Shown: positions 1 through 64,000 of the stretch, one piece after another | How the letters are laid out: every line of letters starts with the position of its first letter | How positions within the stretch are numbered: the stretch's first letter is position 1 | Assembly: GCA_018400955.1 (NCBI GenBank) | Contig: JAGYLH010000005.1 | Span: forward strand, 1 to 64,000 | Length of the DNA stretch: 64,000 nt | Source: Bacteroidales bacterium | GTDB lineage: Bacteria > Bacteroidota > Bacteroidia > Bacteroidales > F082 | Direction of reading: 5' to 3' | The notes under the pieces: generated by a model | Told to the model about the DNA's origin: nothing | Seen by the model: only the letters and a program-made list of their open reading frames with translations | The model's database searches: none | Made by a program: the position numbers and the translations under genes

Positions 1-1266
1 CTTATTGCCCGGGTTATCTTTCAGGTTTAATGCTTGGCTTATTGGGCCGGAAGGCAAGCTTACCTTCAGTGTGTTACTACCAAACGCTTCATCAATTTCA
101 TTTGCCAGCAATATTGAGAACTCCTCATTAAATGGCGGCAAAAACCTACTACCCGATGAAGAGTTGTATTCCCCCACAATATAGCCTTCTACCCAAATAT
201 GTTCAGTAAAAGGTGCCAAATACAATGCTCCATCAATAGTATAAGGGGCATCATAAGTACCACTTCCAATATCAGAAACGGGTGGAGTGGTGAAACTGGC
301 ATAATCAGCCCAATCGCTAACGGTATAACCCCCGCTTGATTGGCCCGGAGGAGTGATAGTGAAAGTAATGATTGGCCAAACAAAATAAGTCGTGTTGGGC
401 AGCAAATTCCAGGCATTTGTATAGTGTTGCGTAACATATCTATTATTAAAGTATCCAACTTGATCTAAATTCTCCTTTTCAGTTCCCCAATATAGCTTAG
501 TCTGGAAAAAGTATGGGCTTTCACCATGCTCAATGAGCACCCGTGCAGATCGAAAGGTAATTCTATCAATGGTGGTGATTTCAAGTTTTTGGGGTAATAC
601 ATTCAATGCATCCCCGTAAAAAACTTCCCCGTTTTCCATTTCAACAAAAGCACGAACCTTGGCCGGCTTTTCCTCCTCAAAATGAATAAAGGCATTAAAA
701 TCTGAATCACCACCCATTGTTTGGGTGACATTATAATCGACAACTTCAGGCAATTTTTCGTAGGCATAGCAAAAACCATACCTTATTACACGAGGCTCAT
801 TCCCCCATATTTTGTAGGAACCATATACCCTGGCAGTACGAAATGTTAACAGACTTATGGAATCGGTTTCAATAAAAGAAGTGCCCTCGATATCAGTTTT
901 GAATTTCAATGTATTGCCATACGCTACACCTTCGTCTGTAACTGCATATGCACGGTAATAATACGAAGTAGAGGGTAGGAGGCCATGCATGAGTGATTTA
1001 AAGTTTCCAAGGCCCCTACCATCATTGGTATGACTATCGGCAATTGTTGGTTCAGGAGTTGTGCTCCAGCAAACCCCTTTCGCGGTAAGTCGCAATCCTT
1101 CAACAGTAATTATATCGGCGCCTGAAATGGCAGATGTACTAAAGATTTCGTGTGCGACAATGGTTTCCAAAATGGGTTTGGGGTCTTCCTTTTCACACCC
1201 TTGGTTAACCGCAATAAACAATAGAATGGCAAAAACTAGCCTTCCAATACCAATTATTATCTTCAT
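1..1266 (-). CDS. Lipoprotein with Fn3-like repeats and a DUF6359-like domain (C-terminus beyond window)
   Basis: This open frame is absent from the ORF track because its stop lies beyond base 1. It starts at the ATG at 1266, preceded by GAAGAAG. A short hydrophobic signal ends in a cysteine (about residue 23, VNQGC), so it is probably a lipoprotein. Two or three fibronectin-III-like segments follow, with motifs such as GVCWSTTPEPT and YYYRAYAVTDEG, which are typical of Bacteroidota surface lipoproteins. The last visible part (IWVEGYIVGEYN, then LPSGPISQALNLKDNPGN) resembles the OB-fold-like DUF6359 domain. It lies 41 bp downstream of the barrel gene on the same strand, so the two may be co-transcribed. 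Surface binding or assembly is inference; the substrate is unknown. Confidence 0.75.
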   Translation of the reverse strand, partial: MKIIIGIGRLVFAILLFIAVNQGCEKEDPKPILETIVAHEIFSTSAISGADIITVEGLRLTAKGVCWSTTPEPTIADSHTNDGRGLGNFKSLMHGLLPSTSYYYRAYAVTDEGVAYGNTLKFKTDIEGTSFIETDSISLLTFRTARVYGSYKIWGNEPRVIRYGFCYAYEKLPEVVDYNVTQTMGGDSDFNAFIHFEEEKPAKVRAFVEMENGEVFYGDALNVLPQKLEITTIDRITFRSARVLIEHGESPYFFQTKLYWGTEKENLDQVGYFNNRYVTQHYTNAWNLLPNTTYFVWPIITFTITPPGQSSGGYTVSDWADYASFTTPPVSDIGSGTYDAPYTIDGALYLAPFTEHIWVEGYIVGEYNSSSGSRFLPPFNEEFSILLANEIDEAFGSNTLKVSLPSGPISQALNLKDNPGNK

Positions 1267-1307
1267 CTTCTTCAATTTTAGTAGTGAATATCTATCATTT
1301 TGGATGT

Positions 1308-2027
1308 TCATTCTTGTTCGGCGTAGTCAAGAATTAAAACTAAACCAAACATAAAAAACGAATCTTTAATATGCATTTGCCTAACCTTCATACTTTTGGT
1401 GAAAAACGGGGCATATTCAAAGCCAATATAGACTTGTTCACCCAAGGCAAACCCACCAGTAAGTGTAAGATAAGCCGCCAAACGCCTGTAATCACGATCA
1501 TCAAAATATACTGCAACATCATAAGGGAATGCAGTGTGAACCTGTGGCAATTTTTTGCTTACGAGATAGTCGAGGCCCAATCCACTGCCAATGTATAAGC
1601 CACCATTTGGGGGTCCTTTGATGTAGTAACGCAATGTGCTGTGTGCCGATAAAGTGGCCATATAGTAAGAGATATATTGATATTTGATTGGGTAACCATA
1701 AAAATAGTCAGGTGGTAAATCTCTTGTTTTAATGCTACTCACTCCCTTTCTTTTAATACCAACACCATAGCTCCAGACCAAATTATTTGTGAGTTCATTC
1801 AATACTGAAAACGAAAGCATCGGAAACTTTACTGGTTTACCCTTAATTGCCAAGCTGCTGGCACCATAAGGTATCCATTGTTGTTTAGCAAAGCTCCAAC
1901 CAAAAACAAACTCAGGCTGCCATTTTTCACCCTGGCCATTGGCATGGTGCTGAATAAAAATGAATAGTACCAATAAAATGGCCAGTTTTGGAAAAAATTT
2001 GCCTGACGGAAACTTGCTTGCTTTCAT
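1308..2027 (-). CDS. Predicted outer-membrane beta-barrel protein
   Basis: The track ORF begins at 2108, but its first 27 residues are not signal-like. The ATG at 2027 gives MKASKFPSGKFFPKL followed by a hydrophobic stretch and a cleavage region near ANGQG, a clean signal peptide, so I prefer it (239 aa). The remainder alternates aromatic and polar residues as in small outer-membrane barrels (YYIKGPPNGGLYIGSG, QVYIGFEYAPFF) and ends in a final strand before a short charged tail. I do not recognise a named family. It is followed on the same strand by the DUF6359-like lipoprotein, which suggests a two-gene surface unit. A promoter-like pair of boxes lies upstream. Confidence 0.7.
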   Translation of the reverse strand: MKASKFPSGKFFPKLAILLVLFIFIQHHANGQGEKWQPEFVFGWSFAKQQWIPYGASSLAIKGKPVKFPMLSFSVLNELTNNLVWSYGVGIKRKGVSSIKTRDLPPDYFYGYPIKYQYISYYMATLSAHSTLRYYIKGPPNGGLYIGSGLGLDYLVSKKLPQVHTAFPYDVAVYFDDRDYRRLAAYLTLTGGFALGEQVYIGFEYAPFFTKSMKVRQMHIKDSFFMFGLVLILDYAEQE

Positions 2028-2489
2028 ATTGGATGGTTTTTGGCTCTTGCTGCAAAACAAACGACAACAATGTGTTTTGAATACGAAGCCAAATGTACAA
2101 AAAATCAAAAATAAAAATCAAATTCTTTATTGCGGCCTTGTGTACTCTTTATGATAAAGCTGTATTTAGGTTTCCTACAAAGCGCGTTAAGTTCATATAG
2201 AGTCTTATATTTTGCTGCAGCTCACCGGAGGAAATTGTAAAGCAAAAAAATACTATACAGTTTTTAGTTAAAGCTTGAATTGAGCAAATAACAATCAGAT
2301 AATGAAGCAAATATACGCGTTATGCTAAATTTTCACTAATGATTTACGAACGGGGGGAATTCAGGATTTATTTGCGCGTTTCCCTGATTTTTTGATAAGG
2401 GTTAAATTTTACTTTGCCACTTCATGTTTAAACCTTAATTTTATGCTTCTTTTTTTGTTCAATTGTGGAAATATTTAATACCGTTTAGT
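2028..2489. other. AT-rich intergenic region between divergent genes
   Basis: This 460 bp gap holds the minus-strand promoter at 2090-2122 and, near its other end, TTTG at 2391-2394 followed by the near-match TACTTTG at 2410-2416, which could drive the plus-strand DHOD-like gene. No convincing coding frame or RNA gene was seen; the track ORFs here are antisense shadows. Confidence 0.4.
2090..2122 (-). promoter_or_regulatory. Bacteroidota-type promoter for the barrel gene
   Basis: On the minus strand TTTG (2119-2122) is followed after 21 nt by TACATTTG (2090-2097), matching the -33 TTG / -7 TAnnTTTG pattern of Bacteroidota housekeeping promoters. Its position about 60 bp before the preferred ATG at 2027 supports that start. 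Confidence 0.5.
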
Positions 2490-3485
2490 ATGACTAACTT
2501 ATCTTGCAAATATCTTGGCTTGGAACTTAAAAGCCCTATTATTGCTGCCAGTTCGGGATTTACCGATAGTGTGCAAAAAATTATCCAACTCGAAAAACAT
2601 GGCGTGGGTGCTGTGGTACTCAAATCCATCTTCGAGGAGGAAATCACACACGAATATGACAAAACCATCCGCGATGAGCAGGAAAAAACAGGACGGGAAG
2701 AATTTCTGGATTATCTGGATGTGCGCATCAGGCAAGAAAATCTGGAAAAGTATATCAACCTGATCAAGCAGGCCAAAGCCGAAACCAATATCCCCATTAT
2801 TGGTTCGGTAAACTGCACCACTGCACATGAATGGATCAGTTTTACCAAAGAAATTGAATCGGCAGGGGCTGACGCGCTTGAGCTGAATGTGTTTGTACTG
2901 CCTTCGAACCTGCGAAGCAGCAGCGAAGAAAATGAACGACGGTATTTTGAAATCGTAAAAGCTGTCAAAAAGCAAGTGAACATTCCCATCGTTTTGAAGA
3001 TCAGTTTTTATTTCTCCAACCTGGCGCAAATAATTCGGGATCTGTCACACACAGGGATTAAGGGTCTTGTGCTTTTTAATAGGTTTTACAGTCCTGACTA
3101 TGATATAGATAAGCTCGAAGTAGTCCCGTCCAATGTGCTAAGCACGGCCAATGAAATTTCCATGCCCTTGCGCTGGATTGCCATGATGTCGGGCAGGCTG
3201 GGATGTGATATTTCTGCCTCAACCGGTGTGGCTGATGGAAAATCTGCCATTAAGCTTTTGCTTGCTGGTGCTGATACAGTTCAGGTAGCCAGTGCTTTAT
3301 ATCGTCACGGAATTGGTTATATGGATATAATTCATAACGAAATCAGGGATTGGATGGAACAACAGGCCTTTAATAGCATTGATGAATTCAAAGGCAGGCT
3401 GAGCCAGGAGAAAGTGGACAACCCTGCCGTTTTTGAACGGGTACAATTTATGAAATATTTTAGCGATAAGGAAAGCATTATTTAA
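2490..3485 (+). CDS. Dihydroorotate dehydrogenase-like flavoprotein
   Basis: The track begins at a TTG (2463); the ATG at 2490 gives the expected N-terminus MTNLSCKYLGLELKSPII (331 aa). It is a TIM-barrel FMN enzyme of the DHOD superfamily: SPIIAASSGFTDS near the N-terminus, GSVNCTTAHEW in the loop where class 1 enzymes carry the catalytic Cys, and FMN-phosphate-binding features near the C-terminus (STGVADGKSAIKLLLAGADTVQVAS). The usual NLSCPN segment is replaced by LNVFVLPSN, which marks the DHOD-like subgroup rather than true PyrD. The real substrate is not established. It lies directly before the LOG-family gene (1 bp gap), so they are probably an operon. Confidence 0.85.
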   Translation: MTNLSCKYLGLELKSPIIAASSGFTDSVQKIIQLEKHGVGAVVLKSIFEEEITHEYDKTIRDEQEKTGREEFLDYLDVRIRQENLEKYINLIKQAKAETNIPIIGSVNCTTAHEWISFTKEIESAGADALELNVFVLPSNLRSSSEENERRYFEIVKAVKKQVNIPIVLKISFYFSNLAQIIRDLSHTGIKGLVLFNRFYSPDYDIDKLEVVPSNVLSTANEISMPLRWIAMMSGRLGCDISASTGVADGKSAIKLLLAGADTVQVASALYRHGIGYMDIIHNEIRDWMEQQAFNSIDEFKGRLSQEKVDNPAVFERVQFMKYFSDKESII

Positions 3486-3486
3486 T

Positions 3487-4197
3487 ATGAACAACCTGGA
3501 AGAGAGTAAAATAAGAAAGGCGTTTAAAGCCAAAACCTGGAACGAAATTAAATCCCACGATTCCTGGTCGGTATTTAAAATAATGGCTGAGTTTGTTGAA
3601 GGATTTGAAAAAATGGCCCGAATTGGCCCTTGTGTGGCAATTTTTGGTTCAGCAAGAACAAATCCTAAACATGAATACTATCGGCTGACAGAGGAAATAG
3701 CCTATCTGCTCACTAAAAAAGGTTTTGGTATTATTACGGGAGGTGGCCCCGGTATTATGGAAGCCGGTAACAAAGGGGCACACTTTGCCGGAGGTAAATC
3801 GGTGGGAGTGAATATTGATCTGCCCTTTGAGCAAAAATCAAATCCTTTTATTGACCCGGATAAAAACATTGAGTTCGATTACTTTTTTGTCCGAAAAGTC
3901 ATGTTTATGCGCTATTCGCAAGGATATATTGTGCTGCCGGGTGGTTTTGGCACACTGGATGAATTGTTCGAGGCCATAACGCTCATACAAACCCAAAAGC
4001 TCGTGAAATTCCCCATCGTGCTGGTGAAGAAAAGCTATTGGCAAGGTTTGCTCGATTGGATTAATGATCGCATGCTCGAGGAAGGAAAAATCAGTAAAGA
4101 AGATCTGGATATTTTTCAAGTGGTGGATACCGCTGAAGAAGCTGTGAAAATTATTGAGGACTTCTACAATAAATATGCTTTGAAACCGAATTTTTAA
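3487..4197 (+). CDS. LOG family protein (TIGR00730-type phosphoribohydrolase)
   Basis: At 236 aa this has a Rossmann fold with both signature motifs of the LOG/lysine-decarboxylase-like family: GGGPGIMEAGNKGA (about residues 79-92) and PGGFGTLDELFEAITLIQTQK (about residues 151-171), whose Glu is catalytic in characterised members. LOG proteins cleave nucleoside 5'-monophosphates to base plus ribose 5-phosphate. The annotation 'lysine decarboxylase' is historical and wrong. In bacteria the physiological role is mostly nucleotide salvage or unknown. It is translated just after the DHOD-like gene, so a shared role in pyrimidine/purine metabolism is a reasonable inference. Confidence 0.88.
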   Translation: MNNLEESKIRKAFKAKTWNEIKSHDSWSVFKIMAEFVEGFEKMARIGPCVAIFGSARTNPKHEYYRLTEEIAYLLTKKGFGIITGGGPGIMEAGNKGAHFAGGKSVGVNIDLPFEQKSNPFIDPDKNIEFDYFFVRKVMFMRYSQGYIVLPGGFGTLDELFEAITLIQTQKLVKFPIVLVKKSYWQGLLDWINDRMLEEGKISKEDLDIFQVVDTAEEAVKIIEDFYNKYALKPNF

Positions 4198-4277
4198 TCT
4201 GTACAAATGATTGCTGGAGATGCAACTTAACCATCTTTTGCACAGCATCTTTACTAATTTATTCAAACCCTGAAACT

Positions 4278-4706
4278 TTGAAAATTACAGAAATTCCGTT
4301 TCAAGTTGTTTCCATCGAAGATGACGGCTTTCACCTGCTTACGCAAGGTACGATCAATGGAAAAGCAGCCACCTTTTTAATTGATACTGGGGCTTCACGT
4401 TGTGTGTTCGACGAGGGCATCATTCAACAATATATGGATGAAACCATTTTTGAGGAAAACGAAAAGCTATCTACCGGTTTGGGCACCAACACCATGCCTA
4501 CAAAAATTGTTGAACTCCAAAGCATGGGCTTTGGCGACCTGTTGATTAAAGGCTATGTAGCTGTTGCCATCGATCTGAGCCATGTTACCGAATCATACAG
4601 CAACCTGGGCCTGCCCGAAATCAATGGTGTTTTGGGCAGTGATATTTTGCATGAATACCGCTGTGTAATCAATTTCAAAAAGAAAAAACTGAAATTCTAT
4701 TATTAG
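4278..4706 (+). CDS. Retropepsin-like aspartic protease family protein
   Basis: This small protein (142 aa) carries the retropepsin active-site motif FLIDTGASRCVFD (Asp-Thr-Gly, about residues 37-39) and a second Gly-rich flap-like segment, GVLGSDILHEY. A single-domain protein of this size would have to dimerise to form the active site, as viral and bacterial retropepsins do. No signal peptide is visible, so it is probably cytoplasmic. The start is a TTG at 4278; no ATG exists before the conserved region. Proteolysis is inferred from the motif only. It is followed by the convergent riboflavin operon. Confidence 0.75.
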   Translation: MKITEIPFQVVSIEDDGFHLLTQGTINGKAATFLIDTGASRCVFDEGIIQQYMDETIFEENEKLSTGLGTNTMPTKIVELQSMGFGDLLIKGYVAVAIDLSHVTESYSNLGLPEINGVLGSDILHEYRCVINFKKKKLKFYY

Positions 4707-4750
4707 CGGGTAAATCAATGAAAATAAGGTATTTACACAAATAAAGATGG

Positions 4751-5215
4751 TTAAAAAGCCTTCATCAGATTAGCCATTTCAATGGCAGCCATGGCTGCAT
4801 CAAAGCCTTTATTGCCTGATTTGGTACCTGCCCTTTCGATGGCTTGTTCAATACTGTCAGTGGTGAGCACACCAAATATAACCGGAATTTCTGTTTCCAG
4901 GCCAACAAGGGCTACCTTTGGCTACTTCACTAACAACAACATCAAAGCGGGGTGTTGATCCCTTATTACAGCCCCAAGGCAAATAATGGCATCATATTTA
5001 CCACTTTTAGCCATCTTTTTTGCGACCAGTGGAATCTCGTATGATCTGAGCTAAATACAACTAATTTCATCATCACTGCATCATTAGCGCTTTTAGGGCG
5101 TCGATATGGCCCCGCCAAAGAGAGTTTGCTGAACTGATAAATTCATTGAAGGCGATCCTATAACAATTCCAAACTTTAATCCTTTTGAATTAAGTTTACC
5201 TTCAATTATTTTCAT
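4751..5215 (-). pseudogene. ribH: ribH, 6,7-dimethyl-8-ribityllumazine synthase, frame-broken
   Basis: RibH condenses 5-amino-6-ribitylamino-uracil with dihydroxybutanone phosphate. It can be read only by switching frames. The start (ATG at 5215, MKIIEGKLNSKGLKFGIVIG) and the C-terminus ([17 protein letters not shown], then [20 protein letters not shown] and stop) are clear. Pieces such as NEFISSANSLW and HIDALKALMMQ appear in other frames between them. The full span would encode about 154 aa, the normal family length. Start, end and length are preserved with many indels inside, so I suspect consensus errors rather than decay. It is the last gene of the ribD-ribE-ribBA-ribH operon under the FMN riboswitch. 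Confidence 0.75.
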
Positions 5216-5229
5216 GTCTGATAAATATA

Positions 5230-6435
5230 TTAGTTGTTAATATTCAGCATATGTCCCATTTTGCCCTTTTTGTTGACAGGTAAAACTGGTTTTCTTTTGT
5301 TTGATCAATCTCAATAGGTATGCCGTTCCTGCCACTTTCAGGCCAAAGCCGTAGATGCCCTGATGGTTTTCGTGGATTGTTGGTCATAAGTTTCCGAGTT
5401 CGCCAGGCGCCAATATCGGCAAGTATTTCTGCACCAATACCATATCAACGCAAATCTGACGCAAACCCAAGTGCCTCGTTGTGGCTTCTGTATCCATCCC
5501 GCCATCTTGTAAGTGATGGGCTTTTGAGCTTGTTCAACAAACCAATACCCCATCTTCCTGGCGTGCCATAACAAGATACCACGCCCCTCTTTGGCAATCG
5601 CGCATGGCTTCTTCAAGCTGTTCGCCACAGTCGCATCATACGAACCAAAAACATCACCGGTTAAGCACTCTGAATGAACCCGTACCAAAAACAGGTTTGT
5701 CTCGGTGATGTGCCCATCCACAAGTGCGATATGCTCTTCCTTTGTGATGATATCGCGATAGCCAATAACTGAACATGCCATAAGGAATAATGGGCAACTT
5801 CACTTCGATACCGCTCCACCCAGTTTCTCGTGACAGCGCCGGTATGGCAATCAGATCGGCAATAGTTGCAGAGCTTTAACGTGTTTTTCACATGGTTGTA
5901 GTTCAGGAACGCGGGCCATAGAGCCGTTTTCATTCATGATTTCGCAAATGACCCCTGCAGGGTACAAACCGGCTTAAGCCTGGCGGTCAACAGCACCTCG
6001 GTGCGGTAGCCCTTACAGGCGCCACCTTCCTTGTATTCAAGGGGAAAAATGTAGCTGGTTTATTCTTAAAGTCAGCTGCTTTAGCGCTATGGTCCAATAA
6101 TTTTTTTAATCGTAAATGCCCGCTCTTATTGAAATGCCCGTCTTGGTTTCAACGGCATCCAACCGAAACAGTAAAAACCGTTTTATGGGTGTCGGTATTC
6201 TCTGTTACCATGCCGATGGATAGTTGCTTCAACCTTTTCTTGATAATGGGCAAGCAAATGAGCCCGCCACCATGCTTGTTCATAAATTGATGGCCTCAGG
6301 ACTTCTGCTTTCCCTGCTGACCGCAATCGGGTCATAACCCTTCATTTCGCGCCTTTTGCAATACATCACAACAACAACCATTTTGCCGTTTTTGATGTCT
6401 TCCAGTGCCTCTTCTATTGTGTTGAATTTGTCCAT
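5230..6435 (-). pseudogene. ribBA: ribBA, DHBP synthase / GTP cyclohydrolase II, frame-broken
   Basis: This bifunctional enzyme makes dihydroxybutanone phosphate (RibB half) and opens GTP (RibA half). The start is MDKFNTIEEALEDIKNGKMVVV (ATG at 6435). RibB-like pieces (GYDPIAVS) and RibA-like pieces (VRVHSECLTGDVFGS, AKEGRGILL) are found in different frames. The 3' end reads IEIDQTKENQFYLST and, one frame over, KKGKMGHML followed by a stop at 5230. The 1.2 kb length suits a full RibBA of about 400 aa. Frame changes occur every 50-150 bp. It is followed 14 bp later by ribH. Confidence 0.75.
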
Positions 6436-6475
6436 TACTTAATTTATGAATCCCATGTTCCTTTAAAAATTATTG

Positions 6476-7078
6476 TCAGTTCCTTGTTTTGTTTGGTGGC
6501 AGTTGGCTGGGTGAATTTTTGATGTATTTGCTCCACGGGTCGCATTCAATATTCACCGCATCGCCCGGTTTTTTAATAAGTAATGTAGTTTTGGCCCCTG
6601 TAAATGGAATAATGAAACGCTGAAACCGTTTTCATGCAGGCCCGAAGCTTGATCAGGCTAACGCCGTCGATCTTCAGAACCTTTCATGATGATGTAATCG
6701 TTGATATCTCCGGTGCCTCAATGTCGATCCAGATTGCGATGTCTTCTTTTTCTGAAGGCAATAATTTTTCCAATACCATCCAGCGACACCACCGTAATCG
6801 CCAAGCCTGTCGGTGAGTTGCATAGCTCTTTCCCGAGTTTATTTCTTCGCCAGGCTTGAGCATGCCAAGGTTTAATGCTGCTTTGTGGTTTCAGCCATCC
6901 ATCCACCTCAAGTGTTGATTCCCGGCGGTAACGATTGAGCATGCGTTGGTTACCAGATACTGTCGCCCGATTTTCAAATCGCCTAAAACTTTCTTTGCTC
7001 GAATTTTCAGGTTTGCCGATTTGGCCCCCACTTCTGCTTCCAGTTTTCCTGTTTCTTCAATTATTTCATAATAAACAT
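6476..7078 (-). pseudogene. ribE: ribE, riboflavin synthase alpha subunit, frame-broken
   Basis: Riboflavin synthase dismutates two ribityllumazines to riboflavin. The span from the ATG at 7078 to the stop at 6476 would encode about 200 aa, as expected. Recognisable pieces in shifting frames are EETGKLEAEVGAKSANLKIR near the start, ERAMQLTDRLGD in the middle and PGDAVNIECDPWSKYIK near the end, in the order of the two lumazine-binding repeats. Several indels break the frame. The gene sits between ribD and ribBA on the same strand. I judge the identity sound and the lesions probably artefactual. Confidence 0.72.
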
Positions 7079-7079
7079 A

Positions 7080-8190
7080 TCAGTTCTTTTTGTGTATACC
7101 TCTACCATGATATCTTCGTCAAAGCGTTTAACCTGCTCGATTCGCAGGGTTAAGTAAATCCGACATTTTCAGTCCCGGGCCACCGCCTGGGTGTAAAAAG
7201 CCGTTTTGCCGCCGATGAATTTGGGTTAAATAAATGCGTAAACCTTGTCGATATTCCGGCCCGCAAGGCAGAAAAATTTAGCTCCACTGCCTCCTCCAAC
7301 AGACTGTCGATTCCGGTTTCGGCAAGCTTTGAACGAGGAAAATTCAGGATCACTTTTGCCACCACCGCATCAGGCTTGGGGCAAATCATGGTTTCAACAC
7401 CTTTGTTTTTCAGTTTTTCTCATATCAAAAAGGCATACTAATTTAGGTAGTGGCAATCAGTGTTCTGGCCTGTTGGGTATTCAGGATATTGGCATCCATC
7501 GGCCTTCCGTTTGTGTAACAACCGCAACGGTTGCTCTTAATCGTAATATTCGTTTGACCTGTCGGTAAGATGGGGGTTGTCGATCCGCCATCTGGCTCAC
7601 ACCTACCAGGATGGCAGCATATCTGTATTAATTCGTACACAAAATCCCTTGATGCATTATTGGTTATCCATTTGCTGGAATTACCTGAAGAGGTGGCCGT
7701 TTTTCCATCGGTCATGGCTGTTTAAGCACCTAAAAAAGGTCTGGATTGCAGTATGAACTTGCAGAAAATCTCTGTTGATTTTCCTGATTTCCATCTTCAA
7801 GAAGGCCCACTACAGTTGAGAAATACTTGCGGATAAGGTGGTCGATTCCTTTTTGTTTACAAGTGGGTTGGGGTCGGTCATGCCCAGCTACCACGCGCGG
7901 GCGCCTTCATTGATCCTTTCAGTACAGGGTGTTTTTCCAAAATGGTTACAGGGTTCGAGCGTTACATAAAAGTGTAGCTCCTTTTGCGCTTGTTGTGGCA
8001 TGGTTAAAGGCATTGACCTCGGCATAGGGTCCTCCATATTTTCGGGTTGTGCACCATTAAATTCATCAATGATTTTTCCATCTTTAACGAGCACTGCACC
8101 AACTAGGGGATTGGGATTTACGTGGCCATAGCCTTTAAGCGACAATTGGATTGCCCTTTGCATGAATTTGATGTCCTCATTATTTTGCAT
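7080..8190 (-). pseudogene. ribD: ribD, pyrimidine deaminase/reductase, frame-broken
   Basis: RibD deaminates and then reduces the pyrimidine intermediate of riboflavin synthesis. The N-terminal half is readable: MQNNEDIKFMQRAIQLS (ATG at 8190; the track starts 9 bp earlier), NPNPLVGAVLVKDGKII, and the zinc motif FYVTLEPCNHFGKTPCTE. The other zinc-site motif, normally HAEVNA, reads YAEVNA in the frame where it is legible, another possible base error. The reductase half (7.1-7.85 kb) survives as scattered fragments. The 3' end (RFDEDIMVEVYTK) abuts the ribE ATG. It is the first gene behind the FMN riboswitch. Confidence 0.75.
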
Positions 8191-8259
8191 AATAACCACA
8201 ATAAGTTATCCTCCGGGGCACCGGATAGCATAGATAAATGAGGCATCACTGCCTTTAAT

Positions 8260-8400
8260 CTCTTCTCCTATCCAGACTATACTGTCGGCCCAGGAATTTC
8301 ACCTGATCAGTCTCGTCAACCAGGTTGATGAGAGTCGCGGACTTTTACCGCCGGTCGGGAATTGCCAGTTTTAATGGCTGGCTCACCCTGCCCCGAAGAA
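8260..8400 (-). promoter_or_regulatory. FMN riboswitch (RFN element)
   Basis: The minus strand contains the conserved RFN blocks in order: CTTCGGGGCAGGGTGA, then ATTCCCGACCGGCGGTAAAAG, then CCGCGA, a variable stem, TCAGGTGAAATTCCTGGGCCGACAG, and TAGTCTGGATAGGAGAAG closing the P1 helix. The element is complete and undamaged, in contrast to the genes it precedes. It ends about 70 nt before the ribD start. Known RFN elements bind FMN and shut down riboflavin synthesis genes; control at translation initiation or by termination cannot be decided here. Confidence 0.95.
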
Positions 8401-8521
8401 ATTCATTGCAAATTTACAACTAAAAACTGATTTGCACGACCTGTGGGCAAAAATATTTATTACAGTAAGCGACACATTATCAATAATATAATAACTATGT
8501 TTTAAATAATAGTAAAAAATA

Positions 8522-8550
8522 TTTAGTACTTTGTAATACATGGTACTAAA
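8522..8550. promoter_or_regulatory. Palindromic operator, probably for PadR
   Basis: A 29-bp near-perfect palindrome has outer arms TTTAGTAC and GTACTAAA (8/8) and an inner TGTA/TACA pair; only four of 28 positions break the symmetry. It ends 8 bp before the -7 box of the padR-pspC operon. PadR regulators generally repress their own operon through such palindromes, so autoregulation is inferred. Confidence 0.65.
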
Positions 8551-8557
8551 ATTGTAT

Positions 8558-8565
8558 TATTTTTG
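8558..8565 (+). promoter_or_regulatory. -7 box (TATTTTTG) of the padR-pspC operon
   Basis: TATTTTTG fits the TAnnTTTG consensus and lies directly before the ATG at 8570, implying a nearly leaderless transcript. TTTG at 8530-8533, inside the palindrome, could be the -33 element although the 24-nt spacing is long. Confidence 0.5.
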
Positions 8566-8569
8566 CCCC

Positions 8570-8908
8570 ATGAACACAGAAAAAACGATCTCTCAAATGC
8601 GGAAAGGTGTGCTGGAGTTTTGTATTCTGGCCATTATTTCGAAGAATAAGGAGGTGTATGCCTCCGACATTCTCATGCAACTAAAAAATGCAGAACTTAT
8701 AGTGGTTGAGGGCACCTTGTACCCTTTACTTACCCGTCTGAAAAACGATGGTTTGCTCAGCTACCGCTGGGAAGAGTCAAAGTCGGGGCCACCGCGCAAG
8801 TATTATCAGATTACCGAAACGGGTACACAATTGTTGAGCGGCCTGCAGCAAGGTTGGGATCAACTGGTTGAATCAGTGAACACAATAGCTAAGAACCATA
8901 ACCAATAA
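8570..8908 (+). CDS. PadR family transcriptional regulator
   Basis: The ATG at 8570 gives MNTEKTISQMRKGVLEFCIL, the usual PadR N-terminus (112 aa); the track start is 30 bp upstream. The winged helix is evident: KEVYASDILMQLKNAELIVVEGTLYPLLTRLKNDGLLSYRWEES, then GPPRKYYQITETG forming the wing, followed by a helix for dimerisation. The strict phrase EGTLYPLLTRL is diagnostic. The pspC gene follows 11 bp downstream, an arrangement common in Bacteroidota, where the PadR protein probably represses the envelope-stress-like PspC membrane protein. A palindromic operator overlaps its own promoter. Confidence 0.93.
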   Translation: MNTEKTISQMRKGVLEFCILAIISKNKEVYASDILMQLKNAELIVVEGTLYPLLTRLKNDGLLSYRWEESKSGPPRKYYQITETGTQLLSGLQQGWDQLVESVNTIAKNHNQ

Positions 8909-8919
8909 TATTTAATAAA

Positions 8920-10518
8920 ATGAAAAAGACATTGACAGTAAATATCAGTGGCATCGTTTTCCACATCGACGAAGATGCCTATGAGCAATTGAATCAATAC
9001 TTAAGCAGTTTAAAAAAGCATTTTGGCAAGGATGACGATTGTGAAGAAATCATTGCTGATATCGAGAACAGGATGGCTGAGCTGCTTCAGCAGAGAACGA
9101 ACGAAACCAAACAAGTGATCACGCTTGTGGATATCAATGAAGTAATTGGCTTGTTGGGACAGCCGTTCGAGATGGATGATGAAGCCGAGGGTGAGAAGAG
9201 GAAGTACAGCTATTCGACCAAGGCAAAAAGGCTGTTCCGCGATCCGGATAACCGTGCCCTTGCTGGTGTGGCGGCTGGATTGGCAGCCTATTTTGGTATC
9301 GATATTATACTGTTCAGGATTTTATTCATTGTCTTATTTTTTGCCTCGGGCGCAGGTTTGTTGATCTATATAATACTTTGGATTGTGATGCCTGAAGCTT
9401 TAACCACAAGCGAAAAGCTTCAGATGCGGGGCAAGCCAGTCAATATTTCCAATATTGAGGAATCGGTAAAAAGGGAAGTTGAAACCGTAAAGTCAAAACT
9501 GGAAGGTTATGCTGAGGAGGCACGTGCAAGCTACCACAACCAAAAGCATCATATGCACAAGGCTTCCAACAGTGTGATTGATGTTTTGGTAAAAATCGCA
9601 AGCATTATTGCCCGCATTGTTGGGATAGTGGTAGGACTGGTTCTGTTAATGATTGGTTTAGGCTTGCTTGTAGGTTTTGGAGCCATGTCAATCGGGTGGG
9701 ATGGTTTTAGCCTGTTTGAAGGCGGGCAGTTTATTCATATTTCTTTTGCCACCCTTACAGAATGGTTGCTGGCAAGCCCACTGGCCATTTCGATGGCCCC
9801 GGTCGCCCTGTTCCTGTTTTTTGGCATTCCACTTGTTATGCTGATTTATTTGGCTTTGCGTTTGCTAATTGGTGAGCATTTCAGAATTCCGCGAATTGGC
9901 AACACACTTGGTTTGGTGTGGATCGCCAGCCTGATTGGATTGATTGCAATTGGTGTTGACACATTCAGCGATTTCAAGCATAAGTCGGGGGCTTCGCAAA
10001 CAACATCAACCTTGTATTTGGACGAAGGGGAGGTGCTTCATATTAAAACATTGCCTGTTTTAGTAAAAAATCACACAAATACCATACACCTTTTCGACAA
10101 TAAATACCTTGTTGAGCATGGAAATAGTAGCGAAATGCTATACGCCTACCCCAGACTTGAAATTTTTTCTTCAAAAGAACCCCATATCAATGTTTGGGTA
10201 AATCCCATGGCATCGGGTTATTCACTTGAGGCTGCCATCGAACGTGCCGAATCAATTCATTTCGACGTCGGGCTTAACGATTCAACCATTGAAATTCCTG
10301 ACCTATTTAGTTTTAATGCCCAACACAAAATCCGCAGTCAGCAAGCACAAATTACCATCAGGTTGCCCATAGGACAGGTTGTTTATTTTGATGAAAACAT
10401 GAAGGATTTGTTGCGAAACAACCCACATAAATACTGGAAGGGATTGCCATTTGCCGGAAATTTTTGGGTAATGACTGAAAGGGGTTTGAAAATGTACAAG
10501 GATGCCGAAATTGATTAA
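8920..10518 (+). CDS. PspC domain membrane protein
   Basis: Cytoplasmic N-terminal region (about residues 1-90; MKKTLTVNISGIVFHIDEDAY, typical of this Bacteroidota family), then a PspC domain (about 100-160) with RLFRDPDNRALAGVAAGLAAYFGID followed by a hydrophobic pair of segments. A coiled, charged linker leads to three or four further membrane segments (about 225-350) and a C-terminal extracytoplasmic beta-rich domain. PspC proteins are linked to membrane stress responses; the function of this large form is not established. It is co-transcribed with padR. A degraded copy of part of its 3' end lies 2.4 kb downstream, beyond htpX-lemA. Confidence 0.88.
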   Translation: MKKTLTVNISGIVFHIDEDAYEQLNQYLSSLKKHFGKDDDCEEIIADIENRMAELLQQRTNETKQVITLVDINEVIGLLGQPFEMDDEAEGEKRKYSYSTKAKRLFRDPDNRALAGVAAGLAAYFGIDIILFRILFIVLFFASGAGLLIYIILWIVMPEALTTSEKLQMRGKPVNISNIEESVKREVETVKSKLEGYAEEARASYHNQKHHMHKASNSVIDVLVKIASIIARIVGIVVGLVLLMIGLGLLVGFGAMSIGWDGFSLFEGGQFIHISFATLTEWLLASPLAISMAPVALFLFFGIPLVMLIYLALRLLIGEHFRIPRIGNTLGLVWIASLIGLIAIGVDTFSDFKHKSGASQTTSTLYLDEGEVLHIKTLPVLVKNHTNTIHLFDNKYLVEHGNSSEMLYAYPRLEIFSSKEPHINVWVNPMASGYSLEAAIERAESIHFDVGLNDSTIEIPDLFSFNAQHKIRSQQAQITIRLPIGQVVYFDENMKDLLRNNPHKYWKGLPFAGNFWVMTERGLKMYKDAEID

Positions 10519-10520
10519 GA

Positions 10521-10594
10521 TGGCAACCTGCGCATTGAGGATTATATCAGCCTTAAAAAATCGATGATTAAGGCCTATCCCGACCTTGAGAATC
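10521..10594 (+). repeat. Relic of the 5' end of the GNAT-nitrilase gene
   Basis: The bases just after pspC (CAACCTGCGCATTGAGGA, then ATATCAGCCTTAAAAA, then GGCCTATCC) match, with few differences, codons 8-32 or so of the gene starting at 12696. The similarity fades after about 75 bp. It has no start or stop context and is not a gene. It forms the first half of a reciprocal relic pair around htpX-lemA. Confidence 0.8.
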
Positions 10595-10633
10595 AATTAC
10601 AAAAAACGTATGCCAAAGTACTATTAAGCAGTT

Positions 10634-11629
10634 TTATCTTTCCAAAGCTGAAGCAGGGATTATACTCTTTTTGGAATGGGTTACCGCGTGGTATGCCTGC
10701 TGATAGCCTGTATAAGAGTGTGCATTGCCCATTGCCCTCAGGATTTTTATCCGCTGGTCGAGGGGCGGGTGGGTGCTGGAGAGGTTTTTCAGGCGTTGCC
10801 CTTTGGGTTTTAATGGGTTCGCAATATACATGGGCGCCATGGATTTATCGGCCACTTTAAGGTCCTGGGTGGAAGAACCAATTTTCTCCAATGCCGAAGC
10901 CAGTCCCTCAGGATACCTTGTGAGTCTTGCAGCAGAAGCATCAGCAAGGTATTCGCGTTTGCGCGAAACTGCAAAGTACAAGAGTTGAATGGCAATAGGG
11001 GCCAAAATGGCGAAAATAACCGCTGCAATCATGATCACGGCGTTGCCTTTGCCCTTGGAGTTGCCTCCACCTCTTCCCCTGCCTGAAAACATCATACTGC
11101 GCAGAAAAATCTGCGAAACGATGGCAACCGTACCAACCATTACCGTTGCAAGGGTCATATAGCGGATGTCGCGGTTAAGGATATGCGCCATTTCATGAGC
11201 TACCACACCCTGCAATTCGTCGCGTTTCATGATTCTCAGCAATCCGGTGGTGACAGCTACCACGCTTTTCTTCGGGTTTACGCCGGCAGCAAATGCATTG
11301 GGGGCATCGTCCTCAATCACATAAACTTTTGGCATTACCGGCAAACCGGCTGCAATACGCATTTCTTCAACAATATTATACAATTGTGGGTAGTCATCAG
11401 GGCCTATTTCATGGGCGTTGCTCATGCGCAGCATGATGGATTTGCCCTGCGAAAAGGTAACAAGCAACATAATGAGGTAAACAATGGTGGCGATAATAAT
11501 GCCCACAAAGCCACCACTTTCCACATCCACTGACGAGCCGATAACAAAGCCCAGAACCACAAGCACCACGCTCATCATTATAAGGAGCATCGAGGACTTG
11601 AACCTGTTTTTTTTGATTACTTCCCACAT
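10634..11629 (-). CDS. htpX: M48 family zinc metalloprotease, HtpX-like
   Basis: 331 aa. Two N-terminal membrane segments (about 13-32 and 42-62), then the zinc motif HEMAH (about residues 144-148) with the third ligand in the downstream segment REYLADASAARLT, and two more hydrophobic segments around the Gly-rich stretch RGRGGGNSKGKG. HtpX proteases degrade misfolded membrane proteins, with the active site facing the cytoplasm. The gene lies 41 bp downstream of lemA on the same strand, a pairing common across bacteria (LemA plus HtpX/M48). The C-terminus ends in a basic extension. The pair appears to have been placed between pspC and the nitrilase gene. Confidence 0.92.
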   Translation of the reverse strand: MWEVIKKNRFKSSMLLIMMSVVLVVLGFVIGSSVDVESGGFVGIIIATIVYLIMLLVTFSQGKSIMLRMSNAHEIGPDDYPQLYNIVEEMRIAAGLPVMPKVYVIEDDAPNAFAAGVNPKKSVVAVTTGLLRIMKRDELQGVVAHEMAHILNRDIRYMTLATVMVGTVAIVSQIFLRSMMFSGRGRGGGNSKGKGNAVIMIAAVIFAILAPIAIQLLYFAVSRKREYLADASAARLTRYPEGLASALEKIGSSTQDLKVADKSMAPMYIANPLKPKGQRLKNLSSTHPPLDQRIKILRAMGNAHSYTGYQQAYHAVTHSKKSIIPASALER

Positions 11630-11670
11630 ATAAGCAGAAGTTTAAGCATTATCAATAAATGAATTATGCA

Positions 11671-12222
11671 TTAAAAGCTCACTTTCGGGGCCTGACGCTC
11701 CTGCGGGGCTTCCACCTCAAAGAACACTTCCTTGCTGAAACTAAACATACCGGCAATAATGTTCGAAGGGAACATTTCAATTTTGTTGTTCAGGAAAAGT
11801 ACCTGGTCGTTGTAGTTCTGGCGTGCAAACGAAATTTTATTTTCAGATGAAGTAAGTTCTTCCTGCAATGCAAGGAAGTTTTGGTTGGCTTTAAGGTCGG
11901 GATAGTTTTCAACGGCAATTTTAAACTGTCCCAAGGCAGATGATAACATGCCTTCGGCCATGGATTTTTCGGCGACACCGCTGGCTTCCATAGCCTGGGC
12001 GCGCATGCGTGTAACATTTTCAAGGGTTTCGCGCTCGTGTTTCATATAGCCCTTCACTGTTTCGATCAGGTTAGGGATCAGGTCGTAGCGGCGTTTGAGC
12101 TGTACATCAATCTGCGACCATGCGTTTTTTACTTGGTTGCGCATTTTCACCAGGCTGTTGTACATGCCAATAATAATGATTACCAAAACGGCAACAACGG
12201 CAAGAATAATAATGGCTGTCAT
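11671..12222 (-). CDS. lemA: LemA family protein
   Basis: The track starts at a TTG (12231); the ATG at 12222 gives MTAIIILAVVAVLVIIIIGMYN, a single N-terminal membrane anchor, so I use it (183 aa). The signature LemA core follows: NSLVKMRNQVKNAWSQIDVQLKRRYDLIPNLIETVKGY, then the long helical ERETLENVTRMRAQAM region and YNDQVLFLNNKIEMFPSNIIAGMF. It is a membrane-anchored helical bundle facing the periplasm or outside. LemA function is poorly known, but association with M48 proteases is recurrent, and htpX follows directly here. Confidence 0.95.
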   Translation of the reverse strand: MTAIIILAVVAVLVIIIIGMYNSLVKMRNQVKNAWSQIDVQLKRRYDLIPNLIETVKGYMKHERETLENVTRMRAQAMEASGVAEKSMAEGMLSSALGQFKIAVENYPDLKANQNFLALQEELTSSENKISFARQNYNDQVLFLNNKIEMFPSNIIAGMFSFSKEVFFEVEAPQERQAPKVSF

Positions 12223-12379
12223 AGGTTTCAAATTTTTTACAAATGTAGCTTATTTTAAGTTGTGATGTAGTGTGTTTGAGGCAACCTATTTTGTGATGCA
12301 GTGATGCAGTAGCCTGTTAGCCCGTGCTTTTTACGATTGCCCCTGCATGCCTATTTAGTCAGGTTTACCTTGCTGCAAG

Positions 12380-12575
12380 AAGTCAGGGGTTTCGCAAACA
12401 ACCTCAACCCTGTATTTGGACGAGGGGGAGGTGCTTCATCTTAAATCATTGTCCGTTTTAGTAAAAAATCAAACGAATATAATACATATTTTCGACAACA
12501 AATACCTTGATAATCATGCAAAAAGTAGCGAAATGCTTTATGCGTGCCCCCAGGCTTGAAATTGATCAAGATGAA
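12380..12575 (+). pseudogene. Relic of the 3' part of pspC
   Basis: This stretch matches pspC at 9981-10165 with many substitutions (TTCGCAAACAAC, TGTATTTGGACGA, GGAGGTGCTTCAT, AGTAGCGAAATGCT). At GAAATT it jumps to the pspC stop region: GAAATTGATCAAGATG corresponds to GAAATTGATTAAGATGG at 10507-10523. About 350 bp are therefore missing between two GAAATT copies, as in a microhomology deletion. It has no intact frame and is a remnant of duplication. Confidence 0.8.
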
Positions 12576-12600
12576 GTCAGGCATTGAATCAGGGCGGGTG

Positions 12601-12630
12601 TTTGTTATATAGTGGGATTGCTTACTTTTG
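12601..12630 (+). promoter_or_regulatory. Promoter for the GNAT-nitrilase gene
   Basis: TTTG at 12601-12604, an 18-nt spacer, then TACTTTTG at 12623-12630, both matching the Bacteroidota consensus. It lies about 65 bp before the ATG at 12696. Confidence 0.55.
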
Positions 12631-12695
12631 TGGTAGAATCAGCTGATTGATTGTTTTGATTGGCTGATGATTCCATAAATTTAAGTAGTTTTTTT

Positions 12696-14228
12696 ATGAG
12701 TGAAAACGTATTGATTGAAATACGCAACCTGCGCATTGAGGATTATATCAGCCTTAAAAATTCTATGATTGAGGCCTATCCTGACCTGGAAGATTCGCAC
12801 TGGACGCATCCTGAAATTGAGAAACTGCTGCAAATTTTTCCTGAAGGGCAGATTGGTGTTTTCGTAAACGGTAAGGTTGCCGGAAGCGCTTTGTCGTTGA
12901 TTGTGGATTATAGCAAGTTTGGCGATGACCACAATTATATGCAAATTACGGGCAATCAAACTTTCTCAACGCACAATGCGGAAGGTGATGTGCTATACGG
13001 AATTGATATCTTCGTTCATCCTGAGTATCGAAACCTCAGGCTTGGCCGGCGCATGTATGATGCACGCAAGGACTTGTGCGAACGCCTTAACCTAAGGGCT
13101 GTCATAGCGGGAGGTCGCATTCCCAACTACACCAATTATGCTGATGATCTCAGCCCTAAAGACTACATCAATAAGGTAAAGCTGCGGCAGATATACGACC
13201 CCACCTTATCCTTTCAGCTTGCCAATGATTTCCATGTAAAAAAAGTGCTCCGCAACTATATGCCCGGTGATAAATCCTCGCACGAGTTTGCAACACTATT
13301 GCAGTGGCATAACATTTATTACCAAAAGCGTCAGCGTTTATTCAGCGAAACCAAGCCTGTGGTTCGGCTTGGGCTAGTGCAATGGCAGATGCGTTCGTTT
13401 GCCAATATTGATGCCTTATTGGAGCAGGTGGAGTTTTTTATTGATGCTGTAAGCGATTACCAATGTAATTTTATCCTCTTTCCGGAGTTTTTCAACGCTC
13501 CCTTGATGGCGGCCTACAATCATTTTTCAGAAGCGGAAGCTATTCGCAAACTGGCTCAGTTTACCGAGCCTTTGCGCAATAAGTTTATCGAATTTGCCAT
13601 CAGCTACAACATCAATATTGTTACCGGAAGCATGCCGCTGCTCGATAAAAAAGGGCTAAAAAATGTGGGTTATTTGTGCCGTCGCGATGGTACGTGGGAA
13701 CAATATGAGAAAATACACATTACACCCAGCGAATCGCAACACTGGGGTATGGTTGGCGGCAACAAATTGAAAGTATTTGATACCGATAGTGGTAAAATCG
13801 GCATTCTTATTTGCTATGATGTGGAATTTCCGGAATTGGCCCGATTGCTTGCCGAACAAGACATGCAGTTGTTGTTTGTGCCTTTTTTGACCAACACACA
13901 AAACGCCTACATCAGGGTGAGGAATTGTGCTATGGCGAGGGCAATTGAAAACGAGTGTTACGTGGCAATTGCAGGTTGCGTTGGCAATTTACCCAAAGTG
14001 AACAATATGGATATTCAATATGCCCAGTCGGCTGTGTTTACACCTTCCGATTTTGCTTTCCCCACCAATGGAATAAAATCGGAAGCAACGCCAAATACTG
14101 AGATGACCTTGATTGTGGATGTTGACCTCGACCTGCTAAAGGAATTGCATAGTTTTGGCGCTGTTCGCAACTTGAAAGAACGCAGGCTCGACATTTATAA
14201 GGTGCTCAACCTGACTTCGGAAAAATAA
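12696..14228 (+). CDS. GNAT acetyltransferase / carbon-nitrogen hydrolase fusion
   Basis: The track starts at a TTG; the ATG at 12696 gives MSENVLIEIRNLRIEDY (510 aa). Residues about 1-190 form a GNAT domain with the acetyl-CoA loop in HPEYRNLRLGRRMYDARKDL. Residues about 220-490 form a nitrilase-superfamily domain with the Glu-Lys-Cys triad: LFPEFFNAP, YEKIHITPSE and GILICYDVEFPELAR. This two-domain protein is widespread in Bacteroidota and other phyla, but its substrate is unknown; coupling of acyl transfer with amide hydrolysis is inference. A relic of its 5' end lies 2.1 kb upstream next to pspC. Confidence 0.92.
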   Translation: MSENVLIEIRNLRIEDYISLKNSMIEAYPDLEDSHWTHPEIEKLLQIFPEGQIGVFVNGKVAGSALSLIVDYSKFGDDHNYMQITGNQTFSTHNAEGDVLYGIDIFVHPEYRNLRLGRRMYDARKDLCERLNLRAVIAGGRIPNYTNYADDLSPKDYINKVKLRQIYDPTLSFQLANDFHVKKVLRNYMPGDKSSHEFATLLQWHNIYYQKRQRLFSETKPVVRLGLVQWQMRSFANIDALLEQVEFFIDAVSDYQCNFILFPEFFNAPLMAAYNHFSEAEAIRKLAQFTEPLRNKFIEFAISYNINIVTGSMPLLDKKGLKNVGYLCRRDGTWEQYEKIHITPSESQHWGMVGGNKLKVFDTDSGKIGILICYDVEFPELARLLAEQDMQLLFVPFLTNTQNAYIRVRNCAMARAIENECYVAIAGCVGNLPKVNNMDIQYAQSAVFTPSDFAFPTNGIKSEATPNTEMTLIVDVDLDLLKELHSFGAVRNLKERRLDIYKVLNLTSEK

Positions 14229-14231
14229 AAA

Positions 14232-14255
14232 AACCGGCCTGTGACCAAGCCGGTT
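14232..14255 (-). terminator. Intrinsic terminator after the ompH genes
   Basis: Perfect 7-bp stem AACCGGC/GCCGGTT followed on the minus strand by a T-run (TTTTTTTATTTT). It lies 22 bp beyond the stop of the last ompH gene and so closes the long minus-strand envelope block; it also overlaps the end of the convergent nitrilase gene's trailer. Confidence 0.8.
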
Positions 14256-14277
14256 CAATGTCTTTTAAAAAGACATA

Positions 14278-14790
14278 TTATTTTGTAAGTTTTGCCTTTA
14301 CTTTGGATGTAAGGTCTTGGGCACCTGATCCGATATGCAACAGCACACCAGTGGCAGCATCAAGTATGTAGGTATAACCTTCTTCAGTACCAACATCTTC
14401 AATAGCTTTCTTTACTTTTTCTATCAGTGGATTGAGCAACTCAATGCGTTTTTCGTTGAATTCCTGATCGGCACTTTGTTGAAAATCCTGAATACGCATC
14501 TGCAGGTCAGTTATTTCCTTTTCGCGGGCTTGGCGGATAAGATTCGACATGGTGGCCACATTGCCTTGGTATTCTTCTACTTTTTTCTGATACTCATTGG
14601 CCATAGTCCTAAGTTCTGTTTCGAGCTGTTGCTCAAAGTTTGTTAACTCTTGCTCAACTTGCACGCGCTCGGGCATATCGTTCATGATTTCATTTGAATC
14701 AACATGACCTACTTTTAAGGTTTGTGTATGGGCACCCAAGCCGATAGCGAGCAGGGCAATAAGAAAAAAAGCTCTTGTTAATGTTTTCAT
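14278..14790 (-). CDS. OmpH/Skp family periplasmic chaperone (second copy)
   Basis: 170 aa with a signal peptide (MKTLTRAFFLIALLAIGLGAHTQT). The mature part starts KVGHVDSNEIMNDMPE, the Skp strand, then a long charged coiled coil (about residues 45-120), then a return strand EGYTYILDAATGVLLHIGSGAQDLT. Skp proteins hold unfolded outer-membrane proteins and deliver them to BamA, which is encoded just upstream. Tandem ompH copies after bamA are usual in Bacteroidota. It is the last gene of the block and is followed by a terminator. Confidence 0.93.
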   Translation of the reverse strand: MKTLTRAFFLIALLAIGLGAHTQTLKVGHVDSNEIMNDMPERVQVEQELTNFEQQLETELRTMANEYQKKVEEYQGNVATMSNLIRQAREKEITDLQMRIQDFQQSADQEFNEKRIELLNPLIEKVKKAIEDVGTEEGYTYILDAATGVLLHIGSGAQDLTSKVKAKLTK

Positions 14791-14896
14791 TTTCCGGATT
14801 ATAGATTTAAATATTTTATTGATTTGAGGCGCAAATGTAGGAATTTTTTTTGATTGGATCTAAAAAATTCAACATTGCCCCGATGATTAACAACTA

Positions 14897-15466
14897 TTAA
14901 CGTCGTGAGCGGTCTTCGCGGCGAACGGTTTGCATTACGCTGCCAATTTCGTCCAATACGTCATCACTGATATCGTTGCGCGGGCTGGCATAAAGCATGG
15001 TCGCACCGCTTGCTTTGTCGAAGATAAAAGCATAGTTGCGCGTCTCTGCAATTTCCTGTATGGCATTGAATATTTTTTCCTGAATGGGCTGCACCAATTC
15101 CTGCCTTTTATTGAATAAATCACCCTCAGGGCCAAAATATTTTAACTGCAACGCTTTTGCGGCGCGTTCCTTCTCCAGTATTTCATTTTCTTTCTTCCTT
15201 TTCAGGTCATCTGGTAGCAAAACGGATTGGGTTTGGTAATCGCGGTACATGTCTTCAACAAGGGAAAATGCATCTGCAATTTCTTTCTCCCATTGCTTGC
15301 TAAAGGTATTTAATTCCTCCTGGGCATCATTATACTCTGGGATATTGTTTAGAATGTATTCGGTATCGACATACGCGAAGCGTTGATTCTGGGCATATAA
15401 ACTTGTTGCTGTAACAACAAATACGCTTATTATCAGAGGGATAAAAAACAATTTAAAAGTTTTCAT
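14897..15466 (-). CDS. OmpH/Skp family periplasmic chaperone (first copy)
   Basis: 189 aa, with a signal peptide ending near SLYAQ, then RFAYVDTEYILNNIPEYNDAQEEL leading into the coiled coil (about residues 45-120), and the strand NYAFIFDKASGATMLYASPRNDISDDV. A good Shine-Dalgarno (AAGGAGA) precedes the ATG, unusual for this window. It lies between bamA and the second ompH copy. The two copies differ clearly in sequence (this one has an Arg-rich tail REDRSRR) and may serve different clients; that is inference. Confidence 0.93.
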   Translation of the reverse strand: MKTFKLFFIPLIISVFVVTATSLYAQNQRFAYVDTEYILNNIPEYNDAQEELNTFSKQWEKEIADAFSLVEDMYRDYQTQSVLLPDDLKRKKENEILEKERAAKALQLKYFGPEGDLFNKRQELVQPIQEKIFNAIQEIAETRNYAFIFDKASGATMLYASPRNDISDDVLDEIGSVMQTVRREDRSRR

Positions 15467-15569
15467 AATTCAGTCTCCTTTTTTATTTTTTTATTTAGTT
15501 GGTTTATACCAAAAAACCTGCCAAAGTTTTTTCACACTGTATAAACAAGTTTCATTTGCAAGCCATGTT

Positions 15570-18239
15570 TTAATCAATCGATTGGTTGATTGAGAAGTGA
15601 AACTGGCTGCCATTGGCACCCGGTATGCCCTGAATTTCGTCAAAGCCATAACCCCAATCAAGGCCAAGCAATCCAAACATAGGCAGGAATACGCGCACCC
15701 CAAAACCAGCTGAACGTTTCACATCGAAGGGATTGAACGAGCCAAATCCAAGCCAGGAGTTACCGGCTTCAACAAAGGTAAGGGCATATATAGTAGCACT
15801 GGGATTGAGCGAAAGCGGGTAGCGCAACTCCAAAGTATATTTGGTAAATACATTGCCACCAATATTTTTGTCCTGATAATACAGTGGTGTAACGGTTTCG
15901 TTTCCATAGCCCCTCATGCCGATAATTTCCCGTCCATCAAGGTTGTTATAACCCGAGAGCCCATCACCGCCCAGATAGAAGCGTTGAAAAGGTGTTATAC
16001 CTATATCGTCGTTATAATTACCCAGGAACCCAAACCTTATCCTGGTGGCAAGCACCAGCTTTTCAACAGGCTCGATATACCAGGAAGTATTGATTTTCCA
16101 CTTATGGAACTCAACCCATTTAAACCGGTCGTTTTCTTCAAGTTGGGTATAATCCTTGTTGTTAAATGCCGAATAGGGCGGAGTTACCTCCAGCGAAATG
16201 GAGAAATCAGAACCCGAACGGGGATAAATTGGCTGACTTATTGAGCTTCGGCCAAAAACGATGTTATAACTGAAAACGTTGAAAGAACCTGTTCCCGTTC
16301 CCACTTTAAATATCTGTGCATAGTTATTCAGGTCATAGCGTTGCAGGTTAATGGCCTGGTATAGTGTGAAAAAGTCATCGGGCCATTGAAGCCTTTTGCC
16401 TAATCCTATTGTTAAGCCATTGATTTTGAATGTTGCACGATTGGTATCTGATTTGGGAAGTGCATTTGAAAATGTTGAATGGAAATAGGACAAGGTAAGC
16501 GATGTTGGTTTGCGGCCTCCAAGCCAGGGCTCTGTAAATGAAGCACTATAGCTCATATACCCACTTCCGTAAGTTTGAAAACGAAGTGCAAGTTTTTGTC
16601 CGTCTCCTGATGGAATTGGGCGCCAGGCTTCTTTCTTTAAAACATTCCGCATGGAGAAATTATTGAATGACAATCCCAATGTGCCCAATATACGTCCATA
16701 ACCCCATCCACCTGAAAGCTCTATCTGGTCAGCTGATGTTTCTTCAACCGTATATTCAATGTCAACCGTTGATTCGGACGGGTTCGGAATGGGGTTTGGT
16801 ACAATAGACTCAGGATTAAAATACCTTAGGTTGGCCAATTCGCGGACCGTACGGATAATATCGGAACGGCTGAACAATTGGCCAGGCCTTGTGCGCAATT
16901 CGCGAATAACCACATGGTCGTTGGTTTTGGTGTTGCCCTTGATCGAAACATTGCTAATGCGTGCCGGACTGCCTTCCCTTATTCTGATCTCCAAATCGAT
17001 ACTGTCATTTTCCACCAATACTTCTACAGGATCTGCACTAAAAAAAAGATAGCCGAAATCCATATACTGCGAAGTAACATCCATACCGTTCGGGTTGTAA
17101 TTCAGATTGGTTTCGAGTAGTTCGCGGTTGTAAACATCGCCTTTTTGAATGCCTAATATGGCTGAAAGTGCCTCGGATGGGTAAATGGTGTTTCCTACCC
17201 ATTTAATATCCCTGTAATAATATTGGTTGCCTTCGTACACTTCGAGATCGATATGCAGGTATTCGCCATCAAAATAAGCAGAATCGTTTACGACCTTTGC
17301 GTCTCGGTAACCCTTTGAATTGTATTTATTTACAATTAATACCTTATCTTCATCATAATTATTTTCGATATACTTGGATGATTTTAGGATGCGGACGCGG
17401 TAATTGTCGGTAAAATACGCTTCAATGCCCTGAAGAGCGCGTAATGGCTTAAGTCTTAATAAATCAGTGGCTGTATTCACCACCAATGGGCCAAGCGGAT
17501 CGAGGGGGTTGAATGCTCCCATTTCTTTGGTTTCGCGCATGGCTGACCGCACTTGTTCGTCAGTAAAACTTTCGTTTCCACTTATATTGATGCTTCCAAT
17601 CCTCACTTTTGTATTTTTATCAACATCGATTATCAAGGAGATGTAATTCTCTCGGTCTTCATCTTTTTCTTGTTTTATTTCGACTTGTGTATTCAGGAAG
17701 CCTTTTTCGGAAAAATGATCCTTGATAATATTTGATATACGCATAAACAGGTGATCAGTAGCTACATCACCCCTGGTCAGGTTTATTTTAGCGCGAATAT
17801 CATCGGCTTCGGATTTGCGAATTCCTTCAAATGAAAACCGTGAAACGCGTGGTCTTTCTCTCAAATCAATATTCAGAAACACCTTGCCGCCCTGAATGCT
17901 TGTGGCTGTAATGTTCACATTTTCAAACAAACCCTGATCCCATAGTTTGCGAATGGCTTCTGTAATTTTATCACCAGGCACTTTAACAGTTTGGCCTACA
18001 GATAAGCCCGAAAGCATAATAAGCACTTGTGGATCGAGGTATTGGATGCCTGAAACAGTAATGCCTCCAATTTCATAATCCTTCGGACTGCTATAGTCTA
18101 TGCTTGAAACATCTGAGCCAATCTGAATTTGTGCTAGTGCATTTTTCGGCTGGATGGTAACAACAACCAGGCATGCAATTAACAAAAGATGAATGGTGTG
18201 TTTAATATTTAATCTTCTCCTCATGGCTTTCCGGTTCAC
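15570..18239 (-). CDS. bamA: BamA, outer-membrane protein assembly factor
   Basis: 889 aa. After a signal peptide there are several POTRA repeats (about residues 45-450; for example VKVPGDKITEAIRKLWDQGLFENVNI, and YNRELLETNLNY), then the Omp85 barrel with the conserved FYLGGDGLSGYNNLDGREI and RGYGNE region and a C-terminal strand ending near FHFSINQSID. BamA inserts barrels into the outer membrane. The track start is a GTG that overlaps the uppS stop (GTGA); the ATG five codons in (18224) is an alternative. The gene order uppS-bamA-ompH-ompH supports the assignment. Confidence 0.95.
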   Translation of the reverse strand: MNRKAMRRRLNIKHTIHLLLIACLVVVTIQPKNALAQIQIGSDVSSIDYSSPKDYEIGGITVSGIQYLDPQVLIMLSGLSVGQTVKVPGDKITEAIRKLWDQGLFENVNITATSIQGGKVFLNIDLRERPRVSRFSFEGIRKSEADDIRAKINLTRGDVATDHLFMRISNIIKDHFSEKGFLNTQVEIKQEKDEDRENYISLIIDVDKNTKVRIGSINISGNESFTDEQVRSAMRETKEMGAFNPLDPLGPLVVNTATDLLRLKPLRALQGIEAYFTDNYRVRILKSSKYIENNYDEDKVLIVNKYNSKGYRDAKVVNDSAYFDGEYLHIDLEVYEGNQYYYRDIKWVGNTIYPSEALSAILGIQKGDVYNRELLETNLNYNPNGMDVTSQYMDFGYLFFSADPVEVLVENDSIDLEIRIREGSPARISNVSIKGNTKTNDHVVIRELRTRPGQLFSRSDIIRTVRELANLRYFNPESIVPNPIPNPSESTVDIEYTVEETSADQIELSGGWGYGRILGTLGLSFNNFSMRNVLKKEAWRPIPSGDGQKLALRFQTYGSGYMSYSASFTEPWLGGRKPTSLTLSYFHSTFSNALPKSDTNRATFKINGLTIGLGKRLQWPDDFFTLYQAINLQRYDLNNYAQIFKVGTGTGSFNVFSYNIVFGRSSISQPIYPRSGSDFSISLEVTPPYSAFNNKDYTQLEENDRFKWVEFHKWKINTSWYIEPVEKLVLATRIRFGFLGNYNDDIGITPFQRFYLGGDGLSGYNNLDGREIIGMRGYGNETVTPLYYQDKNIGGNVFTKYTLELRYPLSLNPSATIYALTFVEAGNSWLGFGSFNPFDVKRSAGFGVRVFLPMFGLLGLDWGYGFDEIQGIPGANGSQFHFSINQSID

Positions 18240-18982
18240 TTCTTGTTTAATTGTTCGCTTATTTTGCCGAACCTGCGTTCACGGCATTGAAAATTGAGTA
18301 TGGCTTCATAAAGGTCTTCTTTCCTGAAATCAGGCCAAAATTTAGGTGTAAAATACAGTTCGGCATAGGCAATTTGCCAAAGCATAAAATTGCTGATCCT
18401 GTACTCCCCGCTTGTTCGTATAAGTAATTCGGGGTCGGGCATATTGTATGTTGTTAATAGCTTTTCAATACACTCCTGATCCACCTCTTCAGGTTTACAT
18501 TGTCCATTGGCAATTTCAACGGCCAGTTTTCGTGCGGCCTCAATAATTTCCCAACGGCTTGAATAGCTGAGTGCCAGGGTAAGCGTCATGCGGTCGTTGC
18601 CACTTGTTTCTTCAATGGCTTTGAGCAAGCGGTCGCGGTTTCGCTTTGGTAAGCTTTGCAGGTCGCCAATGGCATTCAGGCGGATATTGTTCTTGTTAAG
18701 GGTGACTATTTCATCATTAATGGTTTGCAACAACAAACTCATCAAAGCATTCACCTCAATTTTGGGCCTGTTCCAGTTTTCGGTTGAAAAAGCATAGAGC
18801 GTTAGGTATGAAATGCCTAATTCGGCAGCACTTTCAGCAGCTTCACGCACGGATTGCACTCCACTTTGGTGCCCAAAAATCCTGTGTTTTCCTTGCTTTT
18901 TGGCCCAGCGTCCATTGCCGTCCATAATGATGGCAACGTGTTGGGGCAAGCGTTCAATATCTATTTTTTCTTTTAAACTCAT
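18236..18982 (-). CDS. uppS: Isoprenyl transferase (undecaprenyl diphosphate synthase)
   Basis: The track start at 19030 overlaps porG; the ATG at 18982 gives MSLKEKIDIERLPQHVAIIMDGNGRWA (248 aa), normal for cis-prenyltransferases. Diagnostic motifs are MDGNGRWAKKQG, YLTLYAFSTENWNRP, ALSYSSRWEI and LLIRTSGEYRISNFMLWQIAYAELYF. The enzyme condenses isopentenyl diphosphates onto farnesyl diphosphate to make the C55 lipid carrier for peptidoglycan and O-antigen. It overlaps bamA by 4 bp and follows porG by 19 bp, so translation is probably coupled. Confidence 0.96.
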   Translation of the reverse strand: MSLKEKIDIERLPQHVAIIMDGNGRWAKKQGKHRIFGHQSGVQSVREAAESAAELGISYLTLYAFSTENWNRPKIEVNALMSLLLQTINDEIVTLNKNNIRLNAIGDLQSLPKRNRDRLLKAIEETSGNDRMTLTLALSYSSRWEIIEAARKLAVEIANGQCKPEEVDQECIEKLLTTYNMPDPELLIRTSGEYRISNFMLWQIAYAELYFTPKFWPDFRKEDLYEAILNFQCRERRFGKISEQLNKK

Positions 18983-19001
18983 TGCGTTTTCAGCTCTTGC
19001 T

Positions 19002-19820
19002 TTACCAGTTTTGAACTCCGTCCAGGTCAAGGCAGTTTGCCTTTTTTATCAGGTTAAATTTGTATGTAAGCGAAATGCCTGCAAAACTAAACCAATCATT
19101 TGTATTCCTGTCACCTCGTTGCATGCCAGGTGAAAAATTACCTGTTGGATCCGTATAATTTGGATTTGGTACAGGCGAAACATTCTGGTTTTCAGGGTAA
19201 ACAGTGCTTATATCATCGATATAATCAGTAAATGTTTTGTGCATGCGCCATTCAAGAGTCATTCCCAATCGCTTTGTCAGGCTGTACTTGATACCCAAAC
19301 CAAATGGAATAGAAAATCCAAATTGGGAATAAGGCTCAGGCCCGACGCGCTCGTCATTGCTGTCAAATGCAAATTGCCCTTCAGTGCCTTCCGGTCGCAA
19401 CAAAACGCCGTCCAAATTGCGTGGTGTAAAGTGAAACAGCGAAATGCCACCAAAAATATAGGGGGACACATAATTTTTTTTGCTTCCTGTGAAGTAGTCA
19501 AAAAAATTGAATTCGGCCATTAAGGAACCGTCATAAATTCTTGATGAAAAGTTCAATGCCCTGTCTTCGTTATGCATTACAACCAGGTCATCGCCAATAA
19601 GGTCGCTTGTAGTAAATGCGAAACTGAATGCCCATCGCGTGCTAATGTTATAGCGGGCAACAGCACCATAGGCAGGTTCTATTTGTTTGAATTGTTGGCT
19701 GGGGTTGATATCGCCAAGATAGTACGAAACACCACCAAACAAACCGGCTTCCAGGGTGTTTTGCGCATACAAGCCCAATGAGGTAACTGTTAAAAATAAA
19801 ATAAAGATTCCTTTTCTCAT
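19002..19820 (-). CDS. porG: PorG-like outer-membrane protein (DUF6089), T9SS component
   Basis: The ATG at 19820 gives MRKGIFILFLTVTSLGLYAQ, a signal peptide; the track start 84 bp upstream overlaps the promoter. The 272-aa protein is an eight-strand-type barrel (SYYLGDINPSQQFKQIEPAYG, SPYIFGGISLFHFTP, GLGIKYSLTKRLGMTLEWRMHKTFTDYIDD). This is the DUF6089 family. From memory, Porphyromonas gingivalis PorG (PG0189), a T9SS outer-membrane component that binds the PorK/N ring, belongs here and sits next to uppS and bamA, the same context. The symbol rests on family plus synteny. Confidence 0.82.
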   Translation of the reverse strand: MRKGIFILFLTVTSLGLYAQNTLEAGLFGGVSYYLGDINPSQQFKQIEPAYGAVARYNISTRWAFSFAFTTSDLIGDDLVVMHNEDRALNFSSRIYDGSLMAEFNFFDYFTGSKKNYVSPYIFGGISLFHFTPRNLDGVLLRPEGTEGQFAFDSNDERVGPEPYSQFGFSIPFGLGIKYSLTKRLGMTLEWRMHKTFTDYIDDISTVYPENQNVSPVPNPNYTDPTGNFSPGMQRGDRNTNDWFSFAGISLTYKFNLIKKANCLDLDGVQNW

Positions 19821-19892
19821 GTATTGCAGCGCGCCTTTCAGGTCTTTGGTTTTGTTTATTTGGCTTTCACCAGTCGGGTTGATTTCAGGGCA

Positions 19893-19900
19893 CAAAATTA
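19893..19900 (-). promoter_or_regulatory. -7 box (TAATTTTG) upstream of porG
   Basis: TAATTTTG on the minus strand lies about 73 bp before the porG ATG at 19820, between nadK and porG. No clear -33 TTG was found. It could start a porG-uppS-bamA-ompH transcript independent of the upstream genes. Confidence 0.4.
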
Positions 19901-19930
19901 TCATTTTTTTTCGATGGTTTTGCCGTCATG

Positions 19931-20809
19931 TTAATTTCTGATATCCAAGCCCCAAAGCAGTTTTTCCCGGATGGTGCCAAAGAAATCCTTGCCCTCCATC
20001 TGCACCAAATTCAGGGTGAAATCTTCTTTGCGAATAATCAGATCGATGGTTTGGTCAATCAACACCGACCTGGAATCCATGCTAAGGGTATATTTGGTGT
20101 GCCTCCCTACAACACAAAGCTTGGTCAGGCTTTTGTCGGGTATAACGATAGGTCTAACACTTAAATTGTGTGTAGCAATGGGTGTAATCACGAAGTTTTC
20201 TGAAGTTGGGGTCAGTATAGGCCCCCCAGCGCTCAGGGAATAGGCTGTAGAACCAGTTGGGGTGGCTATTATCAGACCATCAGCCCAGTACGAATTTACA
20301 AACAGATTATCAATATACACTTTAACTACGATAAGCGATGTGGTGTCGTGCCTGAATACAGTAAGTTCGTTGAGTGCATAGTTGAGATCGCCAAAAATAC
20401 CCTCGGGTTGCTCCAAACGCAAAAGGCTTCGTTTCTCAATACTGTATTTGTTTTCGAAAATATTGTTGATGGCCAGCGCAATTTCTTGTTTCGAAACGCT
20501 TGACAAAAATCCCAAACGCCCCATATTGATGCCGACTACCGGAATACCTGAATCACGCACAATTGGCAATGTATCAAGTAAGGTACCATCGCCTCCAATC
20601 GAGAAAATGCAGTCAGTTTTATTAACAATATCATTATGTCCGCCAAACAGTTCTACCCCGGATGGCAGGTCCACATAATGTTTGATGATTTCGTAGTAAG
20701 GTTTGTAAACATTCAGGTTGGCCCCACGAGCAACCAGTCCTTCAATGAGCTGACGCAAAAACGGGGTACGTTCACCCGAAAATGATTTTCCAAATAATGC
20801 TATGTTCAT
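19931..20809 (-). CDS. nadK: NAD kinase
   Basis: 292 aa with the NAD-kinase signatures GGDGTLLDTL (about residues 74-83), NMGRLGFLS and TPTGSTAYSLSAGGPILTP. It phosphorylates NAD to NADP using ATP in the cytoplasm. The N-terminus MNIALFGKSFS is the first beta strand of the family. It lies between the barrel gene and porG on the same strand, as in many Bacteroidota. Length is normal and no key motif is missing. Confidence 0.96.
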   Translation of the reverse strand: MNIALFGKSFSGERTPFLRQLIEGLVARGANLNVYKPYYEIIKHYVDLPSGVELFGGHNDIVNKTDCIFSIGGDGTLLDTLPIVRDSGIPVVGINMGRLGFLSSVSKQEIALAINNIFENKYSIEKRSLLRLEQPEGIFGDLNYALNELTVFRHDTTSLIVVKVYIDNLFVNSYWADGLIIATPTGSTAYSLSAGGPILTPTSENFVITPIATHNLSVRPIVIPDKSLTKLCVVGRHTKYTLSMDSRSVLIDQTIDLIIRKEDFTLNLVQMEGKDFFGTIREKLLWGLDIRN

Positions 20810-20882
20810 GAATCTGATTGCGTTTGAGGAACAAGATTACAAATTAATGCCATGTGAAACATCATTTTAACAAATTTTAGAG

Positions 20883-22352
20883 TTAAATAGGTGCAACAAA
20901 ATGAATAAAAAAGCCCAATTCCTTGAATTTGTTGATCCCATATTCTAAACGGAAAACCATATCGTAATAAGTCACAAAATCGAGGCCGATGCCACCGCCA
21001 TAAATTAGTTGATTTTGCATACGTGTGTCCGGCCATGGATTTTTGCTGCCCGTATATCCCGCATCAAAAAACAAATTGGCATAGACAGCATAGTGAATTT
21101 TGCTAAACCGTTCGTTTTTAATAATGTTTATGTTTGATACCCTTGGCGTAAGCACAGCAAACTTCAGGTTGTTTTTGCTTATTCCAAAGTTTTCGCCATC
21201 AATTACATACAACTCGAATGTACGCACAAAGTCATTGCCGAAACCCATTCCACGACGCATATGGAAGGGTTGATGGCCTCCGCCTGAAAACTTTGCAGTA
21301 ATATTAGAAGCCCAAAACCATCTCTTGGAAATAGGTTTATAAAAATCGAAGGTTGTTTTCAAGTAGTGAAAGTTTGGCTCTTTTAGCGGAAAACCTATTC
21401 CCCGCTTGTTGAGATCAATCTCAAAGTAATAACCCGACAAGGGGTAGGGGGCATGATCGCGCCTGTCGTGTTTAAACTGATAAGAGAAGATAAAGTAAGA
21501 TGATTTACTGCGCTGCAGACTGGTGAAATCATTGTTTAAGGCGATTAAAGTGTCGGCAAAGTCGAAGCCTTCATAGCCGATTAAGAGCGTATGTAAATTG
21601 CGATGGCCTTTCCGGTAAGTAAGCAACACATTGGCGTAATACTCATTTCGCGTATATGCATTCTCGTCTTTGTAGCGCACCTGTTTGTCGTTGGTAATGG
21701 CATAAGGCATTTCCCTGCTGCGTGAATAACCGGCCCATATGCCCAGCCCAAAGTCCTGTCGGCTCGTTAAATAGGGTATTTCATAGCGTAGCATATAATT
21801 CTGGTTGTATCCGGCTCGCAGCAGCAATTTAAGTTTTTCCATGCGACCCCTGAAATTATTGTGGGTGATGAATACACCATAATTAACACGGGTCCAGTCG
21901 CGGCTTTCGAACCAACTATTAAAATTGCGGTCGGCAAGTTCAAAAATAGGAAGCGGCCATACATACCACATTTCAATAAACTTGTATTCAAGATTGATAG
22001 TGGGGATATCCGTTTTTTGTTTTATGATGTGCAAGGTATCAATTGTTACAAAATTGAACAGACTCCTGTTTAGCAGGTTGGTCCTGCTTTGCATGGCCAG
22101 GTTGCAAAAGGCTTGAAACGAGAGTGTATCGCCCTGGAAAATTTCCATTTCACGATAGATAATGCGGTCGCGCGTTACTTTATTACCCGAAAGGGTTATC
22201 TCACCTACGATTACTTGCTTGTCGGGCTGGGCGAGTTTGCAACTGTCATTGTGAATGAAATTATTAAATGGTCTTGCTTGTTGCGAAAACAATACCGGGG
22301 TGTAAATGAAAAATAGAAGGAAACATGATGCCAAAAAATATAAGATTCGCAT
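20883..22352 (-). CDS. BamA/TamA-like outer-membrane protein with one POTRA domain
   Basis: 489 aa with a signal peptide (FIYTPVLFSQQ). Residues about 45-125 look like a single POTRA domain (VIVGEITLSGNKVTRDRIIYREMEIFQGD). The rest is an Omp85-type barrel with alternating strands and the C-terminal segment YYDMVFRLEYGINKFKELGFFIHFVAPI. It is shorter than BamA and has fewer POTRA domains, so it is an accessory Omp85-family protein. Its client is unknown. It begins 4 bp after the CBS-domain gene, so they are in one operon. Confidence 0.82.
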   Translation of the reverse strand: MRILYFLASCFLLFFIYTPVLFSQQARPFNNFIHNDSCKLAQPDKQVIVGEITLSGNKVTRDRIIYREMEIFQGDTLSFQAFCNLAMQSRTNLLNRSLFNFVTIDTLHIIKQKTDIPTINLEYKFIEMWYVWPLPIFELADRNFNSWFESRDWTRVNYGVFITHNNFRGRMEKLKLLLRAGYNQNYMLRYEIPYLTSRQDFGLGIWAGYSRSREMPYAITNDKQVRYKDENAYTRNEYYANVLLTYRKGHRNLHTLLIGYEGFDFADTLIALNNDFTSLQRSKSSYFIFSYQFKHDRRDHAPYPLSGYYFEIDLNKRGIGFPLKEPNFHYLKTTFDFYKPISKRWFWASNITAKFSGGGHQPFHMRRGMGFGNDFVRTFELYVIDGENFGISKNNLKFAVLTPRVSNINIIKNERFSKIHYAVYANLFFDAGYTGSKNPWPDTRMQNQLIYGGGIGLDFVTYYDMVFRLEYGINKFKELGFFIHFVAPI

Positions 22353-22355
22353 TCA

Positions 22356-23018
22356 TCAGATGTTTAAGTAGTTCATAAGTGAGTCGTACCGCTCACGTAA
22401 GTCATCTAGGTCATCTTGTTCGCTGAAAATAGCTTTGATGTTGTAGTTGTATCGATTGAAAGTTTGCAAAACAGACCCTAATTCAACCCGGTTAATTTTC
22501 AAGGTAACTTCAATCCTGGTTGATTCGGGCCAGGAGTGAACAAAAAGGCTTAGAATTTTGGCATCATTTGATTCAATAATACGGGCTATCTCCGAAAGAG
22601 AATAATCCATCGAACTCATTTCAAGAATGATAACACCACCTGGATCACTTACCGACAATGATTTGGCGAAGTGCTCGAGCAAACTTTGCAAGCTAATGGA
22701 ACCCAAATAGTTATCATTCTCATCAATTACCGGAATGAGGCTAAGGTGTTGCTGCTGCATAAGTCGCAATACATCATAAATATGCTGGTGATCATAAACA
22801 AAGGCGGTTGACAAGGACAAGGTATGGTTCCCTACAGGCTCATCCAGATTGTTAAAATCATAAATATCAAATTCTGAAATAAGTCCGAGAAAGCCCATGT
22901 GATTGACAATAGGCAAGTGCAGCACCCTGAAATCTTCCATCCAGCTTAAAGCAATCCGGCCGGTATCGCTTGTTTTAAGCGGCATTATTCCATCTGTTAT
23001 CATTTGCCTTGCTATCAT
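22356..23018 (-). CDS. CBS-domain protein with an ACT-like C-terminal domain
   Basis: 220 aa. A CBS pair occupies about residues 1-125 (ARQMITDGIMPLKTSDTGRIAL, LPIVNHMGFLGLISEFDIYDF, LSLIPVIDENDNYLGSISLQSLLEHF). After it, residues about 135-205 look like an ACT fold (GGVIILEMSSMDYSLSEIARIIESND, STRIEVTLKINRVELGSVLQTF). Both domains usually sense small molecules, adenine nucleotides for CBS and amino acids for ACT. The regulated partner is unknown. It is located between rsgA and the barrel gene, in the nadK operon. Confidence 0.88.
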   Translation of the reverse strand: MIARQMITDGIMPLKTSDTGRIALSWMEDFRVLHLPIVNHMGFLGLISEFDIYDFNNLDEPVGNHTLSLSTAFVYDHQHIYDVLRLMQQQHLSLIPVIDENDNYLGSISLQSLLEHFAKSLSVSDPGGVIILEMSSMDYSLSEIARIIESNDAKILSLFVHSWPESTRIEVTLKINRVELGSVLQTFNRYNYNIKAIFSEQDDLDDLRERYDSLMNYLNI

Positions 23019-23027
23019 TCCTCAGCT

Positions 23028-23957
23028 TTAGTTGTCGTTGGTAAAATCGCTAAACATCATGTTAACGTAGTTTTTATATCGGAATTGCGCTATTTCCTTG
23101 TTTTCCACAGCTTGTTTCACGGCACAGCCTGGTTCGTGCAGATGGGTGCAGTTGGTAAACCGGCACTGCGGCATCAGGGCACGCATCTCGGGAAATCGCT
23201 GTGCAAGTGTATCACGCTCAAAATCATAAAGCCCAAACTCTTTTATGCCTGGCGTATCCACGAGCCAACCTCCAAATTCCAAAGCATGCATCTCGGCAAA
23301 AGTTGTTGTGTGCTTGCCTTTGTTATGATAGGCCGAAAGCTCGCCGGTTTTCAGGGAGAGTTTCGGGTCAATGGCATTGAGCAGAGCTGATTTTCCTACC
23401 CCGGAATGCCCCGTTAAAAGGCTGATTCTGTCTTTCATTTGAGCTGCAAATGTACCAAGGTTTTGCTTATGTATAGCTGAAACGTGAAAACAAGGATAGC
23501 CTGTAGCACTATAAATGCCTGCCAATTCATTTAAATATTCAGTTTGCTGTTGATCATACAAATCAATTTTGTTGAAAACAATTGCAGCCGGAATATGATA
23601 GGCTTCGGCTGTAACCAGAAAACGGTCAATGAAACCGGTGGATGTGCGTGGATGATCAATTGTTGCGACAAGAATGGCCTGGTCCAGGTTTGCCGCAATG
23701 ATGTGGGAGGCTTTTGACAAGCGGGTAGCCTTACGGATGATGAAATTAGTGCGTTCGTGAACTTCTTTGATTACAGTGTTTTGACTTGTTTCATCAATGG
23801 CAATGGTTACTTTATCGCCCACAGCAATCGGGTTGGTCGTTCTAATACCTTTTAAGCGGAATTGTCCCCTTAGCCTGCATTCGTGATTTTTGCCCTCCTC
23901 ATCCTGGACAATGTACCAGCTGCCTGTTGAACGCAGCACCATGCCTTGCTTTTGCAC
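23028..23957 (-). CDS. rsgA: Ribosome small-subunit GTPase RsgA
   Basis: 309 aa. N-terminal OB-fold (about 5-70), then the circularly permuted GTPase order typical of RsgA: FNKIDLYD (G4) precedes the P-loop GHSGVGKSALLNAI and the G3-like DTPGIKEF. A C-terminal zinc site CRFTNCTHLHEPGCAV completes the family. It acts in 30S subunit maturation. The track start is a GTG; the ATG five codons later (23942, MVLRSTGSWYIV) is equally possible. It is the first gene of the block rsgA-CBS-barrel-nadK. Confidence 0.96.
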   Translation of the reverse strand: MQKQGMVLRSTGSWYIVQDEEGKNHECRLRGQFRLKGIRTTNPIAVGDKVTIAIDETSQNTVIKEVHERTNFIIRKATRLSKASHIIAANLDQAILVATIDHPRTSTGFIDRFLVTAEAYHIPAAIVFNKIDLYDQQQTEYLNELAGIYSATGYPCFHVSAIHKQNLGTFAAQMKDRISLLTGHSGVGKSALLNAIDPKLSLKTGELSAYHNKGKHTTTFAEMHALEFGGWLVDTPGIKEFGLYDFERDTLAQRFPEMRALMPQCRFTNCTHLHEPGCAVKQAVENKEIAQFRYKNYVNMMFSDFTNDN

Positions 23958-24150
23958 GTTATAGTGATTGAATAGGTTCTGGAAGATTGTAAACCTGAAT
24001 AAAATCTTCAGGAAGATAGAATGGTATGCCGACCCAATTTGCAGAAAAAATCCGACATTTGAAATTAATATCTAATTGATGTTCAGTTTTTTTATTCATT
24101 TTCCCCAAATAATTTATTTTAAAAAGTGTGCTAAAAGTACAAACTATTCT

Positions 24151-24158
24151 TATATTTG
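24151..24158 (+). promoter_or_regulatory. -7 box (TATATTTG) for the PrsW-like gene
   Basis: TATATTTG matches the Bacteroidota -7 consensus and lies 25 bp before the ATG at 24183. It overlaps the TTG that the ORF track used as a start, which argues for the downstream ATG. Confidence 0.5.
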
Positions 24159-24182
24159 ACCTCTCAAAAAAAACATAGCTCC

Positions 24183-24863
24183 ATGGATACTTCTACTTTA
24201 ATCGCCTATTTGCAGGCACCCTTAATAGCAATTCTGTTAATATTTTACCTAAAAGTGAAATTCGGCATCAAAAACTGGAAGCAGATTGTGAAAGCTTTGA
24301 TTTTTGGTTTTCTCGCCGTTACCGTACTTTTTTTGTTTGATATTGTTGCCGAAAGTGCTGGTTACGATCAACTCAAAAACCTAAAGCGTAGTGCGTTTTT
24401 CTCTTTTGTAATTGTTGGTTTTGGATCAGAGTTGGGTAAATTTGTGCTCTTACGCTATGTTTTTCTCAGATTAAAGTCCTTCCGTGGCCCATTGGATGGC
24501 GTTATTTATTCCATTTTTATCTCATTGGGCTTTACAATTATAGCACTGCCACTGTTTGGTTTGGGGGTTTTTGCCAAAGAAGTTGATGCACTGTTTTTAT
24601 TTACCTATCCCTTAGCGAATCTTTGTTTTGCAGTTATCATGGGCTTTTTTGTTGGCATGGGTAAACAACGCAAAAACAGGCTTATCGACTCCCTTACGGG
24701 TTTGGGTTCGGCAAGTTTCTTCCATGGGTTCTATTATTTCGCCAACCTTACATCTGACCGCACAATTTTATTGTTTTTTGGCATTGGACTATTTCTGATT
24801 GCCTTTTTACTAGGCGTAAAATCCATCAATGTGAGAGAAAATGATTCCGCATCAAGAGGTTGA
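24183..24863 (+). CDS. PrsW-like membrane protein with degenerate active site
   Basis: Starting at the ATG MDTSTLIAYLQAPLIA, this 226-aa protein has about seven membrane segments. The segment GSELGKFVLLRYVFLRLKS followed by FRGPLDGVIYSIFISLGFT aligns by eye with the PrsW intramembrane protease core (EExxK, then PxDGxxYxxxxGxGF). The canonical EE is reduced to SE and the usual Glu-Asn after GF is absent (GFTIIAL). A later His-containing segment, SASFFHGFYYFANL, resembles the third motif. It may therefore be a non-proteolytic relative, or just a look-alike. It is alone, convergent with dprA. Confidence 0.6.
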   Translation: MDTSTLIAYLQAPLIAILLIFYLKVKFGIKNWKQIVKALIFGFLAVTVLFLFDIVAESAGYDQLKNLKRSAFFSFVIVGFGSELGKFVLLRYVFLRLKSFRGPLDGVIYSIFISLGFTIIALPLFGLGVFAKEVDALFLFTYPLANLCFAVIMGFFVGMGKQRKNRLIDSLTGLGSASFFHGFYYFANLTSDRTILLFFGIGLFLIAFLLGVKSINVRENDSASRG

Positions 24864-24919
24864 GTTTTTGATCCCGTTTTTTTTGGTGGTGAAATCAATC
24901 GCTGTATGAAAATTTCGTG

Positions 24920-26017
24920 CTATGAAAGCTTGTAACGCTTGCCGGGGAGTGCTGATACAATACCGTCAAATTCAAGATTGAGCAACAATCCTGCAATTTT
25001 AGAGGAAGGCATTTGGCTTTGCACCATAATATCATCAATACCGGCTTCAGCATTTGCCTTTAGGATATCAACAATAATTGTTTCTTCAGTGGTAAATTCC
25101 CTGAAAAGTTTTGTTTGCTTGGCTTGCTTTGTCAGGTCTTCATCCCAACGCATAATGTATTTGATGTCGGAAGCACCCTCAAGCATGGCTGCACGGTTGG
25201 TTTTGATTAAAAAATTACAACCTTCACTGAATCTGTCCCCCACGCGTCCGGGCAAGGCGAACACATCCCGGCTATAAGAATTAGCGATGTCTGCTGTAAT
25301 TAAAGCACCACCTCTTTTTGCTGATTCCACAACCACTAAGGCATCCACCATACCTGCCACTATGCGGTTTCTTTTTGGAAAATTCTCCTTGTCAGGATTA
25401 GTTTGACTCATAAAATCAGTGAGTAAACCACCGTTTTCCAGCATTCTTTCAGCCAGCGATTTGTTAGCGTTGGGATAAATCCTGTCGAGGCCATGCGCAA
25501 GTACCCCAATTGTAGGAATATTGTGCTTTACTGATTCCCTGTGTGCACAGCTGTCAATCCCATATGCCAAGCCACTTACAACAATCACAGATAGACTTGC
25601 CAGGCTTTCCACCAATTGCTCACAAAAATGTTTACCGTAGCTGGTGGCGTTTCGCGTACCTACAATGCCTACAACCCTTTGCTGGTTGAGGTCGGTTGTG
25701 CCTTTGTAATAAATCATGATGGGGCTGTCAACACAATGCTGGAGACGTTTCGGGTATTTTTTATCCAGAAAAAACAAGGGGCTAATCTTGAACCTTTCGA
25801 TAAATTCAATTTCTTCTTCAGCCCTTTGCAACACTTTTTGATTTAGGATTTGCTGCAACGTAAATCCGCCTATTCCCGGAATCTTTTCCAGGCTTTTGCG
25901 TTTTTCTTTAAATACTGCTTCCGACCCGCCACAATAGGCTACTAGTTTCTTGCCATTCACATCGCCCACTCCGGGGATTAATGTGATGCCTATATTGTAG
26001 AGTAGTTGTGTTGACAT
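24920..26017 (-). CDS. dprA: DNA-processing protein DprA
   Basis: 365 aa. Residues about 1-70 form an HhH/SAM-like N-terminal domain (ITLIPGVGDVNGKKLVAYCGG, LEKIPGIGGFTLQQIL). The Rossmann core has VGTRNATSYGKHFCEQLVESL, VSGLAYGIDSCAHRESVK, and FPKRNRIVAGMVDALVVVESAKRGGALITADIA. The C-terminal winged helix (about 300-365) is present. DprA loads RecA on incoming single-stranded DNA in natural transformation. A TAATTTTG box at 26025-26032 lies so close to the ATG that the transcript would be leaderless or nearly so. Confidence 0.95.
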   Translation of the reverse strand: MSTQLLYNIGITLIPGVGDVNGKKLVAYCGGSEAVFKEKRKSLEKIPGIGGFTLQQILNQKVLQRAEEEIEFIERFKISPLFFLDKKYPKRLQHCVDSPIMIYYKGTTDLNQQRVVGIVGTRNATSYGKHFCEQLVESLASLSVIVVSGLAYGIDSCAHRESVKHNIPTIGVLAHGLDRIYPNANKSLAERMLENGGLLTDFMSQTNPDKENFPKRNRIVAGMVDALVVVESAKRGGALITADIANSYSRDVFALPGRVGDRFSEGCNFLIKTNRAAMLEGASDIKYIMRWDEDLTKQAKQTKLFREFTTEETIIVDILKANAEAGIDDIMVQSQMPSSKIAGLLLNLEFDGIVSALPGKRYKLS

Positions 26018-26024
26018 GAGGGGG

Positions 26025-26054
26025 CAAAATTAATAGAAAATTTTGGTAAATTTG
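26025..26054. promoter_or_regulatory. Back-to-back -7 boxes for dprA and the glycosyltransferase
   Basis: On the minus strand TAATTTTG (26025-26032) lies 7 bp before the dprA ATG. On the plus strand TAAATTTG (26047-26054) lies 21 bp before the ATG at 26076. Both fit TAnnTTTG. The two divergent promoters share less than 60 bp, so their -33 regions overlap the opposite transcription start. Confidence 0.5.
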
Positions 26055-26075
26055 CAGCACCACAGTACAAATGCC

Positions 26076-27164
26076 ATGAGCCAGAAAAGAATACTTGTTT
26101 GCCCTTTAAACTGGGGTATTGGCCATGCGGCGCGCCTGGTTCCCATTATTAATGAACTGATTGAAGCAGGGCATGAAGTTATAATTGCGGCTGATAAAGA
26201 TCCACTTGCTTTTCTTCAAATAGCTTTTCCCAAGCTTGAGTTTGTGGTTTTTTCCGGGTTTGAACCCTTTTATAGCTTAAGGAATACACAGGTGTTCAAC
26301 ACCCTTACTTCTGTTTTTTCTATTCAAAAAGCTGCTGCAGCCGATCATCGATTTGTTGAAAACCTGGTTAAAACCCGAAATATTAGTGGTGTAATTTCGG
26401 ACAACCGCTTTGGGGCATATAGCAGGCAAGTGCCCAGTGTTTTTATTACGCATCAGTTGCATATCAAGGTGCCCTTGTTTTTATCGCCTTTCAGGTTTTT
26501 TGTTGATGGGTTCAACCATTTTTTTATCAAGCGCTTTACCGAATGTTGGGTGCCCGATTTTGAATTTTCACCAACCCTATCAGGCAAGCTTTCTCATCCA
26601 CCCATTGCCGGTTTGCCCGTGCATTTTATCGGGCCACTTAGCCGTTTTGCAGGTCTGAATGGCCTGGAAGATGCCAAACCCATTAAATATGATGTACTTG
26701 CCTTGCTTTCGGGGCCTGAGCCACAGCGAACGCTGTTGGAAATGAAAATCATCAGGGAAATCAATGGCCTGCCAATCAAAGTGTGTATCCTGAGGGGGAA
26801 GCCCGGTTTTGATAAAAAGCTTAAGCAAACAGACAAACTGCATTTGTTCAACCATGCCAATGACGAATTACTACTTGATTTGATGCAGTCTTCCAACTTT
26901 ATCATTTCACGCTCCGGATATTCTACCATTATGGACCTTATTGCATTGAAAAAGAAAGCTTTTTTTGTGCCTACTCCCGGGCAAACGGAGCAGGAATACC
27001 TTGCAAGACGCATGAGCGGTAACAGCTGGTTCAATTGGGGCAAACAGGAACACTTCGATATTATGTACGCCTTAGCTGGTAGAAATGGTTTTGAACCGCC
27101 AGTTTTTTCGGCTTCACCCAACTTACTTGAAGACCGGATAACAGCCTGGATTGATTTACTATAA
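26076..27164 (+). CDS. Glycosyltransferase, MurG/GT28-like
   Basis: The ATG at 26076 (MSQKRILVCPLNWGIGHAARL) is preferred to the track start, giving 362 aa. GT-B fold: an N-terminal Gly-rich acceptor-side loop (NWGIGHAARLVPIINELIEAGHEV) and a C-terminal donor-binding half (LFNHANDELLLDLMQSSNFIISRSGYSTIMDLIALKKKAFFVPTPGQTEQ), which resembles the MurG/UDP-glycosyltransferase GGxxT...E region. No membrane segment is present, so it is probably a peripheral cytoplasmic enzyme. Substrate unknown. It is monocistronic between dprA and the hemerythrin operon. Confidence 0.83.
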   Translation: MSQKRILVCPLNWGIGHAARLVPIINELIEAGHEVIIAADKDPLAFLQIAFPKLEFVVFSGFEPFYSLRNTQVFNTLTSVFSIQKAAAADHRFVENLVKTRNISGVISDNRFGAYSRQVPSVFITHQLHIKVPLFLSPFRFFVDGFNHFFIKRFTECWVPDFEFSPTLSGKLSHPPIAGLPVHFIGPLSRFAGLNGLEDAKPIKYDVLALLSGPEPQRTLLEMKIIREINGLPIKVCILRGKPGFDKKLKQTDKLHLFNHANDELLLDLMQSSNFIISRSGYSTIMDLIALKKKAFFVPTPGQTEQEYLARRMSGNSWFNWGKQEHFDIMYALAGRNGFEPPVFSASPNLLEDRITAWIDLL

Positions 27165-27223
27165 TAAATGCTGGCTGCTCATTGAATTGTGTTGTCTGCC
27201 AGTTTTTCTTAAATCAAGTTAAA

Positions 27224-27250
27224 TTGATGACTCAGCAAATACTACTTTTG
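27224..27250 (+). promoter_or_regulatory. Promoter of the hemerythrin-LuxR-flavodoxin operon
   Basis: TTG at 27224-27226, a 16-nt spacer, then TACTTTTG at 27243-27250. The spacing is slightly short. It lies 47 bp before the ATG at 27297. Confidence 0.5.
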
Positions 27251-27296
27251 TATTTATAATCGTTCTAAATAGAAACAAATCTATTATTGCCTCATT

Positions 27297-28031
27297 ATGC
27301 GCATTCAAAAGGACTTAAAGATGGCTGACGTCATTCACATGAACCACCATTTGCTTCATGTAATCAATCGTTTCGGGATTCAACTCGGGTTTGGCGACAA
27401 TACAGTGGAAGAAGTTTGCAGGAACTACAATGTTAACCTTGATTTTTTTCTGGAAATTGTGAACACCTATCACGACCCGACTTATTTTCCGCTGGGGGAT
27501 TTGCAGAAATTCCCTGCCTCTATGCTGATCAGGTATCTACAAAAAACGCATCAGTTTTACCTTGAAGTTAAAATACCCGAAATAGAGGTTGCTATCCAGA
27601 ACCTTATTGATAATGTTGCTTTTGAAGCGGATCACTTGCACTTGCTAAAGGATTTTTTCAACAATTATAAAAATGAACTCACAGACCATATTAATAAGGA
27701 GGAACAACGTGTATATCCATATGCCCTGGCACTGGAACATCAACTTGCCAATGAGGGCCATCTCCTTGAAGAAGGTTTGGTGAAGGCCAATTACAGCATT
27801 CACGATTATGAAGAAGATCATGATGATGTGGAATCCAAACTGTTTGATTTAAAAAACATTATCATTAAATACCTGCCATCGCCCCTGGAAAGTGTGCGCT
27901 TCAACAGCATATTGCATGAGCTTTTTGAGCTGGAAAAAGACCTCAACAATCATGGACATATAGAAGACCTGATTCTAATTCCCATTGTGGAAAGGATGGA
28001 ATCAGAAGTGGCCCACAGAATTGCTAAATAG
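27297..28031 (+). CDS. Hemerythrin-domain protein, RIC/ScdA-like
   Basis: 244 aa. Residues about 1-75 resemble the N-terminal segment of ScdA/RIC proteins (MNHHLLHVINRFGIQLGFGDNTVEEVC) but lack the CC pair of canonical ScdA. Residues about 95-240 are a hemerythrin-like four-helix bundle with spaced metal ligands: ADHLHLLKDF, ELTDHINKEEQ, DYEEDHDDVE and HELFELEKDLNNHGHIED. RIC proteins repair iron-sulfur clusters damaged by nitric oxide or oxidants, but other hemerythrins sense or store oxygen. It is the first gene of a four-gene operon with a LuxR-type regulator 6 bp downstream. Confidence 0.85.
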   Translation: MRIQKDLKMADVIHMNHHLLHVINRFGIQLGFGDNTVEEVCRNYNVNLDFFLEIVNTYHDPTYFPLGDLQKFPASMLIRYLQKTHQFYLEVKIPEIEVAIQNLIDNVAFEADHLHLLKDFFNNYKNELTDHINKEEQRVYPYALALEHQLANEGHLLEEGLVKANYSIHDYEEDHDDVESKLFDLKNIIIKYLPSPLESVRFNSILHELFELEKDLNNHGHIEDLILIPIVERMESEVAHRIAK

Positions 28032-28037
28032 CCAATT

Positions 28038-28652
28038 ATGAAGCAATTGCGTATTTTATTGATTGAGGAATCATTCATAGTAAGGGAAGGGGTTAAAACC
28101 CTATTAAGCCTGTTGGGAAGGCCCTACAGTATGGAGGAATGTGAGGCCCTAAGCATGGGCCTTAGCCGGTTGTTGAGTAGAATTGAACCAAATATTGTAA
28201 TTGTAAATCCCATCCTGTTAAAGGATTATTCAGTTTATCCCCGAAAAATAAACAATAAAGCAGTGTTTTTCGTTGGCCTTTGCGATGATTCGGTTGATAA
28301 GCAGTTGTCAGGACGTTTCGATTTTGTCTTGTCAATAAAAGATGACAAAGTTAGCTTGTTACAACAGCTTGAAAAAATCCTCGAAAAAGCAAATTTTGGC
28401 AGTAATCACCAGGAATCAAATACCCTGAGTGAGCGCGAAACATCTGTTTTAAAGTGTGTTGCACTGGGACTTACAAACAATGAAATTGGCGAAAAACTTT
28501 TTATAAGTACCCATACCGTTATGACGCACCGCAAGAATATCACCAGAAAATTGGGTATAAAAACTGTAAGTGGCTTAACTGTATATGCCATACTTAATAA
28601 ATTGATAAAAGTTGAAGAACTGCAAATTACAGTAAACAAGGAAGATGAATGA
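28038..28652 (+). CDS. LuxR/NarL-type regulator with a degenerate receiver
   Basis: 204 aa. Residues about 1-115 have the size and start of a response-regulator receiver (MKQLRILLIEESFIVREGVKTLL) but the acidic pair is EE-S instead of DD and the phospho-acceptor position reads IVIVNPILLKD, without Asp. Residues about 135-200 form a standard LuxR HTH: LSERETSVLKCVALGLTNNEIGEKLFISTHTVMTHRKNITRKLGI. Phosphorylation control is therefore unlikely. Its stop overlaps the flavodoxin start by 4 bp (ATGA), so it is firmly in the operon. A co-regulator of this operon is the natural guess. Confidence 0.88.
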   Translation: MKQLRILLIEESFIVREGVKTLLSLLGRPYSMEECEALSMGLSRLLSRIEPNIVIVNPILLKDYSVYPRKINNKAVFFVGLCDDSVDKQLSGRFDFVLSIKDDKVSLLQQLEKILEKANFGSNHQESNTLSERETSVLKCVALGLTNNEIGEKLFISTHTVMTHRKNITRKLGIKTVSGLTVYAILNKLIKVEELQITVNKEDE

Positions 28653-29188
28653 AAGCAAAGGGTAGGATTGCTATATTTTACGGGAGTTCCACCGGCAATA
28701 CAAAAAAAGTATCGAACGAACTTGCTGATAAATTTGAACATGCCCACAAGTTGAATGTTGAATATGCAAGCAAAAATGATCTGGAAGCCTTTGATTTTTT
28801 AATTTTTGGGGTGCCAACATGGGGCATTGGCGATATGCAGCATGATTGGGAAAACTTTCTTAAAATCGTGCAAAAGTCTAATCTGTCAGATAAAATTGTG
28901 GCACTTTTTGGATTGGGTGACCAAAAAAACTACCCAGATAGTTTTGTTGATGGGCTGGGTTTTTTGTACGATAGCATTTGCAGCAAAGCAAAAATCATTG
29001 GTAAGTGGCCCGGCAGTGGATACAATTTTAAGCAATCAAAAGCACTAAAAAATGGATCTTTTGTGGGGCTTGCAATCGATTGCCAAAATCAACCACATCT
29101 TACCCAATCACGCATCAATGACTGGTCTGTCCAGCTTAAAGGTGAATGGGAAGCACTAAAGTTACAGCATGCCAACGACAATTTTTAG
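28649..29188 (+). CDS. Flavodoxin (first of two)
   Basis: 179 aa, a long-chain flavodoxin. The FMN phosphate loop is FYGSSTGNTKKV (about residues 10-20), and the flavin-stacking residues lie in VPTWGIGDMQHDWENF (Trp) and GLGDQKNYPDSFVDGLG (Tyr). It carries single electrons in the cytoplasm, often replacing ferredoxin. The C-terminus has an extra tail (WEALKLQHANDNF). It overlaps the regulator gene by 4 bp and is followed by a second flavodoxin gene. The two proteins share most motifs but are clearly divergent. Confidence 0.93.
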   Translation: MKAKGRIAIFYGSSTGNTKKVSNELADKFEHAHKLNVEYASKNDLEAFDFLIFGVPTWGIGDMQHDWENFLKIVQKSNLSDKIVALFGLGDQKNYPDSFVDGLGFLYDSICSKAKIIGKWPGSGYNFKQSKALKNGSFVGLAIDCQNQPHLTQSRINDWSVQLKGEWEALKLQHANDNF

Positions 29189-29189
29189 T

Positions 29190-29197
29190 TATTTTTG
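29190..29197 (+). promoter_or_regulatory. -7 box (TATTTTTG) for the second flavodoxin
   Basis: TATTTTTG starts one base after the stop of the first flavodoxin gene and lies 38 bp before the next ATG. No -33 TTG was found. If used, the second flavodoxin could be expressed independently of the operon. Confidence 0.4.
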
Positions 29198-29234
29198 CAT
29201 TTCGATTTTTTTTATAAACTGAAATAGACATCTA

Positions 29235-29735
29235 ATGGAAACGATAGGAATATTTTACGGATCAACCTCCGGGGCAACAAAAACAGTGGCGGAGAGAATT
29301 CAAAAAGCATTTGGTAAAAAGGCTGAACTTCATGATATTAAGGAGGCTAATATTGAAATGATTCAGGGTTATACTAACCTCATTTTCGGCACCTCCGCAT
29401 GGGGAATTGGCGATATGCAGGATGATTGGGAAGATTTTATAGATGAACTGAACGAGGTTGACTTCAAAGGGAAATCAGTGGCTTTGTTTGGCACCGGCGA
29501 CCAAGATGAATACCCGGAAAGCTTTGTCGATGGCCTGGGCACTCTATATTGCCGTTTGCCTGACAAATCAGTTGTGGTAGGCTCCTGGCCAAAGGAAGGG
29601 TATGACTACTATTTTTCGCTGGCCGAAAAAGACGATAATTTTGTTGGGCTGGTCATTGATGAGCACCAACAGGCTGATAAAACAGATGAGCGTATTGCTA
29701 AGTGGGTTGATAAACTAAAAAAAGAGATGGTTTAA
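29235..29735 (+). CDS. Flavodoxin (second of two)
   Basis: 166 aa long-chain flavodoxin: FYGSTSGATKTVAERIQ at the N-terminus, FGTSAWGIGDMQDDWEDF and FGTGDQDEYPESFVDGLGTLY for the flavin-stacking loops. This is closer to the standard FldA pattern than its neighbour. It lies 46 bp after the first flavodoxin with a possible promoter in the gap, and a strong terminator follows. One copy may be a housekeeping carrier and the other stress-induced; that is inference. Confidence 0.94.
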   Translation: METIGIFYGSTSGATKTVAERIQKAFGKKAELHDIKEANIEMIQGYTNLIFGTSAWGIGDMQDDWEDFIDELNEVDFKGKSVALFGTGDQDEYPESFVDGLGTLYCRLPDKSVVVGSWPKEGYDYYFSLAEKDDNFVGLVIDEHQQADKTDERIAKWVDKLKKEMV

Positions 29736-29750
29736 GACCTTATCAAAATA

Positions 29751-29790
29751 AAAAAAATCCGTGTCGAGTATAACCGGCACGGATTTTTTT
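29751..29790. terminator. Bidirectional intrinsic terminator
   Basis: A-run, stem ATCCGTGTCG/CGGCACGGAT (10 bp, one G-U), then TTTTTTT. The symmetric A- and T-runs suit termination from both sides: the flavodoxin gene (+) and the convergent dipeptidase gene (-). Confidence 0.9.
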
Positions 29791-29807
29791 ATTTACAATT
29801 TAAACAA

Positions 29808-31172
29808 CTATAATTCAGCGTAATGCTTGTAAAAAGCGGCAATGGTTTCAATGCCTCTGTAGTAACTATCCAGTGGGAAGTTTTCGTTTGGCGAGTGAAT
29901 CGCGTTTGATTCAAGACCAAATCCCATCAAAACAGATTTCAGACCCAATACATCTTCAAAAGTGGAGATAATCGGAATGCTTCCGCCACTGCGCAATGGG
30001 ATAGGCATTTTGCCGTAAGTGTCGTTGTAAGCCTTTTCGGCAGCTTTGTAAGCAGGTAAATCAATTGGGCAAACATAAGCCTGTCCGCCATGGAGCACTT
30101 TCACATTTACCTTTACTGATTTTGGGGCGATTTTCTCAAAATGTTCCTTAAACATCACGGCAATTTTTTCGTGGTTTTGGTTGGGGACCAAGCGGCACGA
30201 AATTTTCGCCTGGGCTTTGGATGGAAGCACTGTTTTGGCCCCTTCGCCAATATAACCGCCCCAAATGCCACACACGTCAAATGTAGGCCTGATACCTGTG
30301 TGCTCAATGGTGGTATAGCCTTTTTCGCCACGAAGTTCGGCTACATCAATTGCTTTTTTGTATTCGTCAATGTCAAGTGGTGCCTTGTTGAGCAACTCGC
30401 GCTCTTCTGGTGAAGATTCCAGCACATCATCATAAAATCCGGGAATGGTAATGTGGTTGTTTTCGTCCAACATGGAAGCAATCATTTCGGCCAGTGTGTT
30501 GATGGGATTGGCAACAGCACCACCAAACAAGCCTGAATGCAGGTCGCGGTTGGGGCCTGTCACTTCTACTTCCCAATAAGCCAAACCACGCAATCCCGTA
30601 GTGATGGCTGGGATATCCGGAGCCAAAATCCCGGTGTCGGAAACGATAATAATGTCAGCCTTGAGCATGTCTTTGTGTTCGGCACACCATTTGCCCAGGT
30701 TTGGCGAGCCAATTTCTTCCTCGCCTTCAATCATAAATTTTACATTGCAGCTCAAGCTATTGGTTTTTACCAATGTTTCAAATGCCTTGGCGTGCATAAA
30801 ACCCTGTCCTTTGTCATCATCAGCGCCGCGGGCATATATTTTGCCGTCGCGGATTTCGGGTTCAAATGGCGGGCTTTTCCATAAGTCCAGCGGGTCAACT
30901 GGCATTACGTCATAATGGGCATAAACCAACACAGTGGGTAAAGCCGGGTCAATAATTTTTTCGCCATAAACTACAGGATTGCCATCCGAAGGCATCACCA
31001 CTGCTTTGTCAGCACCGGCTTTAAGTATTGTTTCTTTCCAGTATTCTGCTGCTTTTAGCATATCTGGCTTGTGGTCGGCAATCGAACTGATGGAAGGGAT
31101 TCTGATAAGGCCAAACAATTCGTCCAAAAAGCGTTGTTTGTTCTCTTCAATGTACTGTTTAATAGGGGTCAT
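29808..31172 (-). CDS. M20 family dipeptidase
   Basis: The track ORF runs far upstream into the promoter region; the ATG at 31172 gives MTPIKQYIEENKQRFLDELFGLIRIPSISS, a normal M20 start (454 aa). Zinc-site motifs: VLVYAHYDVMPVDP, GADDDKGQGFMH, FMIEGEEEIGSPN and a C-terminal His in SNAIHSPNENFPLDSYYRGIETI. The lid/dimerisation domain is between about residues 200 and 330. No signal peptide, so it is a cytoplasmic enzyme that hydrolyses dipeptides with broad specificity. It is divergent from the GAPDH gene. Confidence 0.94.
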   Translation of the reverse strand: MTPIKQYIEENKQRFLDELFGLIRIPSISSIADHKPDMLKAAEYWKETILKAGADKAVVMPSDGNPVVYGEKIIDPALPTVLVYAHYDVMPVDPLDLWKSPPFEPEIRDGKIYARGADDDKGQGFMHAKAFETLVKTNSLSCNVKFMIEGEEEIGSPNLGKWCAEHKDMLKADIIIVSDTGILAPDIPAITTGLRGLAYWEVEVTGPNRDLHSGLFGGAVANPINTLAEMIASMLDENNHITIPGFYDDVLESSPEERELLNKAPLDIDEYKKAIDVAELRGEKGYTTIEHTGIRPTFDVCGIWGGYIGEGAKTVLPSKAQAKISCRLVPNQNHEKIAVMFKEHFEKIAPKSVKVNVKVLHGGQAYVCPIDLPAYKAAEKAYNDTYGKMPIPLRSGGSIPIISTFEDVLGLKSVLMGFGLESNAIHSPNENFPLDSYYRGIETIAAFYKHYAEL

Positions 31173-31297
31173 CTTTAAATGTTTGATTAGTACTACGATT
31201 AATTTGGCCATAAAATTACTGCTTTTTCTTAGTTCCTGAAACGGAATTCTGATTTTTCGAATCCAAAAAAGTGCTTTTTTTAGCTGCATGAAAGGCC

Positions 31298-31305
31298 TAA
31301 CTTTG
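31298..31305 (+). promoter_or_regulatory. -7 box (TAACTTTG) for the GAPDH gene
   Basis: TAACTTTG matches TAnnTTTG and lies 24 bp before the ATG at 31330. A T-rich stretch rather than a clear TTG occupies the -33 position. Confidence 0.45.
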
Positions 31306-31329
31306 CCGTTGATTGAAAATGTAACTATC

Positions 31330-32345
31330 ATGACACGTATAAAAATTGCCATCAACGGCTTTGGCCGCATTGGCCGGATCACTTTCAGGAAGCTGGTTCA
31401 TCATCCTGCAATTGAAGTGGTAGCTGTGAACGATCTGGCAGAAGCGGCCAACCTGGCCCATTTGGTAAAATATGATTCGGTTCAGGGAGGCTATCCCGGT
31501 GAGGTTGGGCACGACGAAAACCATATTTACATCAATGGCAGCAAAGTGCTGGTATTGTCTGAGCCAGATCCGACAAAGCTTCCCTGGAAAACCCTGGGGA
31601 TTGATATAGTGCTGGAATCGACCGGTTTATTCACTGATCCGCGCAAAGCTATTTTACACATTAGTGAATCAGGTGCCAAAAAAGTCATTATTTCGGCTCC
31701 AGCCAAAGACGACCACGAAAATGTAAAGTATGTTGTGCTGGGTGTAAATGATCACATTATTGACCGCAATGATGTTATGATTTCGAATGCCTCATGCACC
31801 ACCAACAATGTGGCCCCTTTGATTATGATTTTAAACGAGCTTTGGGGCGTGGAAAAGAGTTACAACGGTTCATTCCTACACCAAAGATCAGGAGAATCTG
31901 GTTGACAGCTACACAAGGATTGGCGACACTTGGGCGGGCAGCAGCTATTCCATTGTGCCCCACTACCACAGGGGCTGCCAAAGCAGCTACTAAAATATTT
32001 CCGCACCTCGTAAATAATTTGGGTGGTGCCGGCATCAGGTTCCGGTGCCCAATGGATCACTCACCGACCTCACCTGCACCCTCGCAAAATCAACCGGTGT
32101 GGAAGCCATTAGCCAAGCATTTGAAAGTGCAGCCCAGTCGCGTTTGAAAGGGATTTTGCAATATACCGAAGATCCAATCGTATCAGCTGATATCATCGAG
32201 TAATACCCATTTCGGCCATTTTGATTTTCCGTCTCACCGCCGTTTTGGGCGATAAAAACAAGCTGGTGAAGGTGGTAGCCTGGTATGACAACGAAATGGG
32301 CTATGCCAGCCGGCTGGTGGAGTTGATAGAAAAAATTCCGCCTGA
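31330..32345 (+). pseudogene. gap: gap, glyceraldehyde-3-phosphate dehydrogenase, frame-broken
   Basis: The ATG at 31330 gives MTRIKIAINGFGRIGRITFRK. The first 175 codons are intact and include the catalytic ISNASCTTNNVAPL. From about 31855 the frame is lost repeatedly, yet the rest is legible in pieces: PTTTGAAKAATKIFPHL, LKGILQYTEDPIVSADII and KVVAWYDNEMGYASRLVELIEKI. The stop would be the TGA at 32343 once a missing base is restored; total length (about 338 aa) is normal. It is glycolytic and normally essential, and the lesions include extra and missing bases, so I suspect sequencing or consensus errors. Confidence 0.85.
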
Positions 32346-32349
32346 GCGG

Positions 32350-33403
32350 ATGTTAAAAAATGCTGATTACCTTATTGTTGGCCAGGAGTTGGCTGTGCTT
32401 TGCCTGGCTTTTGAACGCTTCTTGAAGCAGGTCAATCCGTAGTTGTAGTTGATCAAGGCCCTGAAACAGCAGCTTCGGTTGTGGGCGCTGGTATTATGAA
32501 TCCCCTTGTGTTTCGCTACATAACACAAAGCTGGAAAGCAGATGTTTATTTCGGGAAGGCCAATTCATTTTATCAGTCCTTGAGAGGTATTTTGAAAAGA
32601 AATTGCTTTTAGTTTTGCCTGTAATCAGGTTGCTGGCTTAGAAGGCGAAGTTTACTGTGGGCTGCAAAATCAGAACAAGCCAATATTGCGAAATGGACTG
32701 ATGGGGAAGTTTGTTTTCCACTTAAGCAAGAAATATTGCATATCCCCACGGTGCTGTTTCAGTTGAAGCTGCACGAGTTGATATGGCTTTGTTCACGGGT
32801 TTGATAAAGGCGTTTTTAGTTTCTAACGGGGCTTTTCTGAAAAGGAAAAATTGACGCCTTATCGCCTTTGCAATAATAATGAATCAGGATTTGTTTATGA
32901 AGGAATTTCGGCCAAAAATATTGTTTCTGCGAAGGATTTTATGCCGCAAAAAACCCCTTGTTTAATTTTGTGCCTTTCAGACCGGTAAGGGCGAACTGCT
33001 TACTTTGCACATCCCTGGGTTGGAGGCAAACCATATCATCAATCGGGATGTTTTTATTTTACCTATAGGCAATCAAATGTTTCGTGTTGGCTCCAATTAC
33101 GATTGGGACGACCTTACGCTGTTACCTACCGAAATGACCCGCACAAGCTTGCTTGAAAAATTGGAACTTTTTCTAAAATTGCCATACAAAGTGGTCGGAC
33201 ATCAAGCTGGCATTCGGCCTTCTGTTGCTGATCGAAGGCCGGTTATTGGCCGCCATCCAAAACTTCCAAATGTTTTTATACTGAATGGCCTTGGCGCAAA
33301 AGGAGCCATGCTTGCTCCCGCAATGGCAGAACAACTGGTGAATCTTTTGATTAAGGACACAAAAATTGATACCGAGGTGGATGTAGGGCGATTTTGGAAA
33401 TGA
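32350..33403 (+). pseudogene. FAD-dependent (DAO family) oxidoreductase, frame-broken
   Basis: Starts at the ATG at 32350: MLKNADYLIVGQELAVLC, a damaged FAD-binding GxGxxG (the expected GLAG is read as ELAV). The next pieces, VVVDQGPETAASVVGAGIMNP and YITQSWKADV, lie in another frame. The intact C-terminal 132 codons (33005-33403) contain VGHQAGIRPSVADRRPVIG and LNGLGAKGAMLAPAMAEQL, typical of D-amino-acid-oxidase-like (glycine oxidase-type) proteins. About 350 aa in total, a normal length. The indel-rich stretch continues directly from gap, so one poor-quality patch covers both genes. Substrate unknown. Confidence 0.75.
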
Positions 33404-33477
33404 TCATTTTTCTCAATATGCCTTTTATCCAACAAATCTTCATGCGTTAAAGACTGCTGAATCAGTAGATGGGCCGG

Positions 33478-34533
33478 CTACAAAACAAGTTCATCAGTTT
33501 TTTTTCTTTTTGCAATCGCGACTGACGTCAGCATGATCAACCAGTGATGACGTACCATGCGAAAGATATTAACCGGTTTTTCCATATCACAGATCAGTTG
33601 CTTCCGTTTGTAGGTATTCGGCCTGAAAGAGCCATCACCGGAGTCCTGCAGCCTTTGCAACTGATCGAGGCACACAAGGCAACGGCTTACACCGGCCATG
33701 AGGATATGTAACGCACTATTGATGCTCCGGACTGGACGATTGATCTTGTAAAATGAAGAAATGGTCAGATGCATTTGACCAACGAACTCATTCTTAAGAA
33801 GACGGATATCAAAAGCTTCTGTTGCAAGGGTCATTACACCCGATTGGAGGTCTTTATAAACATCAAAGATATCGTTACCCAATTGAAGAAGTGCCCCTGC
33901 CTCATATATAGCTTCTTTTTCACTTTCATCAGCTTGAATTTCAAGTGCTGAACGATAAAACAGTAAGGAAACCCCACCTTTGTAATAGGTAATTTCTTTG
34001 ATATCATCATGACTTGGTTTGTGCTGTTGCAATTGCTTCAGACTCTGTTTTTGCGCCTCAAAAACCGGCCCACATGCATCTCTGAAAGCCATTTTATCAG
34101 AAACCTGTTTCAAAGCCTTTCCTTCATACCAATGCTTGAAAAGTCTTTCGAAATGATTGGTTGGTTTCACTGAAGATGGATTGTCCATAAGCATATAAAT
34201 CCTTGATGGGTCAACATTCCAGCGATCAAAAAGGTCATCGAACAAACCCGTTATGGCCCCAAGATATGTCAGGGCCAACCTTTCGCGGAAGCTAAGCCTC
34301 TTGCCCCTGAGCTTGGAAAACATTGTTCCCAATACCGCAGGAACTCCAAGGGCATAATAATTGGTAATTTTTTTGATGTCTTGTTCTGTGATGGAAGAAT
34401 CGCTCTCCGTTAAAAAGAACTTCACATCCTTCATCAATTCCTTTTTGATAAACCAATGCTGATAAACTACTGAAAATCCGAAAAGAATGTATCGCGGAAA
34501 GAAACCTAAGACAAGTGCCACATGATGCTTCAT
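33478..34533 (-). CDS. Class I isoprenoid-synthase-like protein, orphan
   Basis: 351 aa and largely helical. Two motifs stand out: GLFDDLFDRW (about residues 95-104), an aspartate-rich DDxxD box, and LQLGNDIFDVYKDLQSG (about residues 230-246), resembling the second Asp-rich box of trans-prenyltransferases and terpene synthases. Their distance (about 135 residues) suits the class I isoprenoid synthase fold, in which both boxes bind Mg-diphosphate. I cannot tell prenyltransferase from terpene cyclase. The gene stands alone with no other terpenoid gene nearby. The N-terminus is hydrophobic, perhaps a membrane contact. Confidence 0.65.
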   Translation of the reverse strand: MKHHVALVLGFFPRYILFGFSVVYQHWFIKKELMKDVKFFLTESDSSITEQDIKKITNYYALGVPAVLGTMFSKLRGKRLSFRERLALTYLGAITGLFDDLFDRWNVDPSRIYMLMDNPSSVKPTNHFERLFKHWYEGKALKQVSDKMAFRDACGPVFEAQKQSLKQLQQHKPSHDDIKEITYYKGGVSLLFYRSALEIQADESEKEAIYEAGALLQLGNDIFDVYKDLQSGVMTLATEAFDIRLLKNEFVGQMHLTISSFYKINRPVRSINSALHILMAGVSRCLVCLDQLQRLQDSGDGSFRPNTYKRKQLICDMEKPVNIFRMVRHHWLIMLTSVAIAKRKKTDELVL

Positions 34534-34595
34534 AGGCTGTCAAAAATAGCAACAAAACAGAGAAGCTGTCCAAAAAAATATTTTTAGACGGTTTC

Positions 34596-36086
34596 TTAGT
34601 GCTTAACCAGCTTTTGTACTGAAAATCCGGTTAAAGGATTTTTTAGCATTATGTGGTATATGCCTGGAGGGAATGGGCTTAAATCAATTTGAGTTTCGAT
34701 GTCGGAAATTAACTGATTGACAATTGTTTGTCCAGAATTATTCTTTATTGAAAGAGATATGTTTGTTAAAGGTTTCTCGGTCAGTTTTATCGTAGCAAAT
34801 TGTTTGGCTGGATTTGGGAATACATGGAAAGTTGCAAAATTTTCACTGAATGCTTCAAGGCCAACAGCTGTTTCGTCGGTTATTAATTTTGCGATATAGG
34901 GCAGCCGTCCTTCAGCCGAATGGGTGAGTGATACCTCCCCTGAAAAATCTAAATCACCAGAGAATACATGTGCGATGTAAAAATCCGAATTGTGTGCAGC
35001 AATCTGGCCAGAATATAGATGCGATAGACCATCAACGCTTTTTTCAACAACCAGGTTGAGGTCATGGTCAAACAGCATCAACTTGTGGCTGCTAAAATCG
35101 AATGCATTTGAAGTATAAAAGGCTATATACTCAGGCGAAATTGCCATATCCGGATATTTGGTGCCACTTGTTGAAGACAGAGAAACCTCAACTTCGGCCA
35201 GCAATTCCCCGTCGAGGGTAAATTTTTTCAGGTGATTGAGAAATATAAATGGTGAGCGTTGCACTTCAATAAAGGCAAAAACGGCATCATCATTTACCAC
35301 CACTTTGCCATCCCTGTTGTTGTAAGTGGTGTCGGTGGCTACCCACGAGGCAGTAAGTTCGGTATCGAGGGCCAACACAAAGCCAACATTTTTGTTTCCA
35401 GGCCTTTGTATTTCAATTGTATCAACTAACACACTGGGTGCTGTTCCGTGAAATCCACCATTGAGGTAAACCCAGCCATTTTGATATGCCATGTCAACTA
35501 TCAAGGTTAAGCCGGGTACTATTTGCTTGGATTTAATGATGTTTCCACCTGCATTAAAAATCAATATCCAGTCGCTTAAATTGTATTGTCCGCGTGTTCG
35601 AACAGCAATTTCATTTTCATCACCAACAGCTATATTGGTATGTCCGCCATATTTGGTAATATCGGTGTGCAGCCAATCTAACAGGCCTTCATGATTGATA
35701 TGCATCACAAACATAAAATAGTCTTCAGGCCCATAGGTTTGTCCCTGATAAACAAATGGTCCGTTTGATTGGCCTGTAATAGCCACCCCATCAGGAGTAG
35801 CAGCCATGTCACCAATATTAACAGATCCCGTGATGTGTTCTTGCCAAATAGGTTCTCCTGTTTCGGATGTTTTTAACACATAAACATTACCTGTATAGGG
35901 CAGGCTTATGGGTGCATTGAATACACCTTGAACAAAAATACTTCCATTGTTATGTACCGTGAGCGCTGCTGTTTCGTTGGCATGAGGAAGGTCGAAAGAG
36001 TTGGCCCAAGAGAATTGCTGTGCCAAAACTGGGCTCAATAGGGCTAAGCAACAGCTAACTATAATGAGGCTAACGAATTTTTTCAT
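34596..36086 (-). CDS. Secreted protein with T9SS C-terminal sorting domain
   Basis: 496 aa with a signal peptide (ending LLSPVLAQQ), a large body of repetitive beta-propeller-like strands (PYTGNVYVLKTSETGEPIWQEHI, and similar), and a C-terminal type A sorting signal: FHVFPNPAKQFATIKL, then SPFPPGIYHIMLKN and VQKLVKH. Such domains direct export through the type IX system and are cleaved by PorU on the cell surface. The activity of the body is unknown. A perfect 10-bp inverted repeat lies just upstream. Confidence 0.88.
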   Translation of the reverse strand: MKKFVSLIIVSCCLALLSPVLAQQFSWANSFDLPHANETAALTVHNNGSIFVQGVFNAPISLPYTGNVYVLKTSETGEPIWQEHITGSVNIGDMAATPDGVAITGQSNGPFVYQGQTYGPEDYFMFVMHINHEGLLDWLHTDITKYGGHTNIAVGDENEIAVRTRGQYNLSDWILIFNAGGNIIKSKQIVPGLTLIVDMAYQNGWVYLNGGFHGTAPSVLVDTIEIQRPGNKNVGFVLALDTELTASWVATDTTYNNRDGKVVVNDDAVFAFIEVQRSPFIFLNHLKKFTLDGELLAEVEVSLSSTSGTKYPDMAISPEYIAFYTSNAFDFSSHKLMLFDHDLNLVVEKSVDGLSHLYSGQIAAHNSDFYIAHVFSGDLDFSGEVSLTHSAEGRLPYIAKLITDETAVGLEAFSENFATFHVFPNPAKQFATIKLTEKPLTNISLSIKNNSGQTIVNQLISDIETQIDLSPFPPGIYHIMLKNPLTGFSVQKLVKH

Positions 36087-36112
36087 ATCAGATGTTGTTT
36101 TTTGGTCCTGCG

Positions 36113-36141
36113 TATTTGTTGTACAAAAAGGACAACAAATA
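36113..36141. promoter_or_regulatory. Perfect 10-bp inverted repeat upstream of the T9SS substrate
   Basis: TATTTGTTGT and ACAACAAATA are separated by 9 bp and start 27 bp before the ATG at 36086. No T-run follows on the gene's strand, so it is not an obvious terminator. It could be an operator or a 5'-leader hairpin. Confidence 0.45.
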
Positions 36142-36298
36142 TTTTGGTAATTACGTCCTTAAATACAAAAATACAGCCCGAAACAACTAAAAGCAATAGC
36201 TATGGTGTTATTTAACAAATTGTTAACAGGCTTTTGATTTGCATTGCAGAATTTAGCAACCAGCCAAGGTGGTTTCTTCGGCAGATATAAAATGATGT

Positions 36299-37078
36299 TT
36301 AGGCTGGATTGGATTTGAAAAACTTCAAATCGAGCGACTCCCCATCAAAGACGGCATAAGAAAAATTGCTTACCCAATCGCCCAGGATTATCAGCCTGCT
36401 AGCTGCATTTAACGGGTAGTTGAGGGGTATGTGGCGGTGTCCGAATATAAAATAATTTATGTTGTTGCCTTCCTTTAACTTTTGCTGGCAAAAATGATAA
36501 AGCATTTCATCTTCTGCCGGGACGCGTGTTTCTGCTTTTTGTTCGCGAGCTACATTGGCAATCCGGCTTTTATGTGAAAAGTAAAGGCCCATCCGTGTTC
36601 CGATATCAGGATGTAACCATTTAAATAGAAATTGGTTAGCCTTGAATTCAAAAAGTTTTTTTAGCAATTTGTAGCCGGTGTCCCCCGGGCCCAAGCCATC
36701 GCCGTGGGCAAGAAAAAAATGTTTGTTGTTGAAAGTCCTGATAACTGGTTTGCGATAAAGCTGAACCCCAACTTCTTTATGGAGATAATCAAAGGCCCAA
36801 ATATCATGATTGCCCCTGAAAACATGAACCGGAATACCAGCATCGGTAAATTCGGCCAGTTTTCCAAGCAGGCGAACGTATCCTTTGGGGACAACAGTTT
36901 TGTACTCAAACCAGAAATCAAACAAATCGCCCATCAGAAAGAGTTCGGCTGTAGTAGATTTGATGCTTTCGAGCCAGGCAACTATCAGCCTTTCCCGCTC
37001 AAGGCTACTGCTGTGATCAGGGACCCCCAAATGAAAATCGGAAGCAAAATAGATGTTTTTATGGGTTAACTGCTTCAA
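36299..37078 (-). CDS. lpxH: UDP-2,3-diacylglucosamine diphosphatase LpxH
   Basis: 259 aa calcineurin-like phosphoesterase with the metal-binding motifs in order: ASDFHLG, MGDLFDFWFEY, FRGNHDIW, FLAHGDG and FGHRHIP. LpxH removes UMP from UDP-2,3-diacylglucosamine to give lipid X in lipid A synthesis, at the inner face of the membrane. It follows pnp by 11 bp and lpxK lies just upstream, so two lipid A genes share this operon. The size is typical of the Bacteroidota LpxH. Confidence 0.92.
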   Translation of the reverse strand: MKQLTHKNIYFASDFHLGVPDHSSSLERERLIVAWLESIKSTTAELFLMGDLFDFWFEYKTVVPKGYVRLLGKLAEFTDAGIPVHVFRGNHDIWAFDYLHKEVGVQLYRKPVIRTFNNKHFFLAHGDGLGPGDTGYKLLKKLFEFKANQFLFKWLHPDIGTRMGLYFSHKSRIANVAREQKAETRVPAEDEMLYHFCQQKLKEGNNINYFIFGHRHIPLNYPLNAASRLIILGDWVSNFSYAVFDGESLDLKFFKSNPA

Positions 37079-37089
37079 GCGATATATGT

Positions 37090-37905
37090 TTAGAACAAAT
37101 GTTCTTTTAATAACTCCTTAATGATTGTGGTCATTTTGGGCTGGGCTGTTGCGGCTGCATCCAGCACTTCTTCGTGCGATATTTCTACAATCTTGCCTTT
37201 TACACCCAAATCGGAGATCACCGAAACAGCAAAAACGGGAAGTTTCATCTGACGGGCAACAATCACTTCCGGCACCGTTGACATGCCAACTGCATCACCC
37301 CCAATGGTTTTGATATAGTAGTATTCAGCCGGGGTTTCAAAGGTGGGGCCTGTAACGGCAACATAAACACCTTCGTGGCAATTGATATTACACCTTCGTG
37401 CCACATGCTTGGCTTTGCGGAGGATTTCGGGACTATAGGCATCGCTCATATCCGGAAACCTGGGGCCAAACTCATCAATATTTTTGCCAATCAAAGGGTT
37501 GGGCATCAAATTGATATGGTCGGTTATAAACATCAGGTCGCCAATTTGAAACTCCTGACGCAACCCACCACTGGCATTGGATACAATAAGCAGTTGTATG
37601 CCTAACATTTTCATCACACGTACCGGAAATGTGACTTCTTCCATGCTATAGCCTTCATAAAAATGAAACCGGCCCTGCATGGCGATTACTTTTTTTCCGC
37701 TGATGTGGCCAAAAATTAGCCTTCCACTGTGGCCATGCACTGTTGAAACAGGAAAATTGGGAATTTCTTCGTAAGGAAAAATGATGGCGTCTTCAATTTC
37801 ATTTACGAGTCCACCGAGACCCGTTCCCAAAATAATTCCAATTTCGGCTTGTTCGCCAATCCGTTTACTGAGGTAGGCAATTGTCTCCTTGATTTTTTCT
37901 AACAT
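37090..37905 (-). CDS. pnp: Purine-nucleoside phosphorylase
   Basis: 271 aa, trimeric-type PNP: GIILGTGLGGLVNEI at the N-terminus, VHGHSGRLIFG for phosphate binding, VSNASGGLR and GGDAVGMSTVPEVIVARQM near the purine site (with the GMS-type loop). It cleaves inosine and guanosine with phosphate. The ATG at 37905 lies inside the end of lpxK, a 41-bp overlap. The gene lies between two lipid A genes with no functional link, probably only an operon neighbour. Confidence 0.93.
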   Translation of the reverse strand: MLEKIKETIAYLSKRIGEQAEIGIILGTGLGGLVNEIEDAIIFPYEEIPNFPVSTVHGHSGRLIFGHISGKKVIAMQGRFHFYEGYSMEEVTFPVRVMKMLGIQLLIVSNASGGLRQEFQIGDLMFITDHINLMPNPLIGKNIDEFGPRFPDMSDAYSPEILRKAKHVARRCNINCHEGVYVAVTGPTFETPAEYYYIKTIGGDAVGMSTVPEVIVARQMKLPVFAVSVISDLGVKGKIVEISHEEVLDAAATAQPKMTTIIKELLKEHLF

Positions 37906-38941
37906 ACTCGATTACTTGATTATCAAATTGCTGTCCTTTCGATTCGTGAAATTTTACTGCTACAGGAACATAAAATAGCGGTAATTCTTTAAGCTGGCTA
38001 AAATACGGAGAATCGATCAAACGCATGGCATCTTTTTCTGTGGTAACCAAAATCTTGTTTTTGCTGAATATGTCATCAAAAGCATCAATAATATTTGCAA
38101 CGTCTTTTTTGGTATAAACGTGATGGTCACTAAACTTCATTACTATGAGGTTGTTGCACTGTGTGTAAAGATGCTCTTGCAAAGGATAAGGGTTGGCAAT
38201 GCCGCAAAATAAAAGTATATTACTGATAGCTTGTGGTGTGTGGATTTTACTGTTTTTTAAAACAGGCGTCATATTACCATACTTAAGGTAGGAGAAATGC
38301 AGGGATTGACCCGGCTTGGGATTGATAATCTCGGTAAGGCGGCGACGGGTGAATGGGGAGAATACTTTTGGTGTTTTTGTCACTACAATAATATCTGCAC
38401 GTTTTGATGCCCTCGTGATATCTCTTAAATTGCCAGCCGGAAAAAGATAATCGTTTGGATATAAATTATGGAAATCGGTGAGTAAGATTTTTAAGCCGGC
38501 ATTGGTGCGTCGATGCTGAAAGGCATCATCAAGCAAAATAATTTCGGGGTGTGGGTTCAATTCCCTCAGTTTTGAAATCCCCTTATTGCGATTGGTATCA
38601 ACACCTACATATACATCATTAAATTTCTTTACATATTGAAGAGGTTCATCGCCTATGGTTTCAAAAGTAGAAGTGTCTGAGGCCAATGCAAATCCACTCG
38701 TTTTTCGCTTATAGCCCCTGCTAAGAATGGCGAGCTTGTATTCTTCGCGAAGCAATTTAACAAGGTATTCTATATGAGGCGTTTTTCCTGTGCCGCCAAA
38801 AGATAAATTACCAACACAAATGGTAGGAAAATTAAATGATTTCGACCTGAAAATACCACTGTCATATAATAAATGACGGATATTCAGTATCAATTGATAC
38901 ATCAAGGCTAAAGGAATCAAAAGAACTCTTAAAAAATCCAT
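37865..38941 (-). CDS. lpxK: Tetraacyldisaccharide 4'-kinase LpxK
   Basis: 358 aa with an N-terminal membrane-contacting hydrophobic segment, the P-loop VGNLSFGGTGKTPHIEYLV (about residues 43-61), and later motifs LLDDAFQHRR and LVTTEKDAMRL. LpxK phosphorylates the lipid A disaccharide. The C-terminal tail (VIEYVRKNQGDNCLPQ) overlaps the first 41 bp of pnp in a different frame. If the true stop were a few codons earlier, the overlap would vanish; a missed frameshift near 37.9 kb is a small possibility. Confidence 0.94.
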   Translation of the reverse strand: MDFLRVLLIPLALMYQLILNIRHLLYDSGIFRSKSFNFPTICVGNLSFGGTGKTPHIEYLVKLLREEYKLAILSRGYKRKTSGFALASDTSTFETIGDEPLQYVKKFNDVYVGVDTNRNKGISKLRELNPHPEIILLDDAFQHRRTNAGLKILLTDFHNLYPNDYLFPAGNLRDITRASKRADIIVVTKTPKVFSPFTRRRLTEIINPKPGQSLHFSYLKYGNMTPVLKNSKIHTPQAISNILLFCGIANPYPLQEHLYTQCNNLIVMKFSDHHVYTKKDVANIIDAFDDIFSKNKILVTTEKDAMRLIDSPYFSQLKELPLFYVPVAVKFHESKGQQFDNQVIEYVRKNQGDNCLPQ

Positions 38942-39267
38942 AATATCCTATATATAGTTGCATGCATAATTTTTCCCCCTTTGTTTGAGCAATGCAATAA
39001 TTCAGCAATCACCTCTTTGCAGATGTGTCAGCACAATAAAATTTCACTTCTATGTTACCAGTTAAGTTTTCTTTCCCCTATCTCATTTGACGCTGAAATC
39101 CTTAAAATGCTTTCCTTTTCCTTTAATTAATGATTACTTTTGTGCAAAAAGTAGTCAAACATAAACGCCTCTAAATTACGCAAAATAATTTTAAATGTTA
39201 CTTGCTTGAGCGAATTAATAATTAATTGATCTTTGAAATTGATTTAGTTTCATCCATATAAGTCCCC
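38942..39267. other. Intergenic region with a candidate promoter
   Basis: A 326 bp gap between divergent lpxK and the Nif3-like gene. The clearest signal is TACTTTTG (39135-39142, plus strand) with no obvious -33 box. It would leave a 120-nt leader before the ATG at 39268. No gene, RNA or repeat was recognised. Confidence 0.4.
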
Positions 39268-40371
39268 ATGGAAATTAAGATTAGCGAAATAGTACAGAGC
39301 CTCCATGAATTAGCACCTTTGTCATTGCAGGAAGCCTATGATAATTCAGGGTTGCTCATTGGCGATCCTGACAAACTGGTAGAAAGGGTTTTGGTGTCGT
39401 TAGATGTAACAGAGGCAGTCCTGGATGAGGCCATCAGCAAAAGGTGCGGACTGATTGTTTCGCATCACCCATTGATTTTTAGAGGTTTGAAGCATATAAC
39501 ACCCGCAAGCCCCGTTGAACGTGCTGTGCTCAAAGCCATTCAGAACGATATTGCCATTGCATCGGCTCATACCAATCTTGACAATGTAATGCATGGGGTG
39601 AACGGCCGTATTGCTGATAAAATTGGCCTTGAGCAAATAAGCATTCTCAAACCAGTTGAGGGCCTGCTTAAGAAACTGGTTACATTTTGTCCTTCTGCAC
39701 ATGCCGAGAAAGTGCGCACTGCTATTTTTGAAGCAGGTGCCGGCCACATAGGTCATTATGATTGTTGCAGCTACAACCTCGAAGGTTTTGGAACGTTCAG
39801 GGCAGGAGGGGAAGCCAATCCTTTTGTGGGTAAAAAAAATGAAATCCATCATGAGCCGGAGCATCGTATTGAAACCATCTTGCCATCCTATTTGGTTCAA
39901 AAGGTACTGCAAGCCATGATTGCTGCCCACCCTTATGAAGAAGTGGCCTATGACATTTATCCACTCCAGAATACTTTTAACAAGGTTGGGGCAGGTATGG
40001 TGGGGCAACTCAAGCAACCTTTGTCAACCGAGGATTTCTTTCGGCTTGTGGGCAAAACATTCAACAACAAAGTTTTGCGCCATTCCCTGACAATTGATAA
40101 ACCCATTCAGCGGGTTGCCCTTTGTGGGGGCTCAGGGGCTTTCCTTATTTCGGATGCAAAGGCTTCAAAAGCAGATGTTTTCATCACAGCCGACTTGAAA
40201 TACCACGACTTTTTTGAGGCCGATGGCAAGCTGATTTTGGTTGATGCCGGCCATTTTGAAACAGAACAGTTTACAAAAGAATTGATTGGTGACATCATAA
40301 AGAAAAAAATTCCTAATTTTGCACCCCTGATTTCAGAGGTGAATACCAATGCGGTACACTACTTTTTTTGA
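39268..40371 (+). CDS. Nif3-like dinuclear metal centre hexameric protein
   Basis: 367 aa. The split Nif3 domain is visible: SLHELAPLSLQEAYDNSGLLIGD, then VSHHPLIFRGLKHI (metal-binding His) and SAHTNLDNVMHGVN in the first half, and GAFLISDAKASKADVFITADLKYHDFFEA plus DAGHFETEQF in the second. The middle insertion (about 120-245) contains HPYEEVAYDIYPLQ, the PII-like insert of long forms. Family function is unresolved; GTP cyclohydrolase type 1-like annotations are not secure. The zinc-ribbon gene follows by 21 bp, a frequent pair in Bacteroidota. Confidence 0.93.
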   Translation: MEIKISEIVQSLHELAPLSLQEAYDNSGLLIGDPDKLVERVLVSLDVTEAVLDEAISKRCGLIVSHHPLIFRGLKHITPASPVERAVLKAIQNDIAIASAHTNLDNVMHGVNGRIADKIGLEQISILKPVEGLLKKLVTFCPSAHAEKVRTAIFEAGAGHIGHYDCCSYNLEGFGTFRAGGEANPFVGKKNEIHHEPEHRIETILPSYLVQKVLQAMIAAHPYEEVAYDIYPLQNTFNKVGAGMVGQLKQPLSTEDFFRLVGKTFNNKVLRHSLTIDKPIQRVALCGGSGAFLISDAKASKADVFITADLKYHDFFEADGKLILVDAGHFETEQFTKELIGDIIKKKIPNFAPLISEVNTNAVHYFF

Positions 40372-40392
40372 AAAAAATAATAACTCATAAAT

Positions 40393-41184
40393 ATGGCTAC
40401 TGACAAGCAGATTGAAAAGCAAGAGAAACATGTAGAAGATCCTATCGAAGTAAGTGTAAGGCAAAAACTTATTGCTTTGTACACCTTGCAAATTAATGAT
40501 TCGCAAATTGACAGGATTAGAATTGTAAGAGGCGAACTTCCTTTAGAGGTGCAAGACCTTGAAGATGAAATTGCAGGCTTGGAAACCAGGATTGAGAAAT
40601 ACGAGAACGAAACGGAGGAGCTCAACAAAGCCATTTCAGAAAAGCACCTAAGTATAAAAGAGAGCAATATGCTGATCAACAAGTATGAAGAGCAGCAAAT
40701 GAATGTGCGTAACAACAGAGAATACGACTCCTTATCGAAGGAAATTGAATTTCAGAACCTTGAAATCCAGCTTTCAGATAAAAGAATTCGCGAGTTTACG
40801 ACCAAGCTAGAAGAAATTGATGTTGAGGTTGTCAAAGCAAAAGAAAAGCTGGAAGAGCGAAAAGCTGACCTCGACATAAAGCAAGCCGAATTGCAATCCA
40901 TTGTTGAGGAAACTGAAAAGGAAGAGTTGGAATTGCTTGAGCGTTCAAAAAAGAGCGAAGAAGTAATCGAAGACCGTCTTCTGATGGCTTATAAGCGCAT
41001 TCGTAAAAATGCCCGCAATGGCCTCGCTGTGGTGCAAATTGAAAGGGATGCCTGCGGAGGGTGTTTCAATAAAATACCACCCCAGCACCAGTTGGATATC
41101 CGCATGCATAAAAAAATTATTGTTTGTGAGTACTGCGGACGAATTCTTGTAGATCAAGAAATTGCTGAAGAATACCCATCTTAA
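40393..41184 (+). CDS. C4-type zinc-ribbon coiled-coil protein
   Basis: 263 aa. A long antiparallel coiled coil (about residues 30-195, rich in Glu/Lys/Leu) precedes a C-terminal zinc ribbon with DACGGCFNKIPPQ and VCEYCGRILV (CxxC...CxxC). This architecture is the CT398/HP0958-like family. Members have been linked to motility, RNA and secretion chaperone functions in other phyla; none is established here. It follows the Nif3-like gene in an operon and is ended by a strong terminator. Confidence 0.92.
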   Translation: MATDKQIEKQEKHVEDPIEVSVRQKLIALYTLQINDSQIDRIRIVRGELPLEVQDLEDEIAGLETRIEKYENETEELNKAISEKHLSIKESNMLINKYEEQQMNVRNNREYDSLSKEIEFQNLEIQLSDKRIREFTTKLEEIDVEVVKAKEKLEERKADLDIKQAELQSIVEETEKEELELLERSKKSEEVIEDRLLMAYKRIRKNARNGLAVVQIERDACGGCFNKIPPQHQLDIRMHKKIIVCEYCGRILVDQEIAEEYPS

Positions 41185-41205
41185 TTGGTTGAAAAGAAAT
41201 AAATA

Positions 41206-41236
41206 AAGGGGATAGCCTGGCGGTTATCCCCTTTTT
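41206..41236 (+). terminator. Intrinsic terminator
   Basis: Stem AAAGGGGATA/TATCCCCTTT with a 9-nt loop followed by TTTTTG, 22 bp after the zinc-ribbon gene stop. Confidence 0.88.
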
Positions 41237-41252
41237 GTATTTTTACAGGCCT

Positions 41253-42743
41253 ATGTATAAAGGAATCAAATTGTTTTTAATACTCATAGTGCTGAATGGG
41301 AGCGCAGCTGCCCAGCAATTTGATTTCAACAAAAACTGTGTAGAAGCTTACCAACGTATCCTTTCTTTGCAGTTCGATGCCGGACAGGCATATATCCAGG
41401 TGGAAAAGAAGAACAACCCATCCAACCTGTTTCCACTTGTTCTCGAAAACTATATCGATTTTCTTACGGTGTTTATCAGCGAAGAGGAGGATGCATTCAA
41501 AAGGCTTACAGAACGCAAAAATGAGCGAATGCGACAGCTTGGTTTTGGTGATCGTTCATCTCCCTATTACCGATGGTCGTTGGCTATGCTCAATTTGCAA
41601 GGGGCTGTTGCCCGATTAAAATTTGGTGAATACATGACAGCAGTATTCGAAATACGCAGGGCTTTTTTACTGCTGGAGGAGAACAGCAAACTGTATCCTG
41701 CCTTTGCCCCAAACAATGCAGGTATGGGGCTGTTATATGCCCTTGTTGGGAGTGTACCTCCGCAATATCATTGGGGTGTGCGCCTGGCTTCGATGCATGG
41801 CACCATCCATCAGGGCCGCGAAATGTTGTATGCTGTTGTTGAAAATTCAACAGGCAGGGCAGATGAAAAACACCTTAGGGATGAAAGCTTATTCTTCCTC
41901 AGTTTTATCGAAACAAACCTGATGCCTGACAATTCAGGGGCTGAACGCTTGCTTAATCACTTTGATGTGACTGATGAATCGAATTTGCTGCTGAGCTATG
42001 CCTGGTCAAATATGCTCATGCGTTTAGGGCGCAACGATGAAGCTATTATCAGATTGCGATCACGTTCACAAAGCGAGGCATATTTCCCCTTCCATTATTT
42101 GGATTATCTTTTGGCTGATGCTTATTTGCGCAAGCTTGAAACTGATTCAGCTGTTTTTTATTTTCAACAATTCCTTGACCAATTTAAAGGTATTAATTAC
42201 AAGGCCGATGCCAAAAGAAAAATGGCCTGGGCGGCACTTATCGATGATGAGCGTGTTGGATATAAAAAACTTATGGTTTCTGTATTGGAAACAGCTATCG
42301 GCCAGGTGGACGCTGACAAACAGGCACATCGTGAAGCCTTGCAAGGCATCACACCGAATACGGTTTTGCTTAAGTCACGTTTGTTGTTTGATGGCGGCTA
42401 TTACGCAAGGGCGATTGCCTTACTGTCCGATTATAAGGGTGATTTCGATATGGATGAACAATTGGAAAAAACATATCGCTTGGGTCGTATTCATCACGAA
42501 ATGGGGAATTTGACCGATGCCATAGTACACTATCAAAAGACCATTGAAACAGGAGCGAACAATAAAGCCTATTATGCTGCCAATGCATGCTTAAAGCTGG
42601 GTGCAGTTTATGAAAGTTTGGGTGAAAACAATAAAGCTTATCAAGCCTACAACCAATGTTTGAGCATGAAGCCCGATGAATACCGCAACAGCATCCATCA
42701 GAAAGCACAGGCCGGGATTAATCGCTTATCGGAAAAAAACTAA
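41253..42743 (+). CDS. Secreted TPR-repeat protein
   Basis: The ATG at 41253 gives MYKGIKLFLILIVLNGSAAAQQ, a signal peptide (496 aa); the track start is an in-frame TTG inside the terminator's T-run. The body is helical repeats: a block around residues 95-160 and clear TPRs near the C-terminus (EKTYRLGRIHHEMGNLTDAIVHYQKTIETG, AYYAANACLKLGAVYESLGENNKAYQAY). It is probably periplasmic and a scaffold; partner unknown. It begins just after the terminator of the previous operon and has its own short leader. Confidence 0.85.
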   Translation: MYKGIKLFLILIVLNGSAAAQQFDFNKNCVEAYQRILSLQFDAGQAYIQVEKKNNPSNLFPLVLENYIDFLTVFISEEEDAFKRLTERKNERMRQLGFGDRSSPYYRWSLAMLNLQGAVARLKFGEYMTAVFEIRRAFLLLEENSKLYPAFAPNNAGMGLLYALVGSVPPQYHWGVRLASMHGTIHQGREMLYAVVENSTGRADEKHLRDESLFFLSFIETNLMPDNSGAERLLNHFDVTDESNLLLSYAWSNMLMRLGRNDEAIIRLRSRSQSEAYFPFHYLDYLLADAYLRKLETDSAVFYFQQFLDQFKGINYKADAKRKMAWAALIDDERVGYKKLMVSVLETAIGQVDADKQAHREALQGITPNTVLLKSRLLFDGGYYARAIALLSDYKGDFDMDEQLEKTYRLGRIHHEMGNLTDAIVHYQKTIETGANNKAYYAANACLKLGAVYESLGENNKAYQAYNQCLSMKPDEYRNSIHQKAQAGINRLSEKN

Positions 42744-42776
42744 AAGCACCGCAGGGAAATTTCCCGGCAGCGCTTT
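42743..42776. terminator. Possible hairpin between convergent genes
   Basis: AAAGC...GCTTT outer pairs surround GGGAAATTTCCC. There is no good T-run on either strand, so termination is only possible. Confidence 0.35.
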
Positions 42777-42797
42777 CAAAGTATTCATCATGAGAAA

Positions 42798-44255
42798 TTA
42801 GAATCTTGTTCGTAAAGTGACAACGAAATTCTGACTATTGATGTCTTGCTTGGTGGCATTGGTTGTGTAATTGGCTGAGGAATAGAGATAATAGTCCTGC
42901 GACATGCTGTTGTGCACCCATGCGAAGTCCACACTGAAGTTTTGTCCGGTATATCCCAACCCAGCTGAAATACTGGTGCGGCTTCCATCGTTCAAACTAT
43001 TGGCATATGGACTGCCATACGTGGCAAATCCACCACGGAACATAATGTTTTCCACCCGCCATTCGGTACCCAACCTTAAATTGCTTGTGGTCGTATAGGC
43101 ATCCCGGATGTTTTCGTTTTCAAAGGCAAAATTGTAATCCAGGCTTCTGAGGCGCATATTTGAATAGTCCACATATTCGTAATCGGCACTTATCGTCCCG
43201 AAATTACCAAAGATGATGGCAGCACTGCCTATAGCGCGTAATGGGGTGCTAATGGTATAATTATATTCACCTGTTGGTGAGCTTTTTCGATTGAAATCAG
43301 GGCCAAGTCTGGCTTCAGTTGTTGTGTACCACTTGTCGTTCAACCCATAATAATAGGTAGGGGTGTGAACGGCTGCACCTATTCTTAGCCAATCAACCGG
43401 CCATGCAATGATACCTACCTTTAAGTTGATTCCCCAGCCGGTAGTTTCGAGCCTCTCCGTAAAGTCCCAATAATCAAATCCGGGAATGGTATCCATTATA
43501 TCTTCTTCCCTGTAAGTCGATTCCCTGAAATAGCGTGTATAGGGCAAGCCCAGTGTGGCCCCTACATAAATAAAATCGTTCAGGTTTGCTCCTCCGGCAA
43601 ACAACCATTCATTTGTCGAACCCCAGGTTTTGGATGTTTCCGATTGTCTGACGCCTCCCATAGGAACCGGGCTGTCATAATACAATAGGCCATCAATGGT
43701 GATGGTGTCGAGCAAATATACGTACCAGGCGGGATACAAATCGAAGGGAGCTTCATTTTCAATATCAGCAGGATCAATATTCCAAACTTCATCCAGGTAA
43801 ACATCTATCCGCGAATGGTCCTTATTATCACCTTGAATAAAATGCCGGTTGCCAAAATTATTTAACCGGTTCATACCAAAAGCAAACTGGTAATATTTTA
43901 AGGCACTTGTTGAAGTGGAAGATGACGGATAGGTTGAAACAATACCAAAATTGCTTAAACCTATGTTGCCGCGTGTATCGTCGCCAAACATTCCATTGTA
44001 GGATGACTCAGTTTTGCTGAAAAACAGGTCGGGCGAAAGGCTGTACTCCGATGCCCTGTACATGCCAAGCCCTGCCGGATTGGTGCTAAGGGTTGAAAAA
44101 TCGGCGCCGAGGGCCCCAAAAGCGCCACCCATAGCCATGCTGCGCGCTGTACCCTGATAGTAATATTGGGAATGACGCAGCGCATCGGTTTCGTTCTGTG
44201 CAAGCATCGCTATAGTGCTTAGCATTAAAATGAGGGTGATTTGAATCTTTTTCAT
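42798..44255 (-). CDS. OmpP1/FadL-family outer-membrane transporter
   Basis: 485 aa with a signal peptide (LSTIAMLAQ) and the family N-terminus: YYQGTARSMAMGGAFGALGADFSTLSTNPAGLGMYR, the hatch region of FadL-like channels. The remainder is a large 14-strand barrel ending NSQNFVVTLRTRF with a terminal Phe. FadL proteins pass long-chain fatty acids or other hydrophobic compounds. In Bacteroidota such genes are also called hemin receptor homologues, without proof. Substrate unknown. It lies 130 bp after the Gly/Tyr-rich lipoprotein gene, from which a terminator separates it. Confidence 0.9.
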   Translation of the reverse strand: MKKIQITLILMLSTIAMLAQNETDALRHSQYYYQGTARSMAMGGAFGALGADFSTLSTNPAGLGMYRASEYSLSPDLFFSKTESSYNGMFGDDTRGNIGLSNFGIVSTYPSSSTSTSALKYYQFAFGMNRLNNFGNRHFIQGDNKDHSRIDVYLDEVWNIDPADIENEAPFDLYPAWYVYLLDTITIDGLLYYDSPVPMGGVRQSETSKTWGSTNEWLFAGGANLNDFIYVGATLGLPYTRYFRESTYREEDIMDTIPGFDYWDFTERLETTGWGINLKVGIIAWPVDWLRIGAAVHTPTYYYGLNDKWYTTTEARLGPDFNRKSSPTGEYNYTISTPLRAIGSAAIIFGNFGTISADYEYVDYSNMRLRSLDYNFAFENENIRDAYTTTSNLRLGTEWRVENIMFRGGFATYGSPYANSLNDGSRTSISAGLGYTGQNFSVDFAWVHNSMSQDYYLYSSANYTTNATKQDINSQNFVVTLRTRF

Positions 44256-44286
44256 TTTGTAAAAATTATTTCAGTTAAGATAAAAG

Positions 44287-44336
44287 GAAACCCACATGAA
44301 GTTGGATTCCATTAAGTTAAATTGCATGTGGGTTTC
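44287..44336 (-). terminator. Terminator after the Gly/Tyr-rich lipoprotein
   Basis: Stem GAAACCCACATG/CATGTGGGTTTC (12 bp, 26-nt loop) followed on the minus strand by CTTTTATCTT. It separates the lipoprotein gene from the OmpP1 gene. Confidence 0.6.
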
Positions 44337-44386
44337 GGTTTAACGCTCAAATATCTCTCTAAATAAGCAAGAGGCAATTCCTTATA

Positions 44387-45847
44387 TTACCTGCGTCCAC
44401 CACCTTGGCTGGAGGAGCTACTGCCCCTGCTGCTTCCACTTGAGCTGCTTCCACTTGACGAGCTGCGCGAAGGTGTGCTTACTGCCGGGCTCGAGCTTCT
44501 TGTGGGTGTGCTTACACTACGTGAAGGTGTGCTCGACTGTCGGGTTTGTGTAGGTTGACTCCTCACAGTTGAAGGCTGGCTTCTGGTAGTTGACCTTGAT
44601 GGGCTTGCCGCAGGTTGCCTTTGTGTAGGTGCGCTTGGGCGTGCACTCGGTTGGCTCCTCTGCGATTGCCTGTTTTGCTCAACAGCTTGTGGCCTTACGT
44701 ATTCGTTACTCGATTTAGGCTGACGCACATTGGGCGCTGTATAGTTTTTAGGTCTTTCATACCGCTGTTCGCGTGCTTGCTGACGTGTTTCAGTAGAAGC
44801 AGGACGCTCATAGCGCTGCTTGTATTCATTGATTCTTTCAGAAGCTGCGGGCCTTGCGGCTTCCTGACGCTGCACTACAGGCCTTGTTTCAGCCTGTGTT
44901 CTGGTATTGGCTGGCCTTTCAACGCGATCCCTTGTTTGGGTTTCACCGCGCTCTGGCCTGGCACTTGCAGCTTGCCTGTTGCTTTGGTCAGGACGTGTTC
45001 CGGCTACAGATCCACGTGTGGAAGTAGCTGCTTCCTGACGGATATCAGTGTCAGAGGTACGGGCTCCTCTTGGTGAACCTACTTCTGTTGATTTGGTAAT
45101 ATTGCCCCTTGGGGAGCCACTTGGAACTGTAGTTCCTCCGCCGTAGCTGCCACGATGGCCGTAATACCTGCTGCTACCACCTGGTCTGTGGGCATCGCCA
45201 TACCAGTTGCCGTATCCTCCTCCGTCATAGTAACCGTTCCAATAGCCGTGGTTGTATCCTGCCCAGTAACTGCTCCCGTATCCCCATCTGCTACCGAATC
45301 CGTATCCATAATATCCGTATGAACCGTAATAGCCATACCAAGGATCGTAATAGCCGTAACGTGGCCATCCGTAACCGTATCCCATTGACCAGCCCATGCC
45401 ATAGGGAGATCCAAAGCCCATATACATGCTATTCATGCCACAATCAAAACATCCGGCATTGTAACCATCATAATAGTTAAAGCTGGACGATCCGCTGTGG
45501 AATCTCCTGAATCTGCTGGAATATTCCGAATCATAGTAAGTTTCGGTGGTAGTGAAGGAAGTACCGTCGGGTTCGGTTACTGTTTCGGTTTTCGTGTAAC
45601 TTGGTGAAGTGTTTTCGTAAACCGGTGTTGACACACCTTCCTCGTAATACGATTCGTAGTTGTAGTCAGCATTGCTGCTTTCGGCAGTCGCTGTGTAGGT
45701 TTGCACCGGTGCTTTGGCTACAGTAGCCTTGTCGTTACTCGATTGACCACCTCTTGTGTAATAAACATCGTCGTGTATGGTGCTGCTTGTTGAGCAGGCT
45801 GTAATAACGAAGCTTAAAACGATGGTTAAAATCTTCATGGTTTTCAT
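44387..45847 (-). CDS. Gly/Tyr-rich low-complexity lipoprotein
   Basis: Start at the ATG at 45847, 8 nt after AAGGAGG, one of the few strong Shine-Dalgarnos here; the track start is 39 bp upstream. The 486-aa protein has a lipoprotein signal (FVITACSTSS). Order: Thr/Tyr-rich segment (residues 15-110), a Gly/Tyr/Trp-rich stretch (about 130-215, with repeated YGYY and GYG), a Gln/Arg/Pro/Ala-rich region (about 250-410) and a Ser/Gly tail ending SSQGGGRR. It has one paired Cys motif (CFDCG). Such composition suggests a disordered or adhesive surface protein; I know no family and give no function. Confidence 0.78.
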   Translation of the reverse strand: MKTMKILTIVLSFVITACSTSSTIHDDVYYTRGGQSSNDKATVAKAPVQTYTATAESSNADYNYESYYEEGVSTPVYENTSPSYTKTETVTEPDGTSFTTTETYYDSEYSSRFRRFHSGSSSFNYYDGYNAGCFDCGMNSMYMGFGSPYGMGWSMGYGYGWPRYGYYDPWYGYYGSYGYYGYGFGSRWGYGSSYWAGYNHGYWNGYYDGGGYGNWYGDAHRPGGSSRYYGHRGSYGGGTTVPSGSPRGNITKSTEVGSPRGARTSDTDIRQEAATSTRGSVAGTRPDQSNRQAASARPERGETQTRDRVERPANTRTQAETRPVVQRQEAARPAASERINEYKQRYERPASTETRQQAREQRYERPKNYTAPNVRQPKSSNEYVRPQAVEQNRQSQRSQPSARPSAPTQRQPAASPSRSTTRSQPSTVRSQPTQTRQSSTPSRSVSTPTRSSSPAVSTPSRSSSSGSSSSGSSRGSSSSSQGGGRR

Positions 45848-45895
45848 TTTGTTACCCTCCTTAACATTTATGTGAATAGCTCGCATAGTTTTTCT

Positions 45896-45903
45896 TAATT
45901 TTG
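45896..45903 (+). promoter_or_regulatory. -7 box (TAATTTTG) for proS
   Basis: TAATTTTG matches the Bacteroidota -7 box and lies 45 bp before the preferred proS ATG at 45949, supporting that start over the track start at 45901. Confidence 0.5.
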
Positions 45904-45948
45904 CGTTTTATTGTTCATTTAAGATACAAATATTATACCAAAAATTCG

Positions 45949-47421
45949 ATGGCAAAAGAATTAACTAAACGCGAAGATAACTATTCTCAGTGGTACAACG
46001 ATATTGTAACGAAAGCCAATCTTGCAGAAAATTCCGCTGTAAGGGGTTGCATGGTCATAAAACCTTATGGCTATGCTATTTGGGAGCGTATGCAGGCGGC
46101 ACTGGATAAAATGTTTAAAGATACCGGACATGAAAATGCCTATTTTCCCTTGTTTATCCCCAAGTCGTTTTTCAGCAAAGAAGCGGCCCACGTTGAAGGA
46201 TTTGCCAAAGAGTGTGCTGTTGTTACGCATTATCGCTTAAAAAATGATCCCAATGGCAAGGGGATCGTTGTTGATGAAGACGCCAAACTGGAAGAGGAAT
46301 TGATCATCAGGCCTACATCCGAAACGATTATTTGGGATACTTACCGCAATTGGATACAATCTTACCGTGATCTTCCCTTGTTGATTAACCAATGGGCCAA
46401 TGTGGTGCGTTGGGAAATGCGTACACGTTTATTTTTGCGCACAGCTGAGTTCCTCTGGCAGGAGGGGCATACAGCCCATGCTACTAAACAGGAAGCATTG
46501 GCCGAAGCTGAGCAAATGCTGTATGTTTATTCTGATTTTGCCGAAAATTGGATGGCCGTGCCGGTTTTGAGGGGTGTAAAATCGCCCAATGAACGTTTTG
46601 CAGGTGCTGTTGAAACCTATTGCATCGAAGCCTTGATGCAGGATGGCAAGGCTTTGCAAGCTGGCACTTCCCATTTTTTAGGGCAAAATTTCGCAAAGGC
46701 TTTTGACGTTAAGTTTTTAAATCGCGAAAACAAGCAGGATTATGTTTGGGCCACTTCCTGGGGGGTGTCCACCCGATTGATGGGAGCTCTTGTTATGGCC
46801 CATTCTGACGATAATGGCTTGGTGTTGCCCCCAAAACTTGCGCCAGTTCAGGTGGTTATTGTTCCAATTTATAAAAATCAGGAACAGTTGGATGCCATTT
46901 CTGAAAAAGTAGCTGAAATAAAAAGCCTATTGGAAGCACGCAATATTCGTGTTAAGTTTGATGCGCGTGACACGCACAAGCCCGGCTTTAAGTTTGCCGA
47001 GTGGGAGTTTAAAGGGGTCCCGGTAAGATTAGCCATAGGCCCTCGCGACCTGGAGCAGGAAACGGTTGAAGTAGCCCGAAGGGATACCCTGGAGAAAGAA
47101 ACACTTTATATCAAAAACCTTGACCAGAAAATTTTGAACCTGCTCGACCAAATTCAGAAAAATTTGTATCAGAAGGCCTTGGACTTCAGAAACCTGAATA
47201 CGCATAAGATTGACAGTTGGGATGATTTTCTGGTGCAAATCGAAAAAGGTGGTTTTTTACTCGCCCATTGGGATGGAACCGCTGAAACTGAGCAGAAAAT
47301 TAAAGAGGAAACGAAAGCTACCATCCGTTTGATTCCTATTGAGGAAAGCCCGAAGGAAGGCAAGTGCATCTATTCCGGTGAGCCCTCCGCTCAAAGGGTT
47401 TATTTTGCCAGAGCCTATTGA
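45949..47421 (+). CDS. proS: Prolyl-tRNA synthetase, archaeal/eukaryotic-type
   Basis: The ATG at 45949 gives [20 protein letters not shown] (490 aa). Class II motifs: [10 protein letters not shown], then [36 protein letters not shown] (motif 2), and the anticodon-binding half [15 protein letters not shown] plus the C-terminal zinc-like domain. It lacks the editing insertion domain of the bacterial type, so it is the short ProRS type 3 found in Bacteroidota and archaea. It charges tRNA-Pro in the cytoplasm. Confidence 0.95.
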
Positions 47422-47487
47422 TTTTTTCTGTCAAATAATTTTTTTGCCCGCTATCTTTGAGTAGGATGCCATGTAGTTTTCAGGTAA

Positions 47488-48318
47488 TTATTCCATTCTG
47501 ATTAATTGGCCTGTACCATTAGGTGTTAAATTTATGTTGGGGTCGCCTTTGTAATATACATTGCCTGAATAAGATATTGTTACACCCAAATGGACATTGG
47601 CATGTACATAAGTGTCGTTTGTGCTTTGGTTGTTCATATAAACAAACTGGGAGAATAGTTCGTCAGTGCGTATTGGGCCATAGCTGGCCTGGTAAATATA
47701 ACTGACACCTGATTGTCCCTGGGCAAAAATTTCCGCACTGCCGTAATGAAATGATATAAAACTTGTTTTGGTATTCAGCAGCAAGTCAATCCTGCCGCTG
47801 CCTTCATATACATCAAGCCTGAAGGTGTCGGCCCTTAGCGTATCGCTGAAGTTGATGTTTCCAACCGACCTGTATTCGAGATGCTTCAAATCGTGATAAT
47901 AGATGTTGGCTGTTATGGGTGTTTCAAAGCTTCTGACCCAATTACATTGGTTTTCATTGGTAATTACCAATCGGTCCAGGCTGTCGATTGAGCCAGGATT
48001 AAGACTGTCGCCAGGGATACGAAGCACAAACTTTTCATTTTCAACTTTTATTTTTGGCAATAAATTACGGCCTGCTGATACCTCCACTCCAACATCATCA
48101 GGATTGTCAACATATTGAAAAGTAATATCGATATTATCAGTGGCCAATACAGCCTGAAAATGCTCGGTTGGGCGCATTTCAGCTTTGATTTCACCGGTCG
48201 ATTTTATGCATCCAACAGGGTCTTTTGTGCACGAGGCTGATGCCAGCAGCACAAGCAAGGACAAGAGCCATTTTGCTTTTGCCAAGTAGTGTAGGTAAGT
48301 CCTTAGTGTGCTTTGCAT
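47488..48318 (-). CDS. DUF2807 (GIN-domain) lipoprotein
   Basis: 276 aa. A membrane segment ending in LASASCTKDP is a lipobox, so this is a lipoprotein. The body shows the GIN/DUF2807 pattern of right-handed beta helix strands (FQAVLATDNIDITFQYVDNPD, VGVEVSAGRNLLPKIKVENEKFVLRI, LEYRSVGNINFSDTLRADTFRLDVYEGSGRIDLLL). These proteins are common in Bacteroidota; they are annotated as adhesin-like heads but function is unproven. It follows the deacylase-like gene by 21 bp on the same strand. Confidence 0.85.
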   Translation of the reverse strand: MQSTLRTYLHYLAKAKWLLSLLVLLASASCTKDPVGCIKSTGEIKAEMRPTEHFQAVLATDNIDITFQYVDNPDDVGVEVSAGRNLLPKIKVENEKFVLRIPGDSLNPGSIDSLDRLVITNENQCNWVRSFETPITANIYYHDLKHLEYRSVGNINFSDTLRADTFRLDVYEGSGRIDLLLNTKTSFISFHYGSAEIFAQGQSGVSYIYQASYGPIRTDELFSQFVYMNNQSTNDTYVHANVHLGVTISYSGNVYYKGDPNINLTPNGTGQLIRME

Positions 48319-48339
48319 TAATTCCCTAAGTTTAAGAGG

Positions 48340-49488
48340 CTAATAATATTTAAAATCAAAACGATAGCCAAGTCCGAAACCAATATAATCGGCGCGTCCC
48401 AAATGGGCTGTTAGCGTAATGGAGCCATATATATTTTCGTTGAAGTAGCGTTTAAGGCCTATTTTCTGGTAGATATTTCCTCTGGAATTTTCGAGACCTC
48501 CCAAGTGCGAACCCAATTGAAAAACGAATGAAGTTTGCGACATCACCATTTCGTAAATAGCAGATATTCCTGGCTTTACAATTTGCCAATTACTCTCATA
48601 ATCAATATTTTTTCGCTTAAGCTGTGCGGGATGGGATGCATCATAGCTGGCGTCAATACCCAAACCAAATTTTCCTTTCAACGAAATCGGCTTCATGAAA
48701 TTGACTGACATATGGTACACCATAAAACTCTCGCCCAATTGTTGGGTCATGTCCTTATAACCAACTGCCAGCGTCGGTTCAATGGAGAACCATCTTTTAC
48801 CATCAAACTCAAAAAGGTATAGCTCGGGCAATAGTTTTCTGTCCAGATAGGGGTTGGGTTTGCTCAAAAAGGACGAGAGTCCGATAGAAAAAGAAGGGAT
48901 ATTGATGCCAATGTTTGGGGTCTTCATGGATCCATTAGAAAAGTGTGTCAATCCTGCTGATGCCGTTAAAGTTATAAAATCGCTTAGCCGATAACGGTAA
49001 TTAAAATGAAGGCTTATGATAACGTTTAGGTTCGACCCAATGGCAAAATTTCTGTGATTTTCACGTGGCTCAAACTTGTTTGTCAGATAAGCCAATCCAA
49101 GTCCGACGCGAAAATTAAGGCTGTGCTGAATCTCCTTATTCAATGGAAAATTGATAAAAGGAAACAACGCATAGGATTCGCCCATCTCTTCCATACTACC
49201 CATTGGCGAGTACCATGCGCCAATTCCAACAAAGGGGTAACTATACAAGGCTTCCCACATATCTTCTCCAAAGGTAGCCCGCTGAAAAAGCAACTCATAG
49301 GCTGGAAAATGGCTGTTAAACCTTTCCATTTCCAGGTGATGCTGTGCGAAAAAACCATAGTGTATATTGCCTTCGAGCTGAAAATTATAGGATGATAAAG
49401 GCGGGCCGGGTTGCGTCTTTGCTGTTGCCACAAAACCTACGATAAACAATAGGGCAATTAGGTAACTGATGTAATTCGTTTTCGGCAT
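48340..49488 (-). CDS. Acyloxyacyl hydrolase / PagL-like lipid A deacylase
   Basis: 382 aa with a signal peptide (IVGFVATAKTQPG). The barrel contains LTASAGLTHFSNGSMKTPNIGINIPSFSIGL, which resembles the PagL active-site region (His and Ser side by side with a following Asn, HxSN). The rest is strands typical of an outer-membrane barrel, ending DYIGFGLGYRFDFKYY. PagL-type enzymes remove a 3-O acyl chain from lipid A; the exact bond here is unverified. lpxH and lpxK are encoded 11 kb away. Confidence 0.75.
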   Translation of the reverse strand: MPKTNYISYLIALLFIVGFVATAKTQPGPPLSSYNFQLEGNIHYGFFAQHHLEMERFNSHFPAYELLFQRATFGEDMWEALYSYPFVGIGAWYSPMGSMEEMGESYALFPFINFPLNKEIQHSLNFRVGLGLAYLTNKFEPRENHRNFAIGSNLNVIISLHFNYRYRLSDFITLTASAGLTHFSNGSMKTPNIGINIPSFSIGLSSFLSKPNPYLDRKLLPELYLFEFDGKRWFSIEPTLAVGYKDMTQQLGESFMVYHMSVNFMKPISLKGKFGLGIDASYDASHPAQLKRKNIDYESNWQIVKPGISAIYEMVMSQTSFVFQLGSHLGGLENSRGNIYQKIGLKRYFNENIYGSITLTAHLGRADYIGFGLGYRFDFKYY

Positions 49489-49795
49489 GGCTTGGGCAAG
49501 TGACCGGCAAAAGTAGTAATTAATGGATTTGGGTCATCTGCTTAGGTATTGTTTAGTGTTCGTATAGTTTCAGAGCACCTGAATCTGATTAATTTCATGT
49601 CCCATTTGGCAAACCGTTCAATGAAAAACCATGTTGAAAAAATGAATGTTGTTGTTGCCATACTGAAAAAAGCGTTTTCTTTGTGTTTCATGGATTTAAT
49701 GCCTGTGGAGGTCGAGAAGTTGCTATCTGCTCCTTTACCAGGATCGCCCCATGATATAGACAATCGTAAGTTGTTATTAAGTAACACTATGCCTT
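49489..49795. other. Intergenic region with a minus-strand promoter
   Basis: 307 bp between divergent genes. TACTTTTG on the minus strand (49508-49515) lies 19 bp before the ATG of the deacylase-like gene. Overlapping track ORFs on both strands (49542-49803) look random and carry no recognisable feature. Confidence 0.4.
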
Positions 49796-50257
49796 ATGTT
49801 TAAAATACTATCGATAGGATTTCTTTTGTGCTTTCTTGCTTTGGCGGCGAATGCACAGCAAACCAACCCCAATTATGATGCTGCGCTTGCGCAGCAATTA
49901 CAGGCCGACGTTTATGGAATGAAAATGTATGTGTTGGCCATTCTTAAAACCGGTGATGTCGAGATTGAAGATAAAGCCATACGCGACAGCTTGTTTGCCG
50001 GCCATATGCAAAATATAAGACAACTCGTGGATGACGGCAAAATGATAGTGGCAGGGCCTTTGATGAAAAATGACAAGGCTTATCGTGGCCTGTTTATTTT
50101 GAATGTAGCGAGCATTGATGAAGCTGATTCATTGGTAAATACTGATCCGGCCATTCGATCAAGGCTTCTTCTAGCAGATTTGTATCAATGGTATGGCTCA
50201 GCAGCTTTGCCCCTTTATCTCGATGCCTCAGATCAGATTTGGCTAAAACAGCCCTAA
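49796..50257 (+). CDS. Exported YciI-like protein
   Basis: 153 aa with a signal peptide (FLLCFLALAANAQQ). The mature part has the YciI pattern: KMYVLAILKTGDVE, then FAGHMQNIRQLVDDGKMIVAGPLMKNDKAYRGLFILNVASIDEADSLVNTDPAI, with the conserved His-Asp-like positions of the ferredoxin-like fold. YciI proteins are usually cytoplasmic, so an exported version is a little unusual. Function unknown. It is monocistronic. Confidence 0.83.
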   Translation: MFKILSIGFLLCFLALAANAQQTNPNYDAALAQQLQADVYGMKMYVLAILKTGDVEIEDKAIRDSLFAGHMQNIRQLVDDGKMIVAGPLMKNDKAYRGLFILNVASIDEADSLVNTDPAIRSRLLLADLYQWYGSAALPLYLDASDQIWLKQP

Positions 50258-50621
50258 AAAAAGACCGCCAGGGATGAACCCCGGCGGAATTTGAAACACA
50301 TCAGATGATGAAAAACTGTCTTTCAGTATTTTTGTCCCTTCTAAAAGGAACTGCGGTTTTAACCTTTAAAATTTTGCCCCCAAGCGTATTTTTCTAACCG
50401 AAAGTCTTGGCCTGTCATATGTGTTTTAATCAACATTACAAATCCAAGGCCAGAAATGTAAGAATCAGAAAATGAAGGGTTTTGTATTATCCCAAAATAA
50501 AGTATCGTCTAATTATGGGACATATCGTGATAGAACGGGAAATTGGGAACGGGCCCAACACAAACTTAAACGGTGGAATCGGCCTCAAGTTCAAAAGATT
50601 TTCAAACACTATTTTAACCAA
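50258..50621. other. Non-coding region with a GC hairpin
   Basis: 364 bp between convergent genes. CCGCCAGGG and CCCCGGCGG (50265-50287) pair as a hairpin that on the minus strand is followed by TTTTTTT, so it may end transcripts from the plug gene, although 335 bp away. Nothing else was recognised. Confidence 0.4.
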
Positions 50622-51902
50622 CTATTGGTGCGCCACAAGCGAATGGTAACCAATAAGCTGATCATAACTGGTGCCTGGCCTACGGTAAAAAACCATGATG
50701 GTGTATTCATTTTGGGTTTCCCAGTGGTCGCCTTCAATAAGTGTGATATCCGCTACAGTTTCGCCCCTTTCCAATATGCCGTACAAATAATTATAATAGC
50801 CTTGCTTCAGAAACAGGGATGCCTCGTAACCCTTCAGTCTGTAATTGTAGTTCATCCGGCTTTTAACATCAAGCCTAAAATCGTTCAATGCACCTATAAT
50901 ATAAAGATCACCATGGGTTAGGGGGGCTGGATATTTCAGGAAAAACTCAACCCAGGCATAATCTCCCTCAATATCAGTTATTTGTTCAGTGCGTGCCTGA
51001 ATATATTTTTTGCCGTGCAGATCCGGTTCTGTCACATAGCTGCTAAAGGTCCGGCTTTCATCGGGCCATAGCCTGACTTCGTAATGTTCATTTTGCATAA
51101 AAATGGCCTGAATGCGCTCCGACTGGTATTTAAAGCTTTTCATGTCGAAATTGCGGAATTGGTTGCCCCCGTCAAAAACTGTTTCCTCTGTATATTCATA
51201 GGTGAGTTTGTCGCCATAAATATGACTTGGTTTTAAGTTATAGATGGCATTGTCATCGCGGCCATTCTGCTTTATTACCAGCTTGATGGATTCATTCGGG
51301 TTCAAGTTAAAAACCCCTTCATAGCGCACCTCCACATCAAGTTGGTGTTTCTTGGTGGCATAAGCCGGGTTACGAGGCCGTTGGGCTACCCGTGCGACAA
51401 TACCAGCCTTTTGTTCTACAACCTGAAAACGACGTGTAAGCAGTATTTTATCTTCGCTCATATCCTGGTCGTACACCACCAAAAGGTAATTGCCGGATAA
51501 GATGGGAATCAGGTTATTTGAAGGGAATTCAAGCCTGTAATGGATGTAAGGGGTTAGTGTGTTGACCGAAAAACGGTAATCCCTGATTTCATCTTCATGA
51601 TATCCATTAATATACTGAGAGGGCTGCAGTTCGGAGGGCTCCCAATTGTGACTGCAATGAATGATGGTGTATTGGAAAACCGAGGCAAGGTCACCAAGCA
51701 GGTCAAATGAAAGTAAAAGCTTTTCAGGTTCGCGCAAATCAAAAACAGGATCGAGCAATTGCTCACCAAAAGGATGAAACAAAACAGTTTGCACCTGCTC
51801 ATTGTATTGCTTATTTTCGAAATCGAAAGGATAATTATGGGCTACCGTTGCCATATGGAGCAATATGACAAACGATACTGGAAGGATTTTCAATTTCATC
51901 AT
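50622..51902 (-). CDS. Type IX secretion plug-domain protein (DUF5103)
   Basis: 426 aa, signal peptide (ILLHMATVAH), then a two-part beta-rich protein. N-terminal part: QVQTVLFHPFGEQLLDPVFDLREPEKLLLSFDLLGD, WEPSELQPSQYINGYHEDEI and PYIHYRLEFPS; these are typical of the DUF5103 family, now described as the T9SS plug-protein domain (Pfam T9SS_plug). C-terminal part: GDLYIIGALNDFRL and QGYYNYLYGI. In characterised T9SS, Plug seals the SprA channel. Being away from other por genes is normal. The family assignment is from memory of the sequence pattern. Confidence 0.78.
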   Translation of the reverse strand: MMKLKILPVSFVILLHMATVAHNYPFDFENKQYNEQVQTVLFHPFGEQLLDPVFDLREPEKLLLSFDLLGDLASVFQYTIIHCSHNWEPSELQPSQYINGYHEDEIRDYRFSVNTLTPYIHYRLEFPSNNLIPILSGNYLLVVYDQDMSEDKILLTRRFQVVEQKAGIVARVAQRPRNPAYATKKHQLDVEVRYEGVFNLNPNESIKLVIKQNGRDDNAIYNLKPSHIYGDKLTYEYTEETVFDGGNQFRNFDMKSFKYQSERIQAIFMQNEHYEVRLWPDESRTFSSYVTEPDLHGKKYIQARTEQITDIEGDYAWVEFFLKYPAPLTHGDLYIIGALNDFRLDVKSRMNYNYRLKGYEASLFLKQGYYNYLYGILERGETVADITLIEGDHWETQNEYTIMVFYRRPGTSYDQLIGYHSLVAHQ

Positions 51903-51951
51903 TGGTTCTGTAATTTGGTTAACCTTGTCATTTTATCAACTTAGAACAATA

Positions 51952-51959
51952 CAAATATA
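51952..51959 (-). promoter_or_regulatory. -7 box (TATATTTG) for the plug gene
   Basis: TATATTTG on the minus strand lies 50 bp before the ATG at 51902, in the interval shared with the divergent nqr operon. No -33 box was evident. Confidence 0.45.
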
Positions 51960-52018
51960 GTGCAAAACCCGGGCCATAATCCTCTTTCCGGTTAAATAAG
52001 TGCGATGAGAATAATTAA

Positions 52019-52038
52019 AAGTTGATATAGATCAACTT
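52019..52038. promoter_or_regulatory. Perfect FNR/CRP-type site upstream of nqr
   Basis: AAGTTGATATAGATCAACTT is a perfect palindrome with 8-bp arms, and its core TTGAT-ATAG-ATCAA equals the textbook FNR half-site arrangement. It lies 113 bp before the nqrA ATG and 117 bp before the divergent plug gene. No FNR/DNR regulator is encoded in the window. The site may act on either side. Confidence 0.7.
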
Positions 52039-52150
52039 AATATTTGATGCAGTTCTTGGGTTGGAGCCTGTGTTTTTGAATCAAAGAGGTTTTTTTAAAC
52101 ATAATTAATTCGTTTCTTTGCATCTTATTTAAATATGAATGAAGGTAGAT

Positions 52151-53500
52151 ATGTCAACCGTCACAAAAATCAAAAAAGGGCTCAATATCAACCTGATAGG
52201 AGAAGCCGAAAAAACCGTTGTTGATTTAAAGAATAACCAGTTTGCCGTCAAGCCAGTTGATTTCATTGGTGTTTTCCCAAAATTGCTGGTCAAGGAAGGC
52301 GATTCTGTGAAAGCGGGAACGCCTTTGTTTTTTGATAAACAACGTGAGAATATTAAGTTTACTTCACCCGTGAGTGGTAAGGTAAAAGAGATTAAACGAG
52401 GTCCTAAGCGCCTGCTGCTCGAGATAAAAATCGAAGCAGACGACAAGCAGGAAGCCATTGATTTTGAATCAGCCGATCCCAAGTCGATTGGGCGCGAGGC
52501 TATTATTGAAAAAATGCTGCAAAGTGGTGTTTGGCCTATGTTGCGTCAGCGGCCTTATTCGGTTATCGCAAATCCTGCCGATGAGCCTAAGGCCATATTT
52601 ATCTCAACATTTGACACCGCGCCATTGGCTGCCGATTACGATTTAATTGTACACGGACAGGGTGATGCTTTTCAGGCCGGTCTTGATGTCCTGGCAAAGC
52701 TTACCAAAGGCAAGGTACATTTGAATGTGGATGCTGATGTTACCCACTCCAAGGTGTTTACCAATTCAAAAGGGGTGCAGATCAATCAGTTTTCCGGACC
52801 ACATCCTGCTGGTAATGTTGGCGTACAGATCAACAAAATCGATCCCATAAATAAGGGCGAAGTTGTTTGGTATTGCTATCCACAAGATGTGTTGTCAATT
52901 GGCAAGCTGTTTCTGAGCGGCACTTACAATGCCGAACGAATAGTAGCCTTAACAGGATCGGAGGTACTAAAGCCGAAATACTATAAAACACTGATTGGTG
53001 CGGCAGTTGAGCCCTTTGTAAAAGGGAATGTTACGGATGTGAAAAAGCGCTACATAAGTGGAAATGTGCTTACAGGCAAAAAGGTTGAATTGGATGGCTA
53101 TATCAGTTTCTATAACGATCAGCTTACGATAATTCCCGAAGGTGATTATCATGAGTTTTTTGGATGGGCTCTGCCGGGATTGAAAAAATTCAGCATGTCG
53201 AAGTCATTCCCTGCCTTTCTTTTTAAAAACCGCAAGTATAAACTCGACACCAATCTGCATGGAGGTCCACGGGCCTTTGTAATGACAGGATATTTCGAAA
53301 AGGTTTTCCCCTTTGATATTTACCCTATGCAATTGATTAAAGCTATTATGGTTGAGGATATTGACCTGATGGAGCAGCTTGGTATTTACGAAGTGGATGA
53401 AGAGGATTTTGCCCTTTGCGAAGTAATCGATACATCCAAAACAGAAATACAGGAAATTATCCGCAAAGGGCTCGACCTGATGCGCAAGGAAATGAGTTAG
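52151..53500 (+). CDS. nqrA: Na+-translocating NADH:quinone reductase subunit A
   Basis: The ATG at 52151 gives MSTVTKIKKGLNINLIGEAEK (449 aa), the family start; the track start 12 bp upstream has no support. NqrA is the quinone-binding cytoplasmic subunit: VKPVDFIGVFPKLLVKEGDSVKAGTPLFF is a lipoyl-like segment, and SGPHPAGNVGVQINKIDPINKGEVVWYCYPQDVL a central conserved segment. It is the first gene of nqrABCDEF. TTTCTTTG at 52113-52120 is a weak -7 candidate, and an FNR-type site lies further upstream. Confidence 0.95.
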   Translation: MSTVTKIKKGLNINLIGEAEKTVVDLKNNQFAVKPVDFIGVFPKLLVKEGDSVKAGTPLFFDKQRENIKFTSPVSGKVKEIKRGPKRLLLEIKIEADDKQEAIDFESADPKSIGREAIIEKMLQSGVWPMLRQRPYSVIANPADEPKAIFISTFDTAPLAADYDLIVHGQGDAFQAGLDVLAKLTKGKVHLNVDADVTHSKVFTNSKGVQINQFSGPHPAGNVGVQINKIDPINKGEVVWYCYPQDVLSIGKLFLSGTYNAERIVALTGSEVLKPKYYKTLIGAAVEPFVKGNVTDVKKRYISGNVLTGKKVELDGYISFYNDQLTIIPEGDYHEFFGWALPGLKKFSMSKSFPAFLFKNRKYKLDTNLHGGPRAFVMTGYFEKVFPFDIYPMQLIKAIMVEDIDLMEQLGIYEVDEEDFALCEVIDTSKTEIQEIIRKGLDLMRKEMS

Positions 53501-53527
53501 ACTAACACAATAATTTATATAAGAAAC

Positions 53528-54673
53528 ATGAAGGTTCTGAGGGATTTTCTTGACAAACAAAAGCCGCATTTCGAAAAGGGTGGAAAATTGCATAAGCTAC
53601 ACTCCACTTTTGATGCGTTTGAAACATTTCTGTTTGTCCCAAATGTAGTTGCAAAGAGCGGTGCACATATCAGGGATGCCATTGATATGAAACGCACCAT
53701 GATCATTGTTGTGCTCGCCATGTTGCCTCCATTGATTTTTGGAATCTGGAACGTAGGTTACCAGCATTTTCTATCGCAAGGCATGGCGTATGACTTTTGG
53801 CCCATGATAGGTTTTGGCCTGGTAAAGGTGTTGCCCATCATAGTTGTATCCTATGTGGTGGGATTGGGAATAGAGTTTGCTTTTGCCCAGTCGCGCGGAC
53901 ATGAGGTTAACGAAGGTTTTTTGGTATCGGGTATGTTGATACCGCTTGTTATGCCGCCGGATGTTCCATTGTGGATGGTAGCCGTTGCCACAGCTTTTGC
54001 CGTTGTAATCGGAAAAGAAGTTTTTGGTGGTACAGGCATGAATATTCTTAACCCGGCACTTACAGCGCGAGCCTTCCTGTTTTTGCCTATCCTGTCGAAA
54101 TGTCGGGCGACAAAGTTTGATTGCCGAAAAGGCAGATGCCTATTCAGGTGCAACTCCGCTCGGCCATTTGCTCGTGCTAGATGCTGATAAACTGCCTTCC
54201 GACTGGGCCATGTTCTTGGGAACCATACCCGGTAGTATAGGTGAAACATCAACGCTCGCCATCATGTTAGAGCCTTGGTTTTAATTTTTACCGGAATAGC
54301 CAGTCTGCGTATTATGCTTTCGGTGGTTGCAGGCGGCCTTGTCATGGGCTTGCTTTTTAACCTTTGGGGACTGAATGATTATATGAACATCCCCGCCTAC
54401 CAGCACCTGATCATGGGCGGGTTTGCCTTTGGCGCCGTTTATATGGCCACTGATCCTGTTTCGGCCACCCAAACAGCACGCGGAAAATACATATATGGCT
54501 TTCTCATCGGCTTTATTGCGGTATTGATCCGGGTATTCAACCCGGCCTACCCCGAGGGCATGATGCTATCGATTCTGCTGCTCAACGTATTTGCCCCATT
54601 GATTGACCACTATGTGTTGCAAGCAAATATCAAGAAGCGTTTGAAACGTGCGAAACTTGCAATAAAGGCCTGA
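53528..54673 (+). pseudogene. nqrB: nqrB, frame-broken by three single-base losses
   Basis: NqrB is the membrane subunit that carries covalent FMN and riboflavin. 53528-54085 reads well (MKVLRDFLDKQKPHFEKGGKL, TGMNILNPALTARAFLF). Restoring one T in a T-run near 54086, one G near 54119 and one G near 54271 gives AYSGATPLGHL (the FMN-attachment Thr motif) and GETSTLAIMLGALVLIFTGIASLRIML, joining the intact end (54275-54673). The three losses sum to one codon. All lie in homopolymers inside an intact operon, so this is almost certainly an assembly error. Restored length is about 382 aa. Confidence 0.92.
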
Positions 54674-54699
54674 TAAAAAAACGAAAAAATTAATAAACC

Positions 54700-55437
54700 A
54701 TGTATAGTAACGCTTATATTTTCAGGTATGCCGCCATTATGGTTGTTGTAGTAGCAGCAGTGCTTTCCTCAGCGGCTACTTTCCTCAAGCCGATGCAGCA
54801 ACGCAATCAGGCCATCGACAAAATGCAAAGCATACTCGCAGCCGCCGGCATGCAAGATGTGTCAGTTGAAAATGCCATTGAAGTGTTTAACGGGCACATC
54901 ACCAATATGATCGTCATTGACCAGGACGGTAATGTGCTTGCCGACTACAGCGGTGACGAAAAGCAAAACAGCGAGGCTTTCAATCTCAACCTGAAGACTG
55001 AACTATTTAATAAATCGCAGAAAAGGCCATTTCGCTTGCCCCTTTATGTAATTGATAAACAAGGTGAAAAAACCTATATCATACCCTTGCTTGGTGCTGG
55101 CTTGTGGGGCCCTGTCTGGGGTAATATGGCCATTAAATCAGATTTCTCCACAGTAACCGGTGTTACCTTCGATCACAAGGCGGAAACCCCCGGCTTGGGT
55201 GCAGAGATAAACACCAATATGTTCCAAGACCAGTTTAAGGACAAGCAATTGTTAGGTCCCGATGGTAATTTTGTTTCCGTTCAGGTGGTGAAAGGCGGGG
55301 TTTCAAATTTTCCCGCTAACCAACAGAAGCATAAAGTTGATGCTATTTCAGGAGGTACCATAACCAGCAATGGCGTAAACGATATGATTGAGAATGTTAT
55401 TGAAAGCTATGTTCCATTCTTTAAAAAACAAGGATAA
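54700..55437 (+). CDS. nqrC: Na+-NQR subunit C
   Basis: 245 aa with one N-terminal membrane segment (FRYAAIMVVVVAAVLSSAATFL) and a periplasmic FMN-binding domain. The flavinylation motif is present near the C-terminus: DAISGGTITSNGVND, corresponding to SGATxT, with the FMN-linked Thr. The loop LLGAGLWGPVWGNMAI is also typical. ApbE, encoded downstream, would attach the FMN by a phosphodiester bond. It belongs to the middle of the nqr operon (27 bp after nqrB, 2 bp before nqrD). Confidence 0.95.
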   Translation: MYSNAYIFRYAAIMVVVVAAVLSSAATFLKPMQQRNQAIDKMQSILAAAGMQDVSVENAIEVFNGHITNMIVIDQDGNVLADYSGDEKQNSEAFNLNLKTELFNKSQKRPFRLPLYVIDKQGEKTYIIPLLGAGLWGPVWGNMAIKSDFSTVTGVTFDHKAETPGLGAEINTNMFQDQFKDKQLLGPDGNFVSVQVVKGGVSNFPANQQKHKVDAISGGTITSNGVNDMIENVIESYVPFFKKQG

Positions 55438-55439
55438 AA

Positions 55440-56096
55440 ATGAGTGCAGAAGTAAAAGAAAGAGAACCACTTTTTTCGGCTAAAAACCGGAAACTGATAA
55501 CCAATCCCTTGAATGTTGACAATCCCATTACTGTGCAAGTGCTGGGAATTTGTTCGGCCCTGGCCGTTACTGCCAAGCTGAAGCCTTCATTTGTAATGAT
55601 GCTTTCGGTTATCGCCGTTATGACACTTGCAAATGTAATTATCTCGCTGATGCGCAATGGCATCCCTCCGCGAATCAGAATTATTGTACAGCTTACAGTT
55701 ATTGCCAGCCTTGTAATCCTGGTTGACCAGGTTCTCAAAGCCTATGTGTATGACGTAAGCAAACAATTATCGGTATTTGTTGGTTTGATTATCACCAACT
55801 GTATCATCATGGGGCGACTCGAGGCTTTTGCACTTGCCAACAAACCATGGCCTTCCTTGCTCGATGGTTTTGGAAACGCTTTAGGTTACGGGTGGGTGCT
55901 GCTTGCGGTAGGTTTTACCCGCGAATTATTTGGATCAGGCACCTTATGGGATTACCAAATAATACCCCAGGCCTTTTATGATTTTGGTTATGTAAACAAT
56001 GGATTTATGATTTTGCCCCCAATGGCTTTGATAGTGGTGGGAGTCATCATTTGGATACAGCGTGCACGTAATCCTCAACTTATTGAAGAAAAATAA
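55440..56096 (+). CDS. nqrD: Na+-NQR subunit D
   Basis: 218 aa with about six membrane helices. The conserved Cys residues of the intramembrane iron centre are present: GICSALAVTAKL (about residue 37) and IITNCIIMGRLEAFA. NqrD and NqrE form this Fe centre together. A characteristic N-terminus (KNRKLITNPLNVDNPITVQVLG) is seen. It begins 2 bp after nqrC, so translation is coupled. Confidence 0.96.
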   Translation: MSAEVKEREPLFSAKNRKLITNPLNVDNPITVQVLGICSALAVTAKLKPSFVMMLSVIAVMTLANVIISLMRNGIPPRIRIIVQLTVIASLVILVDQVLKAYVYDVSKQLSVFVGLIITNCIIMGRLEAFALANKPWPSLLDGFGNALGYGWVLLAVGFTRELFGSGTLWDYQIIPQAFYDFGYVNNGFMILPPMALIVVGVIIWIQRARNPQLIEEK

Positions 56097-56124
56097 ATTT
56101 CCAAACTGAAATAAATAATCAGCT

Positions 56125-56742
56125 ATGCAAGAGCTATTTAACATATTTGTCAAATCAATTTTTGTTGACAACATGGTATTTGCCTATTTTTTAGGCATGT
56201 GTTCATACCTGGCGGTTTCAAAAACAGTTGAAACTTCATTTGGATTGGGTTTGGCCGTTGTATTCGTATTGGGCATCACGGTGCCGGTGGATTACCTTCT
56301 TAATTTTTATGTGCTCCAACCTGGTGCATTGGCTTGGCTCAACCCCGGCTTTGTTGACATTGACCTGAGTTTTCTCAGCTTCATCGTATTCATTTCGGTA
56401 ATTGCATCCATGGTGCAACTTGTAGAAATGGTCGTCGAAAAATTCAGTCCGGCACTTTACGCCTCGTTAGGTATCTTTTTGCCACTGATTGCAGTTAACT
56501 GCGCCATCCTTGGTGGATCACTATTTATGCAGGAACGCGAATATCAAAGCCTGGCGCAGGCCACCTCTTTTGGATTGGGTTCCGGTGTTGGATTTTTCCT
56601 CGCCATAGTAGGCATAGCTGCAATCCGCGAAAAAATCAGGTATTCCAATGTGCCAGGCCCTTTGCGTGGACTCGGCATTACCTTTATCATAACAGGGCTC
56701 ATGGGTATTGCCTTTATGAGTTTTCTGGGTATTAAACTGTAA
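56125..56742 (+). CDS. nqrE: Na+-NQR subunit E
   Basis: 205 aa, six membrane helices, homologous to NqrD but inverted. The iron-centre cysteines are GMCSYLAVSKTVETSFGLG (about residue 26) and AVNCAILGGSLFMQ (about residue 120). The C-terminus GIAFMSFLGIKL is typical. It lies 28 bp after nqrD and 33 bp before nqrF. Sodium translocation is thought to be linked to redox change at this centre in characterised NQRs. Confidence 0.96.
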   Translation: MQELFNIFVKSIFVDNMVFAYFLGMCSYLAVSKTVETSFGLGLAVVFVLGITVPVDYLLNFYVLQPGALAWLNPGFVDIDLSFLSFIVFISVIASMVQLVEMVVEKFSPALYASLGIFLPLIAVNCAILGGSLFMQEREYQSLAQATSFGLGSGVGFFLAIVGIAAIREKIRYSNVPGPLRGLGITFIITGLMGIAFMSFLGIKL

Positions 56743-56775
56743 ACAATTGAATGTAAATAATAATCATTTTAAACA

Positions 56776-58035
56776 ATGACGATATTAGCTACCGGAACCG
56801 GAACCATAATCCTGGTGAGTATTGTTTTCTTTCTCATCGTGATTCTACTGTTGGTGAGTTTGCTGCTCTACGCACGAAAAAAACTGCTACCTCAAGGGAA
56901 GGTCAAAATTACCATCAATGATGAAAAAGTACTGGAAGTTGATCCCGGATCAACTTTACTAAATACCTTGTCGAACAACAAGATATTTTTGCCATCTGCA
57001 TGCGGAGGTGGAGGTACCTGTGCCATGTGCAAAGCCCAGGTGCTCGATGGGGGAGGTTCTATCCTGCCTACCGAAAAGGGCTATTTTACCCGCAAAGAAA
57101 TACAGAATAACTTTCGTTTGGGATGCCAGGTAAAGGTGCGTGAAGACATGAAAATTCACGTTGAACCTGAGATTTTTGGTATCAAAAAATGGGAATGTAC
57201 TGTTGTTTCCAACCACAATGTGGCTACTTTTATAAAGGAGTTTGTTGTGAAATTGCCCGAAGGCGAACACCTTGACTTCAAATCCGGTGGTTACATTCAG
57301 ATAGATGTACCTAAATGCGAAGTGGACTTTAAAGACATGGAGGTTGAAGAGGAGTACCGCGACGAATGGGATCAATTCAATATGTGGGATTTGAAAATGA
57401 AGAACCCCGAACCCATATTCAGGGCCTATTCCATGGCCAACCACCCGGCTGAGGGAAATATCATTATGCTCAATATCCGCATTGCTACACCGCCCTGGGA
57501 CAGAAAAAAGGGTGGCTTTATGAATGTGAATCCTGGTATTTGTTCTTCCTTTGTTTTCTCTCGTAAACCCGGCGACAAAGTGACCATTTCGGGCCCTTAT
57601 GGTGAGTTCTTTATTAAGCCAACAAAGCGCGAAATGATGTTTATAGGCGGAGGTGCCGGTATGGCGCCCATGCGCTCGCATCTTTTTCACCTGTTCCACA
57701 CCGAAAAGACCGACCGCAAAACCACATTCTGGTATGGCGGACGCTCATTGCGTGAGCTTTTCTATATGGACGACTTTGAAGCCATTGAAAAGGACTTTAA
57801 AAACTTCGACTTCCATGTGGCACTTTCTGAACCAAAGAAGGAAGATAACTGGACCGGGAAAACCGGTTTTATCCACCAGGTGATTTTGGATAGTTATCTG
57901 AAAAACCATTCCGAGCCTGAGGAAATTGAATATTACCTTTGTGGCCCACCCATGATGAATGCGGCCGTATTCAAAATGCTTGATGAATTGGGCGTTCCGG
58001 ATGAAATGATTGCCTTTGACGATTTTGGCGGTTAG
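56776..58035 (+). CDS. nqrF: Na+-NQR subunit F, NADH dehydrogenase
   Basis: 419 aa. One N-terminal helix, then a plant-type 2Fe-2S domain with [14 protein letters not shown] and a fourth Cys in RLGCQVKV (about residues 75-120), then the FAD/NADH reductase part: [10 protein letters not shown] (FAD), GPYGEFFI, and [13 protein letters not shown] (NADH). A final [14 protein letters not shown] is typical. It passes hydride electrons from NADH to the pump. The operon terminator follows 24 bp after the stop. Confidence 0.97.
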
Positions 58036-58059
58036 TAAAATGGCCGCTCTTATACAGAT

Positions 58060-58096
58060 CAACCCCGCTATGTACAACATGGTGGGGTTGTTTTTT
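58060..58096 (+). terminator. Terminator of the nqr operon
   Basis: CAACCCC pairs with GGGGTTG and is followed by TTTTTT, placed between nqrF and apbE. Since apbE follows at 42 bp, it may be transcribed separately or by read-through. Confidence 0.8.
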
Positions 58097-58137
58097 AGCG
58101 TATATTTGTGCATTATACCTTCAAAACCGCCGCGATT

Positions 58138-59151
58138 ATGATACGGATTTCAAAAGCTGTAATGGTGCTTTTTGCTGCTGCAATCATGCTTGCAGCTTGC
58201 CAATCCGAAAAGACACCCACACCTGTCAGTTTTGTAGGAGAAGCGCAGGGAACATATTATTTGGTAACTTATTTTGATGCCAAATCACGTGATCTTCAAC
58301 CAGAAGTTGATTCCTTATTAAAAGCTTTTGATCAATCAGTTTCGCTTTGGGAACCGGAAAGTATCCTTTCACGCGTGAACAGGGGCGATTCTTTGGTTGA
58401 TTTAGACCTTGTGTTTTTATACAATTTCAAGTTGTCGCATCAAGTAGCAGAAGCCACTTCAGGGGCTTTTGATTTTACGGTGGCACCCCTTGTAAGGGCC
58501 TATGGTTTTGGCCCTAAGGGAAGATCAGAAATTACCCCTAAACTCATCGATAGCCTTAAATCCCTGGTTGATTATCGAAAAGTCAGATTGGAAAACGGGA
58601 GGGTTGTAAAGGATGATCCTCGCATCTCGTTTGATTTTAATGCAGTGGCCCAAGGCTACTCGGTTGATTTGATTGCACAATTGCTGTTGGCCCGTAGTAT
58701 CGAATCCTTTATTGTGGATGTGGGTGGTGAGATTTATGCCCATAACAAGAAGCCTGATGGCAACAACTGGCTTGTTGGCATTGAAACCCCTGCTGAAGTA
58801 AAAACAGATGACCGCCACGTGGGTTCAGTTGTGCGGGTTGAAAACAAGGCCATCGCCACATCAGGCAATTATCGGAAATATTATGAAAAAGACGGGATTC
58901 GCTATTCCCATACCATCGATCCAAAAACTGGTTATCCTGTGGAGCATAGTCTTTTAAGCGTTACCGTAATGGCCGAAAATGCTGCCCTTGCCGATGCTTA
59001 TGCAACGGCTTTTATGGTGATGGGGCATGAGCAGGCCATATCATTTGTAGAGCAATACAGAGGTATGGAGGCGCATTTTATTTGGTCGGGGAGTCAGGGA
59101 AGTATAGAGACGTACACCACCCAAGGACTTTTGGAACTTATTGAAGATTAA
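58138..59151 (+). CDS. apbE: FAD:protein FMN transferase ApbE
   Basis: The ATG at 58138 gives MIRISKAVMVLFAAAIMLAACQSEK, a lipoprotein signal (lipobox LAAC), so it is a periplasmic lipoprotein (337 aa). ApbE motifs: AQGTYYLVTYFD, then FDFTVAPLVRAYGFGP, DFNAVAQGYSVDLIAQLL (with the flavin and Mg site) and TSGNYRKYYEKDGIRYSHTIDPKTGYP. It transfers FMN from FAD to Thr on NqrB and NqrC, both encoded just upstream with their acceptor motifs (SGATPL and SGGTIT). An obvious functional group. Confidence 0.95.
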   Translation: MIRISKAVMVLFAAAIMLAACQSEKTPTPVSFVGEAQGTYYLVTYFDAKSRDLQPEVDSLLKAFDQSVSLWEPESILSRVNRGDSLVDLDLVFLYNFKLSHQVAEATSGAFDFTVAPLVRAYGFGPKGRSEITPKLIDSLKSLVDYRKVRLENGRVVKDDPRISFDFNAVAQGYSVDLIAQLLLARSIESFIVDVGGEIYAHNKKPDGNNWLVGIETPAEVKTDDRHVGSVVRVENKAIATSGNYRKYYEKDGIRYSHTIDPKTGYPVEHSLLSVTVMAENAALADAYATAFMVMGHEQAISFVEQYRGMEAHFIWSGSQGSIETYTTQGLLELIED

Positions 59152-59187
59152 TAGAAATCTGTTTAATAAGAAAACCAACGAAAGTTT

Positions 59188-59388
59188 TTATGCTTTCACG
59201 GCTTCATTCTCGCATTTTACTTTTACTTCGCTTCCGCAGGAGCAAGCTAAACGATTGCCGGTTTTTGGATCAACGCTGCCGCATTGTTTTTTAAGTTCAC
59301 CACCTTTAATGAAAAACATTTTGATGGCCAGGCCAGCTAAGGCTATGGCAATCAGAATGACAGATATAAGTACCAGTTGAAGAAACAT
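59188..59388 (-). CDS. Small Cys-rich membrane protein, NqrM-like
   Basis: The track ORF (78 aa) starts too early; the ATG at 59388 gives MFLQLVLISVILIAIALAGL, one membrane helix, then a short tail with KKQCGS and ACSCGSEVKVKC (66 aa). One helix followed by clustered cysteines is the pattern of NqrM (DUF539), the factor needed to mature the NQR iron centre in Vibrio. It is convergent with apbE, right after the nqr operon. No longer homology can be claimed by eye, so the name is only a suggestion. Confidence 0.65.
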   Translation of the reverse strand: MFLQLVLISVILIAIALAGLAIKMFFIKGGELKKQCGSVDPKTGNRLACSCGSEVKVKCENEAVKA

Positions 59389-59436
59389 TTTAAGATCTTT
59401 TTTAGGCTGCAAAGTTACGCACAATTTCCGAGCGGA

Positions 59437-60228
59437 TTAGCAAAGATAATGCCCTAATTGTTCAGCCCTGCGCATCTCGGCAAGGATAATGGCCGCCGCA
59501 ACAGCGGCATTCAGTGATTCGGTTTCTGAAGTTTTGTCGGGACTGTTGTGCCGTGGTATGGCAATGCGCTCATTGATCAGGCTGGTAAGTTCCTTGCTAA
59601 TGCCATGTGATTCGCTGCCAATGATATAAATTCCTGTGGTGTCTAAATGGGTTTGATGTATGGTGGTCCCATCCATAAAAGCTCCGTAAACCGGAACACC
59701 ATCAGGTTTGTTGCGCAAAACTTTAATTAAATCAGCTTCATAAATGCGCAATCTGAAGATTGAACCCATACTGGCTTGCACCACTTTGGGGTGATAGGCA
59801 TCTACGGTGTTTTCGCTGCATACGATTTGAGGGATACCAAACCAGTCGGCTGAGCGGATAATGCTGCCCAGGTTGCCCGGGTCGTTGATGCCATCGAGCA
59901 GGATGGTGGGGATGCCTGATAATAGTATCGGCTCGATCTCCCTTTCAGGCCTATTGATGATGGCCAGTACATCGGGGGGCGTGCTCAGGCTGCTGACCGC
60001 GTCAATATCTTTTTGCTCAACACGTACCACCAAATGGTCCACATGCCTGAATGCCTCGCGGTGTTGTTTTATCCAATCGGAGGTAGCATAAATTTCATCT
60101 ATTCCGAAAGTGCTTTGCAGCAATTCGAGGATAAGCTTGGTGCCTTCGGCGATAAAGAGGCCGTGTTTTTTCCGGTATTTTGGTAAGCGCAGGACACTGA
60201 TAAGTTTTGCTTTGTTGCGTGTAATCAT
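59437..60228 (-). CDS. TrmH/SpoU-family RNA 2'-O-methyltransferase
   Basis: 263 aa. N-terminal substrate-recognition domain (KLISVLRLPKYRKKHGLFIAEG, 10-70), then a SPOUT knot with LLDGINDPGNLGSIIRSADWFGI (motif 1), IIGSESHGIS (motif 2) and IPRHNSPDKTSETESLNAAVAAAIIL (motif 3). It uses SAM to methylate a ribose 2'-OH in rRNA or tRNA; the position is not predictable. It is separated from the ribosomal operon by a terminator. Confidence 0.93.
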   Translation of the reverse strand: MITRNKAKLISVLRLPKYRKKHGLFIAEGTKLILELLQSTFGIDEIYATSDWIKQHREAFRHVDHLVVRVEQKDIDAVSSLSTPPDVLAIINRPEREIEPILLSGIPTILLDGINDPGNLGSIIRSADWFGIPQIVCSENTVDAYHPKVVQASMGSIFRLRIYEADLIKVLRNKPDGVPVYGAFMDGTTIHQTHLDTTGIYIIGSESHGISKELTSLINERIAIPRHNSPDKTSETESLNAAVAAAIILAEMRRAEQLGHYLC

Positions 60229-60240
60229 AATGCAATAAAA

Positions 60241-60271
60241 AAAGCCCGGATCGTTTGTGGATTCGGGCTTT
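60241..60271 (-). terminator. Terminator of the rpsF-rpsR-rplI operon
   Basis: AAAGCCCG pairs with CGGGCTTT (8 bp) and is followed on the minus strand by TTTTTTTATT. It lies 24 bp after the rplI stop. Confidence 0.88.
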
Positions 60272-60294
60272 AAAAGTACAATTTTTTAGTTTAG

Positions 60295-60744
60295 CTACTC
60301 AGCGAAAACTTCAAACTCCAGTTCAACAAGCACTTCTTTGTGCAACCTGATTTTGGCTTTGTAAGTTCCCAATTCCTTGATAGCTTCGGCATTCATTACG
60401 ATTTTCTTGCGGTCGATTTCGATATTACGCTCTTCCTTAATGGCATTTGCAATCTGAACGGCATTCACCGATCCAAAAATTTTGCCTGAGGTACCTGCTT
60501 TGGCAGGGATGCGGAGTTTCATATCTTTTAAACCACCGGCAATGGTTTCGGCCTGTGTTTTTACCTTTTCGGCTTTGAATGACTGCTGACGTTGGATTTC
60601 GGCAACAACTTTACGGTTCGTTGGGTTGGCGATAACGGCCATGCCTCTGGGGATAAGATAATTACGCGCATAACCATCTTTAACGGTTATGGTATCATGT
60701 GTGAATCCCAGCTTTTCGATATCTTGTTTAAGAATTACTTCCAT
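60295..60744 (-). CDS. rplI: 50S ribosomal protein L9
   Basis: 149 aa: MEVILKQDIEKLGFTHDTITVKDGYARNYLIPRGMA is the N-terminal L9 domain, followed by the long central helix and the C-terminal globular domain (PAKAGTSGKIFGSVNAVQIANAI). It binds 23S rRNA at the L1-stalk base. It is the last gene of rpsF-rpsR-rplI, the order usual in Bacteroidota, 17 bp after rpsR. Confidence 0.98.
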   Translation of the reverse strand: MEVILKQDIEKLGFTHDTITVKDGYARNYLIPRGMAVIANPTNRKVVAEIQRQQSFKAEKVKTQAETIAGGLKDMKLRIPAKAGTSGKIFGSVNAVQIANAIKEERNIEIDRKKIVMNAEAIKELGTYKAKIRLHKEVLVELEFEVFAE

Positions 60745-60761
60745 GTGATTGTTCCTCCTGA

Positions 60762-61031
60762 TTATTTAAGTAAGTCAGCTACGTAAGGCATGAGCGAAAG
60801 GTGACGGGCACGTTTCACGGCCTGGGCCACTTTGCGTTGATATTTTGTTGAGGTTCCGGTGATGCGTCTTGGTAACAGTTTGCCTTGCTCGTTCACAAAC
60901 CTTAACAGGAAATCGCCATCTTTATAGTCGATGTATTTGATGCGATTTTTTTTGAACCGGCAGTATTTCTTCCTTTTGGTGTCAACTGCGATGGGTGTCA
61001 AATATTTAATTTCTGAATTTCCTTGTGCCAT
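60762..61031 (-). CDS. rpsR: 30S ribosomal protein S18
   Basis: 89 aa: [63 protein letters not shown] is the S18 core, basic and of normal length. S18 pairs with S6 on the 30S platform. It is the middle gene of the operon, 32 bp after rpsF. Confidence 0.98.
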
Positions 61032-61063
61032 TGTTTCTGGTTTAAATGGATTACTGAATTTGT

Positions 61064-61417
61064 TTAGGCTTCACCTTTTTCTTTAGCGTCTTTCACTTTT
61101 TTGCGTTTTTTCTCGTTGTATGCGATGGCATGTTTGTCGAGCTTGACGGTAAGGAATCGGATGATGCGTTCGTCGCGTTTGAGCGATAGTTCCAACTCAG
61201 CAATAAACTCACCGGAAGCTTTGTATTCTACCAGGTGGTAGAATCCGGTTGATTTTTTCTGGATGGGATAGGACAGCCTGCGCATGCCCCAATGCTCTTC
61301 GTGCACAATTTCAGCACCATTTTCGATCAGGTAACCCTGATACTTCTTTACCGCTTCCTTCATCTGTTCATCAGACAAAACGGGAGTTACAATGAAAACG
61401 GTTTCGTACTGGTTCAT
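61064..61417 (-). CDS. rpsF: 30S ribosomal protein S6
   Basis: 117 aa: [30 protein letters not shown], then [29 protein letters not shown], the S6 ferredoxin-like fold, with a Lys/Glu-rich tail ([15 protein letters not shown]). First gene of the operon, preceded by a good promoter at 61465-61495. Confidence 0.98.
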
Positions 61418-61464
61418 AATGAAATTTGTTGTTAATAATTAATTTAGATTTCTAAAATGGAGTG

Positions 61465-61495
61465 CAAAAGTAGGAATTCTTTTATTATCCAACAA
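61465..61495 (-). promoter_or_regulatory. Promoter of the rpsF operon
   Basis: TTG (61493-61495), 20-nt spacer and TACTTTTG (61465-61472) on the minus strand match both Bacteroidota boxes. It leaves a leader of about 40 nt before the rpsF ATG at 61417. Confidence 0.65.
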
Positions 61496-61669
61496 TGTTT
61501 TTTGTAAAAAACTCAAAATGTTGGAGATAACAATCAATTAAAGTCTTTATATAAATCAGTGTGTTTTATAAATCAGACCAAGTGATTTTTTAGTGACACA
61601 AAAAAGATTTGAGTCTTAATCATCAGATAATAATTATAAAAGCTTACAATTACCAATTATAACAAATTA

Positions 61670-62722
61670 TCACCGCTTCACATACTGCTCCTCATAATAC
61701 TTCAGGTAGTTGCCCGAGGTTACCTCTTCCAGCCATTCCTGGTTATTCAGGTACCAATCTACCGTAAGCCGGATGCCTTCTTCAAACTGCAGGGAGGGCA
61801 CCCATCCAAGTTCGCGTTGTAGCTTGGCAGAGTCAATGGCATAGCGCAAATCGTGGCCGGCGCGGTCTTTTACATAGGTGATCAGTTTTTCAGAAGTACC
61901 TGTCTCGCGGCCAAGCTTCTCGTCCATCACCTGGCAGAGCAGTTTGATCAGGTCAATATTTGTCCATTCGTTATGGCCGCCAATGTTATAGGTTTCACCA
62001 TCTTTTCCCTTATGGAAAATCACATCAATTGCACGGGCATGGTCAATTACATACAGCCAGTCGCGCACATTTTCACCCTTCCCGTAAACAGGCAGTGGTT
62101 TGTTGCTGCGTATATTATTGATAAAGAGCGGAACAAGCTTTTCAGGAAACTGGTTTGGGCCATAATTGTTTGAGCAATTAGAAATTACGATAGGTAAGTT
62201 GTACGTATCATGATAAGCCCGAACCAAGTGGTCGCTGCTGGCTTTGGAGGCGGAGTAGGGACTGTGGGGGTCGTAAGGAGTGTCTTCGGTAAAGAATCCG
62301 GTATCGCCAAGCGAACCATACACCTCATCTGTGGAGATATGGTAAAAGCGTTTGTTTTCGAAATCGTCTTTCCAGTAAAATTTGGCTGCATTCAACAGGT
62401 TTACGGTCCCCACGATATTGGCCATAATGAATTCCATGGGATTGGCAATGCTGCGGTCCACATGCGATTCGGCGGCCAAGTGTATTACGTCATCAAAACG
62501 GTGCTGTTCGAACAATTGCATGATATGCTCCCCGTCCACAATATCGGCTTTGATAAAATGATAATTGGGTTTGTTCTCTATATCCGTCAGGTTGAAAAGG
62601 TTGCCTGCATAAGTTAGTTTGTCCAGGTTGTAAATTTCGTATTGCGGGTAGTTGTTTACAAACAAGCGTACTACGTGCGAACCAATAAATCCCGCACCTC
62701 CGGTGATTAGTATTTTTTTCAT
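61670..62722 (-). CDS. rfbB: dTDP-glucose 4,6-dehydratase
   Basis: 350 aa, extended SDR. Rossmann loop ITGGAGFIGSHVVR, then HLAAESHVDRSIANP, the catalytic Tyr-Lys in YSASKASSDHLVRAYHDTYNLP and the family phrase SNCSNNYGPNQFPEKLVPLFI. It makes dTDP-4-keto-6-deoxyglucose for rhamnose and other surface sugars. No rfbA, rfbC or rfbD is seen downstream, so it is a separate copy. Upstream there is a repeat region. Confidence 0.95.
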   Translation of the reverse strand: MKKILITGGAGFIGSHVVRLFVNNYPQYEIYNLDKLTYAGNLFNLTDIENKPNYHFIKADIVDGEHIMQLFEQHRFDDVIHLAAESHVDRSIANPMEFIMANIVGTVNLLNAAKFYWKDDFENKRFYHISTDEVYGSLGDTGFFTEDTPYDPHSPYSASKASSDHLVRAYHDTYNLPIVISNCSNNYGPNQFPEKLVPLFINNIRSNKPLPVYGKGENVRDWLYVIDHARAIDVIFHKGKDGETYNIGGHNEWTNIDLIKLLCQVMDEKLGRETGTSEKLITYVKDRAGHDLRYAIDSAKLQRELGWVPSLQFEEGIRLTVDWYLNNQEWLEEVTSGNYLKYYEEQYVKR

Positions 62723-62746
62723 GACAATGGGTTGTGTTTTTTTGTT

Positions 62747-63002
62747 TTAAGATAAAAGACAAAGGTATAAACTTGCCTGACTGCATCGACAGGCAGGGAT
62801 AAAAGTTGGGATGTGACTTTGAATTTACGTTTTTTGCTTTTGTTGATCATTTTGTTTCTTTTAGATTATATGTGGGTTAAGATAAAAGACAAAAGCGATG
62901 CCCTGAGCAAAGTCGAAGGGTATAAAGATAAAAGTTGGGAGGTGCCCTTGGATTTGGGATTTATGTACTTGTGGGTCATTTTGTTTCTTCTTCTTTTGTA
63001 GT
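62747..63002. repeat. Two diverged 129-bp direct repeats carrying different palindromes
   Basis: The units (62747-62872 and 62877-63002) share TTAAGATAAAAGACA, GATAAAAGTTGGGA and TCATTTTGTTTCTT in the same order with a period of about 129 bp. In the first the middle is the hairpin TGCCTG...CAGGCA; in the second it is CCCTGAGCAAAGTCGAAGGG, a palindromic motif of a type I recall from intergenic regions of many Bacteroidota. The track ORF 62813-63001 runs through these and is not considered a gene. No other gene is seen between rfbB and the partial gene. Confidence 0.6.
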
Positions 63003-63058
63003 TTCTTTTATCGTTATTTAGTGTTTGTGGCTGGTTAAAAGCCAATGGTTAACACACC

Positions 63059-64000
63059 TCAGACCTCAAATACTTCCCATCGGCCACCTTTTCCCCTTTG
63101 GGTTCCTGATCTTTTGAGGATACCTTTTTCCTTCAGACTTTTAATATGCCATTCAACTCCCCGCCTGCTTAATTTTAGTTTATTCATTAATTCACTCTGA
63201 GTAATTCCGGGTTTTTGTCTGATCAACTGTAAAAGTGTTTCCACAGTAGTTTCCACAGTAGTTTCCACAGTGGTTTCCACAGTGGTTTGCATCATGGATA
63301 TTTTTTGTGTTACATAACTAAAACCTGCTAAAAACCCATGGTTCATGTTACGGTATTCAAACCTCATTGATGGATAAGCTGCTATCGCTTTTCTGATACG
63401 AATAAAGCCACTACCATATTTTTCGATTTCATTGGTGAGATAAAACGCTTCTGCAATTTGTTTGTTACGGGTGCTTGCCTGGTAGCTGTCAGTTTTTAAA
63501 TCGTCAACGGTTATGTTTCCGAACAATCCGCTGGGATTGAAAAAGCTAATACTATTATCGTACACACGGATTTGAATATCAGTAGGACTCTGATAGTTGC
63601 GATGGACAATGGCATTGACCAGCAATTCACGTATTGCATCCAAAGGATATTCAGGTATTTCAATACGCTCGGTTGATTTACCAGTAATCTCAAATGCAAA
63701 TTTTAAATGGCCGAGAATGGTTTGCATTGCTTCTTCCAACACATCAAAAAGATTTCCACTAATCATTTTATCTGAAATGATGAGCGAAGGCGATTTAAAT
63801 CGTCCGATATGCACATTATAGCGCAGATCGTTTTTCGAAAACAGAATCATGGCTGCATTGGATGGAATGCCCTTATCCAACATGGAAAGTTTTTCCATTG
63901 CTGGTAATGCATCTGCAGGCAGCGTAAACCGGCCCGTTTGATTCACTTTACCAATGAACCGATTTATTTTTTCAATATTTAAATCCTTAAAAGTGGCACC
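63059..64000 (-). CDS. ATPase-like/winged-helix regulator, AlbA_2-HATPase type (N-terminus beyond window)
   Basis: The frame is open to the right edge (upstream codons read ATFKDLNIEKINRFIGK before the track's GTG start), so the N-terminal AlbA/Schlafen-like domain is outside. What is visible: a GHKL-like segment RELLVNAIVHRNYQSPTDIQIRVYDNSISFFNPSGLFG and EKYGSGFIRIRKAI, as in putative transcriptional regulators related to RecG (DUF4325/HATPase_c_4-like). Then four near-identical TVET repeats and a C-terminal winged helix (LLQLIRQKPGITQSELMNKLKLSRRGVEWHIKSLKEKGIL). The regulated genes are unknown. Confidence 0.82.
   Translation of the reverse strand, partial: GATFKDLNIEKINRFIGKVNQTGRFTLPADALPAMEKLSMLDKGIPSNAAMILFSKNDLRYNVHIGRFKSPSLIISDKMISGNLFDVLEEAMQTILGHLKFAFEITGKSTERIEIPEYPLDAIRELLVNAIVHRNYQSPTDIQIRVYDNSISFFNPSGLFGNITVDDLKTDSYQASTRNKQIAEAFYLTNEIEKYGSGFIRIRKAIAAYPSMRFEYRNMNHGFLAGFSYVTQKISMMQTTVETTVETTVETTVETLLQLIRQKPGITQSELMNKLKLSRRGVEWHIKSLKEKGILKRSGTQRGKGGRWEVFEV
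63237..63284. repeat. Four 12-bp tandem repeats inside the regulator gene
   Basis: Four contiguous units of GTTTCCACAGT(A/G), two ending in A and two in G, encode (Thr-Val-Glu-Thr) repeats in the linker before the winged helix. The length is a whole number of codons, so unit gain or loss would keep the frame. Confidence 0.85.

Follow-up and report, generated by a model that had tools for sequence, protein, structure and literature searches.

A lemA-htpX pair between reciprocally decayed copies of a pspC/nitrilase junction in a Bacteroidales genome

Insertion with long target duplication (ILTD) was described by Nobusato et al. in 2000 for restriction-modification genes of Helicobacter pylori, and as cited in PMC3031569, PMC1643837, PMC4978471, and PMC3154945 it leaves a foreign block lying between long direct repeats of its target. 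As at the locus in this report, the block is recognized because a related genome has the site unoccupied, and a transposase is absent. The locus described here has these features in common with ILTD: a junction that is empty in related genomes, long direct target repeats, and no transposase, integrase, or IS ends. The pattern is the same, but the cargo is an M48 protease and LemA rather than the restriction-modification genes associated with the first described cases. The host is a member of the Bacteroidales, the empty site comes from a sister genus and not from another strain, and the scar is an old one in which decay has been reciprocal.

Other described processes share parts of this arrangement. 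Homology-facilitated illegitimate recombination, discussed in PMC5361080 and PMC3240628, is similar in that foreign DNA is caught at a homologous anchor and truncated remnants of resident genes are left; insertion in that process typically goes with deletion or displacement, whereas at this locus each side has a copy of the target. Single-crossover (Campbell-type) integration, or insertion-duplication, gives the same order, in which the foreign DNA is bordered on each side by a truncated gene with a full gene beyond it, but a vector, replicon, or circle was not found here. Transformation of pneumococcus produces small duplications without flanking repeats, including one of 3.3 kb, and merodiploids (PMC3784515). 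Tandem duplication with random loss also leaves partial relics at altered gene joints, although in that process the middle genes are rearranged residents, whereas those described here appear to have been acquired.

Layout of the locus and its direct repeats

The window, which is the whole 64-kb stretch of DNA analysed, lies on contig C181 of a metagenome-assembled Bacteroidales genome (83% complete, 235 contigs). From left to right, the locus consists of padR, pspC (plus strand), a nitrilase relic, htpX and lemA (minus strand), a pspC relic, and a GNAT-nitrilase gene (plus strand), with the following features.

8540..8908, plus strand: padR regulator gene (Pfam PF03551), which opens the padR-pspC-nitrilase cluster; the order is the same in the sister genus
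8920..10518, plus strand: pspC, intact, with a PspC domain, a transmembrane region, and a C-terminal Toast-rack domain (Pfam PF04024/PF22571/PF22744)
9982..10518, plus strand: duplicated portion of pspC, with the left repeat limit at 9982
10523..10589, plus strand: nitrilase relic, codons 10-32, junction copy 1 (93% identical to 12724-12790)
10590..12379, no strand: presumed inserted segment of about 1.8 kb; the similarity of the flanks ends at these limits, and the segment is missing here in the sister genus
10634..11629, minus strand: htpX, intact, M48 metalloprotease with a HEMAH motif (Pfam PF01435), evidently acquired, placed by its tree with families f33/f28
11671..12222, minus strand: lemA, intact (Pfam PF04011), evidently an acquired xenolog, 83-85% identical to f33
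12261..12309, no strand: one of several short intergenic repeats dispersed in the genome, within the presumed inserted segment
12380..12573, plus strand: pspC relic, codons from 355 on, junction copy 2 (matches 9982-10164 and 10507-10522)
12600..12630, plus strand: probable nitrilase promoter, kept in copy 2, from reading of the sequence
12696..14228, plus strand: GNAT-nitrilase fusion gene, intact (Pfam PF00583 + PF00795), 76-77% identical to the sister genus

A check of the pspC reading frame (8920..10518) found no internal stops. The nitrilase gene starts at ATG 12696, which aligns with the MDKN... start of the sister genus, and not at TTG 12660. Upstream of padR, the region 4200-8540 is gene-poor and decayed-looking; it includes a fragment of a RibD-like deaminase gene, truncated, at 7888-8190 on the minus strand.

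The initial annotation held that the end of pspC and the start of the nitrilase gene are present twice, once on each side of htpX-lemA, and alignment of the two flanks bears this out, with similarity far above chance. A direct-repeat scan detected the pspC pair at 9982-10152 and 12380-12550 (repeat D1, 171 nt, 85%) and the nitrilase pair at 10523-10589 and 12724-12790 (repeat D2, 67 nt, 93%, with 5 differences between relic and intact gene). Gapped alignment of 9982-10164 with 12380-12563, in the last third of pspC, gave 85% identity and a score of 231, whereas none of 300 dinucleotide shuffles scored above 31. By self-blastn, the two pairs are the top two direct repeats of the 64-kb window, with E values of 2e-53 for pspC and 7e-22 for nitrilase (10510-10589 and 12710-12790). 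These shuffles and E values rule out chance similarity of the copies. An artefact might be suspected in so fragmented and incomplete an assembly, but the copies differ by 7-15% and carry a frameshift and a deletion, which misassembly would not produce; we consider an origin by chance or artefact exceedingly improbable.

Self-blastn found no similarity outward of 9982/12380 on the left or of 10590/12791 on the right, and both limits are sharp. That the relics are reciprocal and that their sharp outer limits exactly enclose htpX-lemA supports an insertion. The part of the repeat that is still recognizable comprises 184+16 bp of pspC and 67 bp of nitrilase. We infer that the unit duplicated was about 758 bp long, comprising the final 537 bp of pspC, the spacer of 126 bp (12570-12695), and the initial 95 bp of nitrilase; this length is a minimum, since later trimming may have shortened the repeats.

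The spacer of copy 2 includes a promoter candidate, TTTG-N18-TACTTTTG (12600-12630) or TTTG-N18-TACTTTTGTG (12600-12632), and the sister-genus spacer upstream of nitrilase has TATCTTTG in G021 and TACTTTTGTG in G045. The TTTG-N18-TACTTTTGTG element fits the known promoter type of the Bacteroidales. This reading suggests that the nitrilase gene kept its own, probable promoter. A scan for the exact pattern TTTG-N19-TAnnTTTG missed the site owing to its spacing of 18.

Ancestral gene order and source of htpX-lemA

In 6 of 6 sister-genus genomes (G007, G021, G034, G045, G055, and G211), padR, pspC, and nitrilase follow one another on the same strand, with a pspC-nitrilase gap of 42-145 bp in the five that have an intact pspC, and htpX-lemA was found at or near the cluster in none of the six. 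The adjacency of pspC and nitrilase is therefore older than the insert, and the earlier proposal that the two genes were once neighbours, with relatives in which nitrilase follows pspC directly, holds in every sister-genus genome examined. Elsewhere in the family and order, other genera have padR-pspC with no nitrilase adjoining it. In G007 most of pspC has been deleted while the gene order is kept, and the first and last parts of the gene remain beside nitrilase (L050 9855-10249); pspC is apparently dispensable in that genome.

The htpX gene has a different distribution. Among 173 family genomes, the one studied here is alone in having this type of htpX, and the sister genus lacks it; three other family genomes have a distant form (37-39%). 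Among 393 genomes of the order, the closest htpX genes are in families f33 and f28, at 67-74% identity, and a maximum-likelihood tree groups HtpX with these two families with a support of 97/100, far from the few other HtpX proteins of its own family. LemA is 83-85% identical to f33, compared to 40-45% to the sister genus, and a second, native lemA of the 41% kind is located on contig C164. BamA, used as a yardstick, shares 73-76% identity with the sister genus and about 56% with f33. Judged from sequence, a tree position outside its own family and a patchy presence mark htpX-lemA as acquired, apparently from another bacterial family.

By open reading frames and Pfam, htpX and lemA are the sole coding content of the segment, with no transposase or integrase, and a repeat scan found no inverted repeat pairing its two ends. 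Mobile carriage was considered and rejected: plasmid, phage, and viral-contig collections contained no close htpX, and the plasmid and phage matches were all below 60% identity.

Between lemA and the pspC relic, the segment contains one copy of the dispersed intergenic repeat, which consists of 8-base units GTGAGTCT/GTGATTCA around GTGTGTTTGAGGGAG..TTTTGTGA. About eight copies occur in the genome (window 12261-12309; L002, L003, and L035-L042), and none was found in the relatives' loci examined. Part of the inserted segment may be resident DNA, since it contains a copy of the host's own dispersed repeat family.

The relics alone would also fit a tandem duplication with random loss, in which htpX-lemA first lay next to the cluster, was duplicated as part of a larger segment, and came into its present position through losses, since such a history would produce similar relics at the two joints. 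Middle genes that were originally adjacent and a leftover of the lost copy are features of that process, but no htpX or lemA leftover is present upstream or downstream, a search of the genome (83% complete in assembly) found neither a second htpX nor an htpX-lemA leftover elsewhere, the sister-genus clusters have no htpX-lemA nearby, and the nitrilase gene is just 49 bp from the next gene. We consider this history very unlikely.

Decay of the junction copies and history of the locus

Both relics are non-coding. The pspC relic lacks 348 bp, corresponding to 10165-10512 of the intact gene, and the deletion ends exactly at GAAATT copies at 10159-10164 and 10507-10512, a microhomology that the initial annotation had recognized, although it put the size at 350 bp. 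Past the deletion, the relic resumes with GATCAAGATG, the pspC-end match in which 10507-10522 recurs at 12558-12573 (15 of 16 bases), and it also has a 1-bp insertion (a frameshift) and in-frame TGA codons. The nitrilase relic has no promoter, no spacer, and nothing past codon 32; it had been described as a copy of the first codons, but codons 1-9 are gone and codons 10-32 are what follows pspC. The intact halves are pspC on the left and nitrilase on the right, as expected if each side of the insert received one junction copy.

The reciprocal relics, the adjacency in the sister genus, and the foreign type of htpX together lead us to conclude that the acquired lemA-htpX pair probably entered the pspC/nitrilase junction with a target duplication of about 758 bp, a reading to which we assign a probability of roughly 0.55. 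The ancestral junction would have received an acquired segment of about 1.8 kb, and the duplicated part of the junction would thereby have been left as direct repeats on either side of it, with pspC whole on the left and nitrilase and its promoter whole on the right, so that no gene would have been disrupted. The redundant half of each junction copy would then have decayed, reciprocally. Duplication and insertion would have been one event, with the geometry of ILTD or of a single crossover between the chromosome and a circular molecule that bore the junction together with foreign DNA. The same outline, with htpX-lemA coming between junction copies whose useless halves decayed, had been put forward from the window itself and is supported by the empty site in the sister genus and the foreign htpX type.

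The divergence of the copies bears on how directly this happened. Third-position changes account for 18 of the 30 differences, and dN/dS between the copies is 0.22 (bootstrap 0.09-0.51, with 2.8% of replicates ≥0.5), from small counts of 14 silent and 14 amino-acid-changing differences (28), compared to an expectation of at least 0.5 if one copy had been unselected from the start. This silent-site bias counts weakly against an immediate one-step origin, because dN/dS is lower than expected were one half useless from the start. It weakly suggests that both copies were functional for a time or that one of them was donor-borne, the favour being slight because the difference counts are small.

Two working copies would be accounted for by a longer tandem duplication of padR-pspC-nitrilase that came first, with htpX-lemA landing between the copies and nitrilase copy 1 and pspC copy 2 later lost reciprocally; the present repeat limits would therefore be deletion ends. 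The low dN/dS and the third-position bias fit this history, and a neat insertion at a duplication joint is not needed, but it takes more steps, two copies are present in none of the genomes examined, and there is no trace of a second padR, of codons 1-354 of pspC copy 2, or of nitrilase past codon 32. It is a tentative alternative that we regard as somewhat unlikely. A junction copy might instead have come from a related lineage, in which pspC-nitrilase was already divergent, and arrived together with htpX-lemA via a single crossover or homology-facilitated illegitimate recombination, and the two copies would therefore be xenologs. The mostly silent divergence is consistent with this, as is one nitrilase position at which the relic has the sister-genus base and the intact gene has changed; the 28 differences are small numbers, however, and a donor genome with htpX-lemA adjoining the junction was not found, and we think this origin quite unlikely.

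Other repeat-flanked genes and significance of the locus

A 444-kb sample of the genome contained three further direct-repeat pairs flanking accessory genes (Fic, ORF6N, and PIN + RelE), whose names are putative and were read off translations. On contig C194 (L249, 17187-19030), a putative Fic gene at 17387-18862 on the minus strand is flanked by direct repeats of 138 bp (90%), both of which contain the 5' end of one small reading frame (MEDR[HN]KVEID). On contig C182 (L248, 8173-9700 and 11493-12528), PIN-like and RelE-like genes have flanking direct repeats of 75 bp (80%), and an ORF6N-like gene has repeats of 124 bp (76%). Control loci of other genomes have direct-repeat pairs at comparable rates, so we do not claim recurrence in this genome. 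The sister-genus loci scanned for similar duplication-flanked inserts yielded nothing clean; in G034 (L051, reverse complement 14829-18648), direct repeats of 158 bp (86%) flank a gene pair for an FtsX-type permease and an ABC ATPase, and comparison with G211 and G055 gave no clear resolution. It is doubtful that ILTD is a general, transposase-free, and non-disruptive entry route for accessory genes of the Bacteroidales, with several scars in this genome (htpX-lemA, the C194 Fic gene, and the C182 ORF6N and PIN/RelE genes, with repeats of 75-138 bp).

The htpX-lemA locus is probably a well-preserved scar of a known, rarely documented insertion mode, and what is new with respect to the described ILTD cases is the other cargo, lemA-htpX, and the Bacteroidales host. 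The insertion is tolerated in that each interrupted gene retains one complete copy with its own promoter. Scars of the entry of foreign blocks without mobile-element machinery are usually erased. At this locus one can still make out the empty site, the two flanking copies, relatives resembling the donor, and how each redundant half decayed, and such gene gain is therefore open to study outside Helicobacter and restriction-modification genes.

Follow-up and report, generated by a model that had tools for sequence, protein, structure and literature searches.

A four-gene operon in the window, by which we mean the whole 64,000-nucleotide stretch of Bacteroidales DNA analyzed here (contig JAGYLH010000005.1), belongs to a phylum-wide family of the CdhR type that has been described before, to which it adds a clade-specific tail of flavodoxin genes. 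It probably acts as a CdhR-type iron-limitation response module in which input from a hemerythrin would take the place of phosphorylation, a reading that takes the iron response from published homologues. The four genes, all on the forward strand, encode a RIC-derived hemerythrin-like protein that is the putative sensor (27297..28031; 244 aa; Pfam Hemerythrin, 3e-7), a CdhR-like regulator of the LuxR/NarL type (28038..28652; 204 aa; Pfam GerE, 1e-17), and two long-chain flavodoxins (28649..29188, 179 aa; 29235..29735, 166 aa).

The spacings between successive genes are 6, -4 and 46 bp, and the open reading frames (ORFs), including the 4-bp overlap between the regulator and the first flavodoxin, are present as an earlier note on this DNA had described them; the gene 3' of the second flavodoxin is convergent. 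The source genome (G000) is a metagenome-assembled genome that is 83% complete and spread over 235 contigs. The glycosyltransferase, DprA and PrsW-like synteny around the operon is also found in relatives, and the window is therefore not chimeric at this point. Upstream of the first gene, reading of the sequence located a putative promoter with the -7 element TACTTTTG (27243..27250, forward strand), which fits TAnnTTTG, presumably the -7 consensus of the Bacteroidota. Directly 3' of this element, in an operator-like position, lies a 19-bp palindrome, ATTTATAATCGTTCTAAAT (27252..27270), and given this arrangement the operon looks to be transcribed from its own promoter. Scans for Sigma-70 promoters and terminators returned no more matches than shuffled sequences did, and no RNA elements were found between positions 24000 and 33000.

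Hemerythrin and regulator stay linked much more consistently than chance would allow. Among 80 named loci obtained with the hemerythrin as seed, the regulator lies directly downstream on the same strand in 78; one of the remaining loci is a fusion (L079) and in the other the regulator was not detected (L103). An order-wide sample, in which the hemerythrin was present in 159 of 247 genomes, yielded 40 loci that were all paired (36 as separate genes, 4 fused), counting as paired one regulator split by an apparent frameshift; the two sets share some genomes, and their counts are not independent. When the search was seeded with the regulator, the nine best non-self matches all adjoined, or were fused to, the same hemerythrin, and the hemerythrin-regulator order is repeated in the Bacteroidaceae-like genomes G238 and G230. 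The pair is essentially obligate. Four fusions (L311, L313, L314 and L315) join the hemerythrin to the helix-turn-helix (HTH) domain within 316–343 aa, leaving no room for a receiver, which is likewise left out of the more distant hemerythrin-HTH fusions L012 and L079. Since natural fusions drop the receiver altogether, the hemerythrin is the likely input, and the pairing together with the receiverless fusions supports the earlier suggestion of a regulator that works with a hemerythrin partner and without a phospho-acceptor.

The hemerythrin-like protein resembles the RIC family (YtfE, ScdA; TIGR03652) in its four-helix fold and in six of the seven metal ligands, and its N-terminal segment can be aligned to the N-terminal domain of RIC. 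Its AlphaFold2 model (pLDDT 90) found good PDB matches only in YtfE and ScdA, and the ligands H85, H131, E135, H175, H219 and E223 are invariant in an alignment of 60 relatives (60/60), as is C41; the seventh RIC ligand, equivalent to His105, is a histidine in only 11 of the 60. The label “hemerythrin/RIC protein” given previously is apt as regards fold, but the protein is not a RIC. It scores 69.7 bits against the TIGR03652 equivalog cut-off of 204.7, a third of what is required, the Cys-Cys motif of the RIC N-terminal domain is absent from it and from all 60 relatives, and LGFGD stands where RIC has DFCCG; membership of the RIC family was rejected on the score and the missing motif. Hemerythrin search scores across the phylum are bimodal, falling at ≤1e-61 or at ≥1e-35, and these two separate groups imply that the window protein belongs to a distinct family. 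Elsewhere in the same genome, at L001 (contig C192) and L034 (contig C159), lie a genuine RIC that has the Cys-Cys motif (229.6 bits) and a third flavodoxin.

The regulator consists of a degenerate receiver (approximately aa 1–120) and a GerE HTH domain (aa 129–184). No Pfam receiver was matched in it at E<1, and only 5 of 63 relatives reached Response_reg at 0.01. AlphaFold2 nevertheless predicted, linked to the GerE HTH, a receiver-like domain whose helices 3 and 4 are short (pLDDT 92), and the top PDB matches using Foldseek were ChrA (E 4.8e-9), StyR, FixJ, VpsT and NarL; the protein thus combines the receiver fold and NarL/LuxR-type HTH of two-component regulators. At the end of beta-3, where the phospho-accepting Asp belongs, it has Asn57, and the same column holds Asn in 37/63 relatives and Asp in 10/63. 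The loss of the acceptor in the window, as claimed in the earlier note, was therefore borne out, and the structure prediction it had proposed gave a receiver-like fold but with Asn in the acceptor column. The acidic pair, which the same note had also considered lacking, is substituted rather than absent in the window protein (Glu10-Glu11); in relatives it is mostly reduced to one acid, the second position being D/E in 9/63. VpsT/CsgD-type members of the NarL family offer a close comparison, as they too join a receiver-like domain outside the usual phosphorylation scheme to a GerE-type HTH and VpsT is among the best structural matches, but the window regulator is partnered with a hemerythrin and c-di-GMP binding is not indicated. 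It seems to us very improbable that an orphan kinase phosphorylates the protein as it would an ordinary response regulator. Such a role could account for the Asp retained by a minority of relatives and for a receiver-like fold whose top matches include ChrA, NarL and VpsT, but not readily for the Asn of the window and most relatives, nor for fusions that lack the receiver; moreover, clustering of neighboring genes found no kinase gene consistently adjoining the pair.

Both flavodoxins of the window are recognized by Pfam Flavodoxin_1 (2e-17 and 2e-21) and pass the cut-off of the long-chain flavodoxin model TIGR01752 (190.8 and 195.2 vs. 146.75). A co-directional flavodoxin directly downstream of the pair occurs in the window's clade (L036-L044, L046, L055) and in L060, and its counterpart in the window is the second flavodoxin; in the Bacteroidaceae-like locus L296 a flavodoxin is instead divergent from the pair. 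As only some 17 of 121 loci have a flavodoxin gene within ∼5 kb of the pair (15 loci among the recurrent neighbors), flavodoxins are not a core component. The arrangement with two flavodoxins was seen in just one of the 80 named relatives (L036) and is specific to the window's clade, so that the survey of the hemerythrin neighborhood suggested previously upheld the hemerythrin-regulator linkage almost throughout while confining the tail to this clade. In one genome (L092) the hemerythrin-regulator pair occurs twice inside 4 kb, and a flavodoxin follows its second occurrence.

Unbiased clustering of neighbors over 119 hemerythrin-regulator loci identified a FeoB or FeoAB transporter for ferrous iron at seven of them, in a same-strand, operon-like layout, where ∼0.5 would be expected assuming 1.5 feoB per 3.5 Mb and with loci that are not fully independent. 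FeoB is the only recurrent functional neighbor besides flavodoxin, the remainder being mostly housekeeping synteny. Recurrent linkage to genes for NO or peroxide detoxification was not found across the 119 loci. A hybrid cluster protein (Hcp; hydroxylamine reductase) is present at a single locus (L296:2795-4435, reverse strand), where it directly adjoins the flavodoxin divergent from the pair, and is the only hint of nitrosative stress.

The palindrome upstream of the operon has two mismatches to a box, ATTTAGAATnATTCTAAAT, that recurs throughout the genome. Sites were mapped in the window, across the G000 genome, and at L146-L162, L181-L195 and L223-L276; several Bacteroidales are represented. 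The match at 27252-27270 is the only one in the window (0.11 expected), G000 has 43 sites vs. 5 for the reversed control (≤3 mismatches), and three relatives have 28, 22 and 21 sites vs. 0 in each control (≤2 mismatches); none of 90 sites examined was inside an ORF of at least 100 aa. The box lies upstream of the hemerythrin and/or flavodoxin at L036, L042, L043, L052, L055 and L094, and, according to identities read from the sequences, also precedes genes for superoxide dismutase, Sco-like, cbb3 oxidase, NADH dehydrogenase-like, 2-oxoacid dehydrogenase E2, ATP synthase, sigma-70 factor and TrhO-like proteins. The box thus places the operon in a wider energy, redox and iron regulon, but is itself silent on which signal is sensed. 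In 88 Bacteroidales genomes that had no hemerythrin match the box was also enriched (347 sites vs. 61 control), and it was rejected as the regulator's own binding site; given this enrichment, some other regulator most likely binds it. Fur/PerR boxes are similar in geometry to its 7-1-7 AATnATT layout and G000 has two Fur-family genes, so a protein of that family may be the one that binds. A literature search for the box sequence found no paper. On three contigs of G000 (L147, L148 and L152, on C28, C37 and C214), closely similar ORFs of 88–89 aa have the box exactly 79 bp upstream, and these copies look like a repeated element carrying it. In genome G238 (L004, ∼652-671; flavodoxin/hemerythrin intergenic region of L296) the promoter region between the divergent flavodoxin and hemerythrin genes contains another palindrome, AATCACTATTTATAGTGATT, which is perfect and is accompanied by a further, partial copy; it is a candidate regulator site in this Bacteroidaceae-like family.

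A palindromic box over the promoter could provide transcriptional control without any sensor, and the degenerate receiver may serve for nothing more than dimerization. One iron-regulated operon might then yield two proteins that act separately, the hemerythrin protecting or storing iron and the regulator being set by its own abundance, through transcription under a box of the Fur family or of another kind, and neither signaling to the other. We regard this as unlikely, since without a physical link it is difficult to account for a pairing that is almost perfect throughout the phylum and for the recurrence of hemerythrin-HTH fusions.

An identical hemerythrin-CdhR operon has been reported in Porphyromonas gingivalis (PG1236-37) and Bacteroides thetaiotaomicron (BT_0519-0520), with a fused form in Prevotella intermedia, and the homologous operons of the three species are induced by iron limitation (PMC10434189). 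Under low iron, PG1236-37 rose 6.9–7.3 fold and BT_0519-0520 16–20 fold, and the flavodoxins BT_0517 and PG1858 rose 326 and 133 fold, respectively (PMC10434189). CdhR regulates hmuYR (PMC10434189; PMC10101095), being an activator of hmu (PMC10101095), and has been tied to community development in P. gingivalis (PMC4082711). The earlier note knew of no description of the combined unit, but the published operon already includes hemerythrin and CdhR with the flavodoxin BT_0517 adjoining (PMC10434189). Like these operons, the window has a hemerythrin-domain gene followed by a LuxR-type regulator, with a flavodoxin beside the pair as at BT_0519-0520, and the P. intermedia form is mirrored by our fusions L311-L315; unlike them, its two flavodoxins are co-directional and directly downstream, with no DUF2023 gene among them. 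Based on gene order, domain make-up and the shared fusions, the window pair is most likely of the CdhR type, and would by analogy with its homologues respond to iron limitation.

The earlier note had instead read the genes as a small NO/oxidant response unit, in which the hemerythrin would sense NO or O2 or repair di-iron or Fe-S centers, the regulator would respond, and the flavodoxins would feed electrons to repair or detoxification. The kinship of the hemerythrin to RIC in both sequence and fold is in keeping with this, as are the sharing of the operon's box with superoxide dismutase, Sco-like and cbb3 oxidase genes and the Hcp, a nitrosative-stress enzyme, in L296. However, the protein fails by the marks of a RIC, in both its score and its missing Cys pair, and a genuine RIC is available in the same genome; Hcp is not among the recurrent neighbors, which are flavodoxin and FeoB; iron limitation is what the homologues respond to (PMC10434189); and lower cdhR has been reported under microaerophilic conditions (PMC10101095). 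With one Hcp neighbor in its favor, NO may contribute, but the reading as a whole finds little support, and we consider the unit as proposed to be improbable.

In the iron-limitation module that we prefer, the hemerythrin-like protein would bind, or fail to bind, a di-iron center and so report cellular iron, a report that O2 or NO may modify. In place of phosphorylation, direct contact between the two proteins would relay this state to the LuxR-type regulator, the two being one polypeptide in several lineages, and the regulator would then adjust iron-related genes. The two flavodoxins, which are iron-free, would take over electron transfer from ferredoxin under iron scarcity. In favor of this module are the pairing and the fusions, the invariant metal ligands and the RIC-like fold, the mostly lost phospho-acceptor, the recurrence of flavodoxin and FeoB beside the pair, and the published induction of the homologues by low iron. 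Counting against it are the small share of loci in which flavodoxin is linked, the relatives of the regulator, ten in 63, with Asp at the acceptor column, and the reports that CdhR controls mfa1 and luxS and lies downstream of tyrosine phosphorylation (PMC4082711).

Regulators of the CdhR type are among the iron-responsive regulators of the Bacteroidota, and their mode of action has been stated to be unclear (PMC10434189). Our survey offers a testable answer, namely that the hemerythrin partner is the sensor, because its separation from the regulator is very rare, because some lineages join it to the HTH and discard the receiver, and because its metal ligands have been kept. More tentatively, and with rather less confidence than in the module as such, we suggest that across the Bacteroidota a RIC-related hemerythrin may serve as a bacterial iron sensor that docks on a phosphorylation-dead LuxR-type regulator, the di-iron protein replacing a histidine kinase and the receiverless hemerythrin-HTH fusions being the minimal one-component form. 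A hemerythrin domain serves as iron sensor in FBXL5 and BRUTUS (PMC12022348; PMC6381054); these are eukaryotic ubiquitin ligases, and homology is claimed for the hemerythrin-like fold only. If the suggestion is true, the pair, spread over the Bacteroidota, would parallel FBXL5 and BRUTUS in its logic within prokaryotes.
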